Origin: Flavobacteriales bacterium
GTDB taxonomy: Bacteria; Bacteroidota; Bacteroidia; Flavobacteriales_D; Parvicellaceae
NCBI GenBank assembly: GCA_025210295.1
Contig: JAOASC010000028.1
Span: 186,001-250,000, forward strand
DNA: 64,000 bases
Direction of reading: 5' to 3'
Numbering within the stretch: position 1 is the stretch's first letter; each line of letters begins with the position of its first letter. Position numbers and translations under genes: made by a program. Shown here piece after piece: positions 1 through 64,000 of the stretch. The notes below the pieces were generated by a model that worked only from the letters and a program-made list of their open reading frames with translations, did no database searches and was not told where the DNA came from.

Positions 1-2
1 GA

Positions 3-122
3 ACAGTTGAAGGGCATAAAAACAATTTGTTTTTAAAAACTGAAACTAAAAATATTGCAGGGTTAGTAGTCTACGCCATTCAAAATAAGATTATAGACAT
101 TAACGAGATTCCTTTAGTCTAG
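3..122 (+). CDS. C-terminal end of an unidentified protein (partial)
   Basis: An open frame enters from the left edge and stops with TAG at 120-122, leaving about 39 residues that end in NKIIDINEIPLV. The composition (hydrophobic/charged alternation, no low complexity) looks coding and it is the only frame open from the edge to here. It converges with the helicase gene that ends 34 bases further on. I do not recognise the family, and too little is left to assign a function. Confidence 0.5.
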   Translation, partial: TVEGHKNNLFLKTETKNIAGLVVYAIQNKIIDINEIPLV

Positions 123-156
123 AATAAGATACAAAACTGAAAAATGAGGAGATAGG

Positions 157-1536
157 TTAATCCAAGAACTGCTCATTGAAATTTAAGAAATAAACCTTTT
201 CAGTAGCACGAGTTATAGCAGTATACAACCAGCGTAGATATTCTTTGTTTAGCATTTCTTGTGTAAGATATCCTTGGTCTATAAAAGCAACTGGCCATTG
301 CCCTCCTTGTGCTTTGTGACAAGTTAATGCGTAAGAAAATTTTACTTGTAACGCATTAAAATGTGGGGTTTTCATAATGAGTTGTTGACGTTTTCGTTTA
401 CTAGAGATATTGTAAAAATCTTTTTCTATTTCATAGAATAATGTTTTTAAACGTTCGCGTGGAAGTGCTGCGCTTTCTACATTCAAAGTTTCTAATAATA
501 GTTTACAGGTAAATTCAGGTTCATCTTCATTGTCTACAAAGCGAACCACTACATCAACAAAATCAAAACCGTAAATGTATTCATGTTTCAAAATTTGTTT
601 CACCTCTAAGATATCTCCATTAGCAATAAAACCTGCTTTGGATTTTTTATCTAGCCAGAAATAGTTGTTTTTGACAACCATTAACAAGTCATGTGGAGCG
701 ATTTTTTCTTCCATCCATAAAATTCTACTTCTCACTTCTTGGTTAAAAATGTTGGCACGTTTATTACTTCTACAAATAATAATAACATTTTCAATACCAT
801 AGGTGCTAATTGAAGTTTCTAATTCATCTTGCAATTCCATTCCTGTAATCGCCAGAGCATCAGGAAACGAGCTAGAAAGCTCAAGATGAAAATCTTCCTC
901 TTTTCTAATTTGTTCTCGAATATTGGTGGCGTTAAATAAAATACCACTGTCATGTTCTTGTCGAACAACTTCTTTTAGTTCAGAGATAAAAAATGCTAAA
1001 GGATAGTTTTGTTCTAACCTGTTTTTATTTAGAGCAGGACTTTCAGTGCTACCTACAGGAGGCAATTGGGCACTATCTCCAATAAAAATAAGCTTGCAAT
1101 TGATACCAGAGTAAACATAAGAAATAAGGTCGTCCAATAAACTTGCATTATCTAAAAAAGCAGAGCTTAATCCATCATCAGAGTTAACCATTGAAGCTTC
1201 ATCTATGATAAAAACAGCGTTGTGATAATTATTTTTTCCTTTTGTAAAACTTAGGGTTCCTTCTTTTTCGTTTTGATAATAGATTTGCTTGTGAATAGTG
1301 TAAGCTGTCTTGTTGCTATATTTACTCAATACTTTTGCAGCTCTTCCAGTGGGAGCCATCAATACAACATTTCGTTTGATGAGTCCCAAAGATTTTACAA
1401 GTGCTCCAATTAGACTTGTTTTTCCAGTACCAGCATACCCTTTTAAAATAAAACCCACATCTGGATTTTCAGAAAGTAAGAAATCTGCCAATTTAGAGAT
1501 TGCTTTTTTCTGATCAGAAGTTGGGATAAAACCCAA
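157..1536 (-). CDS. Dda/RecD-like superfamily 1 DNA helicase
   Basis: ATP-dependent helicase of the small SF1B (Dda/RecD2-like) type, expected to act 5'-3' in repair or recombination; 459 aa is close to T4 Dda. Walker A is GYAGTGKTS near residue 34, Walker B/motif II is VFIIDEASM near 108, motif III is FIGDSAQLPPVGS near 151, and the C-terminal UvrD_C_2 part has YALTCHKAQGGQW followed by WLYTAITRA. The first internal Met lies after Walker A, so initiation must be non-ATG: TTG at 1536 is used here. In-frame codons upstream to the stop of the preceding tetR (1582-1584) read VVQLLNTE, which looks like family sequence, so a rarer ATT start at 1570-1572 is possible. It is last in a leftward run prfC-tetR-tetR-helicase. 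Family is confident; cellular role is inferred. Confidence 0.88.
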   Translation of the reverse strand: MGFIPTSDQKKAISKLADFLLSENPDVGFILKGYAGTGKTSLIGALVKSLGLIKRNVVLMAPTGRAAKVLSKYSNKTAYTIHKQIYYQNEKEGTLSFTKGKNNYHNAVFIIDEASMVNSDDGLSSAFLDNASLLDDLISYVYSGINCKLIFIGDSAQLPPVGSTESPALNKNRLEQNYPLAFFISELKEVVRQEHDSGILFNATNIREQIRKEEDFHLELSSSFPDALAITGMELQDELETSISTYGIENVIIICRSNKRANIFNQEVRSRILWMEEKIAPHDLLMVVKNNYFWLDKKSKAGFIANGDILEVKQILKHEYIYGFDFVDVVVRFVDNEDEPEFTCKLLLETLNVESAALPRERLKTLFYEIEKDFYNISSKRKRQQLIMKTPHFNALQVKFSYALTCHKAQGGQWPVAFIDQGYLTQEMLNKEYLRWLYTAITRATEKVYFLNFNEQFLD

Positions 1537-1581
1537 TTCTGTATTAAGTAATTGAACTACAGTAGATTTAATAAGGCGTAA

Positions 1582-2160
1582 TTAGTGTTTTTTAAAAGCG
1601 TCCCAACATGCCTGATACATAGGCTCAATTAAGTCAGCATACTCTTCTTCGGTAACAGCATTTAATGAAAGGATATAGGAAACACATGAAGCATGCATTC
1701 CAGTCATAAAGTGAACGACAAAGTCCAAAGGAAACTCTTTGATTACCTCTTCTTTTATTGCTTGAGTTGTTCGAGCTAAGATTTTTTCGTTAACACTTGG
1801 GTATATTTTTTCATCAGAAGTTTCTGTCCATGAATAAGGATGAGCTTGAACTTGATTCATAAAGTTGAATAAAGAACGATTACTTAGCCCCCATATTACC
1901 GATTGGTGGAATACTTTACGCATTAGACTCTGATAATCTTCTATCTCTAGCACTTCTCCATAAACAAATTTGAACATATCATTCTTACCAAGTGTATAAA
2001 TCTCTGATACAAGAGACTTCTTACTAGGATATAGTTCTTGTAACTTTTCTTGGCTTATTTCAGCAGCTGTATATATATCTTCTAAGCTCGTACTTACAAG
2101 GCCTTTAGTGTTGAATAAATGGAGGGCAGCATTTCTTATTTTTTCATTTTCTTTATTCAT
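1582..2160 (-). CDS. TetR-family transcriptional regulator (paralogue 1)
   Basis: 192 aa. The N-terminal 50 residues form a TetR helix-turn-helix (RNAALHLFNTKGLVSTSLEDI, then the YPSKKSLVSEI recognition end); the rest is an all-helical ligand/dimer domain ending in EPMYQACWDAFKK. It is clearly homologous along its whole length to the regulator immediately upstream (2277-2846), sharing MF.FVYG, FHQSV.W, KIYP.(V/I)NE and the LIEPM...CWDA end. It starts 117 bases after that gene and is followed directly by the helicase. The ligand and targets are unknown; autoregulation is typical of the family but no obvious operator was found. Confidence 0.85.
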   Translation of the reverse strand: MNKENEKIRNAALHLFNTKGLVSTSLEDIYTAAEISQEKLQELYPSKKSLVSEIYTLGKNDMFKFVYGEVLEIEDYQSLMRKVFHQSVIWGLSNRSLFNFMNQVQAHPYSWTETSDEKIYPSVNEKILARTTQAIKEEVIKEFPLDFVVHFMTGMHASCVSYILSLNAVTEEEYADLIEPMYQACWDAFKKH

Positions 2161-2276
2161 AGTAGTGTAGTGTTTTTGAGTAGTGTTGTAAACATTTACT
2201 TAACGAATATAATAAATAAAGTTTTATAAACAAATATTGAAATAAATTTTAAATATAGGCTTATATTTTTCGATAA

Positions 2277-2846
2277 TTAGGCCTTTAAAGCATCCCAGCA
2301 GGTCTCAAACATTGGTTCGATTAAGTGTGCGAATTCTTCTTCAGTCATAGGGTTTAATGCAACAATATAGGAAACACAAGCGCCTAACATTTTGGTCATA
2401 ATATGTGCAGCAAAATCAATGGGTAAATCTTTGAGGTTTCCTTTTTTGATTTCAATTTCCACTCTCGCCATAATGGTCTCGTTTATCCTAGGATAGATTT
2501 TGTTGTCTTCTGTTTCCCATTGATATGGTTGAGAGATATAATCCATAAAACAAAACAACTCAGAATTGTTTACAGCCCAAAGTACTGATTGGTGAAAAAT
2601 AGTACGCATCATGGCTTTAAAATCTTCTAATTTTGCCAAATCGCCATAGACAAATTGAAACATGTTATCCTGACCTATCGAAAAGAGCTCAAAAATTAGT
2701 TCTTTAGTAGATGGGTATTTTTCATCAAGAACACTATACGGAATCTTCGAAGCTAGCGCTATATCATATATCGTTGTGCTTTCAATACCTTTAGATTTAA
2801 ATAGCCCAAGAGCTACTGTATGAAGTTTTTCTAATTGAGTAACCAT
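2277..2846 (-). CDS. TetR-family transcriptional regulator (paralogue 2)
   Basis: 189 aa with a TetR N-terminal DNA-binding domain (HTVALGLFKSKGIESTTIYDI and YPSTKELIFELF) and a helical C-terminal domain almost colinear with the next gene. The ATG lies only 3 bases beyond the prfC stop, so the two genes are probably cotranscribed and perhaps translationally coupled, which is unusual for a TetR repressor. The pair probably arose by tandem duplication followed by divergence in the DNA-contact helix, suggesting different operators. Effector unknown. Confidence 0.85.
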   Translation of the reverse strand: MVTQLEKLHTVALGLFKSKGIESTTIYDIALASKIPYSVLDEKYPSTKELIFELFSIGQDNMFQFVYGDLAKLEDFKAMMRTIFHQSVLWAVNNSELFCFMDYISQPYQWETEDNKIYPRINETIMARVEIEIKKGNLKDLPIDFAAHIMTKMLGACVSYIVALNPMTEEEFAHLIEPMFETCWDALKA

Positions 2847-2849
2847 AGT

Positions 2850-4451
2850 TTAGAGAGTTTGTTCATCTAGTTTAAAATCAGATGTTGTATGGAAAGTGAT
2901 CTCAGGATAATCTCCTTCAGCTTGAGTGAGTAGGAAAGGTGAATCTGCTAAAAATACAGGGTTTCCATCTTTGTCGTAAGCAATATTATTGTGCTTTCTC
3001 TTTACAAATTCATCAATTTTGTCTTGGTTATCAGAAGTCATCCAGCAAGCTTTATGATGCGGTTTGTGCATAAAGCTACAAGATGCTCCATACTCATGTT
3101 TTAATCTATATTGAATTACTTCAAATTGAAGTTCTCCAACTGTTCCAATAATTTTTCTGTTTCCAGGTTGTTTAATAAACAATTGAGCAACCCCCTCATC
3201 AGTTAACTGTTGGAGCCCTTTTTCCAATTGTTTAGTTTTCATTGGATCATCGTTTTGAACTTCTTTAAATATCTCTGGAGAAAAACTAGGAATCCCTTTA
3301 TACATAAATTCATCTCCAGTAGTTAGGGTGTCTCCAATTTTAAAAGTTCCAGTATCATACAAACCAATAACATCTCCAGGGTAAGCTTCGTCAATGACAG
3401 CTTTACTAGAAGCCATAAAACTTGTAGGGTTGGCAAACTTAACTTTCTTATCTAATCGAATGTTTTTATAAAATGTATTACGTTTAAATTGACCAGACAC
3501 AATTCTTAAGAATGCAATTCTATCTCTATGTTTAGGATCAATATTCGCATGAATTTTGAAAACAAAACCACTAAACTTATTGTTTTCTGGTTCTACAAAA
3601 CCTTTGTCTGAAAGTCGACCTTGAGGAGTTGGGGAAATCTCAACAAATGAATCTAATAATTCTTGAACTCCAAAATTGTTTAATGCAGACCCAAAATATA
3701 CAGGAGCTACTTCACCAGAGAGGTAACTTTCCCTGTCAAATGTTTCGTAAACACCGTCTACAAGTTCAACTTCTTCTCTAAGAGTCTCGGCAAAAGATTC
3801 TCCTATGGTTTCATCAAGCGCAGTGTCATTAATATCTTCGATAGCTACAACTTCTTTTTCTATTTGTGTTTTATTTCCACTAAATAAATTAAGATTACCA
3901 CGATGCATATTATAAACCCCTTTGAACGTCGCTCCAATTCCAATTGGCCAACTCATAGGGCGAACTTTTATCGATAGTTTTTCTTCTAGTTCATCTAACA
4001 AGTCAAAAGCATCACGTCCCTCTCTATCCATTTTATTAATGAAAACAATAACAGGAGTATTACGCATTCTACAAACTTCCATTAGTCGTTCAGTTTGAGC
4101 CTCTACACCATTTGCACAATCTATTACCAATATTACACTATCTACAGCCGTTAATGTTCTATAGGTATCTTCAGCAAAATCCTTATGTCCTGGTGTGTCC
4201 AAGATGTTTATTTGCTTATCTCGATAGTTAAAAGCCATTACAGATGTAGCAACTGAGATCCCTCTTTGCTTTTCAATCTCCATAAAATCTGATGTAGCTG
4301 TTTTTTTGATTTTATTATTCTTTACAGCTCCAGCAGATTGAATCGCTCCACCAAATAAAAGCAGTTTTTCTGTTAATGTCGTTTTCCCTGCATCTGGGTG
4401 ACTAATAATTCCAAATGTTCTCCTAATATTAATCTCTTCTTGTAAACTCAT
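2850..4451 (-). CDS. prfC: Peptide chain release factor 3
   Basis: Translational GTPase RF3, which recycles RF1/RF2 from the ribosome after termination. Length 533 aa is normal. The G domain has the P-loop [15 protein letters not shown] near residue 17, the switch region [10 protein letters not shown] near 65, DTPGHKDF near 86 and NKMDREG near 140; RF3-specific domains 2 and 3 follow ([18 protein letters not shown], then [16 protein letters not shown]). It starts with ATG and heads the leftward run with two TetR genes. The gene is easily separated from EF-G by the missing domains IV-V. Confidence 0.97.
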
Positions 4452-4632
4452 CTAGTACTTTTGATAAGGGTGCTAAATTATCCTTTATCATTGAGTTTTG
4501 GAAATATTTAAGAGATTTTATTTAAGTAAAAATTATTGCTTTTTAAGGGGAGCACTCAATCCTGTTTTTAATGTTAAAGTGTTCTATTTTTGTTACTGTA
4601 AAAGTTTAGTGATAATCGAGCCAATTTAATTG

Positions 4633-4986
4633 TTAGAGTTTGTCTTTTGTGAAAACATATACAATTTCATTGTTTTCTTGTAAATAAATGTTGTCTTTTT
4701 CAAAGAGCTTGTTTTCAAAGTCAATATATATCTTACAACTTGAATTTCGTCTAGCTTTCTTTTTTAATAATTTCGTTTCCCTTTTAGTCAACTCACTAAT
4801 ATCCGTTATTGTTCTATTGATACGAATAGTGTTATACTTTGAAATGACTTCAGATTGTGGAATGTTACGATCCAAGGTAATTAACTCAATGTTTTCTATT
4901 TCACAATTGCGCTCTACTTTGGCTTGAGCGAAAAAAGTGGTAGCGTAAAAAAATAGGGGGGCGGTCAATAAAATAATTTTTTTCAT
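4633..4986 (-). CDS. Small secreted protein of unknown function
   Basis: 117 aa with a Sec signal peptide (MKKIILLTAPLFFYATTFFAQA, cut after AQA) and a short lysine-rich mature part containing two cysteines (NCEIEN and SSCKIYI) that could form a disulfide. No known domain recognised. It stands alone: prfC ends the block to the left and the next gene points the other way. Coding is supported by the signal peptide and an in-frame ATG start. Confidence 0.6.
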   Translation of the reverse strand: MKKIILLTAPLFFYATTFFAQAKVERNCEIENIELITLDRNIPQSEVISKYNTIRINRTITDISELTKRETKLLKKKARRNSSCKIYIDFENKLFEKDNIYLQENNEIVYVFTKDKL

Positions 4987-5133
4987 GTCATAATTGTTTA
5001 ATTTTTAATTAAATGTACGAATAATGTTGAAGGGCATAGAACTTAAAAATTGATTTTATTTAAAGATGTTAAAATTGATTATTTTCTCTTAAATTTGATG
5101 GATGAATAGGTAGAATGCTAAGTTTAATAGAAC

Positions 5134-5436
5134 ATGGAGTCAAAAATTGAACGTAAATGTAGTAATTGTGGTCAATGGAATGTAGGTAATCAAGAGTTTT
5201 GCCAGTTTTGTAATGCTCCAATTTCACCAAAAAAAATAATAGAAACGAGGGAAGAGAAAAGAGTTAAGGAAGAAAAAGAAAAGCCGTTGGATAAGATTGA
5301 TCTTTATCTAAAACGTTTAAAAGATCATCCTAATTTTTTTGTTCGCGTTTTATTTCGAATAGTTTATTCTACGTGGGTTGTTTTTATGTTGATAGTTTCT
5401 GCTGTGGTCTATTTTGTCGCTTTAACACCTGGTTAA
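5134..5436 (+). CDS. Zinc-ribbon protein with one membrane helix
   Basis: 100 aa. The N-terminus carries a CxxC-x10-CxxC zinc ribbon (CSNCGQW...CQFC, residues 9-25), then a highly charged Lys/Glu linker, then one hydrophobic helix near residues 75-97 and a short tail. The ribbon should face the cytoplasm. The stop codon is followed without a gap by the ATG of the next membrane protein, so the two are likely translated together. A TAAATTTG box at 5090-5097 fits a Bacteroidota -7 element, without a good -33 partner. Function unknown. Confidence 0.7.
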   Translation: MESKIERKCSNCGQWNVGNQEFCQFCNAPISPKKIIETREEKRVKEEKEKPLDKIDLYLKRLKDHPNFFVRVLFRIVYSTWVVFMLIVSAVVYFVALTPG

Positions 5437-5805
5437 ATGCATCCAGTTAAGAATATTTATTTTATCGTTTTTAGTGTAGTCTATTTGTTCGTTCAACTAT
5501 TTAGAAAGTTAGAAGTACAGCTTCCAGAGTTACTCAATTCTTATGGAACAGATTTGTTGTTTATGCCTTTGCTTTTGTCATTTGCTCTTTGGATGACTCG
5601 ATTAATTAAACGTGACCATGCCTTAACATTAACACTACCAATGTTATTGGTGACTTTCCTTTTTGTAAGTTTTATTTTTGAATACTATCTCCCTGCGAGA
5701 AGTTCAATATATACCGCTGATAAAATAGATGTTGTAATGTATTTCTTAGGAGGGATAATCTTTTATTATCTTCAAAATCGTATCTTTGGCAGCAAGGTTG
5801 TTTAA
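5437..5805 (+). CDS. Small integral membrane protein
   Basis: 122 aa, mostly hydrophobic, with three to four predicted helices (about 5-22, 37-54, 63-82 and 97-115). It resembles short Bacteroidota proteins often labelled magnesium citrate secondary transporter; that label is not supported by any visible transport motif. ATG abuts the stop of the zinc-ribbon gene, so they form a two-gene unit. Role unknown. Confidence 0.65.
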   Translation: MHPVKNIYFIVFSVVYLFVQLFRKLEVQLPELLNSYGTDLLFMPLLLSFALWMTRLIKRDHALTLTLPMLLVTFLFVSFIFEYYLPARSSIYTADKIDVVMYFLGGIIFYYLQNRIFGSKVV

Positions 5806-5867
5806 GATAGAAATTGGGTTTAGCAGCTCAATTATTTTAAACATTATTAAATAAAAAAAACAGTAAA

Positions 5868-6731
5868 GTGAAAAGAATTGTAGGATTAGCTTTTATTATC
5901 AGTTCATTGGTTAGTATAGCGCAGGATAAAGCATTTATAATTTATAATGCTAAAGGAAAAAAAGTATCGTATAAAAAAATGATAAAATCGTTAAATGAAA
6001 GCGATATTACTTTGTTTGGTGAATTACATAATAATCCAATTTCACATTGGTTGCAATTAGAAGTAACGAACTCATTGGGGGAAAAACGAAACCTAATTCT
6101 TGCAGCAGAAATGTTTGAACGCGATAATCAAAATGCACTGAATGATTATTTAAGTGGAAAAATTGACGAAAAGGGCTTGGATTCTTTAGCGCGGTTATGG
6201 AATAATTTTGAAACTGACTATAAACCTTTAGTCGATTATGCTAAACAACATAAATTACAGTTTGTAGCAGCTAATATACCACGTAGGTATGCAAGTATGG
6301 TTTACAAAGGAGATTTTAAAGCTTTGGATTCATTGCCTGCAAATGAAAAAGAATGGATCGCTAAATTACCAATAGCTTATGATAAAAACCTCCCTGGATA
6401 TCAAAAAATGTTGGAGATGATGGGAGGACATGGAGGAGAAACTTTCCCTAAAGCTCAAGCGATTAAAGATGCTACAATGGCAGAGTCTATATATAAGGCT
6501 TACGAAGCAGCTAGTGAAAAAGATAAGCTAACGGTTATCCATTATAATGGAGCCTACCATTCTGATAACTATGAAGGAATATTATGGTACTTAAAACGTA
6601 AAAATATAAACTTGAACTATCAAACAATTACCACAGTCTCTCAAGAAAATATTAAAAAACTTTTGGAGGAAAATATCGGAAAAGCAGATTTTATTATCTG
6701 TGTAGATGAAGATATGACAACTACTTATTAA
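5868..6731 (+). CDS. ChaN-family protein (Tiki/EreA-like fold)
   Basis: 287 aa secreted or envelope protein. A GTG start gives a good signal peptide (MKRIVGLAFIISSLVSIAQ); no ATG is available at this end. The ChaN hallmark is DITLFGELHNNPISHWLQ near residue 47, with AAEMFERDNQ near 80, NIPRRYA near 135 and a late HYNGAYHSDN near 224, all expected in the ChaN/Tiki superfamily. Known ChaN proteins bind haem, while related folds are metalloproteases, so the activity here is unsettled. There is no lipobox. A 16-base tandem repeat follows the stop codon. Confidence 0.82.
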   Translation: MKRIVGLAFIISSLVSIAQDKAFIIYNAKGKKVSYKKMIKSLNESDITLFGELHNNPISHWLQLEVTNSLGEKRNLILAAEMFERDNQNALNDYLSGKIDEKGLDSLARLWNNFETDYKPLVDYAKQHKLQFVAANIPRRYASMVYKGDFKALDSLPANEKEWIAKLPIAYDKNLPGYQKMLEMMGGHGGETFPKAQAIKDATMAESIYKAYEAASEKDKLTVIHYNGAYHSDNYEGILWYLKRKNINLNYQTITTVSQENIKKLLEENIGKADFIICVDEDMTTTY

Positions 6732-6762
6732 TTAGCTAATTAGATGATTAGCTAATTAGATG
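6731..6762. repeat. Two tandem copies of a 16-base unit
   Basis: ATTAGCTAATTAGATG occurs twice without a gap at 6731-6746 and 6747-6762, followed by the related ATGAGATGATGG. It sits in the gap between the ChaN-like gene and the purine nucleoside phosphorylase gene. Each unit contains the palindrome TTAGCTAA. No function is evident; slippage duplication is the simplest origin. Confidence 0.9.
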
Positions 6763-6807
6763 ATGAGATGATGGGCAAATGGAGCTTTTAGCGAATAAAA
6801 TAGGAAA

Positions 6808-7623
6808 ATGAATTTAGAGCAAATAAAACATACCACAGAATTTTTAAGACAAAAAGGAATTACTCAACCTGAAATAGGAATTGTTCTAGGAACAGGCTTA
6901 GGGAATTTAGCGACCAAAATTGAAGCTGATTTTGAGATTGATTATGAAGAGATTCCTAACTTTCCTGTTTCGACTGTAGAGATGCACAAAGGGAAGCTAA
7001 TCTATGGTAAAATAGGAGGGAAGCAGGTATTGGCAATGCAAGGTCGTTTTCATTATTATGAAGGATACTCTATGGAAGAAACGGTGTTTCCTATTCGTGT
7101 CATGAAATTATTGGGAGTAAAGAGTTTGTTGATCTCTAATGCAGCAGGAGCGATTAATTTAGATTTTCAAAAAGGAGATTTAATGTTAATTACTGATCAT
7201 GTAAACCTATTTCCTGCTAATCCGTTATTAGGGCAGAATGAACCTGAATTAGGAACTCGTTTTCCAGATATGAGTGAGCCATATAGCAAGCAACTTAATG
7301 CGAAGTTAAGAACTGCTGCGCAAGAAAAAGGAATAACGTTAAGAGAAGGAGTATATGTAACAGCACAAGGACCAATGCTGGAAACACCAGCAGAATACAG
7401 AATGCTTAAAATTGTCGGAGGAGATGCGGTAGGAATGAGTACTGTACCAGAAGTAATTGCAGCTAATCATATTGGTTTGCCTTGCTGTGCCGTTTCTGTA
7501 TTAACAGATGAGTGTGATCCAGATAATCTGAAACCTGTAGATATTGCCGAAATTATTGAGGTAGCTGGTAAAGCTGAATTAAAGTTAACAGAACTTTTTA
7601 TTGGGTTGATTGATAGCATTTAA
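6808..7623 (+). CDS. Purine nucleoside phosphorylase (trimeric, PNP/MTAP type)
   Basis: Cleaves purine (deoxy)nucleosides with phosphate to give base and ribose-1-phosphate in purine salvage. 271 aa matches the trimeric family. Motifs: phosphate-binding GTGLGNL near residue 29, QGRFHYYEGYSMEE near 79, LLISNAAGAINLDFQKGDLMLITDHVN near 108, the base-binding TAQGPMLETPAEYR near 190 with the substrate Glu, and VGMSTVPEVIAANH near 212. The late CCAVSVLTDECDP includes the position equivalent to the purine-specifying Asn (here TDEC). Probably cytoplasmic. ATG is preceded by GGAAA. Confidence 0.95.
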   Translation: MNLEQIKHTTEFLRQKGITQPEIGIVLGTGLGNLATKIEADFEIDYEEIPNFPVSTVEMHKGKLIYGKIGGKQVLAMQGRFHYYEGYSMEETVFPIRVMKLLGVKSLLISNAAGAINLDFQKGDLMLITDHVNLFPANPLLGQNEPELGTRFPDMSEPYSKQLNAKLRTAAQEKGITLREGVYVTAQGPMLETPAEYRMLKIVGGDAVGMSTVPEVIAANHIGLPCCAVSVLTDECDPDNLKPVDIAEIIEVAGKAELKLTELFIGLIDSI

Positions 7624-7668
7624 ATAAGATTTTATACATTAGGTGTATTCCTAATTATAATTTTTAAG

Positions 7669-8100
7669 ATGTTACGTTTAAAGAAAATAGTAGCTTGGCT
7701 GGCTCTTATATTATTGACTCTTTCATTGTTTTTACCTGTTTATTGTACCAATGAAGATTGTACTGAAGTTATGAGAGGCTTTAATTGCTTTTTCTTTGGT
7801 TGGATGGGAACATTTTTATTTTTTGGAATCTACCTTGTTTGGTTAGCTAACCCCATTGCAGTAATGGCTTTTATTTTAAACAAAAAAAAGCCTAAAATTA
7901 GTTTGCTATTGTCTGGTATTGCTTTTCTTATAGGAAGTGCTTTTTTGCTAGGAGGTGAAATCTTTGTTACTGAAGCTCGTGCAGAAGAGATAACAGACTA
8001 TAGAGCTGGTTACTGGTTGTGGATGTCAAGCTTATTAATGGTTGTTGTTGTTGCTGTATTATCATTGCTGATCAAGGCAAAACAAGCTTCTCAAAATTAA
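7669..8100 (+). CDS. Integral membrane protein of unknown function
   Basis: 143 aa with four hydrophobic helices (about 7-25, 45-67, 74-95 and 114-134). Two cysteine pairs lie in the first outside loop (YCTNEDCTE, then FNC). It follows the phosphorylase gene by 45 bases on the same strand and may be cotranscribed. No family recognised; a terminator-like hairpin follows. Confidence 0.65.
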   Translation: MLRLKKIVAWLALILLTLSLFLPVYCTNEDCTEVMRGFNCFFFGWMGTFLFFGIYLVWLANPIAVMAFILNKKKPKISLLLSGIAFLIGSAFLLGGEIFVTEARAEEITDYRAGYWLWMSSLLMVVVVAVLSLLIKAKQASQN

Positions 8101-8151
8101 ACCTAATCAATAAAATACAAGTTTAGTTTCCTGAACAATAAACTGTAATAA

Positions 8152-8179
8152 CCCCCTTGTATAAATTAAAACAAGGGGG
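8152..8179. terminator. Hairpin between convergent genes
   Basis: Perfect 9-base arms CCCCCTTGT / ACAAGGGGG at 8152-8160 and 8171-8179 around a 10-base AT loop, between the stops of two convergent genes. The T-runs on either side are weak, but position and stem strength suit a two-way transcription stop. Confidence 0.7.
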
Positions 8180-8190
8180 AATTAGTTTTA

Positions 8191-10602
8191 TTATTTTAAC
8201 ATAATAACTTCAACTCTTCTATTCAGTGCTTTATCTATTTCATTTTGATTGCCTGTAACAGGTGCATCTTCTCCTAAATAATACATTTCTATGGCTGAGT
8301 TAGGAATACCTAAATTAATGAGATAACTTTTTACGGCTTCCACTCTCTTTTTAGATAAAATAAGGTTGTAAATATCGTCACCTACATTATCTGTGTGACC
8401 AATTATTCTAACCTTCGAATATTCTTTAACACTAATTCCTAAGTTCCATTTGGTTAATAACTTATCCAGTTCTTTTCGATGTTTATCAGCTATGTAATGA
8501 CTATCATTTCCGAAGTAAACCATAAGACGACTTTTGATTGCTTCGCTGTAAGCAATAGGTCTAACAGAATCATTTTTCGATTGATTAATAGTGTCGAAAT
8601 GGTGATTGTTTAGGTCATAAGGCGATTGAACATGACTAGGAACATTGGATGTGTTTTCTTTAGTTGGAGTATTATTCGCTCTTTCGTTATGTTCTTTTGA
8701 AGGCGTTGTCTTGGTAGAATCAATAGTTGGAGCAGTAGGTTGGGTTACAGGACATCCTTGATTAGTCACTGCCCCTCCTATATTAGGACATTGGTCTACC
8801 TTATCCAAAACTCCATCTCCGTCACTATCCTTACAGCAACCAGTTTCTACAGGAGGGTAAGGGCATCCATTATTTTGATATGGACCTACAGTTTCTGGAC
8901 AGCGATCAACGGCATCCACAATTCCATCCTTATCTGAATCAGGACATCCATTTAAAGCTGGGATTCCCTTTTGGTCAGGGCAATGGTCAAGAAAATCTAA
9001 TACGCCATCTTTATCTGAATCAGGGCAACCATTTGTTGATTGAGGACCGAAGTTATTAGGACAATAATCTTTATGATCAGGTATACCATCTTGATCACTG
9101 TCGGGACATCCAAATTGTCTCCAGTCCCCTTTTTCATAAAAGCATAAATCTTTGTCATCAGAGACTTGATCTTCATCAAAATCGTCTTCTTTTCGGTGTC
9201 TTATGGTTATTTTATAAGCAAAGAAAATATTGGCATCGTAGAGTTTTCTTTTTCCTAAAAGTGGGTTGATGTTGTTAAACCCAATAGCAAATGATGCTAT
9301 TCGTCCAGATAGTCCCAAATTAATTTGTCCGTTTCTTTGGATAGAAATTGGCATAGCTATACCAACGGGTAGCTCTCGTTTAGGAATGTATTGGTAGTAA
9401 GAACTTGGTTTAGGTCTAATATAACCTTCATATCGAGGAATAATAGAGGTGATAAAAATGTTATGTGATTTATGGGCATCACCAGGAAACCAAATAGGAA
9501 TATTACTTGTTAAGGCAACATAAAACTGCTTTTTGATATGGTAGTCCCCTTGAATACTTAATTCACTTGGTAAAGCCACATTAAAAGTTGATGGTGTGTT
9601 GGTATTTTCAGTAACTAAAGGTAAAACACCAGATTGGATAGCGTTACTGACAACATTATTACCAGCCATAGAGGTGAATAAATCATTTGCATTTACTTGT
9701 GCATTATTACCTGTAAAATGATAAGTAGAGGTATCTGTGGCATATTTTATTCGCCCTATATTCAATAGTGAAACACCTAATTTGTATTGGTACTTGTTGA
9801 GGTCATGGCGTACTTTATTTTGATTACCGTTCATTTCATATTTAAAGCTGTTTTTTTCTGGTCGAAACTCATAAACAACACCAATGTCACCTCCGATGCT
9901 TAGTTTTCTATTGGCAAGAGCATTGCTATTCTCAGCTACACCATATTCAAATGCCGATTGATTAAGGTTGACGGTATTATCGGTATTAAAAGTAAGGTCA
10001 GCATTTGAGCTATAAAGGTAGGAAGCATTGATCCCATTGATGATTTTAAAAGTTGCGCCCGCTTTAAAAAATCGTCTTTTTCCATCATGTAAAACTCTAG
10101 CGTAAGAAATAGAGTGATCGGCATAAGTTTGCGTTTGAAGACTTAAATTTTTAATACTGGAGTTGGTCGTTGCTTCAGGCGAGTAATTATCAAAAATTAG
10201 CTTTGAAAAATTGTCAGAATTACCATGAGCATTAGAAAAAGATCTGACTCTCCATGAGTAACTAAAAGCATTTTTGTTATCAAGGTTAACTAATAAACCT
10301 AAAATATTAATGTCGTTGTTATAGTAACGGTACCATCTTTTTGCTGGGTTATGAAAATTAATTTGCGAATTTCCATAAAAAATATTGGTGTTTAACGCAT
10401 TAAAGTTGTTAGAAATAGAGAGGTTACTACTTCCGCCAATTTCAAGTTTTACCCTAGAATCGGCAATTAAAGCTGGATTGATAAACGCAGCATGATAACC
10501 CGAAAAATTATCAATACTATATCCTGTGAATTGCTGTTGGGCCTGGCTATTAAAAAAGAGTAAGAACGTAGCGATTAAAATTAAACCAAAAGAATTTTTC
10601 AT
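8191..10602 (-). CDS. Outer-membrane OmpA-family protein with DUF5723 and TSP3 repeats
   Basis: 803 aa. Signal peptide to about residue 21 (FNSQAQQ). Residues 25-470 are a beta-rich DUF5723-like barrel region typical of Bacteroidota (GYHAAFINPALIADSR near the start). About 480-620 holds five to six thrombospondin type-3 calcium-binding repeats of the DSDKDGVLDFLDHCP / NGCP type. A Thr/Ser/Asn-rich linker leads to a C-terminal OmpA domain from about 690 with the peptidoglycan-binding signature IIGHTDNVGDDIYNLILSKKR and NRRVEVIML. It likely bridges outer membrane and cell wall. It lies 57 bases downstream of the other OmpA gene on the same strand and may share a transcript. Confidence 0.9.
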   Translation of the reverse strand: MKNSFGLILIATFLLFFNSQAQQQFTGYSIDNFSGYHAAFINPALIADSRVKLEIGGSSNLSISNNFNALNTNIFYGNSQINFHNPAKRWYRYYNNDINILGLLVNLDNKNAFSYSWRVRSFSNAHGNSDNFSKLIFDNYSPEATTNSSIKNLSLQTQTYADHSISYARVLHDGKRRFFKAGATFKIINGINASYLYSSNADLTFNTDNTVNLNQSAFEYGVAENSNALANRKLSIGGDIGVVYEFRPEKNSFKYEMNGNQNKVRHDLNKYQYKLGVSLLNIGRIKYATDTSTYHFTGNNAQVNANDLFTSMAGNNVVSNAIQSGVLPLVTENTNTPSTFNVALPSELSIQGDYHIKKQFYVALTSNIPIWFPGDAHKSHNIFITSIIPRYEGYIRPKPSSYYQYIPKRELPVGIAMPISIQRNGQINLGLSGRIASFAIGFNNINPLLGKRKLYDANIFFAYKITIRHRKEDDFDEDQVSDDKDLCFYEKGDWRQFGCPDSDQDGIPDHKDYCPNNFGPQSTNGCPDSDKDGVLDFLDHCPDQKGIPALNGCPDSDKDGIVDAVDRCPETVGPYQNNGCPYPPVETGCCKDSDGDGVLDKVDQCPNIGGAVTNQGCPVTQPTAPTIDSTKTTPSKEHNERANNTPTKENTSNVPSHVQSPYDLNNHHFDTINQSKNDSVRPIAYSEAIKSRLMVYFGNDSHYIADKHRKELDKLLTKWNLGISVKEYSKVRIIGHTDNVGDDIYNLILSKKRVEAVKSYLINLGIPNSAIEMYYLGEDAPVTGNQNEIDKALNRRVEVIMLK

Positions 10603-10659
10603 ATACTAATACATCATTTAATACTAAAACTAAATAATAGCAGAAAAGTTGTCTTATAA

Positions 10660-12699
10660 CTATAAAATCTTAAAGTCTGTTCTACGGTTGATAGCTCTAT
10701 TTTTGTCGGAATCATTAGGCACTTTAGGCTGAGTTTCGCCATAACCTTTAAATTTCATTCTACTTAATTTCAAACCACGTTCCGATAAGTATTCCATTAC
10801 TGAGTAAGCTCTATCTTGTGATAAAGCCAAGTTACTAGCGTCGTTACCTAAATCATCTGTATGTCCTTGAATTTCTATTTTTAATTCTTTATTTTCTAAA
10901 AGCCATTCTGCAAATCCATCTAATACTAATTTTGAATCTTCAGAAATCTTTGAAGAGTTGGTAGCATATTGAATGTTGTTTAATGTATAACTCCCCCCTT
11001 TTTTGAGTGCTTTAACTTCTAGTGCCTGACCTTTAACAAAAGTATTGTTTTGTTGAGTGGGTTGGTTTTTAATTAATTTCGATTCAAAGGCTTTCCCTTT
11101 TTGTTTAATTTGCATCAAAACATCTTCTTTCTTTTTTCCCATATTTACGATAGTAACATAATTACCATCTTTATCAGCATTTAATTTGGTTTTCTTTGTT
11201 TTTCCGTCCTTATATCTAAACTCAATTTCTGTGTCCTTTAAGTCTTCTATATTTTCAGTGTCAACTTTTCCTTTAATTAATTTAACTTCATCTGGCCTTG
11301 CTTTTTGAGGCATCGTAAAAGTAAAAATGTCTTTCCCTCCAACACCTTCTCTCGATCGTGTAGAAGAGAAGTAAGCAATTGTTCCATCGGTACTTACTAT
11401 AATTCCATCTTCATCAGCTTCAGTATTGATGGGATAACCAATATTGTTAGGCTTACTCCATTTTTTAGTTGTTTCATTAAACCGTGTAAAAAATAAATCT
11501 AAACCTCCAGCTCCAAGCCTTGTTGGTGAACATTCAGAAACAAAATAAAGTGTCTTACTATCGGTGTGTATAAATGGAACTTTATCTGAGCCTTCAGTAT
11601 TAATAGGTCGCCCAATATTTTGAGCTTGTCCCCAACTACCATCATCTTGTCTTTCAGAATAATAAATGTCTGTTTTTCCAAAGCCTCCTGGTCGAGCAGA
11701 TGCAAAGTAAAGTGTTTGTCCATCAGCGGATAGAGAGGGTTGCGCTTCCCATGTTTGTGCTCCATTAATTTGTGGCCCAAGGTTTTTTAGTTCTGACCAA
11801 ACATATTGCTTTTTGCCTTTAACTTCTACAATGTCATATTCCGTTACATAGAGGTCACAATTAAAATAGTTGGCTTCTTTTTCACAAGAACAGATATATA
11901 ATTCTTTATTGTCTAACGATAAGGTTGCTCCTCCATAACGAGGACCAATGTTAAATGGAGAAGGCATTTTCATTCCTTGATCAAAATCGGAGTATGCATC
12001 ACTTCTTTTACTCTTTGTAAACTCTTGAAGTTTTTGTGTAATAATATCCCCTTTCCCTTTGTATTCGTATTCTCTGGTATAGAACATTAACTCGTTATCA
12101 GGTGATATCATAGGTAGAAACTCATCTTTAGGAGCAGAGGAAACATTTTTAACAACCTTGGGATTAAATTGTACAGGTTTTTTATAGAAATTACAGTAGT
12201 AATCTATTTCTGGTAGAATAGCTTCTACATCTTCAATTTGTTTAGGGTATTTTCTACTTAGTTTGGTATCGTCGTCAGAAGGAAACGCTAAGAATTTTTG
12301 AAAGGTTTCATAAGCTTTACAATCTTCTTTTTGCTGGTAGTAAATTACCCCTAATTGATAATAAACATCTGCGTGATATTCAGGGCAGACCGTTAAGATT
12401 TTTTTATAATATTTTTCAGGAATAGCATAATCACCACTTGCTTTAGCTCTAGGGTAAGTCATTTTAGCAATTTCCCACATTATAGCAGCGTTGTCTTCAT
12501 AATCTTCTAAAAGATCTTTGTAGAAACGCATACGCTCCTTATAATCGTACTTTTTTTTATCATGAGCTTTATCCCAAATTTTTACAGCTGATTTATCTGT
12601 TGGTGGAATACAGTTAGGATCTACTTCTTCTTCGTCGTCTTGACTAAACCCAATAAATGGAGTAATAAATAATAGTAGTAAATATAGGTAAGTTTTCAT
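10660..12699 (-). CDS. PorE-like OmpA protein (TPR, PD40 propeller, CRD, OmpA)
   Basis: 679 aa periplasmic protein. Order of parts: signal peptide to about 19, TPR helices near 95-150 (YYKKILTVCPEYHADVYYQLGVIYYQ shortened here to its idea), a five-blade PD40-type beta-propeller near 185-470 (blades such as PSLSADGQTLYFASARPGG and IVSTDGTIAYFSSTRS), a small CRD-like beta domain near 475-560, and an OmpA domain near 575-679 (IEIQGHTDDLGNDASNLALS, NRRTDFKIL). This order and length match PorE of the type IX secretion system, which ties the machine to peptidoglycan. Other Bacteroidota OmpA proteins share PD40 plus OmpA, so the PorE assignment is probable, not certain. Confidence 0.82.
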   Translation of the reverse strand: MKTYLYLLLLFITPFIGFSQDDEEEVDPNCIPPTDKSAVKIWDKAHDKKKYDYKERMRFYKDLLEDYEDNAAIMWEIAKMTYPRAKASGDYAIPEKYYKKILTVCPEYHADVYYQLGVIYYQQKEDCKAYETFQKFLAFPSDDDTKLSRKYPKQIEDVEAILPEIDYYCNFYKKPVQFNPKVVKNVSSAPKDEFLPMISPDNELMFYTREYEYKGKGDIITQKLQEFTKSKRSDAYSDFDQGMKMPSPFNIGPRYGGATLSLDNKELYICSCEKEANYFNCDLYVTEYDIVEVKGKKQYVWSELKNLGPQINGAQTWEAQPSLSADGQTLYFASARPGGFGKTDIYYSERQDDGSWGQAQNIGRPINTEGSDKVPFIHTDSKTLYFVSECSPTRLGAGGLDLFFTRFNETTKKWSKPNNIGYPINTEADEDGIIVSTDGTIAYFSSTRSREGVGGKDIFTFTMPQKARPDEVKLIKGKVDTENIEDLKDTEIEFRYKDGKTKKTKLNADKDGNYVTIVNMGKKKEDVLMQIKQKGKAFESKLIKNQPTQQNNTFVKGQALEVKALKKGGSYTLNNIQYATNSSKISEDSKLVLDGFAEWLLENKELKIEIQGHTDDLGNDASNLALSQDRAYSVMEYLSERGLKLSRMKFKGYGETQPKVPNDSDKNRAINRRTDFKIL

Positions 12700-12780
12700 T
12701 GTTCTTTTTATTCTAGTGCTTATAGCTCAAACTTTGTTCCATTTCTTATTCAACGAGACTATATACTCATATAAAAGAAA

Positions 12781-12821
12781 AAGGTTTTAAAAAGTTACAT
12801 AATGTTACCTTTTAAAACCTT
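12781..12821 (-). terminator. Rho-independent terminator downstream of lepB
   Basis: Near-perfect 14-base arms (AAGGTTTTAAAAAG at 12781-12794 and CCTTTTAAAACCTT at 12808-12821, one mismatch) around a 13-base loop, placed just after the lepB stop and before the PorE-like gene. On the minus strand the stem is followed by a run of T. It should separate the lepB transcript from the OmpA genes. Confidence 0.7.
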
Positions 12822-12843
12822 AAATTGATTAGTCGCGTGTTAT

Positions 12844-14619
12844 TTATTTTACAAACGAAAAAATTCTGTTCCAACGAATTCCCCCAGCAGAAATTGGTTT
12901 TTCAGGGTGGCGAGACATCCATACAAATGAAGCCGTTCCAACGACATGTGTATCTGGAACTAATCCCCAATAACGAGAATCAACAGACCCGTGTCTATTA
13001 TCTCCCATTAACCAGTAATAGTCACTTTCAAATGTATATGTTGTTGCTTTTTCATCATCAATATAAAAACCATCTTTTCGTTGCTCTATTTTATGATTTT
13101 CATAGGCTTGTATAGCTCTTTTATAAAGGATATAGTTTTTGGCATTTAACTCAATTGTACTTCCTTTCTTAGGGATATAAAGTGGACCAAAATTATCTCT
13201 TGTCCAATCAAACGCAGGGTGGTGTGGGTAGATCGGGAAGTATTCTTTTCTTCCATTGTTATTCGCAAAATCGAATCCTCTTGGATGTATCATTTTAGAA
13301 ACAGTAGCAACATCTGGATAAGATTTAAGTTTTTCAGCAATAGCAGGAGTACAAGTAAACATAGCCACTCCTTTATTGGTCATTCTATCCACTCCCATAT
13401 TATATTGAAAATCTTTACGGTAGATATCGAATTCCTCTACCAAATAATCTGGGTTAAAAGTTGTACTGTTTTTAAAATCAAAACGATAAGAATATTGAGC
13501 GAATTCAGGCCAATCTTGAGGTTTTCCATTGATGTGAATAACTCCATCAATTATCGATAGTGAATCTCCAGCAACCCCTACACATCTTTTGATATAATTT
13601 TCTTTTTTATCATTCGTTAATGTTTGGATACCTTTCGTTTTCATTACTCCCATGTCAGCAACGCCTCCACCTTCAGCCAATCTTTTTCGTTCTTGAGCAA
13701 ATGCTTTTTCTTTTACTTTTTCAAATTGCTCAATGTTTAATCCGCTTCTTTGAAATGCACCATTTCTTACAAAAGCATAATAATCATGAGCAATAACAGT
13801 TTCGTTTAGAAGAACTGTATCTCCAACAGGCCAATTAAAAACCATAATGTCTCCGCGAGTTATTTCTCCATAACCAGGTAAACGGGTATAGTCATTCTTT
13901 AGCCATTCAACATAACTTTTGGTAAAAGTTCCTGGAATTCTGTTATGTACAAATGGCACAGATAATGGCGTTTCAGGAATTCTTGGTCCATATTTTAACT
14001 TGTTAACAAACAAATAGTCGCCAATTAACATCGTTTTTTCCATCGATCCTGTAGGAATCGTAAATGCCTCGAAAGTAAAGGTTCTTATAATCGTTGCAGC
14101 AACTATGGCAAATCCTAAAGCGTTGGTCCATTCAGCTGGCATGGTTGGCTTATTAGGTTTATCTTTTGATCCTAATAATTTAAAGGTAATCAAAATGATA
14201 TGCCCTATAAATGGAGCCATAAAGAACAAGGTGATGTGATCATGTAATGTTCTTCGCTCTACATCTTTTTTCTTACTCCAATCAGTAGGAGCTTCAATCG
14301 TAGCTGTTTTATCATAAGCTAATGCAGGAATATAGTACCATGGTAAAACAATAGCTAAAATAGTATCTTTAGGTTCATATCTTCCAAATAATCGGATAGT
14401 TTCAACATGTAAAGCAACTGTAACGACAATGTTTACAAAAGGAATAATAAAGAAGAAAATCCACCACCATGGTTTATTGACTACTTTTAGCCAGATAATG
14501 TAGTTGTATACAGGAACGAATCCTTCCCACGTTGGTCTTCCTGCTTTTTCAAAGATCTTCCAAAGTGAAGCAAAGTGGAGCACCACCATTAAATAAATTA
14601 AAATTTGAGCTATTTCCAT
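12844..14619 (-). CDS. lepB: Signal peptidase I, long Bacteroidota form
   Basis: Removes Sec signal peptides at the outer face of the inner membrane. 591 aa, much longer than E. coli LepB. The first about 170 residues are a multi-helix membrane region (DUF5684-like, YLMVVLHFASLWKIFEKAGRP). The S26 catalytic part has the serine in PTGSMEKTM near residue 191, the lysine in YIKRCVGVAGDS near 345, and the box GDNRHGSVDSRYWG near 543. An insert of about 100 residues separates serine and lysine motifs, as is usual in this phylum. It is downstream of dapB, a common Bacteroidota arrangement. Confidence 0.95.
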   Translation of the reverse strand: MEIAQILIYLMVVLHFASLWKIFEKAGRPTWEGFVPVYNYIIWLKVVNKPWWWIFFFIIPFVNIVVTVALHVETIRLFGRYEPKDTILAIVLPWYYIPALAYDKTATIEAPTDWSKKKDVERRTLHDHITLFFMAPFIGHIILITFKLLGSKDKPNKPTMPAEWTNALGFAIVAATIIRTFTFEAFTIPTGSMEKTMLIGDYLFVNKLKYGPRIPETPLSVPFVHNRIPGTFTKSYVEWLKNDYTRLPGYGEITRGDIMVFNWPVGDTVLLNETVIAHDYYAFVRNGAFQRSGLNIEQFEKVKEKAFAQERKRLAEGGGVADMGVMKTKGIQTLTNDKKENYIKRCVGVAGDSLSIIDGVIHINGKPQDWPEFAQYSYRFDFKNSTTFNPDYLVEEFDIYRKDFQYNMGVDRMTNKGVAMFTCTPAIAEKLKSYPDVATVSKMIHPRGFDFANNNGRKEYFPIYPHHPAFDWTRDNFGPLYIPKKGSTIELNAKNYILYKRAIQAYENHKIEQRKDGFYIDDEKATTYTFESDYYWLMGDNRHGSVDSRYWGLVPDTHVVGTASFVWMSRHPEKPISAGGIRWNRIFSFVK

Positions 14620-14704
14620 AATATTGAGTAATCTAATGCGCTAATTTGAATAACAAAAGTAGATAAAATAATTGTTTTAGAATTAGGGGATCGAGAAAGG
14701 CTAT

Positions 14705-15421
14705 TTATTCATAACAAAATAAAACATCTTTCATGGTTAATAACCCTTTGCGTTTTAATGTAAATTCAGCAGCTAATACAGCTCCTAAAGCAAAGCCTTC
14801 TCTATTTTTAGCAGTGTGTTTAATTTCTATAGAATCAATTGAAGAGTCGTATTGAACAACATGTGTCCCAGGAACGTTTTCTTCACGCTTTGAAGCGATG
14901 TGAACTTCTGATTCAGATACTGGTGCATCATTTTTCCATCCTTTTTTGAGCTCTAAGTTCTCCACCACTTGTTCGGCAAGCGTAATTGCAGTACCACTGG
15001 GAGCATCTAATTTTTGAGTATGATGAATTTCTTCAATGTCGACATTGTATTGAGGGTAGGGGTTCATTAACTCCGCAAGTCTTTTATTGATTTCAAAAAA
15101 TAAATTAACCCCAACACTAAAGTTAGTCGCATAAAGCATGGTTTGATTTTCTTTCAAACAACGTTCACTAATCATTTTGAAGTCTTTATACCAACCTGTT
15201 GTACCTACTACAACTGGCGTATTTGCTTCAAAACAGGTCATAATGTTATACAAGGCATTCTTTGGAGTCGAAAATTCTATTGCAACGTCAGTATCTTTTA
15301 AGTCATCTGGGCTAAATAAAGTCGTGCTGTTTGTCTTTAAAACAATTTGATGTCCACGTTCTAAAGCAATTTTTTCGATTGCTTTTCCCATTTTTCCATA
15401 TCCTAATAATGCGATTTTCAT
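14705..15421 (-). CDS. dapB: 4-hydroxy-tetrahydrodipicolinate reductase
   Basis: NAD(P)H-dependent step of the lysine/diaminopimelate pathway. 238 aa. The Rossmann start is LLGYGKMGKAIEK (residues 4-16), VVGTTGWY lies near 88, and the substrate/catalytic segment EEIHHTQKLDAPSGTAI near 130 has the paired histidines and the lysine. The nucleotide loop GYGKMG differs from the E. coli GxxGRMG in the usual Bacteroidota way. It lies between the HMG-CoA reductase gene (20 bases upstream) and lepB. Confidence 0.96.
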   Translation of the reverse strand: MKIALLGYGKMGKAIEKIALERGHQIVLKTNSTTLFSPDDLKDTDVAIEFSTPKNALYNIMTCFEANTPVVVGTTGWYKDFKMISERCLKENQTMLYATNFSVGVNLFFEINKRLAELMNPYPQYNVDIEEIHHTQKLDAPSGTAITLAEQVVENLELKKGWKNDAPVSESEVHIASKREENVPGTHVVQYDSSIDSIEIKHTAKNREGFALGAVLAAEFTLKRKGLLTMKDVLFCYE

Positions 15422-15440
15422 AATGAATCAATCTAAGGAG

Positions 15441-16772
15441 TTAAACAGTTTTTTCTGCTCTAATTTTTTCGAATAATTCTACTACTGCTTGATGACTTAC
15501 TGTTTTGGTTTTAAACGCTTCAACAATAAACTTCTTCTCTTCATTGGTCGCTCCTAATTGGTTTAAGATATTTAAAAGGTGCATTTTCATGTGTCCTTTT
15601 TGAATTCCAGTGGTAACCAAAGATCGTAATGCTCCAAAATTTTGAGCAAGCCCCACAGTCGCAGTTATTTGCATTAATTCTGTTGCATTAGGATTTCCTA
15701 ATAACTGGTAGGCAAATTTAACCATTGGATGTAATTTTGTTAATCCACCAACAGTACCCAATGCCATAGGAACTTCTATCCAAAATTTGAATATTCCATC
15801 TTTGACTTCTACATTTGTTAAACTACGATACTGTCCATCCCTAGCAGCATAAGTATGTCCAGAGGCTTCTACTGCTCTAAAATCATTTCCTGTAGCAATA
15901 ACAACGGCGTCTATACCATTGTAAATACCTTTGTTGTGAGTGGTAGCTCGATAAGGCTCTATTTGTGCAATATGAACTGCTTGCTGAAACTTTTCTACAA
16001 ATAATTCAGCAGACATATCAGTGCCTTGAGTAAGTTCTTCTATTTTACAACTTACTTCAGATCTTACAATGCATTCAGGTGTATAATTGGATAAAATGCA
16101 CATAATGATCTGAACCTTTTGTTCTGTTTCAGACAACGTAGTATCGTTAGCTAGTTCTCTTTTTAATGTTTGAGCAAATTGTTCTAAAACGCTGTTAATA
16201 AAATTAGCTCCCATCGAATCACAGGTGTCAAACTTAGCCATTAATTGATAGTAATTGGGTTCAAGGTCAGACTTATTGATTAAGTCAAGGCTTAAAACTC
16301 CTCCACCTCTTTTACGCATGTTAGCAGTTAAGTTTTCAGTATCTTGGAAAAAGCGTTCTTTTGTTCTTTCAAAAAACTTCACCAATTTTGAATAGTCTCC
16401 ATGCCAAGCAAAGTGAACATGGCCTATTTTAATCATAGAAACAACATCAGCTTTGAAGCCTCCTTTGTTTAACCAAAAAGAAGCAGATTTTGCAGATGCA
16501 GCAACTACAGAGCTTTCTTCAATGGCCATCGGGACACAATAAACCTTGTCATTGATTTTAAAGTTTGGAGCAACTCCAAGTGGAATATAGAAGTTTGAAA
16601 TAGTATTTTCAATAAACTCATCATGTAATTGTTGAGTTTTAGGGTTTTGGTGCCAATATGACTGAAGGAAATTTTTTTGGGATTCATCATTATCTAAATA
16701 GTTTTCAATAATCCAATCTATCTTTTCCTCTTTATTTAGCTTACTAAATCCTTTTATTATTTTGTTTTCCAT
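15441..16772 (-). CDS. mvaA: Hydroxymethylglutaryl-CoA reductase, class II (degradative type)
   Basis: 443 aa. Interconverts HMG-CoA and mevalonate. Class II features: the catalytic Glu in VPMAIEESSVVAAS near residue 82, DSMGANFINSVLEQF near 185, the catalytic Lys in ATTHNKGIYNGID near 280, the Asp-containing ATGNDFRAVEASGH, GTVGGLTKLHP near 345 and the C-terminal His in GHMKMHL near 395. In Bacteroidota this class usually serves isoprenoid synthesis through mevalonate rather than mevalonate breakdown; that direction is inference. It is followed closely by dapB on the same strand. Confidence 0.94.
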   Translation of the reverse strand: MENKIIKGFSKLNKEEKIDWIIENYLDNDESQKNFLQSYWHQNPKTQQLHDEFIENTISNFYIPLGVAPNFKINDKVYCVPMAIEESSVVAASAKSASFWLNKGGFKADVVSMIKIGHVHFAWHGDYSKLVKFFERTKERFFQDTENLTANMRKRGGGVLSLDLINKSDLEPNYYQLMAKFDTCDSMGANFINSVLEQFAQTLKRELANDTTLSETEQKVQIIMCILSNYTPECIVRSEVSCKIEELTQGTDMSAELFVEKFQQAVHIAQIEPYRATTHNKGIYNGIDAVVIATGNDFRAVEASGHTYAARDGQYRSLTNVEVKDGIFKFWIEVPMALGTVGGLTKLHPMVKFAYQLLGNPNATELMQITATVGLAQNFGALRSLVTTGIQKGHMKMHLLNILNQLGATNEEKKFIVEAFKTKTVSHQAVVELFEKIRAEKTV

Positions 16773-16915
16773 CTTATATGCTTATAATTGTTTACAAATA
16801 TACTCATTGGGCGTTTTACTTTATGATGTTACTGAGTAAGATATTAACAACGTATAAATTTTGGTGTTGTTTTTGTTGAAACATTAATTTTTGTTAAACA
16901 CTATAAACTAAAGAA

Positions 16916-17953
16916 ATGAAACTTTTGATGATGTCCCTGATAGCTGTTGTTTTAACGGTCACTGTTCATGCTCAATTTGGAGTTAAGGCCAAAAAAGTAG
17001 ATGAAATATTTCTTAAATTGAATAAAAAGCAAAACTTTAACAAAGGGAGTAAGTTTAAATATACTATTTGTGCTAGAATGAAAAATGGAAAAGTGAAAGA
17101 GTTGTCCAATAATTCTGGTGTGGAAATTTATGGTGAGGGCATAGAAAAACGAGGGAGAAATGAATTATTAATTTTAAAATCCAATGATTGCGAAAAAGAA
17201 ACTTACGTCCTCAACTATAGTTTTACAAAGGGAGATTATTTCTTTAAAGGAAAAGATAGCGTTCAACTCAATTATCGAGGCCGTGTTTTATGTAATTTTT
17301 CTGGTGCTGATGGGAAAGATGGGGTTGATGGAAAGAAAGAAAACCTAATTGAACGTTCAATTAGAGGCCGTGACGGCGATGATGGTTATCAAGGGGGGAA
17401 TGGAGAAGATGGTAATAGTGGTCCCTATCTTAAAGCTTTTGTTCGTAAAGATTCGTTGTCAGACTTCATACTTATAGATGTGTTTAATTTAGATAATAAT
17501 CAGTTGTATTGTTATAAGACTACAAGTCTTAGTAATGGAATCACCTTTTTTGCAAAAGGCGGGAAAGGTGGAAATGGAGGAGATGGAAGCGCTGGTCAGG
17601 ATGGTAGAAATGAAGTTGAGAAGAATAATGGAAAAATTAAGCGTTCAGGAGACGGAGGAGATGGTGGTAACGGCGGAAGTGGTGGAAATGGAGGAATAGG
17701 AGGTGTTGTTGAGGTATATGTTCATCGGGGGGTAGCAAACGATGCCAAAAAAATTATTGTTCAAAACCAAGGTGGAGAAGGAGGGAAACCAGGTAAAGGT
17801 GGAGCAGCAGGAGAAGCTGGTAAAAACATAGACGGATCTGTTTCTCAACAAAATGGATTGGTTGGTGTAACTGGAGTAACAGGTGTTGTTGGAATGGTAG
17901 GCGAACAGAAAATATTACGAGTTGTAGATGATCTTAATTTTAAGTTGTTTTAA
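16916..17953 (+). CDS. Secreted glycine-rich, collagen-like protein
   Basis: 345 aa with a signal peptide (MKLLMMSLIAVVLTVTVHAQ). An N-terminal globular part of about 110 residues with two cysteines is followed by three Gly-rich blocks: GADGKDGVDGK with GRDGDDGYQGGNGEDGNSG near 135-175, GGKGGNGGDGSAGQDG and GDGGDGGNGGSGGNGG near 212-265, and GGEGGKPGKGGAAGEAG near 285-300, separated by beta-like segments. The repeats only partly follow Gly-X-Y, so this may be a beta-solenoid or flexible stalk rather than true collagen. No T9SS tail seen. It converges with a tetR gene 6 bases away. Function unknown. Confidence 0.75.
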   Translation: MKLLMMSLIAVVLTVTVHAQFGVKAKKVDEIFLKLNKKQNFNKGSKFKYTICARMKNGKVKELSNNSGVEIYGEGIEKRGRNELLILKSNDCEKETYVLNYSFTKGDYFFKGKDSVQLNYRGRVLCNFSGADGKDGVDGKKENLIERSIRGRDGDDGYQGGNGEDGNSGPYLKAFVRKDSLSDFILIDVFNLDNNQLYCYKTTSLSNGITFFAKGGKGGNGGDGSAGQDGRNEVEKNNGKIKRSGDGGDGGNGGSGGNGGIGGVVEVYVHRGVANDAKKIIVQNQGGEGGKPGKGGAAGEAGKNIDGSVSQQNGLVGVTGVTGVVGMVGEQKILRVVDDLNFKLF

Positions 17954-17959
17954 ATGGTT

Positions 17960-18487
17960 TTAAGAATATTGTTGAGCATTTTTAGACGTAATAGGGTGAT
18001 TGAGTTTGTAGAGTAAGAGCGCAATGTGTTCTGGAGTTTCTTGACAATTATTTTGTACCCAATTTTTAATAATAGCCATAGTTCCACTCTCTTTGTATAG
18101 GTATTGAGGAGTTTGATTTATAGCTCTATAATAAAAAACATTTCTTGCTGTTTGTAATAGCTTATTGATTGTTTGATTTTGATGTTCTTGAGAAAATGCA
18201 AGCTTAAAAAATCGGAAGTGTATTTGAATTGTTTTACAAACTTCATATAATCGCTCTTTTCTAGTATAAGGCTTTTTTAAGGTAGAATGAATTTCCTTAA
18301 TTAATTGTTCTTCGATTTCTTTATATAAATCCACGATAGCGTCATAATGGCTGTAAAATGTATTTCGATTAACGCTAGCTTTTTTACAAAGTTCAGTAAT
18401 AGAAATAAAAGTTAATTGCTTTTCTTCCATTAGTGAGAGCAATGCATTTTTTAACATCAATTTGGTCACCTTTACTCTTTGATCCAT
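17960..18487 (-). CDS. TetR-family regulator
   Basis: About 175 aa starting at MDQRVKVTKLMLKNALLSLM; a longer frame to 18514 would need a TTG and adds nothing family-like. The HTH is FISITELCKKASVNRNTFYSHYDAIVDLYKEI, characteristic of TetR regulators. The C-terminal domain is helical and Tyr/Arg rich with no recognised ligand site. It diverges from the DUF2141 gene, and the 118-base gap contains a perfect 9-base inverted repeat (18508-18533), so it probably controls itself and that gene. Confidence 0.85.
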   Translation of the reverse strand: MDQRVKVTKLMLKNALLSLMEEKQLTFISITELCKKASVNRNTFYSHYDAIVDLYKEIEEQLIKEIHSTLKKPYTRKERLYEVCKTIQIHFRFFKLAFSQEHQNQTINKLLQTARNVFYYRAINQTPQYLYKESGTMAIIKNWVQNNCQETPEHIALLLYKLNHPITSKNAQQYS

Positions 18488-18507
18488 TTTATCATTTTTT
18501 ATGTAAA

Positions 18508-18533
18508 CGAACAATTAGCTAAAGAATTGTTCG
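18508..18533. promoter_or_regulatory. Probable operator of the divergent TetR regulator
   Basis: Perfect inverted repeat with arms CGAACAATT (18508-18516) and AATTGTTCG (18525-18533) and an 8-base spacer, 26 bases in all, directly upstream of the tetR start at 18487 and in the divergent gap before the DUF2141 gene. Size and position suit a TetR dimer site. No T-run flanks it, so it is not a terminator. Confidence 0.65.
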
Positions 18534-18605
18534 ATAAAATTCAAATGCTGCTATAAATGTATTTTTTTTCATCAAATAGAACTGTTGCTTTGAATCAAAA
18601 AAAAT

Positions 18606-19043
18606 ATGAAAAAGTTTATTATTGGATTGTTGTTGTTGGTTTTGTTAATCGTTATCTCTTCATTCTCTATGACAAGAGAAAAGCAAAAAGTTTCTATTAC
18701 TGTTAGCAATATAAAAAAGCAAAACGGAACCATATATGTTAGTGTTTTTCAAGAGCAAAATTTTTTGGATAAAGGAAAAGAAGTCGTTAAAAAAGGCTTC
18801 AAAGTGAATACAGAAAAAGCAAAAAAGCTAACGTTATATTTGGATCCTGGAACCTATGCTATTGCCATTTATTATGATGCAAATAATAATAATAAATGTG
18901 ATTTGAATTTTTTGGGAATCCCTACTGAACAATACGCTTTCAGTAATAATTTTCAACCTTTTATGAGTAGTCCAAATTTCAATGATTGTGCATTTACTGT
19001 CGGTGAAAAAGAGGAAACGTTAGGGATAAGACTGTTAAATTAA
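18606..19043 (+). CDS. DUF2141 domain protein
   Basis: 145 aa. An N-terminal hydrophobic segment (FIIGLLLLVLLIVISSFS) acts as signal peptide or anchor. The rest is a DUF2141 beta-sandwich: SITVSNIKKQNGTIYVSVFQ, the LYLDPGTYAIAIYYDANNNNKCDLNFLGIPTE-type core (shown in part) with the conserved D-x-N-x-N-x-x-D loop, and YAFSNNF. DUF2141 proteins are exported and of unknown function; the Asp/Asn loop suggests metal binding. It is divergent from a TetR gene and likely under its control. Confidence 0.88.
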   Translation: MKKFIIGLLLLVLLIVISSFSMTREKQKVSITVSNIKKQNGTIYVSVFQEQNFLDKGKEVVKKGFKVNTEKAKKLTLYLDPGTYAIAIYYDANNNNKCDLNFLGIPTEQYAFSNNFQPFMSSPNFNDCAFTVGEKEETLGIRLLN

Positions 19044-19161
19044 TTAGTTATGAACGTTTTTTTTAGATGATTTAACTTCCCTATTTTAAGCACTTTAACA
19101 TTTATTAAGAAACTTTGGAAACAAAAATCACAAAAAACGTTTCCGAAATAGTAATTGTTTC

Positions 19162-19198
19162 TATCTTTGCATTCGATAACTGAAAATTCATTAGTTAT
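19162..19198 (+). promoter_or_regulatory. Promoter box and inverted repeat before the efflux tetR gene
   Basis: TATCTTTG at 19162-19169 matches the Bacteroidota -7 consensus TAnnTTTG. Just downstream an inverted repeat ATAACT (19176-19181) / AGTTAT (19193-19198) spans the presumed transcription start and runs into the ATG at 19197, a sensible place for TetR self-repression. The -33 side is poor. Both elements are short, so chance cannot be excluded. Confidence 0.45.
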
Positions 19199-19802
19199 GA
19201 AAAGTGAAAAAGAAGCAGAAATATTAGAGAGTGCAGGTGAGTTATTTAAACGATATGGAATTAAAAGTTTAACAATGAGCGATATTGCTCGCGAGTTAAA
19301 AATATCCAAAAAGACCTTGTATAAGTTTGTTACCGATAAAAATGACTTGGTTGTTAAATCCATGTCAATCGTTTTAGATAAGCAAGAGTGTGAGTTTGAA
19401 GAAATCAGTGCACAAGTGGAAGATCCAATAGAGGAGTTAATTCAAATTTCTCAATTAGCAGAAAAGCATTTAAAATCAATACATCCTTCTGTAATTTTTG
19501 ATATTCAAAAGTTTCATCCTCAAGCGTGGGAGCAGTTTGAATGTCATAAAGACAATCACATCTATCTATCTGTTATGGATAATCTTGAGCGAGGGAAGAA
19601 AAAGAAAGTTTACAGAGAAGAATTAAATTCAGCCATCATAGCTAAATTGTTTATTTCTCGTTTTGACATTTTATTTGATCCAGATATTTTCCCACATACT
19701 GATTTTGATTTGGCAGCAGTCAATAAAGAGATGATGAGTTATCATTTACATGCGATTTTAAGTGAAAAGGGTAAAAAGCAATTAAAAGAATACAATTTTT
19801 AA
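19197..19802 (+). CDS. TetR-family regulator of the RND efflux operon
   Basis: About 201 aa from MKSEKEAEILESAGELF; the longer frame upstream needs a TTG at 19155 and lies over the promoter box. The HTH is AGELFKRYGIKSLTMSDIARELKISKKTLYKFVTDKNDLV, a clear TetR domain (residues 8-50). The helical C-terminal part carries an IHPSVIFDIQKFHPQAW segment typical of Bacteroidota TetR genes heading RND operons. It is first of four rightward genes with gaps of 26, 26 and 58 bases. Confidence 0.9.
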   Translation: MKSEKEAEILESAGELFKRYGIKSLTMSDIARELKISKKTLYKFVTDKNDLVVKSMSIVLDKQECEFEEISAQVEDPIEELIQISQLAEKHLKSIHPSVIFDIQKFHPQAWEQFECHKDNHIYLSVMDNLERGKKKKVYREELNSAIIAKLFISRFDILFDPDIFPHTDFDLAAVNKEMMSYHLHAILSEKGKKQLKEYNF

Positions 19803-19828
19803 ACACACAATAATAAACACAAAAACAC

Positions 19829-21163
19829 ATGAAAAACAATTTTTATGCCATCCTGTTTTTACTCTTGGTAAAGTCCTCGTTTAGTCAACAGAGCTTTACT
19901 TTAAAACAGGCTCAAGATTATGCGCTAGAGCATAATCAAGAAGTGCTTAATGCAGATTTAGATTTGCAAATAGCCGAGAAAAAGGTTTGGGAAACCACAG
20001 CATCAGGGTTACCCCAAATATCAGCAAAAGGAGAGTTACAAAATTTCATCGACATTCCAACAACAGTTTTACCAGCAAATGCTTTTAATCCTATGGCTCC
20101 TGCAGATGAGTTAGTTGGGGTAAAGTTTGGTACTGATTACAATGTAACTGGTACACTTCAGGTAAGTCAATTGTTATTTAGTGGAAACTATTTAGTGGGA
20201 TTGCAGGCAGCAAAAACATACACTAGCCTGAGTAAGCAGATGAAAGATAAGTCTGAGCAAGAGGTGAAAAGTAGTGTAGCCAATGCTTATTACACTGTAC
20301 TTGTTTTACAAGAAAATGTGGTGACGTTAGATTCTACATTGTTAAAAATGAAAGAATTGTTGAAAACAACACAAATTTTGGTAGATAACAAGGTAATGGA
20401 GTCTACCAATGCCTCTCAGCTAAGATTATCAGTGCTTCAAGTTGAAAATGGAATTACAAAAGTGAAATCTCAACTGGAGGTGTCATATTCTTTATTAAAA
20501 ATGGAAATGGGAATGGATTTAACCACTGCAATCACATTAGCTGACACTTATGCTGATATCACCAATAGTGCAGCAAATTATGCTGATGAGAAGTTTGCTA
20601 GTGCTAATAATATTGATTATCAATTGTTGGAAACGCAGTTAAAGCTTAATGAGCTAAGTTTAAAAAATACAAAGGCCAATTACTTACCGTCTTTAGCCGC
20701 TTTTCTGTCGCACCAACAAGTTGCAATGAGAAATGATTTCGACTTTTTTGATGGAGATAAAGATTGGTTTCCTACTACTGTTTGGGGATTAACATTAAAC
20801 ATTCCAATTTTTAGTAGTGGTCAACGAGCTTCTCAGGTGAGTCAAGCTAAATTAGAAGTTCAAAAGACAGAAAATACCATGGCACAACTGGATAAAGGGC
20901 TACAATTGCAATACATTCAATTTTCAAGTCAATACAACAGTGCTAAAGATGCTTTTGAAACACAACAACAAGCTGTAGCCGTAGCTAAAGAAATTTTAAA
21001 CAGTACAGAGATTAAATACAAAGAAGGTGTTGTCTCAAGTATGGAGCTAACGCAGGCACAGAACCAGTTATTACAAGCTCAAACAGATTTAACAAATGCT
21101 GGCTTTGAATTGATTAAAGCAAAATTAGATTTAGATAAATTATTCAACAAATTCAATCAATAA
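19829..21163 (+). CDS. TolC-family outer-membrane efflux channel
   Basis: 444 aa. Signal peptide MKNNFYAILFLLLVKSSFSQ. Two OEP repeats: the first opens with SFTLKQAQDYALEHNQEVLNA, the second near residue 250 with NNIDYQLLETQLKLNELSLK; each has long helices with heptads, ending in SMELTQAQNQLLQAQTDLTNA. Forms the outer duct of a tripartite pump with the adaptor and RND protein that follow. Substrate unknown. Confidence 0.95.
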   Translation: MKNNFYAILFLLLVKSSFSQQSFTLKQAQDYALEHNQEVLNADLDLQIAEKKVWETTASGLPQISAKGELQNFIDIPTTVLPANAFNPMAPADELVGVKFGTDYNVTGTLQVSQLLFSGNYLVGLQAAKTYTSLSKQMKDKSEQEVKSSVANAYYTVLVLQENVVTLDSTLLKMKELLKTTQILVDNKVMESTNASQLRLSVLQVENGITKVKSQLEVSYSLLKMEMGMDLTTAITLADTYADITNSAANYADEKFASANNIDYQLLETQLKLNELSLKNTKANYLPSLAAFLSHQQVAMRNDFDFFDGDKDWFPTTVWGLTLNIPIFSSGQRASQVSQAKLEVQKTENTMAQLDKGLQLQYIQFSSQYNSAKDAFETQQQAVAVAKEILNSTEIKYKEGVVSSMELTQAQNQLLQAQTDLTNAGFELIKAKLDLDKLFNKFNQ

Positions 21164-21189
21164 GATTAAAACATAAAAACACTAAAAAA

Positions 21190-22332
21190 ATGAATACAAA
21201 TTATAAAATAGCATTGATTCCTATAGCTTTTGCATTGTGGATGACAAGTTGTGGAGAACCATCTTCTCTTGATCAATTAATTGCTAAACAAACAAAACTA
21301 GAAGGAGAAATTAAGGCTAAGCAAGGAGAGCTTAAAGAGGTTGAGGGACAAATAAAAGAAATGGATACAACTCAATCAAACGATGTTGTTTATCCAAGAG
21401 TTTCTATTGTGAATTTAAAGACAAGAACTTTTAACCACTTTTTTGAAATCCAAGGATCTTTAGAAGCTGAAAAAAATGTAATGGTAGTGCCTGAAACAGG
21501 TGGTTTAATTAAATCATTACCAGTAAAAGAGGGACAGTATATTTCTAAAGGGCAGACGATAGCAACTTTTGATTCTGATGTAATCGCTTCAAATATAAAA
21601 GAATTAGAAGAGCAATTAGAATTGGCGAAATACATGTACGAAAAACAAAAGTCTTTGATGGATCAAGGTGTAGGAACTGAGATTAACTTTAAACAAGCTG
21701 AGGGACAATACCAATCTTTGCAAAAAACGTTGAATACATTAAAAACTCAAAAAGGAAAATTCGTTTTAAAAGCTCCTTTTTCTGGGTATGTTGAACAAGT
21801 GTTTCCTGTTGTAGGAGAAATGGCTGGGCCAGCTAGTCCGATTATTCAATTAATAGACTTGTCTAATATGAAAGCTACAGCAGCAATTTCTGAGGCCTAT
21901 TTAAAGAATTTAAATGGTAATAACTTAGTTAATGTTTATTTCCCAGCATTAGATAAAGAGCTAAAAGATTTAGAGGTAAAGAGAATAGGGAAGTTTGTTA
22001 ATCCAGTAAATAGAACCGTGACTCTAGAAGTCAATATTCCTAAAACAGAAGGAAATATGGTGCCTAATTTAATGACAGTCATGAATGTAAGAGATTACAA
22101 AAAAGATTCAGCAATTGTAGTCCCTTCTAGTGTAATCCTTAAAGATGCCAACCAAGAATCTTATGTTTATGTGCTAGAGAATGGTAAAAAAGCAGTTCAA
22201 ACAAAAATAACTACAGGACAATCATATAAAGGAGAAACAGAAGTGTTAGCTGGATTGTCTAATGGAGATGTGGTGATTGATAAAGGTGCTAGAAAATTAG
22301 TTGACGGTGATATAGTTACTGTTGTAGAATAA
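21190..22332 (+). CDS. RND efflux periplasmic adaptor lipoprotein
   Basis: 380 aa. Lipobox at WMTSCG (residue about 21) anchors it in the membrane. A short coiled coil (KLEGEIKAKQGELKEVEGQI) precedes the usual order: lipoyl half (ETGGLIKSLPVKEGQYISKGQTIA), alpha hairpin (QLELAKYMYEKQKSLMDQG), lipoyl half (FVLKAPFSGYVEQVFPVVGE), beta-barrel and membrane-proximal domain (VVPSSVILKDANQESYVYVL). Links the RND pump to the TolC channel. Confidence 0.95.
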   Translation: MNTNYKIALIPIAFALWMTSCGEPSSLDQLIAKQTKLEGEIKAKQGELKEVEGQIKEMDTTQSNDVVYPRVSIVNLKTRTFNHFFEIQGSLEAEKNVMVVPETGGLIKSLPVKEGQYISKGQTIATFDSDVIASNIKELEEQLELAKYMYEKQKSLMDQGVGTEINFKQAEGQYQSLQKTLNTLKTQKGKFVLKAPFSGYVEQVFPVVGEMAGPASPIIQLIDLSNMKATAAISEAYLKNLNGNNLVNVYFPALDKELKDLEVKRIGKFVNPVNRTVTLEVNIPKTEGNMVPNLMTVMNVRDYKKDSAIVVPSSVILKDANQESYVYVLENGKKAVQTKITTGQSYKGETEVLAGLSNGDVVIDKGARKLVDGDIVTVVE

Positions 22333-22390
22333 TTTAAAAGTATAAACTATAAACAATGGGAGTTCTCATTGTGTAAATACATGTAAAAAA

Positions 22391-25300
22391 ATGGACAAAA
22401 AGTCTTCAAATAATATGTTAGATAACATAAAGGAGTTTGCCTTGTCGACCCTTTCTGTTAATAATAGAAAAACTGTTTATCTTATATTGGCTATAATTCT
22501 TATTGGAGGTATTTCTTCGTATATGAATATGGCAAGAGAGAGTTTTCCTGAGGTACAAATCCCCGAGATTTATGTAAATGTACCTTATCCTGGAAATTCC
22601 CCTGATATTATTCAAGATAAAATAATAAAACCTCTGGAAAAGGAGCTCAATACAATAAAAGGAGTAGAAAAAATTGAAGCTACTGCAATTCAAGATTTTG
22701 GAATAGTAAAAGTTGAATTCGATTTTTCAATTAAACCTGATGATGCAAAAAGGTTAGTAGAAGATGCACTTACAGATGCTAGAGGTGATAAAGATTTTGC
22801 TCAGGACTTACCCGTAAATCCAACTATTGCTAAAATGGATTTGAGTGATATGCCAATCTTAAATATTAATATATCAGGGAATTATCCTGTTCAATTTTTA
22901 AAAGAGAAGGCAGAATACCTTAAAGATAAAATTGAGGGGCTTCCTGAAGTTAATGCTGCTGATATTAGAGGTGTTCAAGAACAAAAATTAAAAGTTGAAA
23001 TTCGTAAATACGATGCAGAAGCAAAACAAGTAAGCTTTAGAGATATTGAAACCGCTATTCAAAATGATCATTTAGCTGTAGGTGCTGGAAATTTAAAAGT
23101 CGATGGAATAGATCACTTTGTTATTATAGACGGCAAGTTTAAGAGCGAAGAAGCGCTTAGAAATTTGGTGGTTAAACACGAAGGAGCTGACGATGTTAGG
23201 CTATTTGAGGTTGCAGATGTTTCTTTTGGAGATACGGATACCGTAAGTTATGCACGTCAGAAAGGAAATCCAGTGGTAATGATAGATGTAAAGAAAAGAG
23301 CTGGAGCAAATATCATTGATGCTATTGATGGAGTTAAAGCTGTTGTGGGAGAAGCATGGGGAACAGAAATTCCTAAAAAATCTATTGATATCACTTTAAC
23401 TAACGATCAATCTAACCAGATTCGTTCTCAAGTAAGTAACCTAGAAAACTCAATTATTTTTGGAGTTTTACTAGTGGTAGGAGTTTTATTATTCTTTTTA
23501 GGATTAAGAAACTCATTGTTTGTTGGTGTAGCCATACCTTTATCGATGTTTATGTCTTTTGCTTTCTTACATGCAGCAGGTGTAACGTTAAATGTTATGG
23601 TACTCTTCTCGTTAGTATTGGCATTGGGAATGTTGGTGGATAACGGAATTGTTGTTGTTGAAAATGTTTACCGTTTAATGGAGGAAGAGGGTATGAATAG
23701 CTTCCAGGCAGCAAAGAAAGGAGTAGGTGAGGTCGCTTGGCCGATTATTGCTTCTACAGCTACCACATTGGCTGCGTTTGTGCCATTGGCATTATGGCCA
23801 GGTATCATGGGTGAATTTATGAAGTTTTTACCGATTACTTTAATGATTGTATTGGGGTCTTCTTTATTTGTAGCATTGGTTATTAATCCAGTTCTAACAG
23901 CAGTTTTAATGAAAGTAGAGCAAGCCATGCCTAACAAAAAACGTTCTTTAATTGTTGGTATTTCTACTTTAATTTTGGCAATAATGTTTTATGTATTGTC
24001 AGATCTTCTAATGGGAAATATTTTTATGACAATCGCCGTTTTTGTTTTATTAAATACATTTGTCCTTATTCCACTTTCAGTAAAATTTCAAGAAGCTTTC
24101 TTACCTTATTTAGAAGCAAAATACAGAAATACGTTGAGGTGGGTGATGAAAGGGAAACGTCCTATTTGGATTTTCTTTGGAACATTCGGAATGTTGTTTT
24201 TCTCTTTCTTTTTAGTTGGAGCGTTTCCTCCAAAAGTATTGTTCTTTCCAGATAATCAACCCAATTATTTGAATATTTTTATCGAACATCCAGCAGGAAC
24301 CGAAATTAATGTGACGAATGAAACAACAAAAGAAGTAACAGCAATAATAGAAAATGTTTTAGCTGAAAATACAGTTGAATATCGAGGAGATGAAATTGCT
24401 TACATCGATTTGGTAGATGTTGTGAAAGTAAAAGAGAATGGAAAGGTTGTTGGTTCTGATACAATTCATTTTGTAGAATCTATTATTGAACAAGTAGGTA
24501 AAGGGACATCTGATCCAATGGAAGGGCCATCGTTTGGAGAAACACCACATAAAGCAAGAATTACAGTGTCATTTTGTGAATTTTCACATCGTAAGGGAGC
24601 GAATACTTCTACAGTGATGGAAAAAATACAAGCAGCTTTGAAAAACTGGTCGTATGCTGATGTTAAAATTGTTGTAGGTAAAGAAGCGAATGGACCACCA
24701 CAAGAACCACCAGTTAATATTGAAGTTTCTGGTTCTGAAAATTATAAAGACTTAGTGTTGGCAGCAGAACAAATACGTGTATTCTTGGACAAAAAACATA
24801 CTAAAGGTGTACAGAAGTTAACAACTGATGTTGAGCTAAATAAAGCAGAAATAAGAATTGATTTAGATCGAGAGTATTTAAGAAGAAATGGGATGTCAAC
24901 CGGACAGATAGCTTCAACAATACGTACAGCTCTTTTTGGTAGTGATATTGCAACTTACCAAAAACCTAACGACGATGAATCTTATGATTTGAATTTAAGA
25001 TTAGGTTCAAAGTTTAGAGGAGATATTGATGCACTATTAGATCAGAAAATCATGTTCATGAACAATAGAGGTCAAAAGTTAAATATCCCTATTCGTTCTG
25101 TTGTTAAGGATGTAAGAGTAGAGTATAATAATAGTTCTATAGAAAGAATTGATTTGGAAAATATTGTAACGGTTTTCTCCAATGTAGACCAAGGAGCTAA
25201 TCCAAATGAAGTTGTAGATCAATTAAAAGCAGAAATGGAAGAGTTTGATTTGTCTGAAGCTGGAAAGCAGTTTAAAGAAGCAGGATTCGAATATGAGTTT

Positions 25301-25966
25301 ACTGGTCAGCTCGTTGATCAAGAAAAAGAAATGAGCTTTTTGAGTTCGGCTTTGTTAATTGCTGTATTCTTGATTCTTTTAATCATTGTTATGCAGTTTA
25401 ACTCATTCTCAACACCATTAATTATTTTATTCTCAGTAATCCTAAGTTTAGTAGGAGTATTTATGGGAATTGTAATTACTAGGGATGATTTTGTAATCAT
25501 GATGACAATGATTGGTATCATATCATTAGCAGGAATTGTTGTAAATAATGCTATTGTATTAGTAGATTATACCAACCTATTGAGAATGCGTAAAAGAGAA
25601 GAGTTAGGAATGAAAGAAACAGACCTACTTTCTAATGCTGAAATTGTAGATGCAATTATTCAAGGTGGGAAAACTCGATTGAGACCTGTATTGTTAACAG
25701 CAATTACTACAATATTAGGATTGATTCCATTAGCAACAGGAATGAATATTAACTTCTTTACACTATATACAGATTTGGATCCACAAATATTCTTCGGAGG
25801 TGATAATGCGATATTCTTTGGACCTATGAGTTGGACAGTTATCTATGGATTAACGTTCGCAACGTTCTTAACTTTAATCGTTGTTCCGATTATGTATTAT
25901 TTATTATACCGTTTTAAACTTTGGATTTATAAAGTGTTTAAGTGGAAAATGAAGATTAATTTATAA
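22391..25966 (+). CDS. RND-family efflux permease (HAE/AcrB type)
   Basis: 1191 aa proton-driven transporter with 12 predicted helices and two large periplasmic loops. TM1 is near residue 28-46 followed by the porter start PEVQIPEIYVNVPYPGNSP. TM4 has ALGMLVDNGIVVVENVYR (Asp-Asn in place of the AcrB Asp-Asp pair, common outside AcrB itself), and TM10 has GIVVNNAIVLVDYTNLLR. It is longer than AcrB (1049 aa); additional length appears in a hydrophobic stretch around 515-560 and near the C-terminus (MNINFFTLYTDLDPQIFFGG). Last gene of the operon, ended by a strong terminator. Confidence 0.95.
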   Translation: MDKKSSNNMLDNIKEFALSTLSVNNRKTVYLILAIILIGGISSYMNMARESFPEVQIPEIYVNVPYPGNSPDIIQDKIIKPLEKELNTIKGVEKIEATAIQDFGIVKVEFDFSIKPDDAKRLVEDALTDARGDKDFAQDLPVNPTIAKMDLSDMPILNINISGNYPVQFLKEKAEYLKDKIEGLPEVNAADIRGVQEQKLKVEIRKYDAEAKQVSFRDIETAIQNDHLAVGAGNLKVDGIDHFVIIDGKFKSEEALRNLVVKHEGADDVRLFEVADVSFGDTDTVSYARQKGNPVVMIDVKKRAGANIIDAIDGVKAVVGEAWGTEIPKKSIDITLTNDQSNQIRSQVSNLENSIIFGVLLVVGVLLFFLGLRNSLFVGVAIPLSMFMSFAFLHAAGVTLNVMVLFSLVLALGMLVDNGIVVVENVYRLMEEEGMNSFQAAKKGVGEVAWPIIASTATTLAAFVPLALWPGIMGEFMKFLPITLMIVLGSSLFVALVINPVLTAVLMKVEQAMPNKKRSLIVGISTLILAIMFYVLSDLLMGNIFMTIAVFVLLNTFVLIPLSVKFQEAFLPYLEAKYRNTLRWVMKGKRPIWIFFGTFGMLFFSFFLVGAFPPKVLFFPDNQPNYLNIFIEHPAGTEINVTNETTKEVTAIIENVLAENTVEYRGDEIAYIDLVDVVKVKENGKVVGSDTIHFVESIIEQVGKGTSDPMEGPSFGETPHKARITVSFCEFSHRKGANTSTVMEKIQAALKNWSYADVKIVVGKEANGPPQEPPVNIEVSGSENYKDLVLAAEQIRVFLDKKHTKGVQKLTTDVELNKAEIRIDLDREYLRRNGMSTGQIASTIRTALFGSDIATYQKPNDDESYDLNLRLGSKFRGDIDALLDQKIMFMNNRGQKLNIPIRSVVKDVRVEYNNSSIERIDLENIVTVFSNVDQGANPNEVVDQLKAEMEEFDLSEAGKQFKEAGFEYEFTGQLVDQEKEMSFLSSALLIAVFLILLIIVMQFNSFSTPLIILFSVILSLVGVFMGIVITRDDFVIMMTMIGIISLAGIVVNNAIVLVDYTNLLRMRKREELGMKETDLLSNAEIVDAIIQGGKTRLRPVLLTAITTILGLIPLATGMNINFFTLYTDLDPQIFFGGDNAIFFGPMSWTVIYGLTFATFLTLIVVPIMYYLLYRFKLWIYKVFKWKMKINL

Positions 25967-25992
25967 ACTAAACAAGGAATATAAATTAATAG

Positions 25993-26025
25993 AAAAGCCA
26001 TTAAGATCAGTTCTTAATGGCTTTT
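25993..26025. terminator. Two-way terminator after the efflux operon
   Basis: Perfect 14-base arms AAAAGCCATTAAGA (25993-26006) and TCTTAATGGCTTTT (26012-26025) with a 5-base loop, followed by a T-rich run on the plus strand and preceded by A on the other. It lies between the convergent RND and EF-hand genes. Confidence 0.9.
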
Positions 26026-26031
26026 TGTTTT

Positions 26032-26355
26032 TTAACGTTGTGGAGGTCGACCACCACCAGGTCCACCATTTCTATCAGGTTTTGGAGCTTTTTCAAATTC
26101 TTCTTTACTAATGTATCCATCCCCATTAGCATCAATTTGATCAAAGTCATTGGCTATAGGTCCTTTTACTTCAGATTTGGATAAAAGGCCGTCGTTATTG
26201 GTGTCCATTTCAAAGATGTTCGGACGTTCTCTCTGCGCTTTGTTTTGAGAGCTTCTAGGGGTGCTTTCATCATAAGTAATTACTTTATCTTGCGTACTAC
26301 ATGATATCGCGAATACGCCAATAAAAAATAAAGGTAAACAAGTTGTTGATTTCAT
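26032..26355 (-). CDS. EF-hand lipoprotein
   Basis: 107 aa. Lipobox FAISC near residue 19. Two EF-hand calcium loops: DTNNDGLLSKSE near 52-63 and DANGDGYISKEEF near 75-87, each with Asp/Asn at positions 1, 3, 5 and Glu at 12. The C-terminal tail is Pro/Gly/Arg rich (PDRNGGPGGGRPPQR). Probably a calcium-binding surface or periplasmic lipoprotein; partner unknown. Confidence 0.88.
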   Translation of the reverse strand: MKSTTCLPLFFIGVFAISCSTQDKVITYDESTPRSSQNKAQRERPNIFEMDTNNDGLLSKSEVKGPIANDFDQIDANGDGYISKEEFEKAPKPDRNGGPGGGRPPQR

Positions 26356-26415
26356 GATTTATATTTTAACATTGTATCTTTATAGACGCTGTTTAAATAT
26401 AAATCCTGCTGTATT

Positions 26416-26940
26416 TTATTGATAAAGTTCTAAAAGCCCCTCAGGAATCTCTAACTGAATGGTTTGGTTAGGTTTATCTACTTTTAAAATGTGGTTGTCA
26501 TTAAAAGGGAGTAATGCTTCTTTGTTGTTAATAGAAACAGAGACTAATCTATTGGCTGAGTTGTCTATTACCTCAATAATTTGACCCACAACTTTATTTT
26601 GTGCATCAGTAATTGTAAAGCCAATAATCTCGTGGTAGTAAAATTGGTCATCATTCAACTGTGGGAGAGAACTTAGCGGTAAGAAAGCTTTTTTATTGGT
26701 AATACTTAAAGCTTCATCTTCTGTGTTTATTCCCTCAAATTTTACACGAAGGCTTTGTGTTTTTTGAACTTTTCTTTTTTCTATAAAAAAAGGAACTAAT
26801 TGTTTATTTATTTCTAGAAAAAGGTGTTCGATATTATAATAGTTCTGAGGTCGATCAGTGTCTAAAAATAAAATGACTTCTCCTTTAAAACTATGTATTT
26901 TAGTGATGATTCCTAATTCAAAACAATCGTCTTTTTTCAT
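26416..26940 (-). CDS. rimM: 16S rRNA processing protein RimM
   Basis: 174 aa ribosome maturation factor that binds S19 and helps assemble the 30S head. The N-terminal beta-barrel shows LGIITKIHSFKGEVILFLDT (residues 8-27), and the PRC-barrel half shows YYHEIIGFTITD near 102, VGQIIEVIDNSANRLVSV and LLPFNDNHILKVD near 147. It follows rpsP as usual, but a strong hairpin lies between the two. No trmD follows here. Confidence 0.96.
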   Translation of the reverse strand: MKKDDCFELGIITKIHSFKGEVILFLDTDRPQNYYNIEHLFLEINKQLVPFFIEKRKVQKTQSLRVKFEGINTEDEALSITNKKAFLPLSSLPQLNDDQFYYHEIIGFTITDAQNKVVGQIIEVIDNSANRLVSVSINNKEALLPFNDNHILKVDKPNQTIQLEIPEGLLELYQ

Positions 26941-26973
26941 TTGTTAAGGTTGAATGTGTATATAATATTCAAT

Positions 26974-27003
26974 AAAAAAGACCGAACATGTTCGGTCTTT
27001 TTT
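26974..27003 (-). terminator. Perfect palindromic terminator between rpsP and rimM
   Basis: A 30-base perfect palindrome at 26974-27003: A-run, GACCGAACATGTTCGGTC, T-run. In RNA it folds to a stem of GACCGAA pairs flanked by an A/U tract on either strand. It lies 27 bases past the rpsP stop and 33 bases before the rimM start, so only read-through or a separate promoter would express rimM. Confidence 0.85.
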
Positions 27004-27029
27004 ATTACAATCTTAAGTATCAAAATTTT

Positions 27030-27512
27030 TTATTCTTCTTCTTTTGATTCTTCTGGAGCATTTTTAGCAGCTATTTCTTTAGCTTTAGCTTCTTTAACAG
27101 CTTTTTCAGCTTCTAATCTAGCAGCAGTATTTGCTTCACTTGATTTAGCTAAACCATCTTTTTTCGCTTGAATTTTAGCTTCTTTTTCTTTAGTCCAAGC
27201 TTCAAATTTTGCTTCAGCTTGCTCTTCAGTTAAAGCTCCTTTTCTTACTCCTACTAATAAGTGCTTTTTGTAAAGTACACCTGTGTACGATAATAAAGCT
27301 CTAACAGTATCAGTTGGTTGAGCACCTTTCATCATCCAATCTAACGCTCTATCAAATTTAATGTCGATAGTTGCAGGGTTAGTGTTTGGGTTGTAAGTAC
27401 CAACTTTCTCGATGAATTTACCATCTCTTTTAGCTCTAGCATCAGCAGCTACTAAATGATAAAAAGGTTTTCCCTTCTTACCGTGTCTTTGCAATCTTAA
27501 TTTTGTTGCCAT
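27030..27512 (-). CDS. rpsP: 30S ribosomal protein S16
   Basis: 160 aa. The conserved S16 core is [40 protein letters not shown] and [20 protein letters not shown] within the first 90 residues. The rest is a Lys/Ala/Glu-rich helical tail ending in EESKEEE, a feature of Bacteroidota S16 that makes it about twice the usual core length. A strong promoter is visible upstream. Confidence 0.98.
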
Positions 27513-27574
27513 TTTGTTTAATTGTTTTAAAAGGATCCTAAATCCTGTTAATTAAAAATTATTTGTTCAGCCTG

Positions 27575-27604
27575 CAAAATTAATAAGAAAATTGAATTAA
27601 TCAA
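27575..27604 (-). promoter_or_regulatory. Promoter of rpsP
   Basis: Read on the minus strand: TTG at 27604-27602, exactly 19 bases, then TAATTTTG at 27582-27575. This fits the Bacteroidota primary-sigma consensus TTG-N19-TAnnTTTG at every defined position. The start of rpsP is about 60 bases downstream, leaving a moderate leader. Confidence 0.7.
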
Positions 27605-27621
27605 TACCCAAAAGCATCTTT

Positions 27622-30006
27622 CTAACGAATTATTACAACATGCCCTGTATATTCATGGGTAATATTGCTATAATCTTTTACTATATACTTGTAAATATAG
27701 GCGTCTATAGGTACTTCCTGCCCGTTTTCAGTTCCATCCCAAAATGCTCGAATACTTGATGATTCATAAATAATTTCTCCCCAACGGTTAAAAATATACA
27801 TTTGAGATTCTTTAATTCCTACAAATGAACCTTTAAATATATCGTTGACTCCATCTCCATTTGGAGAAAAAGCATTCGGAACATAGCCAAAATATTCTGG
27901 GTGAACAGTAAATGGTTTAACAATGGTGTCTGAGCATCCTAGCGCATCAGTAGCCACTAAAGTAACTTGGTATTCACCTTCTTGGGTATAGGTGTTTGTG
28001 GGGTTGGTAGTTGTAGCATATTCATTGTTATCAAAGTCCCAATAGTAAGTAATGGCATTTTGAGATTGATTACCAAAATAAATCGGTAAGTTTTCAATGC
28101 CTTCTAATGGAGAAGTATAAAAATTGGCTGTAGGTTTCTTCGTTGTAACTAATACAGAATCTCTAATATAATAAGTGTTACATGAATCGTATACATTTAC
28201 ATAAAAGTACTGCGATGTTTCAGGCGATACTTCTACTTCACTGGTTGTTTCATTATGGTCCCATTCGTAGCGATAATCTCCTGTTCCACTAGTTGCAATT
28301 ACGCCAACAACAGCGTCTCCAAACGGACATATTGTAGTATCTCCATAAGTAGTAGTAGATAGTGTATCTCGTATGATATCAATAAATACAGTATCGTGAT
28401 CTTGGTTCCCACATTCATCGGTAGCTGTAATAACATAGTAATGGTCAACTAAGGTTTGGACAGTTGTTGCAGCGGTGAACGTATTATTGGACCATGAATA
28501 ATTGATGTTTCCTGCGCCTCCAGTAGTAGAAGCTGAAATGTCGATGGGCGAATTTGGGCAATAAACAGTTGTATCATTACTCGCTGTTACAACTAAAGGT
28601 TCGAAAATAGCAACTGTTAAGGTTACACTGTCAATTACAGATTGTATACCGCAAGCATCGGTTACAGTGACCACATAGGTTGTTGTATCCGTTGGACTTG
28701 CCAGAATGGAAGAAGTATTGTCTCCAGTATTCCAGCTATAGTTGTATGCTGGAGTCCCTCCTGAAACGATAGGTTCAAGGGTAATCGAATTTCCTGTGAT
28801 ACATGATAGTTCTTGATCATTAGGCATGGTGAGTGATAGAGGAGGTTGGTCGACAATTTGAAGAGTCGTTGAGACAGTTGTTTGTTGGCCACATAATCCA
28901 CTATATGCCATGGTAATGGTTAATGTCTCAGTTCCCTCATTTAAAGCATCAGCTATGGTCTGTAATGAAAGGCTCGTTGTTGCTTGTCCTGGTTGAAAAG
29001 TAACAGTATTGGGTAAATTAGAATAATCGATTCCATTAGTTGCGCTTCCAGAATAATTGATTGGGTAAGTTTTACTGTAAGCAATTGAGTCTGATCGGGT
29101 AAAAGTCACAGTGGCATCTGAACAACCTTCAAGGAGTTGGTTAGAGTTAAGGTTTCCTAGTGAGTTCACTTGTGAAGAAGTCTGCATAGGTAATGGACTT
29201 GTAAAACTTCCCCCTTCTAGAAATACACCTGAGTCGTAAGAACCATCACCAACATCACATATTGCAATTTTGATATGGTAAGTTTGTCCACACTGAACAT
29301 TAGATGTAGCAGTTAAAACTGTAGTAAAGCCATCATACTGAACAACAGTGCTATTGTTGTTTTGAGGAGAAGAATTGCCATCTCCATTATTAATATAATA
29401 ACTGCTATTACTATTCGAATTGACATTATCTATGGTAACTGGTGTAGAGGTGCCTGGAACAACAGCTATATTTTGACTCCCAGAAATTCCAGGTCCGCTA
29501 ATCCAAAAAGCAAAAACATCATTGTACCCTGCATTGACGAATTCTGGATATTCATCTGAACCAAATACATAATTAAAAGAGACAACACTTCCTGTAGCGT
29601 CAAAATCAAATTCTAAAATAGCCGCATTGTGTGTGGAGTTGCCTCCTGCATAGGCCGCTAATTGTCCATCGCCTGGTTCATTGTTGTCTATCCCTGCACT
29701 AGCTTCATCATTCGGACCAAAAGGCCCTTCTTGAGCTCCAAAAAGAGAAGTTTGATTACGTACAGTACCAGTAGTCATAATAATACCACTTGATAAATTG
29801 ATGTTACAGTTGCTACCATCAAAATAGCCTATGGCGTCGTTAGAACCGGTATAAGTAATATTGTATGCATTAACACCAGAACCTAATAACGTATTTTGAA
29901 CAAGATTATTTGGGGAGACATTACTGTTGGTAACCAACTGAGCATGCGTTGCTAAGGAGGTTATAAAAACTAACAGTATCGTCAAATAATAATTCATATA
30001 AGTCAA
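27622..30006 (-). CDS. T9SS type B secreted protein with choice-of-anchor L and PKD domains
   Basis: 794 aa surface or secreted protein. Signal peptide to about 22 (SLATHAQ). Residues 25-280 match the choice-of-anchor L domain (NLVQNTLLGSGVNAYNITY, SGIIMTTGTV, FGSDEYPEFVNAGYNDVFAFW). A Calx-beta-like region (SATNGIDYSNLPNTVTFQPG) and Ig-like repeats with cysteine-bearing loops follow, then a PKD domain near 632-705 (YYWDFDNNEYATT), then the type B sorting tail from about 705 (VPNAFSPNGDGVNDIFKG, FNRWGEIIYES, YIYKYIV). Its start overlaps the preceding gene by 4 bases, so it is translated with an ECF sigma system. Confidence 0.92.
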   Translation of the reverse strand: MTYMNYYLTILLVFITSLATHAQLVTNSNVSPNNLVQNTLLGSGVNAYNITYTGSNDAIGYFDGSNCNINLSSGIIMTTGTVRNQTSLFGAQEGPFGPNDEASAGIDNNEPGDGQLAAYAGGNSTHNAAILEFDFDATGSVVSFNYVFGSDEYPEFVNAGYNDVFAFWISGPGISGSQNIAVVPGTSTPVTIDNVNSNSNSSYYINNGDGNSSPQNNNSTVVQYDGFTTVLTATSNVQCGQTYHIKIAICDVGDGSYDSGVFLEGGSFTSPLPMQTSSQVNSLGNLNSNQLLEGCSDATVTFTRSDSIAYSKTYPINYSGSATNGIDYSNLPNTVTFQPGQATTSLSLQTIADALNEGTETLTITMAYSGLCGQQTTVSTTLQIVDQPPLSLTMPNDQELSCITGNSITLEPIVSGGTPAYNYSWNTGDNTSSILASPTDTTTYVVTVTDACGIQSVIDSVTLTVAIFEPLVVTASNDTTVYCPNSPIDISASTTGGAGNINYSWSNNTFTAATTVQTLVDHYYVITATDECGNQDHDTVFIDIIRDTLSTTTYGDTTICPFGDAVVGVIATSGTGDYRYEWDHNETTSEVEVSPETSQYFYVNVYDSCNTYYIRDSVLVTTKKPTANFYTSPLEGIENLPIYFGNQSQNAITYYWDFDNNEYATTTNPTNTYTQEGEYQVTLVATDALGCSDTIVKPFTVHPEYFGYVPNAFSPNGDGVNDIFKGSFVGIKESQMYIFNRWGEIIYESSSIRAFWDGTENGQEVPIDAYIYKYIVKDYSNITHEYTGHVVIIR

Positions 30007-31475
30007 AAAATCTCTTGTTCTAATTTTGAGCTTTTAATACGTGGTTCAAAGTAATATTTAACACCAAAATTTGTACCAAAGTTATTAACGTCTTTTTGCA
30101 AGAAATATTCTTCTTTTGTAATGGAATTTCTATTTTGTTGGAAATTAAATTCTCCAAATAAATCGATAGATGGAGCTATTTTTACATTTCCAGCTAAAGA
30201 GGCTAATAGAGAAACATAAGAAGTTTTAAGCATTGAGTTTTTTCGAGAGAGCAATGCTGTTTCAATGCCTTTGTTATAGTAAATGTCGATGTTTTCATTG
30301 TTTGTATATCTTCTTAAATAGGTTCCATTGGCTCTAAATAAATGGTTGTACGCACATCCGACTTGAAGTAAAATGGAAAAATTAGAAGCCTTAAATTCAT
30401 ATCCAGTTTTCAAAGGTATTGTTAGATAGTGATAGGTGCTGTAAGTCTCGTCTTCAATTCGTTTAATAAGTTCTTCATCTTGAGCAGTATAGAATACATA
30501 GTGAGCAGAATCTATACCGTTGACTTGAACACCACTAATTTCTGAAATACCTAAAACATCAAGTAGATATTCGTTGTGATTAGATTCATAGATGTATTTA
30601 GGTTTATAGTCTCTAATTTTATTGTAAGTAATCCCGGTAGAGGTAACAATATTGTTCCAATCATAATTGATACGAGCACCAGCTTCAATACCACTACTCA
30701 CAAAACCTGTTTCTCTGTAAAAATCCCACCAGTTTTTATGGTACTTCTGCTCTAATATATTGTTGACATTGGTATGGTTATACGGTGAAATAAAAGCATC
30801 TGCTGAAAATTGACTTCTTTTAGATTTAGCATAATCATCATTCATCGTTTGTTGATGTGTGTAATTAACCAGTTGTTTTTGGGCTTCAAAAGCTAATAGT
30901 TGAGGCTGTTTTTTATCAAAACGTTGAGGCTCATTATTCGTTTGATTGGCTAACAATGGGCTGGTGATAGATTCTTTTAAGGAGTTTTTAGGAATGCTAT
31001 TATTGGTTGGGGCTGTTGTTCGAACCTCACTTTTGTTTTGCTTGTTTTTTACGCTAGTTACCTGATTTTTTGAACGGTACTCTGGTGTATTGTTATGACG
31101 GACTCTTGTACTCTCTTTTTGTTGGGGAGTATGGACAAGATTTTTTAGTTGTTGTTGTTGTTGTTGTTGTGGGAATTCAGATTCCTGAAGCGCTCTTTCT
31201 TGGTTTAATGGCGTAGTCACTGATTTAGAAGAGTTGTGCTCTTTTTGAACTATTTCTTGGTTTGTTGAATGCATTGATTCACCAGATAAATCCCATAAAG
31301 GAAAGGTTGAGGCGCCTATTAAAATGAGAACCACCAAAATTTTTTGTTTGTGAAAAAACCACAGGTTTTTAAAGAGCATCTTTTTACCTAAGGTCTTCCC
31401 TAAATTTTCTGAGGGAGTCACAGAAAAACCTTCAAGTTGGTCTTTTATTATATTGTCAAATTCATTATTTTTCAT
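30003..31475 (-). CDS. Dual-membrane-spanning anti-sigma-like protein
   Basis: 490 aa. A short N-terminal cytoplasmic part (about 45 aa, NEFDNIIKDQLEGFSVTPSE) is followed by one helix near 46-62 (ILVVLILIGASTFPLW). Then comes a disordered Gln/Ser/Asn-rich stretch of about 160 aa with a run of seven Gln, and finally a beta-rich domain from about 235 to the end that looks like an outer-membrane barrel (GIEAGARINYDW, LTIPLKTGYEFK, GTNFGVKYYFEPR). This order is that of Dma proteins of Bacteroides, where an anti-sigma domain, periplasmic linker and barrel cross both membranes. It overlaps the ECF sigma gene by 11 bases and the type B protein by 4. Assignment is inferred from layout. Confidence 0.75.
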   Translation of the reverse strand: MKNNEFDNIIKDQLEGFSVTPSENLGKTLGKKMLFKNLWFFHKQKILVVLILIGASTFPLWDLSGESMHSTNQEIVQKEHNSSKSVTTPLNQERALQESEFPQQQQQQQLKNLVHTPQQKESTRVRHNNTPEYRSKNQVTSVKNKQNKSEVRTTAPTNNSIPKNSLKESITSPLLANQTNNEPQRFDKKQPQLLAFEAQKQLVNYTHQQTMNDDYAKSKRSQFSADAFISPYNHTNVNNILEQKYHKNWWDFYRETGFVSSGIEAGARINYDWNNIVTSTGITYNKIRDYKPKYIYESNHNEYLLDVLGISEISGVQVNGIDSAHYVFYTAQDEELIKRIEDETYSTYHYLTIPLKTGYEFKASNFSILLQVGCAYNHLFRANGTYLRRYTNNENIDIYYNKGIETALLSRKNSMLKTSYVSLLASLAGNVKIAPSIDLFGEFNFQQNRNSITKEEYFLQKDVNNFGTNFGVKYYFEPRIKSSKLEQEIF

Positions 31476-32070
31476 TGTATCCTAAGACTTTTTTTAAGAA
31501 TTTTCTAGCTTTTGATAATTGTGATTTGGAGGTGTTAACAGATATGGATAAAATATCGGCAATTTCTTGATGAGAATAACCTTCTAAAACATATAAGTTG
31601 AATACAGTCCTGTAGCCAGATGGCAATTGGTTTAAGGCGTGCATTATTTTGTTTTGAGTTCCAGCAATGTCTTGAACTTCATTTTCTATTGTTTCATAAC
31701 CAATACGAGTCGTTTCAATATCTTCTGTATAATTATGTTTCTTGTTTTTTTTGTTAAGACTCAAAGTGGTGTTGACCACAATTGTTTTGATCCAATTGGT
31801 TAGCGAACCATCTCGTCTTCCCTCAAATTTTACAATGTTTTTGTAAATTTTAATAAACGCTTCTTGTAATGCATCTTCAGCTTCTGTTTTATTGTTAGAA
31901 TAACGCATAGCAATCCCCAACATTGCTCCACTATACCTGTTGAACAATTCATTTTGTGCAGAACGTTTACCTTGTTTGCAACCTGTTATTACATCATCTT
32001 CGGTTAACACCTTTGGGGGTGCAAGATAGTTAACTAAATTAATGTTATCAATAGCTAGGGTTTTGTTCAT
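31465..32070 (-). CDS. ECF RNA polymerase sigma factor
   Basis: 201 aa. Region 2 is NELFNRYSGAMLGIAMRYSNNKTEAEDALQEAFIKIYKN-like (residues 38-80, quoted in part: AEDALQEAFIKIY) and region 4 is LPSGYRTVFNLYVLEGYSHQ with EIADILSISVNTSKSQLSKAR near 150-190. First of three overlapping leftward genes, so it should direct its own operon including the T9SS-secreted protein, with the next gene as membrane-held inhibitor. Confidence 0.93.
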   Translation of the reverse strand: MNKTLAIDNINLVNYLAPPKVLTEDDVITGCKQGKRSAQNELFNRYSGAMLGIAMRYSNNKTEAEDALQEAFIKIYKNIVKFEGRRDGSLTNWIKTIVVNTTLSLNKKNKKHNYTEDIETTRIGYETIENEVQDIAGTQNKIMHALNQLPSGYRTVFNLYVLEGYSHQEIADILSISVNTSKSQLSKARKFLKKVLGYNEK

Positions 32071-32280
32071 AGGTATTTTTTGACAAATTGTATTTGATTT
32101 GATCTTACTGTAATAACTATTGGAAAATGAAATGGTTGCTTAATTGATGGAAGACTTGTTTTTTATAAAAAAAAGATTAAATTTACGTGAGCATTGTCTA
32201 AAATTAGCAATCCCGTTGTTTTTTTATTAAAAGTATAATGGGTTGATTTTTAGCTTGTTCAATAACTAAAACTACTACAG

Positions 32281-32928
32281 ATGATCAAAAAAATAATTGC
32301 TATCTCTTTAGCTGTGGCTTTGGGCGCGTACAGTTGTAATAAAGAGAAAAAACTTGCGAAATTAGAGGGGAATAATAAAGAGTATAAAGAAGCTAATTTT
32401 GTGTTAGATGAAAATATTTCTTTAACGATACCTAATACTATTTTTTCTGCAGGAGGTTTTGCTAACTGTTGGACACTCCTTGGGTTAGAGATAGATCATG
32501 AAGCTTTTATTCCTACTGAAAATCCTAATCCTTATGCTCACTTAACAAGAAACTTAAGACCATTAGCTGTGGAAATGGAGTTATCTCAGGTTGAACTAGA
32601 AGAATGCGGGTTTGCATTTTTAAAAGATGTAGAGGTATATCTATGCTTAGAAGGTGTTACCGATTTTAATGCTTTTACTTTTAGAGATGCAACTAATCCA
32701 CAGGCTGACTATAATGCTGTAAAAATAGGAGAACACTATAATATCGCTGATAATGTAGGTTCTAAAATAACATTGAATGTAGATACCAATGCAGTGTTGG
32801 ATAAATTTATTCATGCAGGTAATTTTCAAACTTACACGAAAATGGTAATCGATAAAGGATTTACCGATGACTATGCTATTATTCGAACAAAAATGAAAAT
32901 AGCAGCTCAATTAGATAATTACGAATAA
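32281..32928 (+). CDS. Lipoprotein of unknown function
   Basis: 215 aa. Lipobox AYSCNKE near residue 19. The mature part has three further cysteines (NCWTLL, EECGF, YLCLEG) and mixed alpha/beta composition, with no recognised domain. It stands between the divergent ECF operon and the HlyIII-like gene. Not obviously cotranscribed with either. Confidence 0.65.
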   Translation: MIKKIIAISLAVALGAYSCNKEKKLAKLEGNNKEYKEANFVLDENISLTIPNTIFSAGGFANCWTLLGLEIDHEAFIPTENPNPYAHLTRNLRPLAVEMELSQVELEECGFAFLKDVEVYLCLEGVTDFNAFTFRDATNPQADYNAVKIGEHYNIADNVGSKITLNVDTNAVLDKFIHAGNFQTYTKMVIDKGFTDDYAIIRTKMKIAAQLDNYE

Positions 32929-33005
32929 GCGATTTTTAACAATTATTAGACATTATCATAACAATTTTGCCGTTACAGGAATGTAACTTTGCAAAAAATA
33001 GTGTT

Positions 33006-33659
33006 ATGTCTACTAAAGGATTAAAGTATTATTCAAAATCGGAAGAAATTTCTAACGTATTAACACATGGAATAGGTTTTCTGTTGAGTATTCCTGCTCT
33101 AATTTTTTTAATAAATTTAGCTCTTGAAAAGGGGGGGATGAGTCATTTGATAGGCTATATTGTGTTTGGAGCAAGTATGCTTATCCTCTATTTAGCATCA
33201 ACTGTTTATCATGCTGTTCAAAAACCTAATTTGAGAAAAAAACTAAACATTCTTGATCATGCAGCAATTTATGTGCTTATTGCAGGAACGTATACTCCTT
33301 TTACTTTAGTTGGATTAGAAGGGGGATGGAAATGGTCTATATTTGGAACAGTGTGGGGAATAGCATTAGTTGGCGTGATCTTTAAACTGTTTTTTACTGG
33401 AAAGTTTAACCTGCTTTCAACAATATTGTACGTATCTATGGGCTGGCTGATAGTTATCGCCTATCAACCTCTATCAGAGGGGATTTCTTCAGATAGTTTG
33501 TATTGGTTGTTTGCTGGAGGGATAGCTTATACGATAGGAGCTGTGCTTTATATGATTCGAAAAATGCCTTTTAATCACGCAATATTTCATTTATTTGTAT
33601 TGATAGGAACAGGATGCCACTTCTTATCTGTATCGCATTTAGTAGATCAAGTTGTATAA
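33006..33659 (+). CDS. Hemolysin III / PAQR-family membrane protein
   Basis: About 217 aa from MSTKGLKYYSKSEE; a 13-codon longer frame would need TTG and covers the promoter. Seven predicted helices. Family marks: SEEISNVLTHGIGFLLS at the start, STVYHAV near 63, LDHAAIYVLIAGTYTPF near 87 and the C-terminal HAIFHLFVLIGTGCHF, giving the S-x-x-x-H, D-x-x-x and H-x-x-x-H metal ligands of PAQR proteins. TAACTTTG at 32984-32991 is a good -7 box. Function in bacteria is unclear despite the hemolysin name. Confidence 0.92.
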   Translation: MSTKGLKYYSKSEEISNVLTHGIGFLLSIPALIFLINLALEKGGMSHLIGYIVFGASMLILYLASTVYHAVQKPNLRKKLNILDHAAIYVLIAGTYTPFTLVGLEGGWKWSIFGTVWGIALVGVIFKLFFTGKFNLLSTILYVSMGWLIVIAYQPLSEGISSDSLYWLFAGGIAYTIGAVLYMIRKMPFNHAIFHLFVLIGTGCHFLSVSHLVDQVV

Positions 33660-33664
33660 TTTAA

Positions 33665-34780
33665 TTAAACACTCGTTTTAGCAAATCGTATTTTTAACTT
33701 TTTTTCAATGTTGTACATCGATTGTAGTTCTTTCTCTGTGATAAAAGCTAGTGAAATTCCTTTTTTACCTGCTCGAGCTGTACGTCCACTTCGGTGGGTA
33801 TAATATTCCGTTTGAACAGGTAATTGTTGGTGTAAAACATAACCTAAATCTTTAACATCTATTCCTCGGGCAGATACATCTGTCGAAACTAAGATTTGTA
33901 TAGATTCATTTTTAAATGCACGCATCACTTTTTCTCGTTCTTTCTGAGTCAAATCACCTTGTAATGCATCTGCCGAAATATTTTTAGCGATTAGCTGTTT
34001 AGCTAAAGTATCAGCATTGGACTTGGTATTACAAAAAACAATACCGCGGTTATCATTTTGTGATTTGATAAACTGAACCATACTGTTTAGCTTTTGAGAA
34101 GCTGTACATTTTACAAATTGATGGGCTATATTTTCATTGACTAAACCGTAGCTTTTTACAACGACTTGTTTGGGGTTGTTGGTCATGTAGTTTTTTACAA
34201 TTCTTTGAACATCTTTACCCATTGTTGCTGAGAATAACCATGTTTTCTTGTTGTTTGGGGTTCTCGATAAGATCGCATCTAACTGTGATTTAAAGCCCAT
34301 ACTTAACATTTCATCAGCTTCATCCAAGACTACCGTCTTTATATCATCTAATCGGATAACTTTTTGATTAATTAAGTCAACCAATCGACCTGGTGTTGCG
34401 ATAATGATATGTGTAGGACGTCCTAATCTCTTTTTTTGAATGTCAATTTTCTCACCACCATAAACAGCCTCTAAAAAGATACGATCAGTATATTTTGTAA
34501 ATTTAAAAAGTTGCTTTTTTATTTGCTGTACAAGCTCTCTTGTAGGGGCTAATATTAAAGCTTGCACTTTTTTTTCTTCAACTTTAATTTGGTTGAGAAG
34601 TGGCAAACCAAAGGCAGCCGTTTTACCAGTTCCGGTTTGAGCAAGTCCAATAAAGTCCTCTCTAACTTTCATTAAAAAGGGAATCGCTGATTGTTGAATT
34701 TCGGTAGGTTTAACGATATCTATTTCTTCTAAGGCCTTTATATAATCATTGTGGACTCCCAATTCTTTGAAATTGCTCAT
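33665..34780 (-). CDS. DEAD-box ATP-dependent RNA helicase
   Basis: About 371 aa from MSNFKELGVHNDYIKAL (an upstream TTG adds 7 residues without support). Q motif KPTEIQQSAIP, motif I AQTGTGKTAAFGLP, Ia PTRELVQQI, Ib TPGRLVD, II VLDEADEML, III FSATMG, V STDVSARGID, VI HRSGRTARAG are all present. It ends right after motif VI and a short tail, so it lacks the long C-terminal extension of CsdA/DeaD. Likely ribosome assembly or cold-related RNA remodelling; exact subfamily open. Confidence 0.95.
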   Translation of the reverse strand: MSNFKELGVHNDYIKALEEIDIVKPTEIQQSAIPFLMKVREDFIGLAQTGTGKTAAFGLPLLNQIKVEEKKVQALILAPTRELVQQIKKQLFKFTKYTDRIFLEAVYGGEKIDIQKKRLGRPTHIIIATPGRLVDLINQKVIRLDDIKTVVLDEADEMLSMGFKSQLDAILSRTPNNKKTWLFSATMGKDVQRIVKNYMTNNPKQVVVKSYGLVNENIAHQFVKCTASQKLNSMVQFIKSQNDNRGIVFCNTKSNADTLAKQLIAKNISADALQGDLTQKEREKVMRAFKNESIQILVSTDVSARGIDVKDLGYVLHQQLPVQTEYYTHRSGRTARAGKKGISLAFITEKELQSMYNIEKKLKIRFAKTSV

Positions 34781-34956
34781 GGTTTTTGAATTTGTGTGCA
34801 AAAATAGAAAGAAATCGCTGAATATGAATGCTTATCTATGGATATATTAATGATCAACTATAAAAAGTTAGAGTTTTAACAAAACCATATCAAGGAGGCT
34901 CAATTATATTCTTATTTTTGCAGGCATTGCTATAGCAATAGAAATAGAAAAAATCG

Positions 34957-36846
34957 ATGAAGAAGATATATTTAATTTTATTATCAGGGTTTTTAATCCA
35001 AAGTTGTGGTAGTAACAATACCGTTGAAAATCCAACCAATATAAAGAAAGATAAAGAATCAATGAAGCTAAAAGAATCCAAGGAGTTAATTCGAGATGAG
35101 CATACACAGTCTAATTATAAAGCAGTTTGTACAAAACACATTGACTTACAATTAGCTGTCGATTTTGAAACTAAAACGCTTTCAGGTATTGCTAAGCACA
35201 CCATAGAGAATAAAGCTGGTGTAGATCAAGTAGTATTTGATACTAAATATTTAGCGATAGAAAAAGTAATGTTGAATGATACTGTTGAAGCTGTTTTTTC
35301 GTTAGGGGCATTTGATGAGTTATTGGGAACACCATTAGCAGTAAATATTAATGATGAAACAGAAACAGTTGCTATATATTATTCTACGACAGCTCAAACA
35401 GAGGCTTTAGATTGGTTGGTAGCAGAACAAACAGCCAATAAAACGAGTCCGTTTATGTATACTCAGGGACAGTCTATTTTTACTAGAAGTTGGATCCCGT
35501 TGCAAGATTCTCCTGAGTTAAGAATTACTTATTCAGCAGATATCAAAGTTCCTGAAGGTATGCTAGCTGTAATGAGTGCCAATAATCCTGTAGAAAAGAA
35601 TGTAGATAATTCTTATCATTTTGAAATGAAACAGTCTATTCCGTGTTATTTGTTGGCATTGGCTGTGGGAGAACTTGAGTTCAAAGCTTTAGATGCTAGA
35701 ACAGGAGTTTATGCTGAACCATCAATGTTAAATAGTTGCGCTGAGGAATTGGTTGATATGGGAAGAATGGTTGATGAGGCAGAAGAACTGTATGGACCCT
35801 ATCAATGGGAGCGTTTTGATGTGATTGTTTTGCCTCCAAGTTTTCCTTTTGGTGGAATGGAAAACCCTAGATTGACTTTTGCAACGCCTACTATTATAGC
35901 TGGAGATAAGAGTTTAGTGTCGTTAATAGCACATGAGTTAGCACATTCTTGGAGTGGTAATTTGGTTACGAATGCTACTTGGAATGATTTCTGGTTGAAT
36001 GAAGGTTTTACGGTTTATTTCGAACGCCGTATTATGGAAGCGATAGAAGGGAAAGATTATGCAGATATGTTAGCTTTATTAGGTTATCAAGATTTAGAGC
36101 GTTCATTAGGAGAATTAAGACCTGAATTTCAGAAATTAAGGTTAAACTTAACAGGCTTTCATCCAGATGACGCAATGACAGATATTGCTTATGAAAAAGG
36201 TTATTTCTTCCTAAGGTTACTAGAAGACCAGGTTGGTAGAGAAACATTCGATCAATTCTTAAAAACATATTTCGACGAACATAAATTTCAAACAATTACT
36301 ACAGATCAATTTTTAACGTATTTAGACAAAGAATTGCTAAAGCCTAATCAAGTAGCGTTAAATATTGAGGAGTGGGTTGATAAACCAGGTTTGCCTCAAA
36401 ATTGCCCAAAAGTAGTGGCTGTTCGTTTTCAAAATGTAGAGCAACAATTAGCGAATTATAAAGAACATTTTGATGTTTCAATACTGAAAACAGAGGATTG
36501 GTCTACTCATGAATGGTTGCATTTTTTAAGACATTTGGATAGTACACTTACCATTGCTCAGTTCGAGGAGTTAGATAGAGCCTTTGATTTAACCAATTCT
36601 GGAAACTCTGAAATTGCTGCTATTTGGTTTGAAAAAAGTATCTACGCCAATTATAGAGGAATAGATAATGCTCTAAAGACTTTTCTTGGGAGAGTGGGAA
36701 GAAGAAAGTTTTTAAAACCTTTATATGAGGCTTTAGCAAGCACACCAGAAGGGTTGGAAAGAGGAAGAGCTATCTTTGCGGTTTCTAAACCTAATTATCA
36801 TTATGTTTCCATCAATACGATTGAGCAAATATTACAACTAAAATAA
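34957..36846 (+). CDS. M1-family zinc aminopeptidase lipoprotein
   Basis: 629 aa. Lipobox LIQSCGS near residue 17. The M1 core has the exopeptidase motif FGGMENPRLTF near 302, zinc site HELAHSW near 325 and the third ligand in WLNEGFTVYFERR about 20 residues on; the proton-donor Tyr lies in DIAYEKGYFFLRLLED. The C-terminal helical part resembles leukotriene A4 hydrolase / aminopeptidase B. Probably trims peptides in the periplasm. A TATTTTTG box at 34913-34920 could be the -7 element. Confidence 0.94.
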   Translation: MKKIYLILLSGFLIQSCGSNNTVENPTNIKKDKESMKLKESKELIRDEHTQSNYKAVCTKHIDLQLAVDFETKTLSGIAKHTIENKAGVDQVVFDTKYLAIEKVMLNDTVEAVFSLGAFDELLGTPLAVNINDETETVAIYYSTTAQTEALDWLVAEQTANKTSPFMYTQGQSIFTRSWIPLQDSPELRITYSADIKVPEGMLAVMSANNPVEKNVDNSYHFEMKQSIPCYLLALAVGELEFKALDARTGVYAEPSMLNSCAEELVDMGRMVDEAEELYGPYQWERFDVIVLPPSFPFGGMENPRLTFATPTIIAGDKSLVSLIAHELAHSWSGNLVTNATWNDFWLNEGFTVYFERRIMEAIEGKDYADMLALLGYQDLERSLGELRPEFQKLRLNLTGFHPDDAMTDIAYEKGYFFLRLLEDQVGRETFDQFLKTYFDEHKFQTITTDQFLTYLDKELLKPNQVALNIEEWVDKPGLPQNCPKVVAVRFQNVEQQLANYKEHFDVSILKTEDWSTHEWLHFLRHLDSTLTIAQFEELDRAFDLTNSGNSEIAAIWFEKSIYANYRGIDNALKTFLGRVGRRKFLKPLYEALASTPEGLERGRAIFAVSKPNYHYVSINTIEQILQLK

Positions 36847-36863
36847 TAGAATCTGATTAAAGT

Positions 36864-36892
36864 AAAAATGCAGGGATAATCCCTGCATTTTT
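36864..36892. terminator. Two-way terminator
   Basis: Perfect 12-base arms AAAAATGCAGGG (36864-36875) and CCCTGCATTTTT (36881-36892) with loop ATAAT, between the convergent M1 peptidase and cytochrome c peroxidase genes. T-runs on both strands. Confidence 0.9.
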
Positions 36893-36922
36893 ATTGATTA
36901 TTAACTAAAAGAATAGTTTTAC

Positions 36923-37915
36923 TTATTCTTTGGTGGTTCTGTAAGGAATGTTTTGATCGGTTAATGACTCCATAAAAGCGACAATGTCACTTTGTTCTTC
37001 TTCTGTTAAATTTAAGGGTTCTAGCATTAGTGTATCCATATTAATAGGATGTTTAACAATTAGATAAGGGTTATTATAATAGGCTACTACTTCTTCTAAT
37101 GTTTTAAACATTCCATTATGCATATACGGAGCGGTTAACGTAATGTTTCTAAGACCTGGAACTTTAAATTTACCAAGATCACTAGAATCATTTGTTACAT
37201 CATATCTACCTTTATCTGTAAGTGTTTGGGCATCATATAATCCAATGTTTCTAAATTCATCTCCTGTGAAGTCAGGTCCAAAGTGACAATCAAAGCATTT
37301 CGCCTTAGTTAAAAATAAAGTACGACCTCTAATTTGAGCTGGAGACATAGCTGTTGTATCCTCTTCATTCATCCATAAATCATGCGGTGCAGAGCCATCA
37401 CTTTCTAAACTTCTTTGAAATTCAGCTAATGCAGTTAGAATACTTGATGAGTCAGGAGAGTGGTTAAAAACTTTCTTAAAGTAATATTGGTAGTGTTCAC
37501 TATTTTGAACGCGTTCTACTGCTTCGGTATAACTTAAATTCATTTCTACTGGATTTTCAATTGGGCCTACTGCTTGTTCCTCTAAACTATTAGCTCTACC
37601 ATCATGAAATAGAAAGGGGCGAGAAAGTGTGTTCATTACTGTCGGTGTATTTCTTGTCCCTAAAGCACCCGAAACACCTTTAGAAAGTGCAGAGCTATCA
37701 GCAAATGCAAATTCAGGATTATGGCAACTAGCACAAGAAATAGATTGATCCTTGGAAAGAATTGGATCGAAGAATAGTTTTGCACCTAAGGTAATTTCAG
37801 AATCAATAGTTTGGTCATATTGTGTTACGTTTTCCTCAAAAGAAGAACTGTTTTGAGGTTGTTCAATACAAGAAAATAAGACCAATGGTATTCCTAAAAA
37901 TAAATAAAACTTCAT
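36923..37915 (-). CDS. Di-haem cytochrome c peroxidase lipoprotein
   Basis: 330 aa of the MauG/CcpA family that reduces hydrogen peroxide in the periplasm. Lipobox LFSCIEQ near residue 16. Two haem-binding CxxCH sites: ISCASCHNPEFAF near 61 and AKCFDCHFGPDFTG near 210. Also GTRNTPTVMNTLSRPFLFHDGR near 86 and APYMHNGMFKTLEEV near 270, which carries the distal Met/His ligand region. Alone on its strand. Confidence 0.93.
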   Translation of the reverse strand: MKFYLFLGIPLVLFSCIEQPQNSSSFEENVTQYDQTIDSEITLGAKLFFDPILSKDQSISCASCHNPEFAFADSSALSKGVSGALGTRNTPTVMNTLSRPFLFHDGRANSLEEQAVGPIENPVEMNLSYTEAVERVQNSEHYQYYFKKVFNHSPDSSSILTALAEFQRSLESDGSAPHDLWMNEEDTTAMSPAQIRGRTLFLTKAKCFDCHFGPDFTGDEFRNIGLYDAQTLTDKGRYDVTNDSSDLGKFKVPGLRNITLTAPYMHNGMFKTLEEVVAYYNNPYLIVKHPINMDTLMLEPLNLTEEEQSDIVAFMESLTDQNIPYRTTKE

Positions 37916-37977
37916 CTTACAAAAATGAAGTTTTATTTTGAGTTTAAGTATGATTTTTTTCAGTAATTCAACTAATT

Positions 37978-39312
37978 CTATAGTAAATCGTTGGCTAAAT
38001 TAGCTAATTCTGAACGCTCTCCTTTTTCTAATTTTATATGAGAAAATAAGTGGTGGCCTTTTAAACGGTCAATTAAATAGGTGAGTCCATTACTCTGTTC
38101 ATCCATATATGGAGTATCAATTTGGTTAATGTCACCTGTGAACACAATTTTAGAGCCTTCACCGGCACGTGTTATGATTGTTTTAATTTCGATAGGTGTA
38201 AGGTTTTGGGCTTCATCAACAATAATGATACTGTTTGCAAGTGTACGTCCTCTAATAAAGGCTAGAGCAATAATGGAAAGTTGTCCGTTTTTTTCCATTT
38301 CTTCTAAGGCAACTTTCTTACGTTCGTTTTCACTGAATTGACTTTTGATAAATTTTAAATTATCCCATAAAGGTTGCATGTAGGGCGATATTTTATCTTC
38401 AGCATTTCCAGGCAAAAAACCGATGTCTCTATTACTTAATGGAATAATGGGGCGTGTTAAAATAATCTGTTCATATTTTTTATGTTGTTCCAGTGCAGCA
38501 GCAAGTGCTAACAACGTTTTTCCAGTTCCAGCAACCCCTTGTAATGCAATGAGTTTGATGTCTTGATTTAGCAGAGCATTTAGGGCAAATGTTTGTTCCG
38601 CATTTCTAGGCTTGATATTATAAGCGTATTGCTTTTCAATATGTTCTACACACTCTGTGAGGTCGTTGTAACGAACAAGTATTGTTTTTTGATTTTCACT
38701 TAAAATATAATATCCATTTGGAGTTTTGGCATCTCCCAAAATTCCATTTTCATCTATAAAATTCTTTTTATATAATGTTGGTATAATAGTGGTGTCTTCT
38801 AATTGAATAAGGGGAAAGCCTTCAGAAACTGTTTTGACATTTTTTACCTTTCCTGTTTCGTAATCTTCAGCTTTTAACCCTAGAGCTTTAGCTTTTAATC
38901 TGAGGTTGATATCTTTAGTTACTAAAATTACTTGCGTACTTTTGATATTGCCTTTTAGAGCTAATGCTGCATTGATAATTTTATGGTCGTTTTTTCCTTG
39001 TCCATATACTTCTTCGGCATTAACACCTTTAAACTCTTCAGGCATAACAATCTTAATGTTACCTTTGTTGGTACCTAAAGAAATCCATTGCGTTAATCCG
39101 TGTTCACCAGAGAGTTTGTCTAAAAAACGAATCACTTCTCTAGCTTCAAAGTTTTTGGTTTCATTTCCGATTTTAAAGTTATCTAATTCTTCAAGAACAG
39201 TAATGGGAATCGCTACATCATTATCTTCAAAATTATTTACAGCTGTACTATCAAAAAGAAGGACTGAAGTGTCAAGTACAAATATTTTTTTGGAAGGCTT
39301 TTTTTTGGGCAT
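37978..39312 (-). CDS. PhoH-family ATPase with N-terminal PIN domain (YlaK-like)
   Basis: About 444 aa from MPKKKPSKKIFVLDTSVLLFD; a longer frame to 39459 runs through the divergent promoter region and is not used. The PIN domain (residues 10-140) shows VLDTSVLL, VLEELDNFK and, later, VTKDINLRLKAKALG, with the acidic metal-site residues of PIN nucleases. The PhoH ATPase half has GVAGTGKTLLALAAAL (Walker A) near 258, IIIVDEAQNL (Walker B) and KIVFTGDINQID. Such PIN-PhoH proteins couple helicase and RNase activity; the substrate is unknown. Confidence 0.93.
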   Translation of the reverse strand: MPKKKPSKKIFVLDTSVLLFDSTAVNNFEDNDVAIPITVLEELDNFKIGNETKNFEAREVIRFLDKLSGEHGLTQWISLGTNKGNIKIVMPEEFKGVNAEEVYGQGKNDHKIINAALALKGNIKSTQVILVTKDINLRLKAKALGLKAEDYETGKVKNVKTVSEGFPLIQLEDTTIIPTLYKKNFIDENGILGDAKTPNGYYILSENQKTILVRYNDLTECVEHIEKQYAYNIKPRNAEQTFALNALLNQDIKLIALQGVAGTGKTLLALAAALEQHKKYEQIILTRPIIPLSNRDIGFLPGNAEDKISPYMQPLWDNLKFIKSQFSENERKKVALEEMEKNGQLSIIALAFIRGRTLANSIIIVDEAQNLTPIEIKTIITRAGEGSKIVFTGDINQIDTPYMDEQSNGLTYLIDRLKGHHLFSHIKLEKGERSELANLANDLL

Positions 39313-39475
39313 AAGCAGGTTTATTAGTTTTTGAAATTTACTTGTTTTTAGTAAAAAAGTTGCAAGAATGAGTCCAAAGTTATTAACGTTTAAATGTTTT
39401 CTATACTCGATTTCTTTATAGGTGGATTTTTTAAGTTTTATATTGTATTTTCGCAGCAATAATAAATTATTAGAG

Positions 39476-41134
39476 ATGAAAGTAAGTTTTTTGATGTTAG
39501 CGATTTTGTTAACGAGTGTTGTATTTGGACAAACGATAGAGCGTGGCCCTTATTTACAGAAAGTAAGCGCGACAAAAATCAATATAAAATGGAGAACAGA
39601 CTCGCCATTGAATAGCAAGGTTTGGTATGGAACTTCATTAGGGAATTTAACACAATCAACGACTGATAATAATGTAGGAACAAATCATGAAGTAATATTA
39701 ACAGGACTTCAACCATCTACTACCTATTACTATGCAATAGGTAGTACGTTAGGACAATTGAGTGCTCAACCTAATTATCATTTTAAAACAAGCCCTAATA
39801 TTGGAACTGTAGAACCAATTAGAACATGGGTGATTGGTGATTTTGGGAAAGGAAATCAAAGTCAGTTGGACGTTATGAATGCTTATCTAAATTACACTGG
39901 TGCTAGAGGAACTGATGTTTGGTTGTGGATGGGTGATAATGCTTATCAGGATGGGAATGATTCCGAATATCAAACGAAAGTATTTAATCAATATGATTCA
40001 ATATTTCCGTTTATGCCCTTTTTCCCTACACCAGGAAATCACGATTATAATAGTATGAGTGGGTATAATTTGTTAACCCCTACATTACATACTTTGCACT
40101 CAGGAGCGTATTATGATATTATTTCCGTTCCAGAAAATGGAGAAATAGGTGGACACCCTTCTGGAACAGAAGCGTTTTATTCTTTTGACTATGGAAACGT
40201 TCATTACATTAGTTTAAATTCTGAGATTCAAAATACCAATTCAAGAAACTCAGCTATGGAGAGTTGGCTGACTCAAGATTTAGCTCAAAATACACAAGAT
40301 TGGACTATTGTATATTTTCATCAAGCTCCTTATTCAAGAGGGTCACATGATTCTGATGATATATGGGAGATTTTTATGAGGGGAATGCGTAAGAATATTT
40401 TACCTATTCTTGATGCCGGAGGAGCTGATTTAGTCTTAAGTGGACATAGTCATAATTATGAACGTTCATATTTAATGAAAGGGCACTATGACTATAGCTC
40501 AGCTATTCAGCCGTCTATGTTTTTAGATGGAAGCACAGGAAATCCAGATAATGGGGAGCCGTATAAAAAATATTATGGCTCAGATTGTTCTGAAGATTAT
40601 GAGGGAATAGTTTATGCTGTAGTTGGAAATTCAGGATCTAAAACTGGTCCTGGGGATGACGAGGGACTTAATCATCCAGCAATGTATATTAGTGATGCAG
40701 AAAATGCTGTAGGATCATTAGTGTTGGATATTTTAGCAGACACACTAACAGGTACTTACATGCGTTCTGATGGACAGGTAATTGACAAGTTTCAAATTCA
40801 AAGAGTAGGAAGTTGTGACACAACTACTGTAGATACCACTTCTAATAATATTCAAGAGCATACTAACAATGTAGTGGTTAAGGTGTTTAGTGATTATAAG
40901 TCAGGAGATTTTAAAATCCGTTTTGATTTAACAGAAAATTCTCCGGTAAGTATTAATGTACATGATATGAATGGCCGACTGATTTACACAAAAGATTTTG
41001 GACATTTAACGAATGGAACACATTACCATACTATTCAAACAGAGTTGAATAACATTCCTGCAGGGATGTATAATTTTAGTATTATTACGAATAAATCAAT
41101 GGTTAGTAAGCGAATATTCAAATTGAAAATATAG
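39476..41134 (+). CDS. Secreted purple-acid-phosphatase-like enzyme with T9SS type A tail
   Basis: About 552 aa from MKVSFLMLAILLTSVVFGQ (signal peptide). An N-terminal FN3-like domain (GPYLQKVSATKINIKWRTDS, LQPSTTYYYAIGS) precedes the metallophosphoesterase: VIGDFGKGN, MGDNAYQDG, PGNHDYNS, YFHQAPYSRGSHDSD and LSGHSHNYERS, i.e. all metal-ligand motifs. The last 80 residues are a type A sorting domain (VSINVHDMNGRLIYT, IPAGMYNFSIITN, KRIFKLKI). It should be exported by T9SS and release phosphate outside the cell. Confidence 0.93.
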   Translation: MKVSFLMLAILLTSVVFGQTIERGPYLQKVSATKINIKWRTDSPLNSKVWYGTSLGNLTQSTTDNNVGTNHEVILTGLQPSTTYYYAIGSTLGQLSAQPNYHFKTSPNIGTVEPIRTWVIGDFGKGNQSQLDVMNAYLNYTGARGTDVWLWMGDNAYQDGNDSEYQTKVFNQYDSIFPFMPFFPTPGNHDYNSMSGYNLLTPTLHTLHSGAYYDIISVPENGEIGGHPSGTEAFYSFDYGNVHYISLNSEIQNTNSRNSAMESWLTQDLAQNTQDWTIVYFHQAPYSRGSHDSDDIWEIFMRGMRKNILPILDAGGADLVLSGHSHNYERSYLMKGHYDYSSAIQPSMFLDGSTGNPDNGEPYKKYYGSDCSEDYEGIVYAVVGNSGSKTGPGDDEGLNHPAMYISDAENAVGSLVLDILADTLTGTYMRSDGQVIDKFQIQRVGSCDTTTVDTTSNNIQEHTNNVVVKVFSDYKSGDFKIRFDLTENSPVSINVHDMNGRLIYTKDFGHLTNGTHYHTIQTELNNIPAGMYNFSIITNKSMVSKRIFKLKI

Positions 41135-41155
41135 TATATAGGTATTCTATAAACA

Positions 41156-41188
41156 AAAAAAGCTCGAAGAATTTCTTCGAGCTTTTTT
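41156..41188. terminator. Two-way terminator after rpoD and the phosphatase
   Basis: Perfect 15-base arms AAAAAAGCTCGAAGA (41156-41170) and TCTTCGAGCTTTTTT (41174-41188) with loop ATT, between convergent genes. One of the strongest hairpins in the window. Confidence 0.92.
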
Positions 41189-41228
41189 ATTAATGTAATG
41201 ATTTAATTCATATAAAAGTAGTTTAAAT

Positions 41229-42095
41229 TTAACCTAAATAAGCTTTTAACATTTTACTTCTAGAAGTATGTTTTAGTCTTCTAATAGCTTTTTCTTTAAT
41301 TTGTCTAACACGTTCTCTTGTTAGCTCAAAACGTTCTCCTATTTCCTCTAAGGTCATCGGTAATTTTTGACCTAAACCAAAGTACAAACGAACAACATCT
41401 GCTTCTCTTGGTGTAAGTGTGCTTAATGAACGTTCAATTTCTTTTCTTAATGATTCATGCATTAACTCTTTGTCTGGTCCTGCTGAATTTTCAGAGGGCA
41501 TAACTTCATACATGTTGCTACTTCCATCATCATCTCCCAGAGGAGCGTCCATTGATAGGTGTCTTCCAGAGTTAGACATCGACTGCTTAACTTCGGCAAC
41601 AGTGACATCCAATTCAAAAGCGATTTCCTCTGCTGTAGGAGGACGACCATAAAGTTGTTCTAAATCAGAAAAAGCTCTATTAATCTTGTTAATCGATCCA
41701 ATTTTATTTAAAGGTAGACGTACAATTCTTGATTGTTCAGCTAATGCTTGTAAAATAGATTGACGAATCCACCATACAGCATAAGAAATAAATTTAAAAC
41801 CTCTAGTTTCATCAAATCTTTTTGCTGCTTTAATTAGGCCTAAGTTACCTTCATTAATTAAATCGGGAAGTGTTAACCCTTGATTTTGATACTGTTTAGA
41901 AACTGATACAACAAAACGTAAATTCGCTTTGACCATTCTATCTAGGGCTTCTTCATCTCCAGCTCTAATTCGTTGAGCTAATTCAACTTCTTCTTGAGCT
42001 GTAATTAAGTCAACTCGGCCAATTTCTTGTAGGTATTTGTCTAAGGATGCGGTTTCTCTGTTGGTTACCTGTTTGGTGATTTTTAGTTGTCTCAT
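41229..42095 (-). CDS. rpoD: Primary RNA polymerase sigma factor
   Basis: 288 aa sigma-70 of the short Bacteroidota type without region 1.1. Region 1.2 is [20 protein letters not shown], region 2 is [19 protein letters not shown] with [21 protein letters not shown] and [22 protein letters not shown], region 3 [18 protein letters not shown], region 4 [17 protein letters not shown] and [20 protein letters not shown]. The housekeeping sigma that reads the TTG/TAnnTTTG promoters seen in the window. Confidence 0.97.
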
Positions 42096-42233
42096 TCTTA
42101 TGGTAAAATTTTGTGGTGTGCATTGTTTTACGTAAGAATCTGATTTATAGTTACAAAAAAAAATAAATATTAAAATAAATCTGTTTATAAAATGGCTATA
42201 AACGAATGAGAATCTACTTCTTGAGTGTTAAAA

Positions 42234-43145
42234 TTAATTCCATCTCATTAGTTGAGAGGACTCAAAAGTCCATTCTGGAGTGTTGATTGTTGAAGGATTT
42301 GGATCTAATGGGTACCAAGGAGAATTAGTAGAAAGACTTTTTAATAATTGAAAGTTTTGGGCAGGCATATAACTTTGAGCTAATAGGTACATTTTTGTTC
42401 CATTAGGGCTTTCAACAAGATCAACAACCATTACTGCATGACCTGGAAATCCACCTTGGATTAAAAGGTCTCCAACTTGCATGTCCTGATAAGGAACAGG
42501 GGTAAGTTCTTTACTTAATGAATGGGTTCCAGCGTAATTAAATACTTGAATTAAATAGCTTTTGAAACTTTTGTAAGAAGTGTTACATTTCTCTTTTTTT
42601 ACCCAAGAAACACTTTTTCCTTTAGGAATGGGGTAGTAGCCATTTCTCCATTTTTGATAGGGGACATAAGCTCCATTGGTGTAATTAAAGTGGATTTTAT
42701 CGTATTGTTGTGTATGGTACAAATATTCAGCTCTAATTCGCATAGTTGCATCTGCGCATTGCTGTAAATCTCTCGTTCCTATATCTAAATCAAAAACAGC
42801 AAAATGAGCATCTTGATTCCATTTTTCTTCACCATTATATAACATTACATTTGGATTTCCTTGTTTTAAAGGTAGTCTTCGTATCCAATGTGTAAAAGAA
42901 TTTTGAGGTGAGCTTACACGTTGAAATCCTTCTGGAGGTTGGATCCTATTGATCAATGTATTGTTTAAATCAAAGTCTTCTAACCAAGAAAGTGAATATT
43001 TGAGGGTGTCGTTGGTTAATATTTTTACAGGATGACTTTGATCAATAATATGACTTGAATGGTTAAGAGTACTTTCTTTAGATGGAGTTTCAGTATTACA
43101 GTTAGCAAAAAAAAGGATTGTTAAGAACGAAAAGAATAGTTTCAT
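42234..43145 (-). CDS. DUF4846 lipoprotein
   Basis: About 303 aa from MKLFFSFLTILFFANCNTE (lipobox FFANC); the longer frame needs a TTG. Conserved DUF4846 segments: INRIQPPEGFQRVSSPQNSFTHWIRRLPL near 70, DLDIGTRDLQQCADATMRIRAEYLY near 120 and GDLLIQGGFPGHAVMVVDL near 225. The GHAV motif with an upstream Cys recalls papain-like/NlpC folds, but catalysis is unproven. It is downstream of the second ECF sigma group on the same strand. Confidence 0.85.
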   Translation of the reverse strand: MKLFFSFLTILFFANCNTETPSKESTLNHSSHIIDQSHPVKILTNDTLKYSLSWLEDFDLNNTLINRIQPPEGFQRVSSPQNSFTHWIRRLPLKQGNPNVMLYNGEEKWNQDAHFAVFDLDIGTRDLQQCADATMRIRAEYLYHTQQYDKIHFNYTNGAYVPYQKWRNGYYPIPKGKSVSWVKKEKCNTSYKSFKSYLIQVFNYAGTHSLSKELTPVPYQDMQVGDLLIQGGFPGHAVMVVDLVESPNGTKMYLLAQSYMPAQNFQLLKSLSTNSPWYPLDPNPSTINTPEWTFESSQLMRWN

Positions 43146-43194
43146 TGTAATCGGTTTTATGTTGTTGTAATACAAATTAATTAAAAGGGTACAC

Positions 43195-43644
43195 CTATTC
43201 TTTTGGTGTGATCAAATAATATTGATTAACAGTAATTAATTGGTTCGTTTCTTCCTTTCTTATGGATAGTTTTTGCTGGTTGTCAGATAACTGACCATCA
43301 TAAATGATAAAGTAATTGTTGTTTACATTTTCAACTGTTGTAAATCGAATATGCCCTTTTTTATAACTGTAAGTGGTCTTTGGAAATTGATTACAGGTAC
43401 TGTCTAAAGCACATAAAGTCAGCTTTACAAGTGCTCTTTTAGGAGACATTTTTTTCGCTAAACTATAGTATACATTACCATCTTTGGTAAAGAAAAAATA
43501 AGCAGGTAACTTCGTTTTTTTCAGTGAATTGTGATATAGGCCTTCTATTTTTTCTGTTTTTCTGACTTTAATACTATGCTGGGCAGAAAGTAGGTTTGAA
43601 GTACTTACTAACAGTAATATTAAAGCTAACTTTTGTAGATTCAT
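43195..43644 (-). CDS. Secreted protein of unknown function
   Basis: 149 aa. Signal peptide MNLQKLALILLLVSTSNLLSAQ. The mature part is beta-rich with one Cys pair (LCALDSTCNQF). No domain recognised. It starts 31 bases after the anti-sigma-like gene and precedes the DUF4846 gene, so it is likely part of the same transcript. Confidence 0.65.
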   Translation of the reverse strand: MNLQKLALILLLVSTSNLLSAQHSIKVRKTEKIEGLYHNSLKKTKLPAYFFFTKDGNVYYSLAKKMSPKRALVKLTLCALDSTCNQFPKTTYSYKKGHIRFTTVENVNNNYFIIYDGQLSDNQQKLSIRKEETNQLITVNQYYLITPKE

Positions 43645-43675
43645 ATATGTTGCTTAACAAAAAATAATCCAATCT

Positions 43676-45361
43676 CTAAATTTTCAAAATTAACTTTTTT
43701 AGTTCATCTAACGAAAGGTTCTTAATTTCATTGGTTTGAAAAGCTGAATTATTGCTAATAGCATCCTTAAAACTCGCTTTATTCACCAAGAACAATTGTT
43801 GACCTTCTTTTATTCCAATAATACTGATGTTCGATTGAGGATTATAAGAAAAGTAATTACTCTTGTTGAGGTAATAAGTAAAGGAAGCGTTACGTTTGCT
43901 TTCGATAACATAAATTTTTTCAAAAGAAATGGTATCATTACTGGTATTCAAAAAAAGTGGTTGTTCAACAGCTTTTAATGCGATACTATTTTCAGGTGGA
44001 CTCGGCATTTTTGGTCGATTGATAATTGGTCGATCGAAATTAAAAACACCAAAACTAGCAATTGGAGCAGCCAAAGCAACAGCAACTGTAGAAATGACTT
44101 CTTTCGCTTTGTTTTTCAGCTGATCTCGTTCGTCAAATCGCTTCTTTTTTTCTTCATAATCTTCTTTTAATCGTTGTGCCTTTTCTTCTTTTTGATCAAG
44201 AATAGCAACATATTTGGCATACTTATTACCATATATATGTTGTGCTTTTTCCCAATCTTTTCCTGTATATACAGGTTGAGCAACTACCAGTTCAACATCG
44301 GTTTTATTTTTTAAAACTAATTCATACGTCATTGCTTTATGGTGTGGCCTTAATTGTATATCATCCCATTCTGTATTGTAGATGTACTGTATGTTTTTAC
44401 TTGATTTTATTGGGGCAAATTGAACTGATCCAAAGCTTGCTAATTCTGGAAATTCGTATTTGTCAATATCTAATGTAAAGCTCTCCTCTTTATTGATTAA
44501 TTTCTTGGGAGCTACAGGTTCTGTTGTTAGATGTTTGTGAAGTTCCTTTTGAGCTCTTTCCCATTTTTGATTGGCAATATTTTGTTCTTTGTATGCTAAT
44601 TTCCAACTAGTTTCATCAAAGGAATGTGTTTTGTCTTGTTCAAATGTTGTTGTTTGTTTGAGTGTATTACTCATTAAAAAATTCCATTTTTTAGAAATCG
44701 TATCTAAGTGATAAAAATTAAAATCTGGAGAGCTTATAGAAGCGTTAAATGCGATAGCTAATGGAGTTGTTTTATTAATAGCAATTGGGAGGTTGTTTAA
44801 GGTATTACCTTTTAGTTGAAGCATGCCTCCAGACTCAAAAGTATAAGTCATTCCCGCACTATCATATTCCATTGGTATACCGCTAATAAGAAAATCAACG
44901 GGGTCATTGTACACACTAAGTTCTAATGCTACAGTATCTCTTACAGTTGTGCCATCAGAGTAAACAAATGCATTTTTAGGAATAGTTAGCGTTGCTCCAT
45001 TGTAGTGGATTTGTTGCGCTTTTTGGGGAAGTATTAAAAATGTTTTAAATGGTATTTGGAGGTTCTTTAAAGGTTTATTTATGCATGATGTTTCTTCTTT
45101 AAATGGAACAGGCGTTTTGTTAATGTGGGTAGAGTCTTTCTTTTTTATAGCTATTGTAGATGAGTCACTTGATTTTAAAGTTGTTTTTGGGGCGAATACA
45201 AATGTTAAAACTGCTATAGATACTAACGAAACAGAGATAAAGAACCAGTTTTGTTGGTAAAACGGTTTCATAGCTTTTTGCAGACGCATGATTTCATTAA
45301 AATCTTTCTTTTGATTGATTTTTGAAGGCTCTAGTTGGGGTCTATCGTAATTAATTTTCAT
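43676..45361 (-). CDS. Single-pass membrane protein, probable anti-sigma factor partner
   Basis: 561 aa. A cytoplasmic N-terminus of about 38 residues (MKINYDRPQLEPSKINQKKD) is followed by one helix near 39-57 (FFISVSLVSIAVLTFVFAP) and a large periplasmic part. Residues near 115-190 resemble a Bacteroidota beta module (GATLTIPKNAFVYSDGTTV, DPVDFLISGIPMEYDSAG, FESGGMLQL). A coiled coil rich in Glu/Lys lies near 395-430. Its ATG overlaps the stop of the ECF sigma gene by 4 bases, the usual sigma/anti-sigma arrangement. No zinc ZAS motif, so the inhibitor role is inferred. Confidence 0.75.
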   Translation of the reverse strand: MKINYDRPQLEPSKINQKKDFNEIMRLQKAMKPFYQQNWFFISVSLVSIAVLTFVFAPKTTLKSSDSSTIAIKKKDSTHINKTPVPFKEETSCINKPLKNLQIPFKTFLILPQKAQQIHYNGATLTIPKNAFVYSDGTTVRDTVALELSVYNDPVDFLISGIPMEYDSAGMTYTFESGGMLQLKGNTLNNLPIAINKTTPLAIAFNASISSPDFNFYHLDTISKKWNFLMSNTLKQTTTFEQDKTHSFDETSWKLAYKEQNIANQKWERAQKELHKHLTTEPVAPKKLINKEESFTLDIDKYEFPELASFGSVQFAPIKSSKNIQYIYNTEWDDIQLRPHHKAMTYELVLKNKTDVELVVAQPVYTGKDWEKAQHIYGNKYAKYVAILDQKEEKAQRLKEDYEEKKKRFDERDQLKNKAKEVISTVAVALAAPIASFGVFNFDRPIINRPKMPSPPENSIALKAVEQPLFLNTSNDTISFEKIYVIESKRNASFTYYLNKSNYFSYNPQSNISIIGIKEGQQLFLVNKASFKDAISNNSAFQTNEIKNLSLDELKKLILKI

Positions 45362-45930
45362 ACTGCAAACTTTGTTTTTAATTTACCTAGTATTCGATGT
45401 GCTTTTACCTTGGCATTATTTTCTTTAATGTTTAAAATTTCAGCTATTTCTTTGAAGCTTCGGTTTTCAAAATACCTTAATTCAATAATTGAAATTTCCT
45501 CTTTTTTTAAAGATAAAATGGCCTTTTTTAGTTTGGTTTTTTCTTCTTCTGAGAAAACTTCTTCATGAGCTTCATCAATTAAGAAAGGTTTAAAAGCTAA
45601 AGAATCAATGTTAATTGTTTGTTCCGCTTTTTGATCTTTAAATGATTGGTAAACGACACTCATTGCAATTCGATATAACCAACTACCAAATGGAACACCT
45701 TTGTATTCATACTTTTTGATGTTGGTCAGTGCTTTTAAAAAAACTTGACTAGTTAAGTCATCAGCAATTTCTTCAGTCGCAACTCTCTGGTAGCAATACC
45801 TGTAAATTTGTTCATAATATTTGTGGTATAAACTTTCAAAGTATTTAGGGTTTTTCTGAGCAGCTTTAATGATAGCTAACTCAGTGGTTAATTGTTGTTT
45901 TGTATGATGATATTTTTTAGAAATATTCAC
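45358..45930 (-). CDS. ECF RNA polymerase sigma factor
   Basis: 190 aa. Region 2: YFESLYHKYYEQIYRYCYQR, EEIADDLTSQVFLKALTNI, FGSWLYRIAMSVVYQSFKD. Region 4: ILSLKKEEISIIELRYFENRS and FKEIAEILNIKENNAKVKAHRI. First gene of a leftward group with the membrane protein that follows, a small secreted protein and the DUF4846 lipoprotein. Confidence 0.93.
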   Translation of the reverse strand: MNISKKYHHTKQQLTTELAIIKAAQKNPKYFESLYHKYYEQIYRYCYQRVATEEIADDLTSQVFLKALTNIKKYEYKGVPFGSWLYRIAMSVVYQSFKDQKAEQTINIDSLAFKPFLIDEAHEEVFSEEEKTKLKKAILSLKKEEISIIELRYFENRSFKEIAEILNIKENNAKVKAHRILGKLKTKFAV

Positions 45931-46046
45931 GAAATACTTATAGTTTGATTATATAACTCCAAATAAGTTTTTGGTTACAAAAATGATAAATTTATTAGTA
46001 AGGATTTGATTTTTATACTACTAAAGAGTTAAATTAGTTGCTCTTT

Positions 46047-47111
46047 ATGAAGATCTTATCTTATTTCACTTTTGTATTGTTTCTATTTTTTAGTTGTGCT
46101 AAGCAGACAGCTAATCAGTTGATTACAGACAGTAATAATAACTGTAGTTTTGAAAACCAAGGTTGTCAATATTCTTATACTGAGATGAATGGGGTTAGTT
46201 TTGAAAATGTGAGTTATGCAATTGATACTACTCATGTTAAACCAATCAAAAACATCAACGCTACCTGGATTGCAACAATGCCGTTTGCTTTTATTCAAAA
46301 TGGAGATGATTCGGTACAGTATAATAGTAATTTTCAATGGTATGGTGAAACACGAGAGGGAGTTATTGATATTATCAATTTGTGCCATCAAGAAGGATTG
46401 AAAGTCATGTTAAAGCCACATATCTGGGCTATGGGGACTTGGGTAGGTGCGATCAACTATCAAACTGAAGCTGAGTGGCAAACATTTGAAAATTCTTATA
46501 TGAATTATATTTTAGATTTTGCTTTTGTAGCCGACTCCATGGAGGTTGAGGCTTTTTGTATTGGAGTTGAAATGAAACAAGTCGTAGTTAATCGCCCCTT
46601 ATTTTGGAATGCTTTAATAGATTCAGTTCGTTTAGTTTATTCTGGTCCTATTACTTATGCGGCCAATTGGGATAATTATCAAAATGTTACTTTTTGGGAT
46701 CAATTAGACTTTATTGGTATTGATGCTTATTTTCCAGTAGCTACACAACAGACCCCATCAGTTGAGGATTGTTATAATGGTTGGGAAAACGATTACGATA
46801 TGATTAAGGACTTGTGTGAATCGATCAATAAGAAAGTTGTTTTTACAGAATTTGGATACCGAAATATTGATTATACAGGACAAGAACCTTGGACAGAAAG
46901 CAGTAATACAACTTTCAATAATCAAGCGCAAGAAAACGCTTATAAAGCATTGTTTTGTCGTTTTTGGGGAGAAGCATGGTTCAATGGTGGATTCTTATGG
47001 AAGTGGCATCCCAACCATAGTAATGCAGGGGGAAATAATAACAATCGTTTTACTCCACAGAATAAGCCTGTTGAAGTGTTAATCTCAAAAGTTTTTGAAC
47101 AAACCAATTAG
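46047..47111 (+). CDS. GH113-like glycoside hydrolase lipoprotein
   Basis: About 354 aa from MKILSYFTFVLFLFFSCAKQ (lipobox FFSC). A TIM-barrel with GLKVMLKPHIWAMGTWVGAI near 115, the acid/base candidate in FCIGVEMKQVVVN near 170, DFIGIDAYFPV near 225 and the nucleophile candidate in VVFTEFGYRNIDYTG near 270, followed by FNGGFLWKWHP. This matches GH113 beta-mannanase-like proteins; specificity cannot be read from sequence. murQ begins shortly downstream, hinting at a cell-wall link but not proving it. Confidence 0.85.
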   Translation: MKILSYFTFVLFLFFSCAKQTANQLITDSNNNCSFENQGCQYSYTEMNGVSFENVSYAIDTTHVKPIKNINATWIATMPFAFIQNGDDSVQYNSNFQWYGETREGVIDIINLCHQEGLKVMLKPHIWAMGTWVGAINYQTEAEWQTFENSYMNYILDFAFVADSMEVEAFCIGVEMKQVVVNRPLFWNALIDSVRLVYSGPITYAANWDNYQNVTFWDQLDFIGIDAYFPVATQQTPSVEDCYNGWENDYDMIKDLCESINKKVVFTEFGYRNIDYTGQEPWTESSNTTFNNQAQENAYKALFCRFWGEAWFNGGFLWKWHPNHSNAGGNNNNRFTPQNKPVEVLISKVFEQTN

Positions 47112-47166
47112 GAGAAGTCTTTTTGCTGTAGCGCTAAACGAATGCTTTTCATTTGTAAATTTCATT

Positions 47167-47988
47167 ATGGAATTTAAAAAAGTAACTGAGCAATCCTCAA
47201 ATTATCAAGACTTAGACAAAATGTCTACAATTGAATTAATAGAAAACATCAATAAAGAAGACCAAACAGTCGCATTTGCAGTTGAAAAAGAAAAGCTAAA
47301 AATTGAAAAATTGGTTAATGCGATTGTAAAGAAAATGAGAGGTGGTGGAAGATTGTTCTATATGGGAGCAGGGACAAGTGGAAGGTTAGGAGTTGTTGAT
47401 GCTTCAGAATGCCCTCCAACTTTTGGTGTGGACCATGGTCTTGTTGTTGGATTAATTGCTGGAGGCGATAAAGCCATTCGAAAAGCAGTTGAGTTTGCTG
47501 AAGATAGTGTCAATCAAGGATGGGAGGATCTAAAAGCATACAATATTTCAACGAATGATGTTGTTATTGGAATTGCTGCTTCAGGGACTACTCCTTATGT
47601 TATTGGAGCTATGGAAGCCTGTAAATCAAATAATATTCTTACGGGAAGCATAACTTGCAACCCTAATAGTCCTATTGATTTATTAGCTGATTTTCCTGTT
47701 TGTCCAGAAGTTGGACCAGAGTTCGTTACAGGGAGCACAAGAATGAAATCTGGAACTGCTCAAAAAATGGTCTTAAACATGATCTCTACTACTGTAATGA
47801 TAAAATTAGGGAAGGTGAAAGGGAATAAAATGGTAGATATGCAACTAAGTAATGATAAACTCGTAGATAGAGGTACAAAGATGGTTGCACAAGGAGCAGA
47901 TGTAGATTATAAGACGGCAAAAACATTATTAATAAAATATGGAAGTGTAAGAAAGGCGATTGATTTTTATAAAAAATCGCTAGGATAA
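47167..47988 (+). CDS. murQ: N-acetylmuramic acid 6-phosphate etherase
   Basis: 273 aa from MEFKKVTEQSSNYQDLDKMS; an upstream TTG frame overlaps the previous gene and is not used. Cleaves the lactyl ether of MurNAc-6-P in peptidoglycan recycling. SIS-domain sugar site GRLFYMGAGTSGRLGVVDASE near 60-80, the catalytic Glu in ASECPPTFG, AGGDKAIRKAVE near 99, GIAASGTTPYVIGA near 137 and STRMKSGTAQKMVLNM near 190. Slightly shorter than E. coli MurQ (298 aa), missing part of the C-terminal lid. Confidence 0.95.
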   Translation: MEFKKVTEQSSNYQDLDKMSTIELIENINKEDQTVAFAVEKEKLKIEKLVNAIVKKMRGGGRLFYMGAGTSGRLGVVDASECPPTFGVDHGLVVGLIAGGDKAIRKAVEFAEDSVNQGWEDLKAYNISTNDVVIGIAASGTTPYVIGAMEACKSNNILTGSITCNPNSPIDLLADFPVCPEVGPEFVTGSTRMKSGTAQKMVLNMISTTVMIKLGKVKGNKMVDMQLSNDKLVDRGTKMVAQGADVDYKTAKTLLIKYGSVRKAIDFYKKSLG

Positions 47989-48043
47989 GCTAAAAAAGAC
48001 TACATTTGATTGGTGTAATTCCTTAAAAATCAAATGTTTGAAA

Positions 48044-49570
48044 ATGAAGCATATTATTTTAATTTTACTTGTTTTGCCAAATTTTATTTGGTCTCAAGGG
48101 TCGGAAATTAGATTAGATTCTATTTTTGAGAAAAGCATCGAATCTTGGAATATTCCAGGGATGTCTGTTGGTATTGTAAAGAACGATTCTGTTGTATTGT
48201 TAAAAGGGTATGGAGTTACAGATGTAACGAATCCGAGAAAAGTTGATGGCAATACAGTGTTTGCTATAGCTTCGAACACCAAAACGTTTACAGCTACTGC
48301 ATTGAGCTTATTGGTAGCTGAAGGTAGAATAGATTGGGATGATAAGGTGGAAGATTATTTACCTTATTTTCAATTGTATGATCCTTATGTGACGCATGCT
48401 ATGACCATTCGTGATTTGTTATGCCATAGAAGTGGCTTAGAGACTTTTAGTGGTGATTTAATTTGGTATGGCTCTAGTTATACGAGGAAAGAAGTGATAA
48501 AACGAGCTAAATATCTAAAGCCAAGATACGATTTTAGGACTCAATTTGGATATTCTAATATTATGTATATCGCAGCTGGTGAAACGTTTAAGGCAGTTAG
48601 CGATACCTCTTGGGAAGATTTTATTCATGAGCGATTTTTAAAACCTTTAGGTATGACCCGTACTTATTTTTCTATAGAAGACCTAAAAGAGTTGGGAAAT
48701 GTGGCAATGCCACATAATGAAATAGGAGGGAAGAATTTTAATATTGGTTATTTGAATTGGGATAATATAGGTGCAGCTGGTTGTATGAATTCTTCTGCTA
48801 GAGATATGTGTAATTGGCTCCAACTTCAATTGAATAATGGAGAATATATAGGAAAACGTATCATTAATGAAACAGAATTGTTAGAAACAAGAGTTCCACA
48901 TATTAATAAGAGAATAGGAAAGGGAAGTCAAGCAATATGGCCTTCAAAGCACTTTGATGCTTATGGTTTAGGGGTAGAAATGATGGATTATAAAGGGTAC
49001 CAAATTTTTATGCATGGAGGCGGTGCTGATGGAATGATCTCTAGAACTGTTTTTGTGCCTGAGTTAGATTTTGGATTTGTAATCTTAACTAACAATTCTA
49101 ATTCTTTACCCTATGCTTTAATGTATACAATATTAGACGAGTATATAGGAGTGGATAAAAAACATGATTGGGCAGATATGTTTTTGGAGTTTAAGACCAG
49201 TAGGGAAGATAGAACCAAAAGGTTGGATTATGCCAATGAGCAGAAAAGAGTCCCTAATACAACAACAACTTTACCATTGGAAAAATATACAGGGATGTAC
49301 CATTCAGAAGTTTATGGAGATGTTGAAGTTAAAATTAGTCATGATAAGTTGGTTGTTCAGTTTACAAAGACTTCTATATTTAAAGGGTATTTGACACATT
49401 GGCACTATAACACCTTTCAGATAGAAATGAAAAAAGTCCCGTCATTAAGAAAGGGAAAATGTAGTTTTATTATTGATGAAATGGGAGAAGTAGAGGAGAT
49501 GAGAATTGATATTCCCAACCCTGATTTTAATTTTAGAGAATTAAAACTTAAGAAAGTTAAGCGTAAATAA
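48044..49570 (+). CDS. Secreted serine hydrolase of the beta-lactamase/PBP4* class
   Basis: About 508 aa from MKHIILILLVLPNFIWSQ-type signal peptide. The class C fold has the nucleophile motif SNTK in FAIASNTKTFTATALSLL near 78, YSN in FGYSNIMYIAAGE near 170 and the late FMHGGGADGMISRT (H-G-G replacing KTG). The last about 110 residues resemble DUF3471 (LEKYTGMYHSEVYGDVEVK). Substrate unknown: esterase, D-aminopeptidase or transpeptidase-like. TACATTTG at 48001-48008 may be its -7 box. Confidence 0.9.
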   Translation: MKHIILILLVLPNFIWSQGSEIRLDSIFEKSIESWNIPGMSVGIVKNDSVVLLKGYGVTDVTNPRKVDGNTVFAIASNTKTFTATALSLLVAEGRIDWDDKVEDYLPYFQLYDPYVTHAMTIRDLLCHRSGLETFSGDLIWYGSSYTRKEVIKRAKYLKPRYDFRTQFGYSNIMYIAAGETFKAVSDTSWEDFIHERFLKPLGMTRTYFSIEDLKELGNVAMPHNEIGGKNFNIGYLNWDNIGAAGCMNSSARDMCNWLQLQLNNGEYIGKRIINETELLETRVPHINKRIGKGSQAIWPSKHFDAYGLGVEMMDYKGYQIFMHGGGADGMISRTVFVPELDFGFVILTNNSNSLPYALMYTILDEYIGVDKKHDWADMFLEFKTSREDRTKRLDYANEQKRVPNTTTTLPLEKYTGMYHSEVYGDVEVKISHDKLVVQFTKTSIFKGYLTHWHYNTFQIEMKKVPSLRKGKCSFIIDEMGEVEEMRIDIPNPDFNFRELKLKKVKRK

Positions 49571-49606
49571 TGGGGCAACTTATTGGATTTAGTACGTTAG
49601 TGCTAT

Positions 49607-50173
49607 ATGAAAAGGTTATTGATTTTATTTTTTGTTCTTTTACTAGGCAGTCAAACTGGAATTACTCAAAGTCTTAATAAATTTTCACTACAATTTTTAG
49701 GGAGTACCTATAGTCCATGGACATTAGGGTATGAGAGAAGTATATTGAGAAGTAAACCGAATATTATAGCTGGTATTGGTGTTGGGGTGTGGAAATCGAA
49801 ACATAAAACGTATGTCAGTGGAACGTATCCATGGGAATATAAAAGTTCTCCTGTATTTTTTCATCATTCCATTTATTGCAAATATGTAGTGCCATTAAGT
49901 AACAATTTTAAGCCGCATGTTTCCATAGGGAGTGTATATTCGAAGTTGGTTAATAAAAATAAGGTAGGAGATGAATGGAAGCATATACATAGACTTCAGG
50001 AATATTCTCCAATAGTGCCATCTATTTTTGTAAATGTAGGAATGACTTATTATTGGAATAAAAGATTGGGGATAAATTTAGATTTTTATAGCTATAAGGA
50101 GTATCAGAATATAGATATAGCAATGGGAGATGTCATATTATTTGCTGGAGGAGGAATAGTCTACAGCTTTTAA
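49607..50173 (+). CDS. Probable outer-membrane beta-barrel protein
   Basis: 188 aa with signal peptide MKRLLILFFVLLLGSQTGITQ. The mature part alternates polar and apolar residues with many Tyr/Phe/Trp and ends in GGGIVYSF, a typical barrel C-terminus. Opening segment LQFLGSTYSPWTLGYERSIL resembles the GYER start of small Bacteroidota porin-like proteins, including the one at 56607-57200. Function unknown. Confidence 0.7.
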   Translation: MKRLLILFFVLLLGSQTGITQSLNKFSLQFLGSTYSPWTLGYERSILRSKPNIIAGIGVGVWKSKHKTYVSGTYPWEYKSSPVFFHHSIYCKYVVPLSNNFKPHVSIGSVYSKLVNKNKVGDEWKHIHRLQEYSPIVPSIFVNVGMTYYWNKRLGINLDFYSYKEYQNIDIAMGDVILFAGGGIVYSF

Positions 50174-50216
50174 AAGAATAAAATAGCGAGAACTTTTAAG
50201 AAAGTTGATTCAATAA

Positions 50217-50248
50217 AAAAAGCTGTTACCAAACGGTAACAGCTTTTT
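50217..50248. terminator. Two-way terminator
   Basis: Perfect 14-base arms AAAAAGCTGTTACC (50217-50230) and GGTAACAGCTTTTT (50235-50248) with loop AAAC, between the convergent barrel gene and rpmH. Confidence 0.9.
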
Positions 50249-50270
50249 GATGTAATATTCAATTACTTAA

Positions 50271-50432
50271 TTATCTTTTAGCACGTGGCTCACAAGAAAC
50301 ACTTACTTTCTTTCTTCCTTTTCTTCTTCTTGCGTTAATCACTTTTCTTCCGTTTTTAGTCGCCATTCTTGATCTAAATCCGTGCTTGTTTTTTCTCTTT
50401 CTGTTCGATGGTTGAAACGTTCTTTTGCTCAT
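50271..50432 (-). CDS. rpmH: 50S ribosomal protein L34
   Basis: 53 aa, easily missed because of its size. Sequence starts [20 protein letters not shown] and continues [20 protein letters not shown], the invariant L34 signature, with a short Bacteroidota-type tail [16 protein letters not shown] at 50432, TAA at 50271-50273. It stands alone here, away from rnpA, dnaA and yidC. Confidence 0.97.
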
Positions 50433-50536
50433 TTTAAAATCTATTTTACCTTTCGGTTATGCTTGTTGTTCTAATGTTCTTATAAATTCGGTCTGCAAAT
50501 ATATAAGATTAATTTTTATTTACAAAATAAAGTTAG

Positions 50537-51415
50537 CTACTTGTTTAATTTTGTTGCATTCATAGTGTTCATTAATAAGGAAGATATCGTCATTGGTCCA
50601 ACTCCACCTGGAACAGGGGTAATATAGGATGCTTTCTTTTCAACTTCATCAAACTTAACATCACCAACTAGTCGATACCCATTCTTTTTATTTTCGTCTG
50701 GAATTCTTGTAATTCCTACATCAATAATTACCACATCATCTTTAACCATATCAGCAGTTAAGAACTCTGGTTTTCCAAGAGCAATGATAATAATGTCAGC
50801 TTGAAGGCATAATTCTTTTAAGTTTTTGGTTCTACTATGTGTTAATGTTACTGTTGCATTACCAGGATAATAATTACGTCCCATTAAAATACTCATAGGT
50901 GAACCAACAATATGACTACGACCAATTACCACACAATGTTTTCCTACTGTATCAACCTTATAACGCTTTATAATTTCGAGAATACCATTGGGAGTGGCAG
51001 GTAAGAATGTTTTTAGACCTAATGCCATTCTTCCAACATTTTGTGGGTGAAATCCATCTACATCTTTTTTGGGATTAATCGACTGAATTATTTTTTGCTC
51101 GTTAATGTGTTTGGGTAATGGAAGTTGTACGATAAAACCATCAACATTGATGTCATCATTTAGTTTATGAATTTCTGAAATTAACTCTTTTTCAGTTGTG
51201 ATTTCTGGTAGTTTAACAAGTGTTGAATTAAAACCAATTCGTTCGCATGCTTTAACTTTGGCATTGACATAAGTAACACTCGCTCCATCATCGCCAACTA
51301 AAATAGCCGCTAAATGAGGTGTTTTTTTACCTTTTTCTTTTCTTTTTATTACTTCTTCTTTTAGTTCATCTTGAATGTCTAAAGAAACTTTTTTACCATC
51401 TAATATAGTTGCCAT
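50537..51415 (-). CDS. folD: Methylenetetrahydrofolate dehydrogenase/cyclohydrolase
   Basis: About 292 aa from [18 protein letters not shown]; a longer frame begins at TTG and is not needed. Bifunctional one-carbon enzyme. Substrate/catalytic segment [15 protein letters not shown] near 50 with the Lys, [15 protein letters not shown] near 97, the NAD(P) site [19 protein letters not shown] near 165 and [19 protein letters not shown] near 270. Single gene on its strand. Confidence 0.97.
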
Positions 51416-51576
51416 TTTAATACGTATTGAAATCTCTTGCAAAGGTAGGAAAAACAGATAGATAAATAAGGGGGAATCCCTTTGAAAAATAAGCTGTTTT
51501 TGTTATAATTTGATTAAGAAATAATATTGTGGCAAATTATTTGTTATGTTTACATCAATAAAAAAAGATAAGGATT

Positions 51577-52335
51577 ATGAAAAAGATATGGTTTGGTATT
51601 TCAGTGTTGTCATTAGGAGTTGTTTTAAATTCTTGTGATACATTAACAGATGTAGCTCAAACAGTCGCAGAAGGGGTTACTACAGAGGGAGGAACAGCTG
51701 CTGTCCCAGCTTTAACTAATGCAGAAGTAATTTCAGGATTAAAAGAAGCATTATCAGTTGGAATTAAAAATGGAGCAGATAAGGCATCTATGGTAGATGG
51801 TTTTATGAATAATGCTAAAATAAAATTACCTTTTCCAGAGGAAGCGATTGTTGTAAAAGATAAAGCACTCGAATTAGGTTTAAATGGACAGGTTGATAAA
51901 TTTGAACTAACATTAAATAGAGCAGCAGAGGAAGCTTCTAAAACCGCTGCACCTATTTTTGTAGATGCCATTAAAAATATGTCTATTGCAGATGGATTTG
52001 CTATTTTAAATGGTGGTGATGGCGCTGCGACACAATATTTAAGAGATAATACAACTTCAAAGCTGGTAACGGCATTTAGTCCGAAAGTGGCAGAAGCAAC
52101 CGATAAAGTACAATTAACTAAATATTGGTCTCCATTGACTAATGCCTATAATAAAACAACTATTCTTACAGGAAAGCCAAAGGTAAATACAGATTTGAAT
52201 CAATACGTTACTGATCGAGCAATTACTGGACTGTTTACATTGGTAGAAGAAGAAGAAGGGAAAATAAGAAAAGATCCTATCGCTAGGGTTTCAGATATTC
52301 TAAAGAAAGTATTTGGCTCTTTAGATGGAAAGTAA
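51577..52335 (+). CDS. DUF4197 lipoprotein
   Basis: 252 aa. Lipobox VLNSCDTL near residue 20. The mature helical protein matches DUF4197: ISGLKEALSVGIKNGADKAS near 48, GVKIKLPFPEE-like NAKIKLPFPEEAIVVKDKAL near 75, MSIADGFAILNGGDGAATQYLRD near 137 and YWSPLTNAYNK. Periplasmic or outer-membrane, function unknown. Confidence 0.88.
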   Translation: MKKIWFGISVLSLGVVLNSCDTLTDVAQTVAEGVTTEGGTAAVPALTNAEVISGLKEALSVGIKNGADKASMVDGFMNNAKIKLPFPEEAIVVKDKALELGLNGQVDKFELTLNRAAEEASKTAAPIFVDAIKNMSIADGFAILNGGDGAATQYLRDNTTSKLVTAFSPKVAEATDKVQLTKYWSPLTNAYNKTTILTGKPKVNTDLNQYVTDRAITGLFTLVEEEEGKIRKDPIARVSDILKKVFGSLDGK

Positions 52336-52358
52336 GCGCTGAATTAATAATTATATGT

Positions 52359-52395
52359 AAAGCACCAACTAATCAATGATTGTTGGTGCTTTTTT
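52359..52395. terminator. Two-way terminator
   Basis: Perfect 11-base arms AAAGCACCAAC (52359-52369) and GTTGGTGCTTT (52382-52392) plus a T-run, between the convergent DUF4197 and lolD genes; the right end reaches the lolD stop codon. Confidence 0.88.
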
Positions 52396-53047
52396 ATTCT
52401 ATAATTTTACCATCTTTCATGGTTAATTTTCTATCTGCCATTTCAGCTAACTCTTCATTATGTGTTACAATTACAAAGGTTTGATTAAACTCATTCCTTA
52501 AATCGAAGAATAACTGATGTAGTTCTCTAGCATTTTTAGAATCTAAGTTTCCACTAGGTTCATCAGCTAAAATAAGTTGAGGGTCGTTGATTAATGCTCT
52601 TGCAACACTTACTCGTTGTTGCTCTCCACCAGAAAGTTGACTAGGTTTATGGTCAGCTCGTTGTTCTAGTCCTAGGCGTTTAAGAAGTGCTAGGGCCTTT
52701 TCTTGAGTTTCTTTTTTATTTTTTTTAGCTAAAAAAGCAGGTATACAGACGTTTTCAAGTGCTGTAAATTCAGGTAGTAAATGATGAAATTGAAAAATAA
52801 AGCCAATATTTTGATTTCTAAAATTCGCTAGCTCTTTTTTATTCAATTGAGATAACTCTTGCTGTTCAAAAATAATTTGACCACTGTCGGGAATATCTAA
52901 AGTTCCCAATATTTGCAGAAAAGTAGTTTTTCCAGCACCAGAAGAACCAACAATAGAAACAATTTCCCCTTTTTGGATCTCAATGTCAACGCCTTTTAAT
53001 ACTTCTAATGCTCCAAAAAACTTTTTTATGTTTTGTGTTTTTATCAT
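52394..53047 (-). CDS. lolD: ABC transporter ATP-binding protein, LolD/MacB type
   Basis: 217 aa. Walker [16 protein letters not shown] near 33, the LolD-family [21 protein letters not shown] near 86, signature [15 protein letters not shown] near 138, Walker [13 protein letters not shown] near 158 and H-loop [11 protein letters not shown]. Likely powers lipoprotein release from the inner membrane with LolCE-type partners encoded elsewhere. The many lipoproteins here fit that role. Confidence 0.9.
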
Positions 53048-53079
53048 TTGTAGTACGAAGTTAAAGTTTTGCTCTAAAA

Positions 53080-54156
53080 TTAGAATGAAAAACCTAAAGA
53101 ATTTAAGCTTGACTTTAATTGTTCTTTTAGATTGGAATCGACTTGGTAGGGTAAATGTTTAAATTGGGAGTCATGGATTAACTCTTGCAATTGCTCCTGA
53201 GAACAATAACCAATGTTGTAATTTTGGAAATAATATTTTGCAAGATACTCCTGTTCTGTTTGTCCATTTGTAGGGACAAAAAATACTGGCTTTTGTAAAA
53301 TGGATAGATCCATAATAGAAGAGTAACCAGGCCTACATATTATTTTTTCGGATAAACTCACTAATTCAAGAAATAGCGTAGAGGGTAGATGAGGAAAATA
53401 ATCTATATTATGCAATTTTATTTGTGCTTTTTTTAATGGTGTTCCCCCTATTATAGCACATTTTTCATCGATTTTGTTAAAATAGCTGATAACCTCTTGT
53501 TCAAAGAGAGACCTTTGAGGTTCAGGGCCAGAAATAATAGCGAGGTATTTATACTCGCTTTTTAAGGAAACAATAGGAGCAGAAAACCTAGAAAGTGCTC
53601 CAATGTATTGATATTTTTTGTGTTTACTGTTGACTTGACTTAATTTACCAGCTAGAGAAAACTGTCGATTAGAAGAGTCAGGAATCCAGCATTGGTCGTA
53701 TTTGCTAATGTATTGCTGATGTAATTGGTAGAGTAGACGATCAATTCCTAGTGGAGCTTGAATATTAATTTGATGGGTAATATATATTGAGGGAACTTTT
53801 GAAGCGTATAAGCCAAAACGATTATCAGAAATAATTAAATCAAATTGGTATTTGTTTATCAATTTTTTGAGTTGTCTATTTTCTGAATGAATGTTTCTAA
53901 TTATTTTGGGGATTTGCACTCCCATTTTAAGAGCCATTTTACCGGAAGTGGGGTAAGATATGTTGTAGCCTTTAAAATCAATATATTCAACTTGTTGAAC
54001 TTCATTCATTAAAAGCTGTTTTTGCTCTTTGTTAACTCCAAGCCAAATTAATCCTCCCAAATTTTGAAGCGCTTTTATAAGAGGTATACATCTTGTCGTG
54101 TGTCCAAGCCCCCAGTCTAAGGGGGAAATGAATATTTTAATTTTCGATTTTGACAT
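53080..54156 (-). CDS. MurG-like glycosyltransferase (GT-B fold)
   Basis: 358 aa. Opens with [21 protein letters not shown], the GLGH-T-R motif of the Glyco_trans_1_3 group; [20 protein letters not shown] lies near 110 and the nucleotide-sugar side has [14 protein letters not shown] near 205 and [23 protein letters not shown] near 290. Acceptor and donor are unknown. It lies between lolD and the lipoprotein array on the same strand, with a terminator upstream. Confidence 0.88.
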
Positions 54157-54171
54157 TTGATTTTAATCCAC

Positions 54172-54208
54172 AAAAAAGCCAAAATATAATGATAAATATT
54201 TTGGCTTT
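54172..54208 (-). terminator. Terminator of the lipoprotein array
   Basis: Perfect 13-base arms AAAGCCAAAATAT (54175-54187) and ATATTTTGGCTTT (54196-54208). On the minus strand the stem is followed by a T-run (54177-54172). It lies 22 bases past the stop of the last array gene. Confidence 0.85.
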
Positions 54209-54229
54209 CTAAATCTATAATTGATGACT

Positions 54230-54790
54230 CTAGATTTCTTCTTTTAAAGAGTAATAGATAACCAATTGAGTCGTACCATTATTATCAGTAACTTCTAATT
54301 GTCCATCTTCTTCTCCGTTTCTAGCTTTACCAATGGCATTAAAAGTACCGCTAGCAATAAAATCATCAGCAGTACCAATATCAGAATCATATAATTCCCA
54401 TTCGTATGTTTTGTTTAATAATTTGATTGCTTCTGGAGCAGTCCATACAGCAGGTACGTTATGGTCTTGGTCTTCTTTAGTAGAACTTTCAAATAGCCAA
54501 TCTGCTGCCCCTTGCTCCTTTATTCTTAAAATTAAGTCTGCATTGGTAAAGGTTAGAAAATCCCAATCACTCCCTCCATCTTCTTCAGGATGATAACTGA
54601 TTTCATAACGTTCTGTATAGGCATACACACAGGATTGATCATCATAATCAATTGTAGCATCATAAAATGGCGAGTCAACGTCATAACAACCACCATTTTT
54701 GGTTGCTCTATTTAAATGAGGTTCCTCAACCTTTCTACAAGCTAGTAGAGAAATCAATACCAAGAATAATGTTAAAACTTTGAATGTCAT
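54230..54790 (-). CDS. Array lipoprotein 4 of 4 (paralogous family)
   Basis: 186 aa. Lipobox LLACRKVE near residue 17. Cys-bearing GGCYDVDSPFYDATIDYDDQSC (shown in idea only: C, DSP.Y, DD.SC) is followed by the family core YEISYHPEEDGGSDWD, NADLILRIKEQGAADWLFES, LLNKTYEWELYDSD and ASGTFNAI. Its N-terminus has lost the CTD motif present in the other three (CYD instead), and the C-terminus carries a longer GEEDGQLEV stretch. Most diverged and last in the array. Confidence 0.8.
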   Translation of the reverse strand: MTFKVLTLFLVLISLLACRKVEEPHLNRATKNGGCYDVDSPFYDATIDYDDQSCVYAYTERYEISYHPEEDGGSDWDFLTFTNADLILRIKEQGAADWLFESSTKEDQDHNVPAVWTAPEAIKLLNKTYEWELYDSDIGTADDFIASGTFNAIGKARNGEEDGQLEVTDNNGTTQLVIYYSLKEEI

Positions 54791-54798
54791 AAAGTGTT

Positions 54799-55359
54799 TT
54801 ATTGTAAATTAAAATAGATTTTTAGCTGGCTACCACCACTAACAGTTGTAATTGTATTATTGTCTAAGTCTGCTAAGGTGATAGGGTTAAAAGTTCCACT
54901 GCTAATAAAATCATCTGCAGTTCCATTATCATCATCATATAACTCCCATTCATAGGTTTTGTTTAATAGCTTTAATGGAGATGGAGCAGTCCATTCAGCA
55001 GGAACATTGTGAGCTTGGTCTTCTATTGTAGAACTTTCAAAACTCCAGTTACTAGTTCCTTGTTCCTTAATTCTTAAAATTAAGTCGGCATCAGTATAGA
55101 CTGTTGGATCCCAGTTACTGCTTCCATCCATTTCTGGGTGGTAAGTGATTTCGTATTTGGTAACCCTTGCATAAGTACATGATCCATCACTTTCTTCAGC
55201 ATCGGCATTATATAAAGGAGAATCGATATCTGTACAGCCTTTAACTTTAGGTACTACTGTTGGTTCAGGTTCTTCACTTTTTTTACATGCTCCAGCAAAT
55301 AAAACGGCACCACTTAGCGCAGTGATTGACAGTAGGTTGATAATTGTTGATTTATTCAT
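54799..55359 (-). CDS. Array lipoprotein 3 of 4 (paralogous family)
   Basis: 186 aa. Lipobox LFAGACKKS near residue 24. GCTDIDSPLYNADAEESDGSC motif region (GCTD...DGSC), then YEITYHPEMDGSSNWD, DADLILRIKEQGTSNWSFES, LLNKTYEWELYDDDNG and SSGTFNPITLADLDN, ending in QLKIYFNLQ. Nearly colinear with its neighbours. GCTD...DGSC is a widespread Bacteroidota surface motif; the remaining domain is not known to me. Confidence 0.82.
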   Translation of the reverse strand: MNKSTIINLLSITALSGAVLFAGACKKSEEPEPTVVPKVKGCTDIDSPLYNADAEESDGSCTYARVTKYEITYHPEMDGSSNWDPTVYTDADLILRIKEQGTSNWSFESSTIEDQAHNVPAEWTAPSPLKLLNKTYEWELYDDDNGTADDFISSGTFNPITLADLDNNTITTVSGGSQLKIYFNLQ

Positions 55360-55368
55360 AAACAGTAT

Positions 55369-55959
55369 TTATTGAATGAAGTAATAAATTTTTAATTGAG
55401 TCTCTAGCCCATTAGCGTCAGTATAGGTTGTGATAACTTCATTATCACTATTGGCTAAATCTTTAGGGTTAAAAGTGCCACTGGCCATCAATTCATCTCC
55501 GGTTAATGTTTCGTCATCAACCAATTCCCATTCATAATTTTTATTCTTTAAGACTTCGGCATTCGTTGCTGACCATTGAGCTGGATCGTTGTGATTATGG
55601 TTGTTTTTTACAGCTCCTTCAAATAACCAATCGTTTGCTCCTTGTTCTTTAATTCTAAAGATTAAATCAGCTTTGGTATTGATTAAGTTATCCCAATCGT
55701 TACCATCTTCATTAAATTCAGCATGATAAGTGATTTCATACATGGTTGTTTTCATGTATGTACATAGTGAGTTATTAGAAGTTGTAGCGTCAACATTAAA
55801 ATTAGCAGCGTTATAATCGGTGCATCCAATAATTTCTGTTGTCGTATTTCCACTGTTACCATTCCCATCAGTGTCGTCTTCCTTTTTACAAGAACTGGCT
55901 AAAGAAACTGCTCCAACAAGAAGAGAAGCAGAGATGAAATTTATTACTGCATTTTTCAT
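55369..55959 (-). CDS. Array lipoprotein 2 of 4 (paralogous family)
   Basis: 196 aa. Lipobox SLASSCKKED near residue 23 and a short Gly/Asn/Thr linker. GCTDYNAANF with a variant NSLC in place of DGSC, then YEITYHAEFNEDGNDWD, KADLIFRIKEQGANDWLFEG, VLKNKNYEWELVDDE and MASGTFNPKDLANSDN. Its ATG shares a base with the stop of the preceding gene (TAATG), indicating coupled translation. Confidence 0.82.
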   Translation of the reverse strand: MKNAVINFISASLLVGAVSLASSCKKEDDTDGNGNSGNTTTEIIGCTDYNAANFNVDATTSNNSLCTYMKTTMYEITYHAEFNEDGNDWDNLINTKADLIFRIKEQGANDWLFEGAVKNNHNHNDPAQWSATNAEVLKNKNYEWELVDDETLTGDELMASGTFNPKDLANSDNEVITTYTDANGLETQLKIYYFIQ

Positions 55960-56579
55960 TATTGTAAGGTATAGGTGATTTTTAATTGACTTCCTCCAGC
56001 TGTAGTAACAATACTTCCATTACTTGCTAATGTAATAGGGTTAAATGTCCCAGAAGAAATTAAGTCATCAGAACTGGTGGCATCATAATCGTACAATTCC
56101 CACTCATAGGTTTTATTCAATAGTTTGGTTGCAGAAGGTGCAGCCCAAGTAGCTGGAGCTGTAGGATCTTGATTAGTGATTTCATCTCCTTCAAATAAAT
56201 AATTACTTGAACCTTGTTCTTTAATTTTTAAAATTAAATCAGCTCGAGTTGAATTACCAAAACCATAATCCCAATCACTTCCTCCATCATCTGCTAAATG
56301 GTAGGTAATTTCATATCCAGAAGTGTAAGCATATTGACAGCTACCATCGTCAGTGTTTGCAGAAGCATTGTATAAAGGAGAGTCGATATCAGTACACCCA
56401 TTAACGGTATTGTTGTTTCCTCCATTGTTGTTTCCAGACCCGTTCCCATTGTTGTTGGTATTAGCGTTTCCTGTACTAATTGTTTCTGCTGGAGGATCTT
56501 CTTTTCTACAAGATTCAGCAGTGACTATTGTTAAGGCTAATAGGCCTAAAGTTCCTAATTGAATGAATTTATTTTTCAT
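55959..56579 (-). CDS. Array lipoprotein 1 of 4 (paralogous family)
   Basis: 206 aa, first of the four paralogues. Lipobox TAESCRKED near residue 23, then a long Asn/Gly linker (NANTNNNGNGSGNNNGGNNN) that would hold the domain off the membrane. GCTDIDSPLYNASANTDDG then SC, YEITYHLADDGGSDWD, RADLILKIKEQGSSNYLFEG, LLNKTYEWELYDYD and SSGTFNPITLASN, ending QLKITYTLQ. Confidence 0.82.
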   Translation of the reverse strand: MKNKFIQLGTLGLLALTIVTAESCRKEDPPAETISTGNANTNNNGNGSGNNNGGNNNTVNGCTDIDSPLYNASANTDDGSCQYAYTSGYEITYHLADDGGSDWDYGFGNSTRADLILKIKEQGSSNYLFEGDEITNQDPTAPATWAAPSATKLLNKTYEWELYDYDATSSDDLISSGTFNPITLASNGSIVTTAGGSQLKITYTLQ

Positions 56580-56606
56580 AATTGTGTAGTGTTGTGATGT
56601 AAGGTG

Positions 56607-57200
56607 TTAAAAAGTATATCCTACAGCTATATTAGCACTTAGTTGAGCTGTTTTCATCCCTTGAAAATTTTGCATTTTATCAAAAAATAAAGGGGTAATT
56701 CCTCCTTTTAATAAAAGTCCACTGGAAGGGTTATTGTACCTGTAGTCTAAGCTAATGTGTCCAAACCACTCATTAATCGGTTTTAGGCGAACCCCAACAG
56801 GCTGAATGTTGAGGTTGTCATTGGTAATTTCAATGTCGTTAATGAGATAATTAAAGTAGGTGGATCCTGTGCTTAATGAAAGGTGATGATTATTCTTTAA
56901 GTGCTGTTGAAGTACAATAGCAATAGGCATGGAGAAATCATAAGATTTTCTAACGTGTGTTAATCCAGGAAAAGCAGAAAAACCTACACTGGCTTTGATA
57001 CTTGTTTTTTCACTTAAGCTAAAAAGGCTTCTTTCATAATTAACAGAGTAGTAAAATCCTTTACCTGCCAGCTCTAAATAGTAAGCATTTTTAGCATATT
57101 TCTGTGTTGTAGTGTCAACAAGTCCTTCCAGTCTATCTTGTGAAAAACCTACAATCCCAATAAAAAATAATGAGAAAAACAGAACGAATTTAAAGTTCAT
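56607..57200 (-). CDS. Probable outer-membrane beta-barrel protein heading the array
   Basis: 197 aa with signal peptide MNFKFVLFFSLFFIGIVGFSQ. YLELAGKGFYYSVNYERSLF near 42 is the usual opening of small Bacteroidota barrel proteins, followed by alternating strands and the aromatic end ANIAVGYTF. It precedes the four lipoproteins by 27 bases and is probably cotranscribed, suggesting a surface assembly made of one barrel and four related lipoproteins. Function unknown. Confidence 0.75.
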   Translation of the reverse strand: MNFKFVLFFSLFFIGIVGFSQDRLEGLVDTTTQKYAKNAYYLELAGKGFYYSVNYERSLFSLSEKTSIKASVGFSAFPGLTHVRKSYDFSMPIAIVLQQHLKNNHHLSLSTGSTYFNYLINDIEITNDNLNIQPVGVRLKPINEWFGHISLDYRYNNPSSGLLLKGGITPLFFDKMQNFQGMKTAQLSANIAVGYTF

Positions 57201-57375
57201 ATTATGTGTAAAATAGTTGTGTTAGTGATTGTTTTAGAATTATAAAGATATTATTTTTTTTGGATTTACCAATTAATTTCTAACTTAGTGAAATCTTATC
57301 CCACCAAATTTGAGAATTATTTACTTTTTATTGGTTGTATTTTATCCATAAAAAAAAATAGGTGAAGTAGGTATT

Positions 57376-58212
57376 ATGACGTTGGAAAAATTGATAGAAA
57401 AATATACAGACGAGTATTCTAATTTTATTGATATAGATGGTGTAAATGTACACTACAGAATTGAGGGGGAGGGAGCTCCTATTTTATTAGTCCATGGAAC
57501 ATTTTCATCGTTGCATACTTATGATGCTTGGACAGAAATCCTTAAAGAGAACTATAAAGTTATTCGTTTTGACCTGCCTGGTTTTGGTTTAACTGGGCCA
57601 CACCCTAAAAATGCATACGCTATAGACAAATATGCTGATTTTTTAAACGAATTTTTAGAAGTTTTATCTATAGAGCAATGCGTCATTGTTGGAAACTCAT
57701 TAGGGGGATGGCTATCATGGGAATTCGCCTTAAAGTATCCTAAAAGGGTCACTAAAATGGTTTTGATTGATTCTGCAGGTTATATTAATGACCGGAATTT
57801 TCCTTTACCGTTTGTCATTGCTCAAACGCCAGTTCTGAGAAATGTATTTAATTACGTACCCAAGGCTGTGGTTAGAAGGTTTGTAAGGCAGGTTTTTTTC
57901 GATCAAACTAAGGTAACAGAGGATATTGTTGAACGTTATTTTGATTTGTTTCATAGAGAAGGGAATATGGAAGCCTTTGTAAAAATAGCCAATTCCTATT
58001 TTGTTCAAAATACCCATAACCTTTATCAACTTGAAATACCTGTGCTAATTATGTGGGGAGAGCAAGATAATTGGTTAAGTGTAGAACATGCAGCAAAATT
58101 TCAGAAAGATATCAAAGATTGTAGAACCATTATTTATGAAAATGTTGGGCATGTAGCTATGGAAGAAATTGCTGAACAATCTGCAGAGGATCTTATTCGT
58201 TTCCTAAATTAA
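57376..58212 (+). CDS. Alpha/beta hydrolase
   Basis: 278 aa. Oxyanion motif LLVHGTFSSLHTYDAW near 38, DLPGFGLTGPH near 66, nucleophile elbow VIVGNSLGGWLSWEFAL near 102 (Ser in GNSLGG), acid in MWGEQDNWLS near 226 and His in YENVGHVAMEE near 255: a complete triad. The lid region (FVIAQTPVLRNVFNYVPK) resembles lipases/esterases of the MhpC group. No signal peptide, so cytoplasmic. Substrate unknown. Confidence 0.92.
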   Translation: MTLEKLIEKYTDEYSNFIDIDGVNVHYRIEGEGAPILLVHGTFSSLHTYDAWTEILKENYKVIRFDLPGFGLTGPHPKNAYAIDKYADFLNEFLEVLSIEQCVIVGNSLGGWLSWEFALKYPKRVTKMVLIDSAGYINDRNFPLPFVIAQTPVLRNVFNYVPKAVVRRFVRQVFFDQTKVTEDIVERYFDLFHREGNMEAFVKIANSYFVQNTHNLYQLEIPVLIMWGEQDNWLSVEHAAKFQKDIKDCRTIIYENVGHVAMEEIAEQSAEDLIRFLN

Positions 58213-58314
58213 AAGCGGTGTTTTAAACATTTGATTATGAAGTAAAATTTTATTTAACATTCAATATTTATTTGGATTAATGCATTTTTGTGTTGTTGAA
58301 TAAAAATTTTCTGT

Positions 58315-60063
58315 TTGTATAGAATATTACTGATATCGTTAATGTTACCACTATATGTCTTTTCTCAAGAGAAAGACTCTATTGTATATATTCATGGTAA
58401 AAAGTTAGATTTACTCACGACAATTACTGGAAGAATAGCCCCAAAATCAGTTGTAGCGAATGGAAAAGGCTTGTTTTTTGCACAAAACATGATGTACAAG
58501 CATACCGTTACAGTGTACAACAGAAATTATGATTTGGTGAAGACAATTCCTGATCAAGTTAAATTAAGTGATTATGGTCATCTACACCACAAAAGTGTTT
58601 ACAAAGGTGCACCAGTAGAATGTGTTTTCACCCATGGAGGAAAATATGCTTGGGTTTCTAATTATGAAATGACCGGTGGAAGTGCAAAGGAATTTTCTAA
58701 GCCTGGATGTGACGCTTGTAATTCAGCAACGAAATATGATAGTAGTTATGTCTATAAGATTAATACTTCGACTTTTGAAATAGAAAAGGTTATTGTAGTT
58801 GGAGCTGTACCTAAATATTTAGCTGCAACACCTAATAATGAAAAAGTTTTGGTTACCAATTGGAGTAGTGGTGATGTAAGTGTTATTGATACCCGTTTGA
58901 ATAAGGAGGTGAAAAGAATTTCTTTAGGACGTTTTCCAAGAGGAATTGTAATTAATAAAACGAGCTCCATAGCATATATTGCTATTATGGGAAGTACAAA
59001 AATTGCTAAACTCAATTTATTTGATTATACATTAGATTGGATTTCTGATGTAGGAAGTCATCCACGGCATTTGTGTCTATCGCCCGACAATAATACATTA
59101 TATGTCAGTTTAAATGGTGAAGGAAGAATAGCAAAAGTTGATTTAAAGACAAAAAAAATAATAAAAAAGTCTACAGGTAGATTACCAAGATCTATGGACC
59201 TTTCTAAAGATGGTAAATTCTTATATGTAGTAAATTATGGAAGTAATGAAGTCACAAAGTTGGAAACTGCTACCATGAAGATTATTGCTAAATCAAAGAC
59301 TAAAAGCAAACCTATCGGGATTACATTTGATGATGCAACTAAAAATATATGGACGGCATGTTATAGCGGTAAGATTATGGTTTTTCATGATACTTATTAT
59401 GACAGTGTAGCGGTAAATATTACTGAGCAAGAAGCGATGCTAGCAGCGTTGAAAAAAGAGGAAGAAGAAGCACGGTTAAAAAAGATAAAAGTCAGAATTC
59501 CTAAGTCCTCTAAACCGATAGAAAATAAGTTAATTAATGGAAAGTATATCTTGGTTTCAGGATCATTTTCAACCAGTTCTGGAGCAAGAAGAAGAGTCGC
59601 TGAGTTAAAGCGGAAAGGTGTTAAAGCAAATTTGTATTATAATGCTCAAAATGGAAGAAACTATGCTTATATAGGAGCTTTCTATTCCATTGAGGAAGCA
59701 AAAGCGTATGCTAATAATCAGCCCGTTGAAAGTTGGGTTTATACTTTACCCAAAGAAGCTCAAAGAAAATCAGTTGAGAAAGAGGAAAAAAGCAATAATG
59801 TTTCTAATGAAGTTAAACCAGAAATATCCAATGTACCAATAACAGATGACTTACCTTTTATTATTGTAAGTGGTAGTTTTCAAGGGCAAAAAAATGCAGA
59901 AACCAGAGTAAAACAGCTCAAAAGAATCAATGCAGCTGCATTTATCTATTATAATTCTAAGAATGGGAATTATTATGCTTGTTTAGGCAGCTTTCAATCA
60001 AGGGAAGAAGCTGTAGCTTATTTAAAAACAACTTCAGAGGAAGGTTGGGTGTTTAAGCGATAG
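58315..60063 (+). CDS. YVTN beta-propeller protein with two C-terminal SPOR domains
   Basis: 582 aa. Only a TTG start gives the full signal peptide (MYRILLISLMLPLYVFSQ); the next ATG would cut it in half. Residues 20-360 are a YVTN/YncE-type propeller (YLAATPNNEKVLVTNWSSGD, VSVIDTRLNKEVKRISLG, LSKDGKFLYVVNYGSNEV). A Glu/Lys helical linker (about 372-400) joins two SPOR domains near 412-480 (YILVSGSFSTSSGARRRVAE, YAYIGAFYSIEEAKAYA) and 513-580 (FIIVSGSFQGQKNAETRVKQ, YYACLGSFQSREEAVAYL). SPOR domains bind denuded peptidoglycan; the propeller partner is unknown. Confidence 0.88.
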   Translation: MYRILLISLMLPLYVFSQEKDSIVYIHGKKLDLLTTITGRIAPKSVVANGKGLFFAQNMMYKHTVTVYNRNYDLVKTIPDQVKLSDYGHLHHKSVYKGAPVECVFTHGGKYAWVSNYEMTGGSAKEFSKPGCDACNSATKYDSSYVYKINTSTFEIEKVIVVGAVPKYLAATPNNEKVLVTNWSSGDVSVIDTRLNKEVKRISLGRFPRGIVINKTSSIAYIAIMGSTKIAKLNLFDYTLDWISDVGSHPRHLCLSPDNNTLYVSLNGEGRIAKVDLKTKKIIKKSTGRLPRSMDLSKDGKFLYVVNYGSNEVTKLETATMKIIAKSKTKSKPIGITFDDATKNIWTACYSGKIMVFHDTYYDSVAVNITEQEAMLAALKKEEEEARLKKIKVRIPKSSKPIENKLINGKYILVSGSFSTSSGARRRVAELKRKGVKANLYYNAQNGRNYAYIGAFYSIEEAKAYANNQPVESWVYTLPKEAQRKSVEKEEKSNNVSNEVKPEISNVPITDDLPFIIVSGSFQGQKNAETRVKQLKRINAAAFIYYNSKNGNYYACLGSFQSREEAVAYLKTTSEEGWVFKR

Positions 60064-60080
60064 TTAAAAGAGAATTTTAT

Positions 60081-60107
60081 ATTTTTGTGTAAATACCACG
60101 CAAAAAT
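60081..60107 (+). promoter_or_regulatory. NrtR operator-like palindrome, site A (nrtR start)
   Basis: 27-base imperfect palindrome centred on 60094. Outer arms ATTTTTGtGT and ACgCAAAAAT pair except for one T/G position; core GTGTAAA-T-ACCACGC. It ends on the T of the nrtR ATG (60106-60108), and TATTTTTG at 60080-60087 inside it fits a -7 box, so binding would block transcription. It matches site C in 22 of 28 positions and in placement. Confidence 0.7.
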
Positions 60108-60798
60108 GAGTGTTGATCAAAACATTAAAATAGCAGTAGATGCTGTAGTTTTTAGCTATGAAAAGAATCAATTAGCTGTACTTTTAGTTAAGCAAAAATA
60201 TGGAGTTTATAAGGATAAATGGGTGCTTCCAGGAGGTTTGGTTTTAAATAAAGAGCCTTTAAAAGATGCTGTAAGGAGAGAGTTGAAGGAAGAAGCAGGT
60301 ATTTCTGTTGACTATATGGAGCAGTTATATACCTATGGGGATGATGTTGAAAGAGACCAAAGAGGGAGGGTTATATCTGTTGCATATATGGCTTTAGTCA
60401 ATCCTGATGGAATGAAATTAGAAGCTTCTACAGATGCAATAGAAGCAAAATGGTTTAAAATTGATAATGTACCTAATCTTGCTTTTGATCATAATCAAAT
60501 AGTTGTTGATGGTTTAGCACGTTTAAGAAATAAAATCCATTATCAGCCTATAGGATTCGATCTATTACCGACTTTATTTCCTTTTTCTGCATTAGAAAAC
60601 CTCTATAAAACAATCTCTGGAAGAAATATTGATAGGCGAAATTTTCGTAAGAAGATATTGAGTTTTGAAATTTTAGAAGAAACCAATAAAGTTCGCCAAG
60701 AGGGGAGTGGTAGACCTGGTAAGCTTTTTAAGTTTAATAAGTCTAAGTATGATGCTTTAGTTGAGCATGGATTCCATTTTGAGATTAAATATGCGTAA
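60106..60798 (+). CDS. nrtR: NrtR-like Nudix-type transcriptional regulator
   Basis: 230 aa from MSVDQNIKIAVDAVVF; an upstream TTG frame crosses the operator and is not used. The N-terminal Nudix domain keeps a full Nudix box (G44, E50, R58-E-L, E62-E63, G65), so either ligand binding or hydrolysis is possible; many NrtR proteins have lost hydrolysis. The C-terminal winged helix (about 150-225) has NIDRRNFRKKILSFEIL and GSGRPGKLFKFNK, typical of NrtR. Family members sense ADP-ribose or related nucleotides and repress NAD genes. Prs-like, KptA and NadV genes follow, and three matching operators surround it, all supporting an NAD role. AraR-type Nudix regulators are the main alternative. Confidence 0.88.
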   Translation: MSVDQNIKIAVDAVVFSYEKNQLAVLLVKQKYGVYKDKWVLPGGLVLNKEPLKDAVRRELKEEAGISVDYMEQLYTYGDDVERDQRGRVISVAYMALVNPDGMKLEASTDAIEAKWFKIDNVPNLAFDHNQIVVDGLARLRNKIHYQPIGFDLLPTLFPFSALENLYKTISGRNIDRRNFRKKILSFEILEETNKVRQEGSGRPGKLFKFNKSKYDALVEHGFHFEIKYA

Positions 60799-60813
60799 TT
60801 ATTACGCAAAATA
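60787..60813 (+). promoter_or_regulatory. NrtR operator-like palindrome, site B (nrtR stop)
   Basis: Perfect 15-base palindrome GCGTAAT-T-ATTACGC at 60793-60807, centred on 60800 and overlapping the nrtR TAA. Its half-sites lie at exactly the same distance from the centre (7 bases to the last C) as in sites A and C; the outer AT-rich parts are only partly symmetrical. It is just upstream of the -33 element of the prs promoter. No T-run follows, so it is not a terminator. Confidence 0.65.
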
Positions 60814-60814
60814 A

Positions 60815-60865
60815 TTTGTGTATAAAAATCTTTCGTTTATATTTGTGTTAAAATTACGCAAATAT
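60815..60865 (+). promoter_or_regulatory. Promoter of the prs-like gene with NrtR operator-like site C
   Basis: TTTG at 60815-60818, 19 bases, then TATATTTG at 60838-60845 gives a full Bacteroidota promoter. The 27-base palindrome at 60839-60865 (arms ATATTTGtGT and ACgCAAATAT, one mismatched pair, core GTGTTAA-A-ATTACGC) overlaps the -7 box, the presumed start point and the ATG of the next gene (60864-60866). Repressor bound here should shut off the promoter. Confidence 0.72.
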
Positions 60866-61703
60866 GATTTTGAATTTGACAAAAACATTTAATCCTTATC
60901 CAACAAAAAAAGAAATTCTTTTTGAATCCTTTACCTTTTCAGGTGGTGAGCCGCATCTAAAAATTCAGACAGATTTAACTGATGTAGAAAGTGTCATGAT
61001 AACACAAAGAGTGAATTCATTCAATGATTTTGGTTTGTTGTTATTAGCTATTGATGCTTTAAAGAGAGCTGATGTAGAAAAAATAGATGTATTTATACCA
61101 TATTTTCCAGCTGCTCGTCAAGACCGATTAATGGTAAAAGGGGAGGCTCTGTCTGTAAAAGTTTATACTGAAATTTTAAATAATTCTGGAGTGAATAAAG
61201 TATTTGTATATGATGCACATTCTGAAGTTACCCCAGCTTTATTGAACAATTGTGTTAATTACAATAACCATTCATTTATAGCCAATGTTATGAAAGAATT
61301 AGCAGGTGAAACACTGTTGATTTCACCAGATGGAGGTGCGTTAAAAAAGATTTATAAAGTGGCGAGTTATTTAGGAGAATATGAGGTTGTAGAAGCATCA
61401 AAATCTCGAGATGTAAAAACAGGAAAGTTATCAGGTTTTCAAGTTTATAGAGAAGATTTAGAGGGGAGAGATTGTTTAGTTGTAGATGATATTTGTGACG
61501 GTGGAGGAACTTTTTTAGGGTTAGCAAAAGAATTAAAAAAGAAAAATGCAGGTAAATTATATTTAGCAGTAAGTCATGGAATATTCAGCAAAGGCTTTGA
61601 TGCTTTAAGTGAATATTACTCAAAAATATTTGTAACCAACTCATTTAAGGAAATTGATGGGGAGCGTTTAATCAAGCAGATAAAAATTAGTAAGTTGTTA
61701 TGA
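60864..61703 (+). CDS. Short divergent ribose-phosphate pyrophosphokinase (Prs family)
   Basis: 279 aa, about 30 shorter than housekeeping Prs. Kept motifs: IPYFPAARQDR (79-88, for PYFGYARQDR), VYDAHSE near 116-121 (for the DLHA site), the SPDGG loop (154-158) and the PRPP loop VVDDICDGGGT (206-216, for VDDxxDTGGT). The N-terminus is shortened to a FSGGEPHLKI equivalent of FSDGE. Canonical reaction: ribose-5-P plus ATP to PRPP, which NadV would use. The alternative is ADP-ribose pyrophosphorylation as in phage Adps enzymes, which are also annotated Prs and paired with a NAMPT homologue. Divergence, operon and ADP-ribose-type regulator make both plausible. Confidence 0.85.
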   Translation: MILNLTKTFNPYPTKKEILFESFTFSGGEPHLKIQTDLTDVESVMITQRVNSFNDFGLLLLAIDALKRADVEKIDVFIPYFPAARQDRLMVKGEALSVKVYTEILNNSGVNKVFVYDAHSEVTPALLNNCVNYNNHSFIANVMKELAGETLLISPDGGALKKIYKVASYLGEYEVVEASKSRDVKTGKLSGFQVYREDLEGRDCLVVDDICDGGGTFLGLAKELKKKNAGKLYLAVSHGIFSKGFDALSEYYSKIFVTNSFKEIDGERLIKQIKISKLL

Positions 61704-61883
61704 TTAAATAACATCAATATTATAGGGGAGAGTTAAGTATTACCCTCATTTTATGCTGTGATATAACAGTGAATAGGTCTAAGTTTTGTTCCTAATTAGT
61801 CGATAACTTAATCTATATATTAGAAGATTTGTTAATCATTTTCAAAAGGGGGTTCATATTATGATACAAAAAAAATAATTAAG

Positions 61884-62423
61884 ATGACAGAACAAGAAAA
61901 AAAGAAAATAAGTAAGTTTTTAAGTTTAGTGTTAAGACATAAACCTGAAAAAATAGGACTAAGTTTAGACCATAAAGGTTGGGCTAAAGTTCAAGAATTA
62001 ATAGATAAATCAAGTTTTAAGATTGATATAGAAGCATTAAAAGAGATAGTTGATACCAACAATAAACAGAGGTTTTCTTTTAATGATGATTTTTCATTAA
62101 TTAGAGCAAATCAAGGCCACTCTATTCCCGTTGATTTAGACTTAGAGGAGTTAAGTCCTCCAGCGTATCTCTATCATGGTACAGTCGAAAAGTATATAGG
62201 GCTAATTCAAAGAGATGGATTAAAAAAAATGAAGAGAAATCATGTTCATTTAAGTCAAGATCGAGAAACAGCTGAAATTGTAGGGGCAAGAAGAGGAAAG
62301 CCAATTATTTTATCGATAAGATCTGGAGAAATGAGTAAAAATGGATTTCGATTCTTTAAATCTAAAAATGGAGTTTGGTTAACAAGTGAAGTGCCTGAGA
62401 AATATATTAGTTTTAAAAAATGA
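61884..62423 (+). CDS. kptA: RNA 2'-phosphotransferase (Tpt1/KptA)
   Basis: 179 aa. Moves an internal RNA 2'-phosphate to NAD+, releasing nicotinamide and ADP-ribose 1'',2''-cyclic phosphate. The four catalytic residues of the family are all present: R18 in LVLRHKPE, R74 in LIRANQGHS, H98 in LYHGT and R118 in MKRNHVHLS. Also GWAKVQEL near 32 and late FRFFKSKNGVWLTSEVP. Standard length. Preceded by a 180-base gap without another clear gene or operator; its stop overlaps the phosphatase gene by 4 bases (ATGA), so the two are coupled. Nicotinamide from this reaction is the substrate of NadV encoded downstream. Confidence 0.95.
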   Translation: MTEQEKKKISKFLSLVLRHKPEKIGLSLDHKGWAKVQELIDKSSFKIDIEALKEIVDTNNKQRFSFNDDFSLIRANQGHSIPVDLDLEELSPPAYLYHGTVEKYIGLIQRDGLKKMKRNHVHLSQDRETAEIVGARRGKPIILSIRSGEMSKNGFRFFKSKNGVWLTSEVPEKYISFKK

Positions 62424-63154
62424 ATGACATGATAAATAAAACAGTTGTTATAGGAGATGTACATGGAGGTTTAAGAGCTTTGAAGCAATTATTAGAGCAG
62501 ACAAACAAAAACTATAAATTGAATTATATTTTTTTGGGAGATTTAGTTGATGGGTGGAGTGAATCAGCTCAAACTATAGAGTTTTTAATTCAGTTTTCTA
62601 AAAAAAATCGATGCATTTTTATAAGAGGTAACCATGATGAGTGGTGTTACCAATGGCTCAAGACTGGTGAAGCTAACTCGATTTGGTTACAACATGGAGG
62701 AGAATCAACTGTAAAGAGTTATGAAATGATTATGGACAAGAGTAAGCATATCTCGTTTTTTGAAGAAATGAAAGATTATTTTATTGATACTGAAAATAGA
62801 TTGTTTATTCATGCTGGTTTTTCATCAATGCATGGGCCTGAGAAAGAGATATATAAGAGTAATTACTCTTGGGATAGGACATTATGGGAGACGGCTGTAG
62901 CTTTAGATAGCAGAATAGCTTATGATTCAAAACAATACCCTAAACGTTTAAAACTTTTCAAAGAAATATATATAGGACATACTCCAACAACTGAGTTAAA
63001 TAGTTTAGAGCCCATAAACAAAGCTAATGTTTGGAATATAGATACAGCAGCTGCATTTAAAGGGAAGTTAACTATGTTAGATATAGACACAAAAGCTTTT
63101 GTGCAAAGTGATTTTGTATATCAACTATATCCAAAAGAAAAAGGGAGGAATTAA
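62420..63154 (+). CDS. PPP-family metallophosphatase
   Basis: 244 aa. Complete PPP motif set: GDVHG (12-16), GDLVDGW (40-46, Gly-Trp replacing the usual RG), GNHDE (70-74), HAG (131-133) and GHTP (186-189), which supply both metal sites. Size suits PrpE/ApaH-like or bacterial PP2A-like enzymes. The first ATG overlaps the kptA stop by 4 bases; a second Met at codon 4 is less likely. A role on ADP-ribose phosphate, on RNA ends or on a protein is possible; the sequence does not decide. Confidence 0.9.
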   Translation: MNDMINKTVVIGDVHGGLRALKQLLEQTNKNYKLNYIFLGDLVDGWSESAQTIEFLIQFSKKNRCIFIRGNHDEWCYQWLKTGEANSIWLQHGGESTVKSYEMIMDKSKHISFFEEMKDYFIDTENRLFIHAGFSSMHGPEKEIYKSNYSWDRTLWETAVALDSRIAYDSKQYPKRLKLFKEIYIGHTPTTELNSLEPINKANVWNIDTAAAFKGKLTMLDIDTKAFVQSDFVYQLYPKEKGRN

Positions 63155-63155
63155 T

Positions 63156-63313
63156 ATGAAAACAAAAACATTATATAGACCAATAGGAGAGAAAGGTTTA
63201 ATTCTCAAATTCAAGGAAAAATAAAAATAGTAGATGTATTGATAGGTGATAATATAAAAACATCTGAATATAAAATAGTAAATAAATTAATTAACCAATT
63301 AAAAAATAAATAG
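63156..63313 (+). pseudogene. Decayed remnant of a small ADP-ribosylation-associated gene
   Basis: ATG at 63156 after a GGAGG-type site opens MKTKTLYRPIGEKGL and stops at 63222. In the +1 frame, from about 63194, the sequence reads RFNSQIQGKIKIVDVLIGDN and on to a TAG at 63311-63313. From memory, small proteins (about 120 aa) labelled ADP-ribosylation/crystallin J1 begin with TLYRPVGxKEL and end with EFNxxIIGxIxVxxAF. The two pieces therefore look like the first dozen and last few dozen codons of one gene, joined out of frame after loss of about 75 codons. It sits between the phosphatase and nadV genes. The alignment is remembered, not computed. Confidence 0.6.
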
Positions 63314-63315
63314 TT

Positions 63316-64000
63316 ATGAATCCAATGTTATATACAGATGGCTATAAAGTTGACCATCGCAGACAATATCCTGAACAAACAACTTTAGTTTATTCGAATT
63401 GGACACCGCGAAAAAGTAGAATTGATGGAGTAAACGAAGTCGTTTTTTTTGGACTCCAATATTTCATTAAAAAGTATGTTATTGAAGAGTTTAACCGAAA
63501 CTTTTTTAGTCAACCTAAAGAAAAGGTTTGTAATATTTATCAAAAAAGAATCAATAATTATTTAGGAGAGAATTCAGTAGGGATAAAGCATATTGAGGAA
63601 TTACATGACTTAGGTTATATTCCAATGGTAATAAAAGCTTTACCAGAAGGCGTATCTGTGCCTATAAGGGTGCCAATGTTTACAATGTATAACACCTTAC
63701 CTCGTTTTTTTTGGTTGACCAATTATTTTGAAACAATAGTTTCAACAACAGTTTGGATGCCGTGTAATTCAGCTACAATTGCAAAACAATATAGAAAAAT
63801 ACTTGATAAATATGCTAATGAAACCTCTTCGATAGAAGAATTTGTCGATTGGCAAGGGCACGATTTTTCAATGAGAGGAATGGCTGGATTGGAAGCTGCT
63901 ATGATGAGTGCAGCAGGACACTTATTAAGTTTTGCAGGAACTGATACTATCCCTTCAATCGACTTTTTAGAACAATATTATAATGCTGATTCTGACAAGG
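63316..64000 (+). CDS. nadV: Nicotinamide phosphoribosyltransferase (NAMPT/NadV family), 3' end missing
   Basis: The first 228 codons are visible; the window ends inside the gene (family length about 460-490 aa). Opens MNPMLYTDGYKVDHRRQYPE with TTLVYSNWTPRKSR, the NAMPT start; FGLQYFIKKYV follows, then RVPMFTMYNTLPRFFWLTNYFE, STTVWMPCNSATIAKQYR and DFSMRGMAGLEAAMMSAAGH with LLSFAGTDTIPS, the NAMPT substrate region. Converts nicotinamide and PRPP to NMN; if the upstream Prs-like enzyme makes ADPR-pyrophosphate, it could instead be a nicotinamide ADP-ribose transferase. It follows a pseudogene by 2 bases and is in line with kptA and the phosphatase. Confidence 0.93.
   Translation, partial: MNPMLYTDGYKVDHRRQYPEQTTLVYSNWTPRKSRIDGVNEVVFFGLQYFIKKYVIEEFNRNFFSQPKEKVCNIYQKRINNYLGENSVGIKHIEELHDLGYIPMVIKALPEGVSVPIRVPMFTMYNTLPRFFWLTNYFETIVSTTVWMPCNSATIAKQYRKILDKYANETSSIEEFVDWQGHDFSMRGMAGLEAAMMSAAGHLLSFAGTDTIPSIDFLEQYYNADSDK

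Follow-up and report, generated by a model that had tools for sequence, protein, structure and literature searches.

Three minus-strand genes in a row, encoding an ECF sigma factor, a 490-aa protein, and a type IX secretion system (T9SS) type-B surface protein, probably form an autoregulated ECF operon whose Reo/Dma-like anti-sigma factor is anchored in the outer membrane and whose output is the T9SS protein. They lie within the window, i.e., the whole 64,000-nucleotide stretch of DNA that was analyzed, and the features of the locus are as follows.

32281..32928 (+), divergent predicted lipoprotein, 215 aa; neighbor of the pair in eight loci, also occurs without the pair
32115..32140 (-), predicted ECF promoter AGCAACC-N16-GTT, 44 nt ahead of the sigma factor ATG; same pattern and spacing in orthologues
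31465..32070 (-), ECF sigma factor, 201 aa; PF08281 2.9e-18, PF04542 2.9e-13, TIGR02937 95.6 bits versus a cut-off of 42.9
30003..31475 (-), predicted anti-sigma factor, 490 aa; immediately 3' of the sigma gene at every family locus; AlphaFold2 model
31341..31475 (-), residues 1-45, predicted sigma-binding cytoplasmic N-terminus; low-confidence helices, N-terminal profile likeness to CTD-headed anti-sigma factors
31290..31340 (-), residues 46-62, single predicted inner-membrane helix; hydropathy, positive charges on the N-terminal side
30819..31289 (-), residues 63-219, disordered Q/N/S-rich linker; pLDDT <50 nearly throughout
30042..30818 (-), residues 220-478, predicted 8-stranded outer-membrane barrel; AlphaFold2 strands and structure matches
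27622..29997 (-), choice-of-anchor L/Calx-beta/SprB repeat/PKD surface protein with a T9SS type-B CTD, 791 aa; NF038133 255 bits, TIGR04131 56.8 bits versus a cut-off of 35, PF13585 4.8e-15

The Pfam and TIGR02937 matches bear out the identity of the ECF sigma factor, which a first-pass annotation had assigned from the DNA alone; at the level of the ECF group, the best curated model is TIGR02985, which scores below its own cut-off. The same annotation gave overlaps of 11 and 4 bases among the three genes. The 11-base overlap between the genes for the sigma factor and the 490-aa protein stands (it is 8 bases in the genus), but the T9SS gene overlaps its neighbor by 4 bases only if it starts at a TTG at 30006, whereas with the ATG at 29997 the protein begins with a good signal peptide (MNYYLTILLVFITSLATHA) and the two genes are 5 nt apart. 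The T9SS gene thus likely starts at the ATG, and the TTG is an unlikely start; in the orthologous pairs checked, the two genes are separated by gaps of 3 to 15 nt.

Among the relatives compared, which are mostly draft genomes, the sigma and anti-sigma genes are adjacent in 11/11 family loci with a recognizable pair, an arrangement that is therefore beyond chance. Orthologues of the sigma factor are 55 to 81% identical, and those of the 490-aa protein are 22 to 46% identical, with values dropping to 22 to 28% in some. A further nine remote loci of the order contain an ECF gene followed by a gene for a long protein whose C-terminal region matches the window family in a profile search; it is these profile matches that label the remote open reading frames as barrel ended, and Pfam supports only part of them.

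The AlphaFold2 model of the 490-aa protein was built from a shallow alignment of seven orthologue rows, and its mean pLDDT is 52, a value that reflects the large disordered part of the chain. At the N-terminus, helices are modeled at residues 4-14 and 23-56 with pLDDT values of about 40 to 46, and the motif NxxxFHKxK is conserved ahead of the membrane helix in the family. Residues 61 to 220 are structureless; the linker of about 160 residues contains 24 Gln, 17 Asn, and 17 Ser residues, including seven consecutive Gln, and among orthologues it ranges from 160 to 212 residues with a varying composition and, in those compared, no conservation of the Gln run. Beyond it, eight strands (221-230, 264-273, 276-290, 345-362, 366-383, 419-434, 437-448, and 459-475), mostly with pLDDT values of 70 to 88, are of membrane-spanning length. 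Residues 217-478 match solved outer-membrane barrels with VIA Z scores of 18.3 (OmpA model), 17.6 (NspA), and 16.3 (OmpW), and the best Foldseek E value is 1.9e-7. A Pfam search returned no recognized anti-sigma domain, and there was no match to the PorP/SprF profile PF11751 at E values up to 1, in keeping with 8 predicted strands rather than 14. The first-pass description of one inner-membrane helix, a Gln/Asn/Ser linker of some 160 residues with seven Gln, and a barrel-like end on the plan of the Dma anti-sigma factors is upheld by hydropathy, composition, disorder, and a structure prediction that returned an outer-membrane-type barrel and not a soluble fold.

This arrangement resembles that of EcfO-Reo of Bacteroides and Phocaeicola and of Dma1/Dma2-Das1/Das2 of B. 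thetaiotaomicron, in which an ECF sigma factor is encoded next to a long anti-sigma factor whose cytoplasmic end is followed by one inner-membrane region, a periplasmic stretch, and, at the C-terminus, an outer-membrane barrel; the likeness is one of architecture (PMC13114119, PMC9308784, PMC13088901). Reo extends from the cytoplasm to the surface through all compartments, controls EcfO, and likely senses outer-membrane stress (PMC13114119, PMC9308784). Neighboring genes are part of the regulon in these systems, and deletion of dma2 strongly raises the expression of das2 and of the neighboring bt_1555-1557 (PMC13088901). Unlike them, the window comes from a different order of the Bacteroidota, and the neighboring genes encode a T9SS type-B protein and a lipoprotein that has no match to NigD. 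The lipoprotein, which is family restricted, was considered as a NigD analogue within the regulon and rejected, as it persists in genera without the pair, lies apart from the pair in several genomes, and has no ECF promoter by inspection. It has no Pfam match at E values up to 1 and a weak fold model (pLDDT 54), and we do not regard it as part of the mechanism.

The pattern RGCAACY-N16-GTY, with fixed spacing, is found upstream of 11/11 orthologous sigma genes, and there are three matches in the whole window, with 0.56 expected by chance. A -35 GCAAC and a -10 GT constitute an ECF-type layout, for which autoregulation by the sigma factor is the natural reading. Together with gene order, this conserved autoregulatory promoter supports placement of the T9SS gene in the operon of the sigma factor, and the few or no bases between the genes suggest that it would be coinduced.

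The product of the T9SS gene has the C-terminal Bac_Flav_CTERM/CHU_C domain and, by inspection, the signal peptide of a T9SS type-B cargo protein. Its earlier designation as a choice-of-anchor L/PKD protein of T9SS type B agrees with a choice_anch_L match of 255 bits, a PKD domain, and a type-B CTD, above the curated cut-offs. The gene directly follows the pair in the window genus (61 to 74% identity) and in one genome of another genus, G015 (52%). Two genera (g3 and g8) have the pair but no such gene next to it, for which reason the T9SS gene is most simply read as an output and looks like an accessory rather than something that every such operon contains. In one relative (G007), one clean deletion took the sigma gene, the anti-sigma gene, and nearly all of the T9SS gene and left the promoter region; another (G011) retains a T9SS orthologue, upstream of which lies a transposase-like fragment, and no pair was detected in that genome. 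The first-pass suggestion of feedback from surface display or T9SS export to transcription is thus supported in respect of operon membership, but not in respect of feedback at this locus, given the two genera in which the pair occurs without the gene.

From the observed gene order and promoter conservation and from the predicted barrel fold, we infer a mechanism in which residues 1-45 of the 490-aa protein would hold the sigma factor at the inner membrane, the 160-residue flexible tether would cross the periplasm, and the 8-stranded barrel would be inserted in the outer membrane. Disturbance of the outer end, whether by a ligand, by stress on the outer membrane, or by failure of the barrel to insert, would release the hold on the sigma factor, probably by proteolysis or by a pull through the tether. 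The freed sigma factor would then transcribe its own operon from RGCAACY-N16-GTY, and induction would yield more sigma factor, more anti-sigma factor for a fast reset, and the type-B surface protein as output.

Other ECF-linked proteins with a membrane helix have T9SS-related domains at their outer ends. Twenty regions, which cover most of the ECF genes of the same genome, were inspected and include the following.

L218:4445-5746 (contig C46), ECF-linked protein, 433 aa; PKD and CHU_C, PF13585 4.9e-11, TIGR04131 27.2 bits, under the cut-off
L219:4045-5130 (contig C44), ECF-linked protein, 361 aa; PKD and CHU_C, PF13585 3.2e-16, TIGR04131 47.5 bits, over the cut-off
L227:2358-4205 (contig C28), ECF-linked protein, 615 aa; one helix and a C-terminal PorP/SprF domain, PF11751 9.1e-21

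The L218 and L219 proteins are built alike: each starts with a short N-terminus and one membrane helix, and a linker then leads to PKD domains and a CHU_C type-B T9SS domain. At the best 30 loci for L218-type sigma factors, from a search of 60 relatives, 28 have a CTD-ended protein of 407 to 473 aa encoded directly downstream, as judged by matching its C-terminus to a CTD profile that was built locally, and the remaining 2 loci are truncated. These proteins nearly always have a membrane helix, mostly near residues 45 to 50. Pfam analysis of ten of them found PKD in all ten; CHU_C exceeds the gathering score in four, falls short of it in five, and is missing from one, so that some families have a clear type-B CTD and in others it has diverged. 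At the 20 next-best ECF loci, the downstream protein is CTD ended (301 to 392 aa) in 17, and in total there are about 48 loci with CTD-headed anti-sigma factors, spread over many families of the order. A PorP/SprF-ended protein directly follows the ECF gene in 12/12 loci having both genes, with a 4-nt overlap or a 3- to 4-nt gap; at L227, the next gene apparently encodes another PorP/SprF protein. The wider idea of T9SS-coupled anti-sigma signaling, which was implicit in the first-pass annotation, gains strong indirect support from these fusions to type-B CTDs or PorP/SprF. We found no paper describing T9SS-domain-headed anti-sigma factors in the open-license literature, which is weak evidence that ECF-linked, anti-sigma-like proteins whose own C-terminus consists of PKD and a type-B T9SS signal domain are new here.

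The L218 and L219 systems are like that of the window in the ECF clade to which they belong, in a similar N-terminal region and membrane helix, and in a related -35 GCAACY promoter; they differ in having PKD and a T9SS type-B signal domain in place of the barrel and in the -10 box or the spacing of the promoter. In comparisons of N-terminal profiles, the CTD-headed groups match one another with a probability of 98%, and the remote barrel group matches the CTD-headed groups with probabilities of 95 to 96%. The window group (first 44 residues) matches the L218 group with a moderate probability of 86% (hhalign score of 27.4, compared with a maximum of 17.5 among 100 column shuffles), and the N-terminus of the PorP group resembles none of the others. 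A 94-row sigma factor tree places the barrel-headed and CTD-headed ECF factors in one clade (96/80), and the window group forms one clade (100/99); no fewer than three changes are required for the remote barrel-headed rows, and the PorP group falls elsewhere. The likeness of the N-terminal profiles and the placement in the tree suggest that outer ends have probably been exchanged on a common regulator core, at least among the barrel-headed and CTD-headed groups.

Several further ECF loci were noted. The window encodes a second ECF sigma factor (190 aa, 45358-45930, minus strand), which falls outside the clade of the barrel-headed and CTD-headed systems and whose gene overlaps by 4 bases that for a 561-aa protein (43676-45361, minus strand) with hydrophobic helices near residues 40 and 422 and no Pfam match. 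Elsewhere in the same genome, L225 (C28:271000-279000) has an ECF factor of the remote barrel group and an anti-sigma reading frame that is apparently split into pieces of 242 aa and 153 aa, with a 476-aa PKD/type-A T9SS protein encoded ahead. Proteins with a T9SS type-A sorting domain are also encoded beside ECF/barrel-ended pairs in four genomes (L175:2342-3523, L179:1382-2809, L176:6876-9308, and L177:5368-8655). An analogous linkage is seen in another genome at L180:3678-6823, where an ECF gene is followed by genes for a 190-aa helix-containing protein, a 316-aa protein, and a 373-aa type-B T9SS protein.

Upstream of the L218-type sigma genes, GGCAACC-N15-CGTC or a close variant is present in 26/30, and L219-type sigma genes mostly have TGCAACC-N17-GTC (15/18). 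A GCAAC-type promoter was found for none of 12 loci of the PorP group, none of 8 of the remote barrel group, and 1 of 14 other ECF genes of the genome. Within the genome of the window, 56 of 73 matches to RGCAACY-N16-GTY were listed, 13 of them with a C before GTY. Among the matches listed, 9/13 of these CGTY sites and 0/43 of the others lie within the span upstream of a CHU_C gene, against a chance expectation of 0.04 (Fisher P = 9e-8), at 26 to 141 nt by the start codons chosen; the T9SS gene of the window, which is reached via its own operon, was excluded from this count. Since their -10 box matches, we infer that the CGTY promoters before CHU_C genes belong to the L218-type sigma factor. 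Most CGTY sites in G005 also lie directly upstream of genes for large secreted proteins, and many are interrupted by contig ends. For the sigma factor of the window, only its own operon was recognized as a target among the matches listed (56 of 73), with none of the 43 non-CGTY sites directly before a CHU_C gene. There is a precedent for CGTY promoters in the SM6 promoters of Flavobacterium psychrophilum, which are ECF type with a CGT -10 box and precede gldN, porU, and an ECF/anti-sigma pair; that paper gives no anti-sigma architecture, and the likeness to the systems described here is one of promoter only (PMC9723704).

The surface protein might also be an input, docking on the barrel or sharing its export route, so that the anti-sigma factor would report type-B display or export in a feedback loop. 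The gene does share the operon in the genus and in G015, PorP-like barrels bind type-B CTD proteins (PMC9143113), and PorA, a surface CTD protein, feeds PorXY-SigP (PMC7712824). By analogy with the sister systems, whose anti-sigma factors bear a type-B CTD or a PorP/SprF barrel themselves, feedback from type-B display is a possibility at this locus that their T9SS domains make more plausible. The joint loss of all three genes in G007 points the same way, but the loss of neighbors in one deletion is weak evidence. Given the pairs without a T9SS gene in g3 and g8 and a barrel that has 8 strands and no PorP/SprF match, whereas PorP-like proteins are 14 stranded (PMC9143113), we regard this added role as somewhat unlikely.

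The 490-aa protein could instead sense barrel assembly only, its barrel serving as a decoy BAM substrate and the T9SS gene being an unrelated hitchhiker. Strong variation of the anti-sigma factor beside a conserved sigma factor would fit such a role, as would the induction of the EcfO/Reo response by the BamA inhibitor Bacteroidetocin A (PMC9308784). However, the order of sigma factor, anti-sigma factor, and T9SS gene is maintained in two genera with 52 to 74% identity of the T9SS protein, which makes this reading unlikely. It is very improbable that the C-terminal beta domain of an inner-membrane anti-sigma factor stays in the periplasm: its outer-membrane placement comes from prediction only, but its predicted strands are long enough to span a membrane and its best structure matches are the outer-membrane barrels OmpA, NspA, and OmpW, at Z scores of 16 to 18. 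Least credible is that the adjacent genes have no functional connection and that the 490-aa protein exerts no control over the sigma factor, as the lack of a recognized anti-sigma domain might suggest, since the genes overlap or adjoin at every family locus and remote loci show the same arrangement. The reading that we prefer is therefore the autoregulated operon with an outer-membrane-anchored anti-sigma factor and the T9SS protein as output.

More tentatively, the window may represent one branch of a family of ECF switches with exchangeable anti-sigma outer ends (a barrel, PKD with a type-B domain, or, in a separate sigma clade, PorP/SprF). The type-B-headed kind would gauge type-B export, since its own CTD would compete with cargo for the translocon or anchor while its sigma factor transcribes type-B cargo genes, and the window system would be a sibling with a barrel head that produces a type-B protein of its own. 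The best-described regulation of the T9SS so far is that by PorXY-SigP in Porphyromonas gingivalis, where an ECF sigma factor is likewise tied to the T9SS and influenced by a surface CTD protein, PorA (PMC4800418, PMC7712824); unlike the control proposed for the sigma factor of the window, that of SigP is by a two-component system and not by a membrane-spanning anti-sigma factor. Because the sister anti-sigma factors themselves carry a type IX secretion tag, Flavobacteriales may directly monitor the condition of their own surface. If this is true, the outer-membrane-anchored anti-sigma plan of gut Bacteroides would be general in the Bacteroidota, with interchangeable outer ends, some of them T9SS parts, and there would be a concrete answer to how production of type-B surface proteins is matched to the capacity for their export and anchoring.
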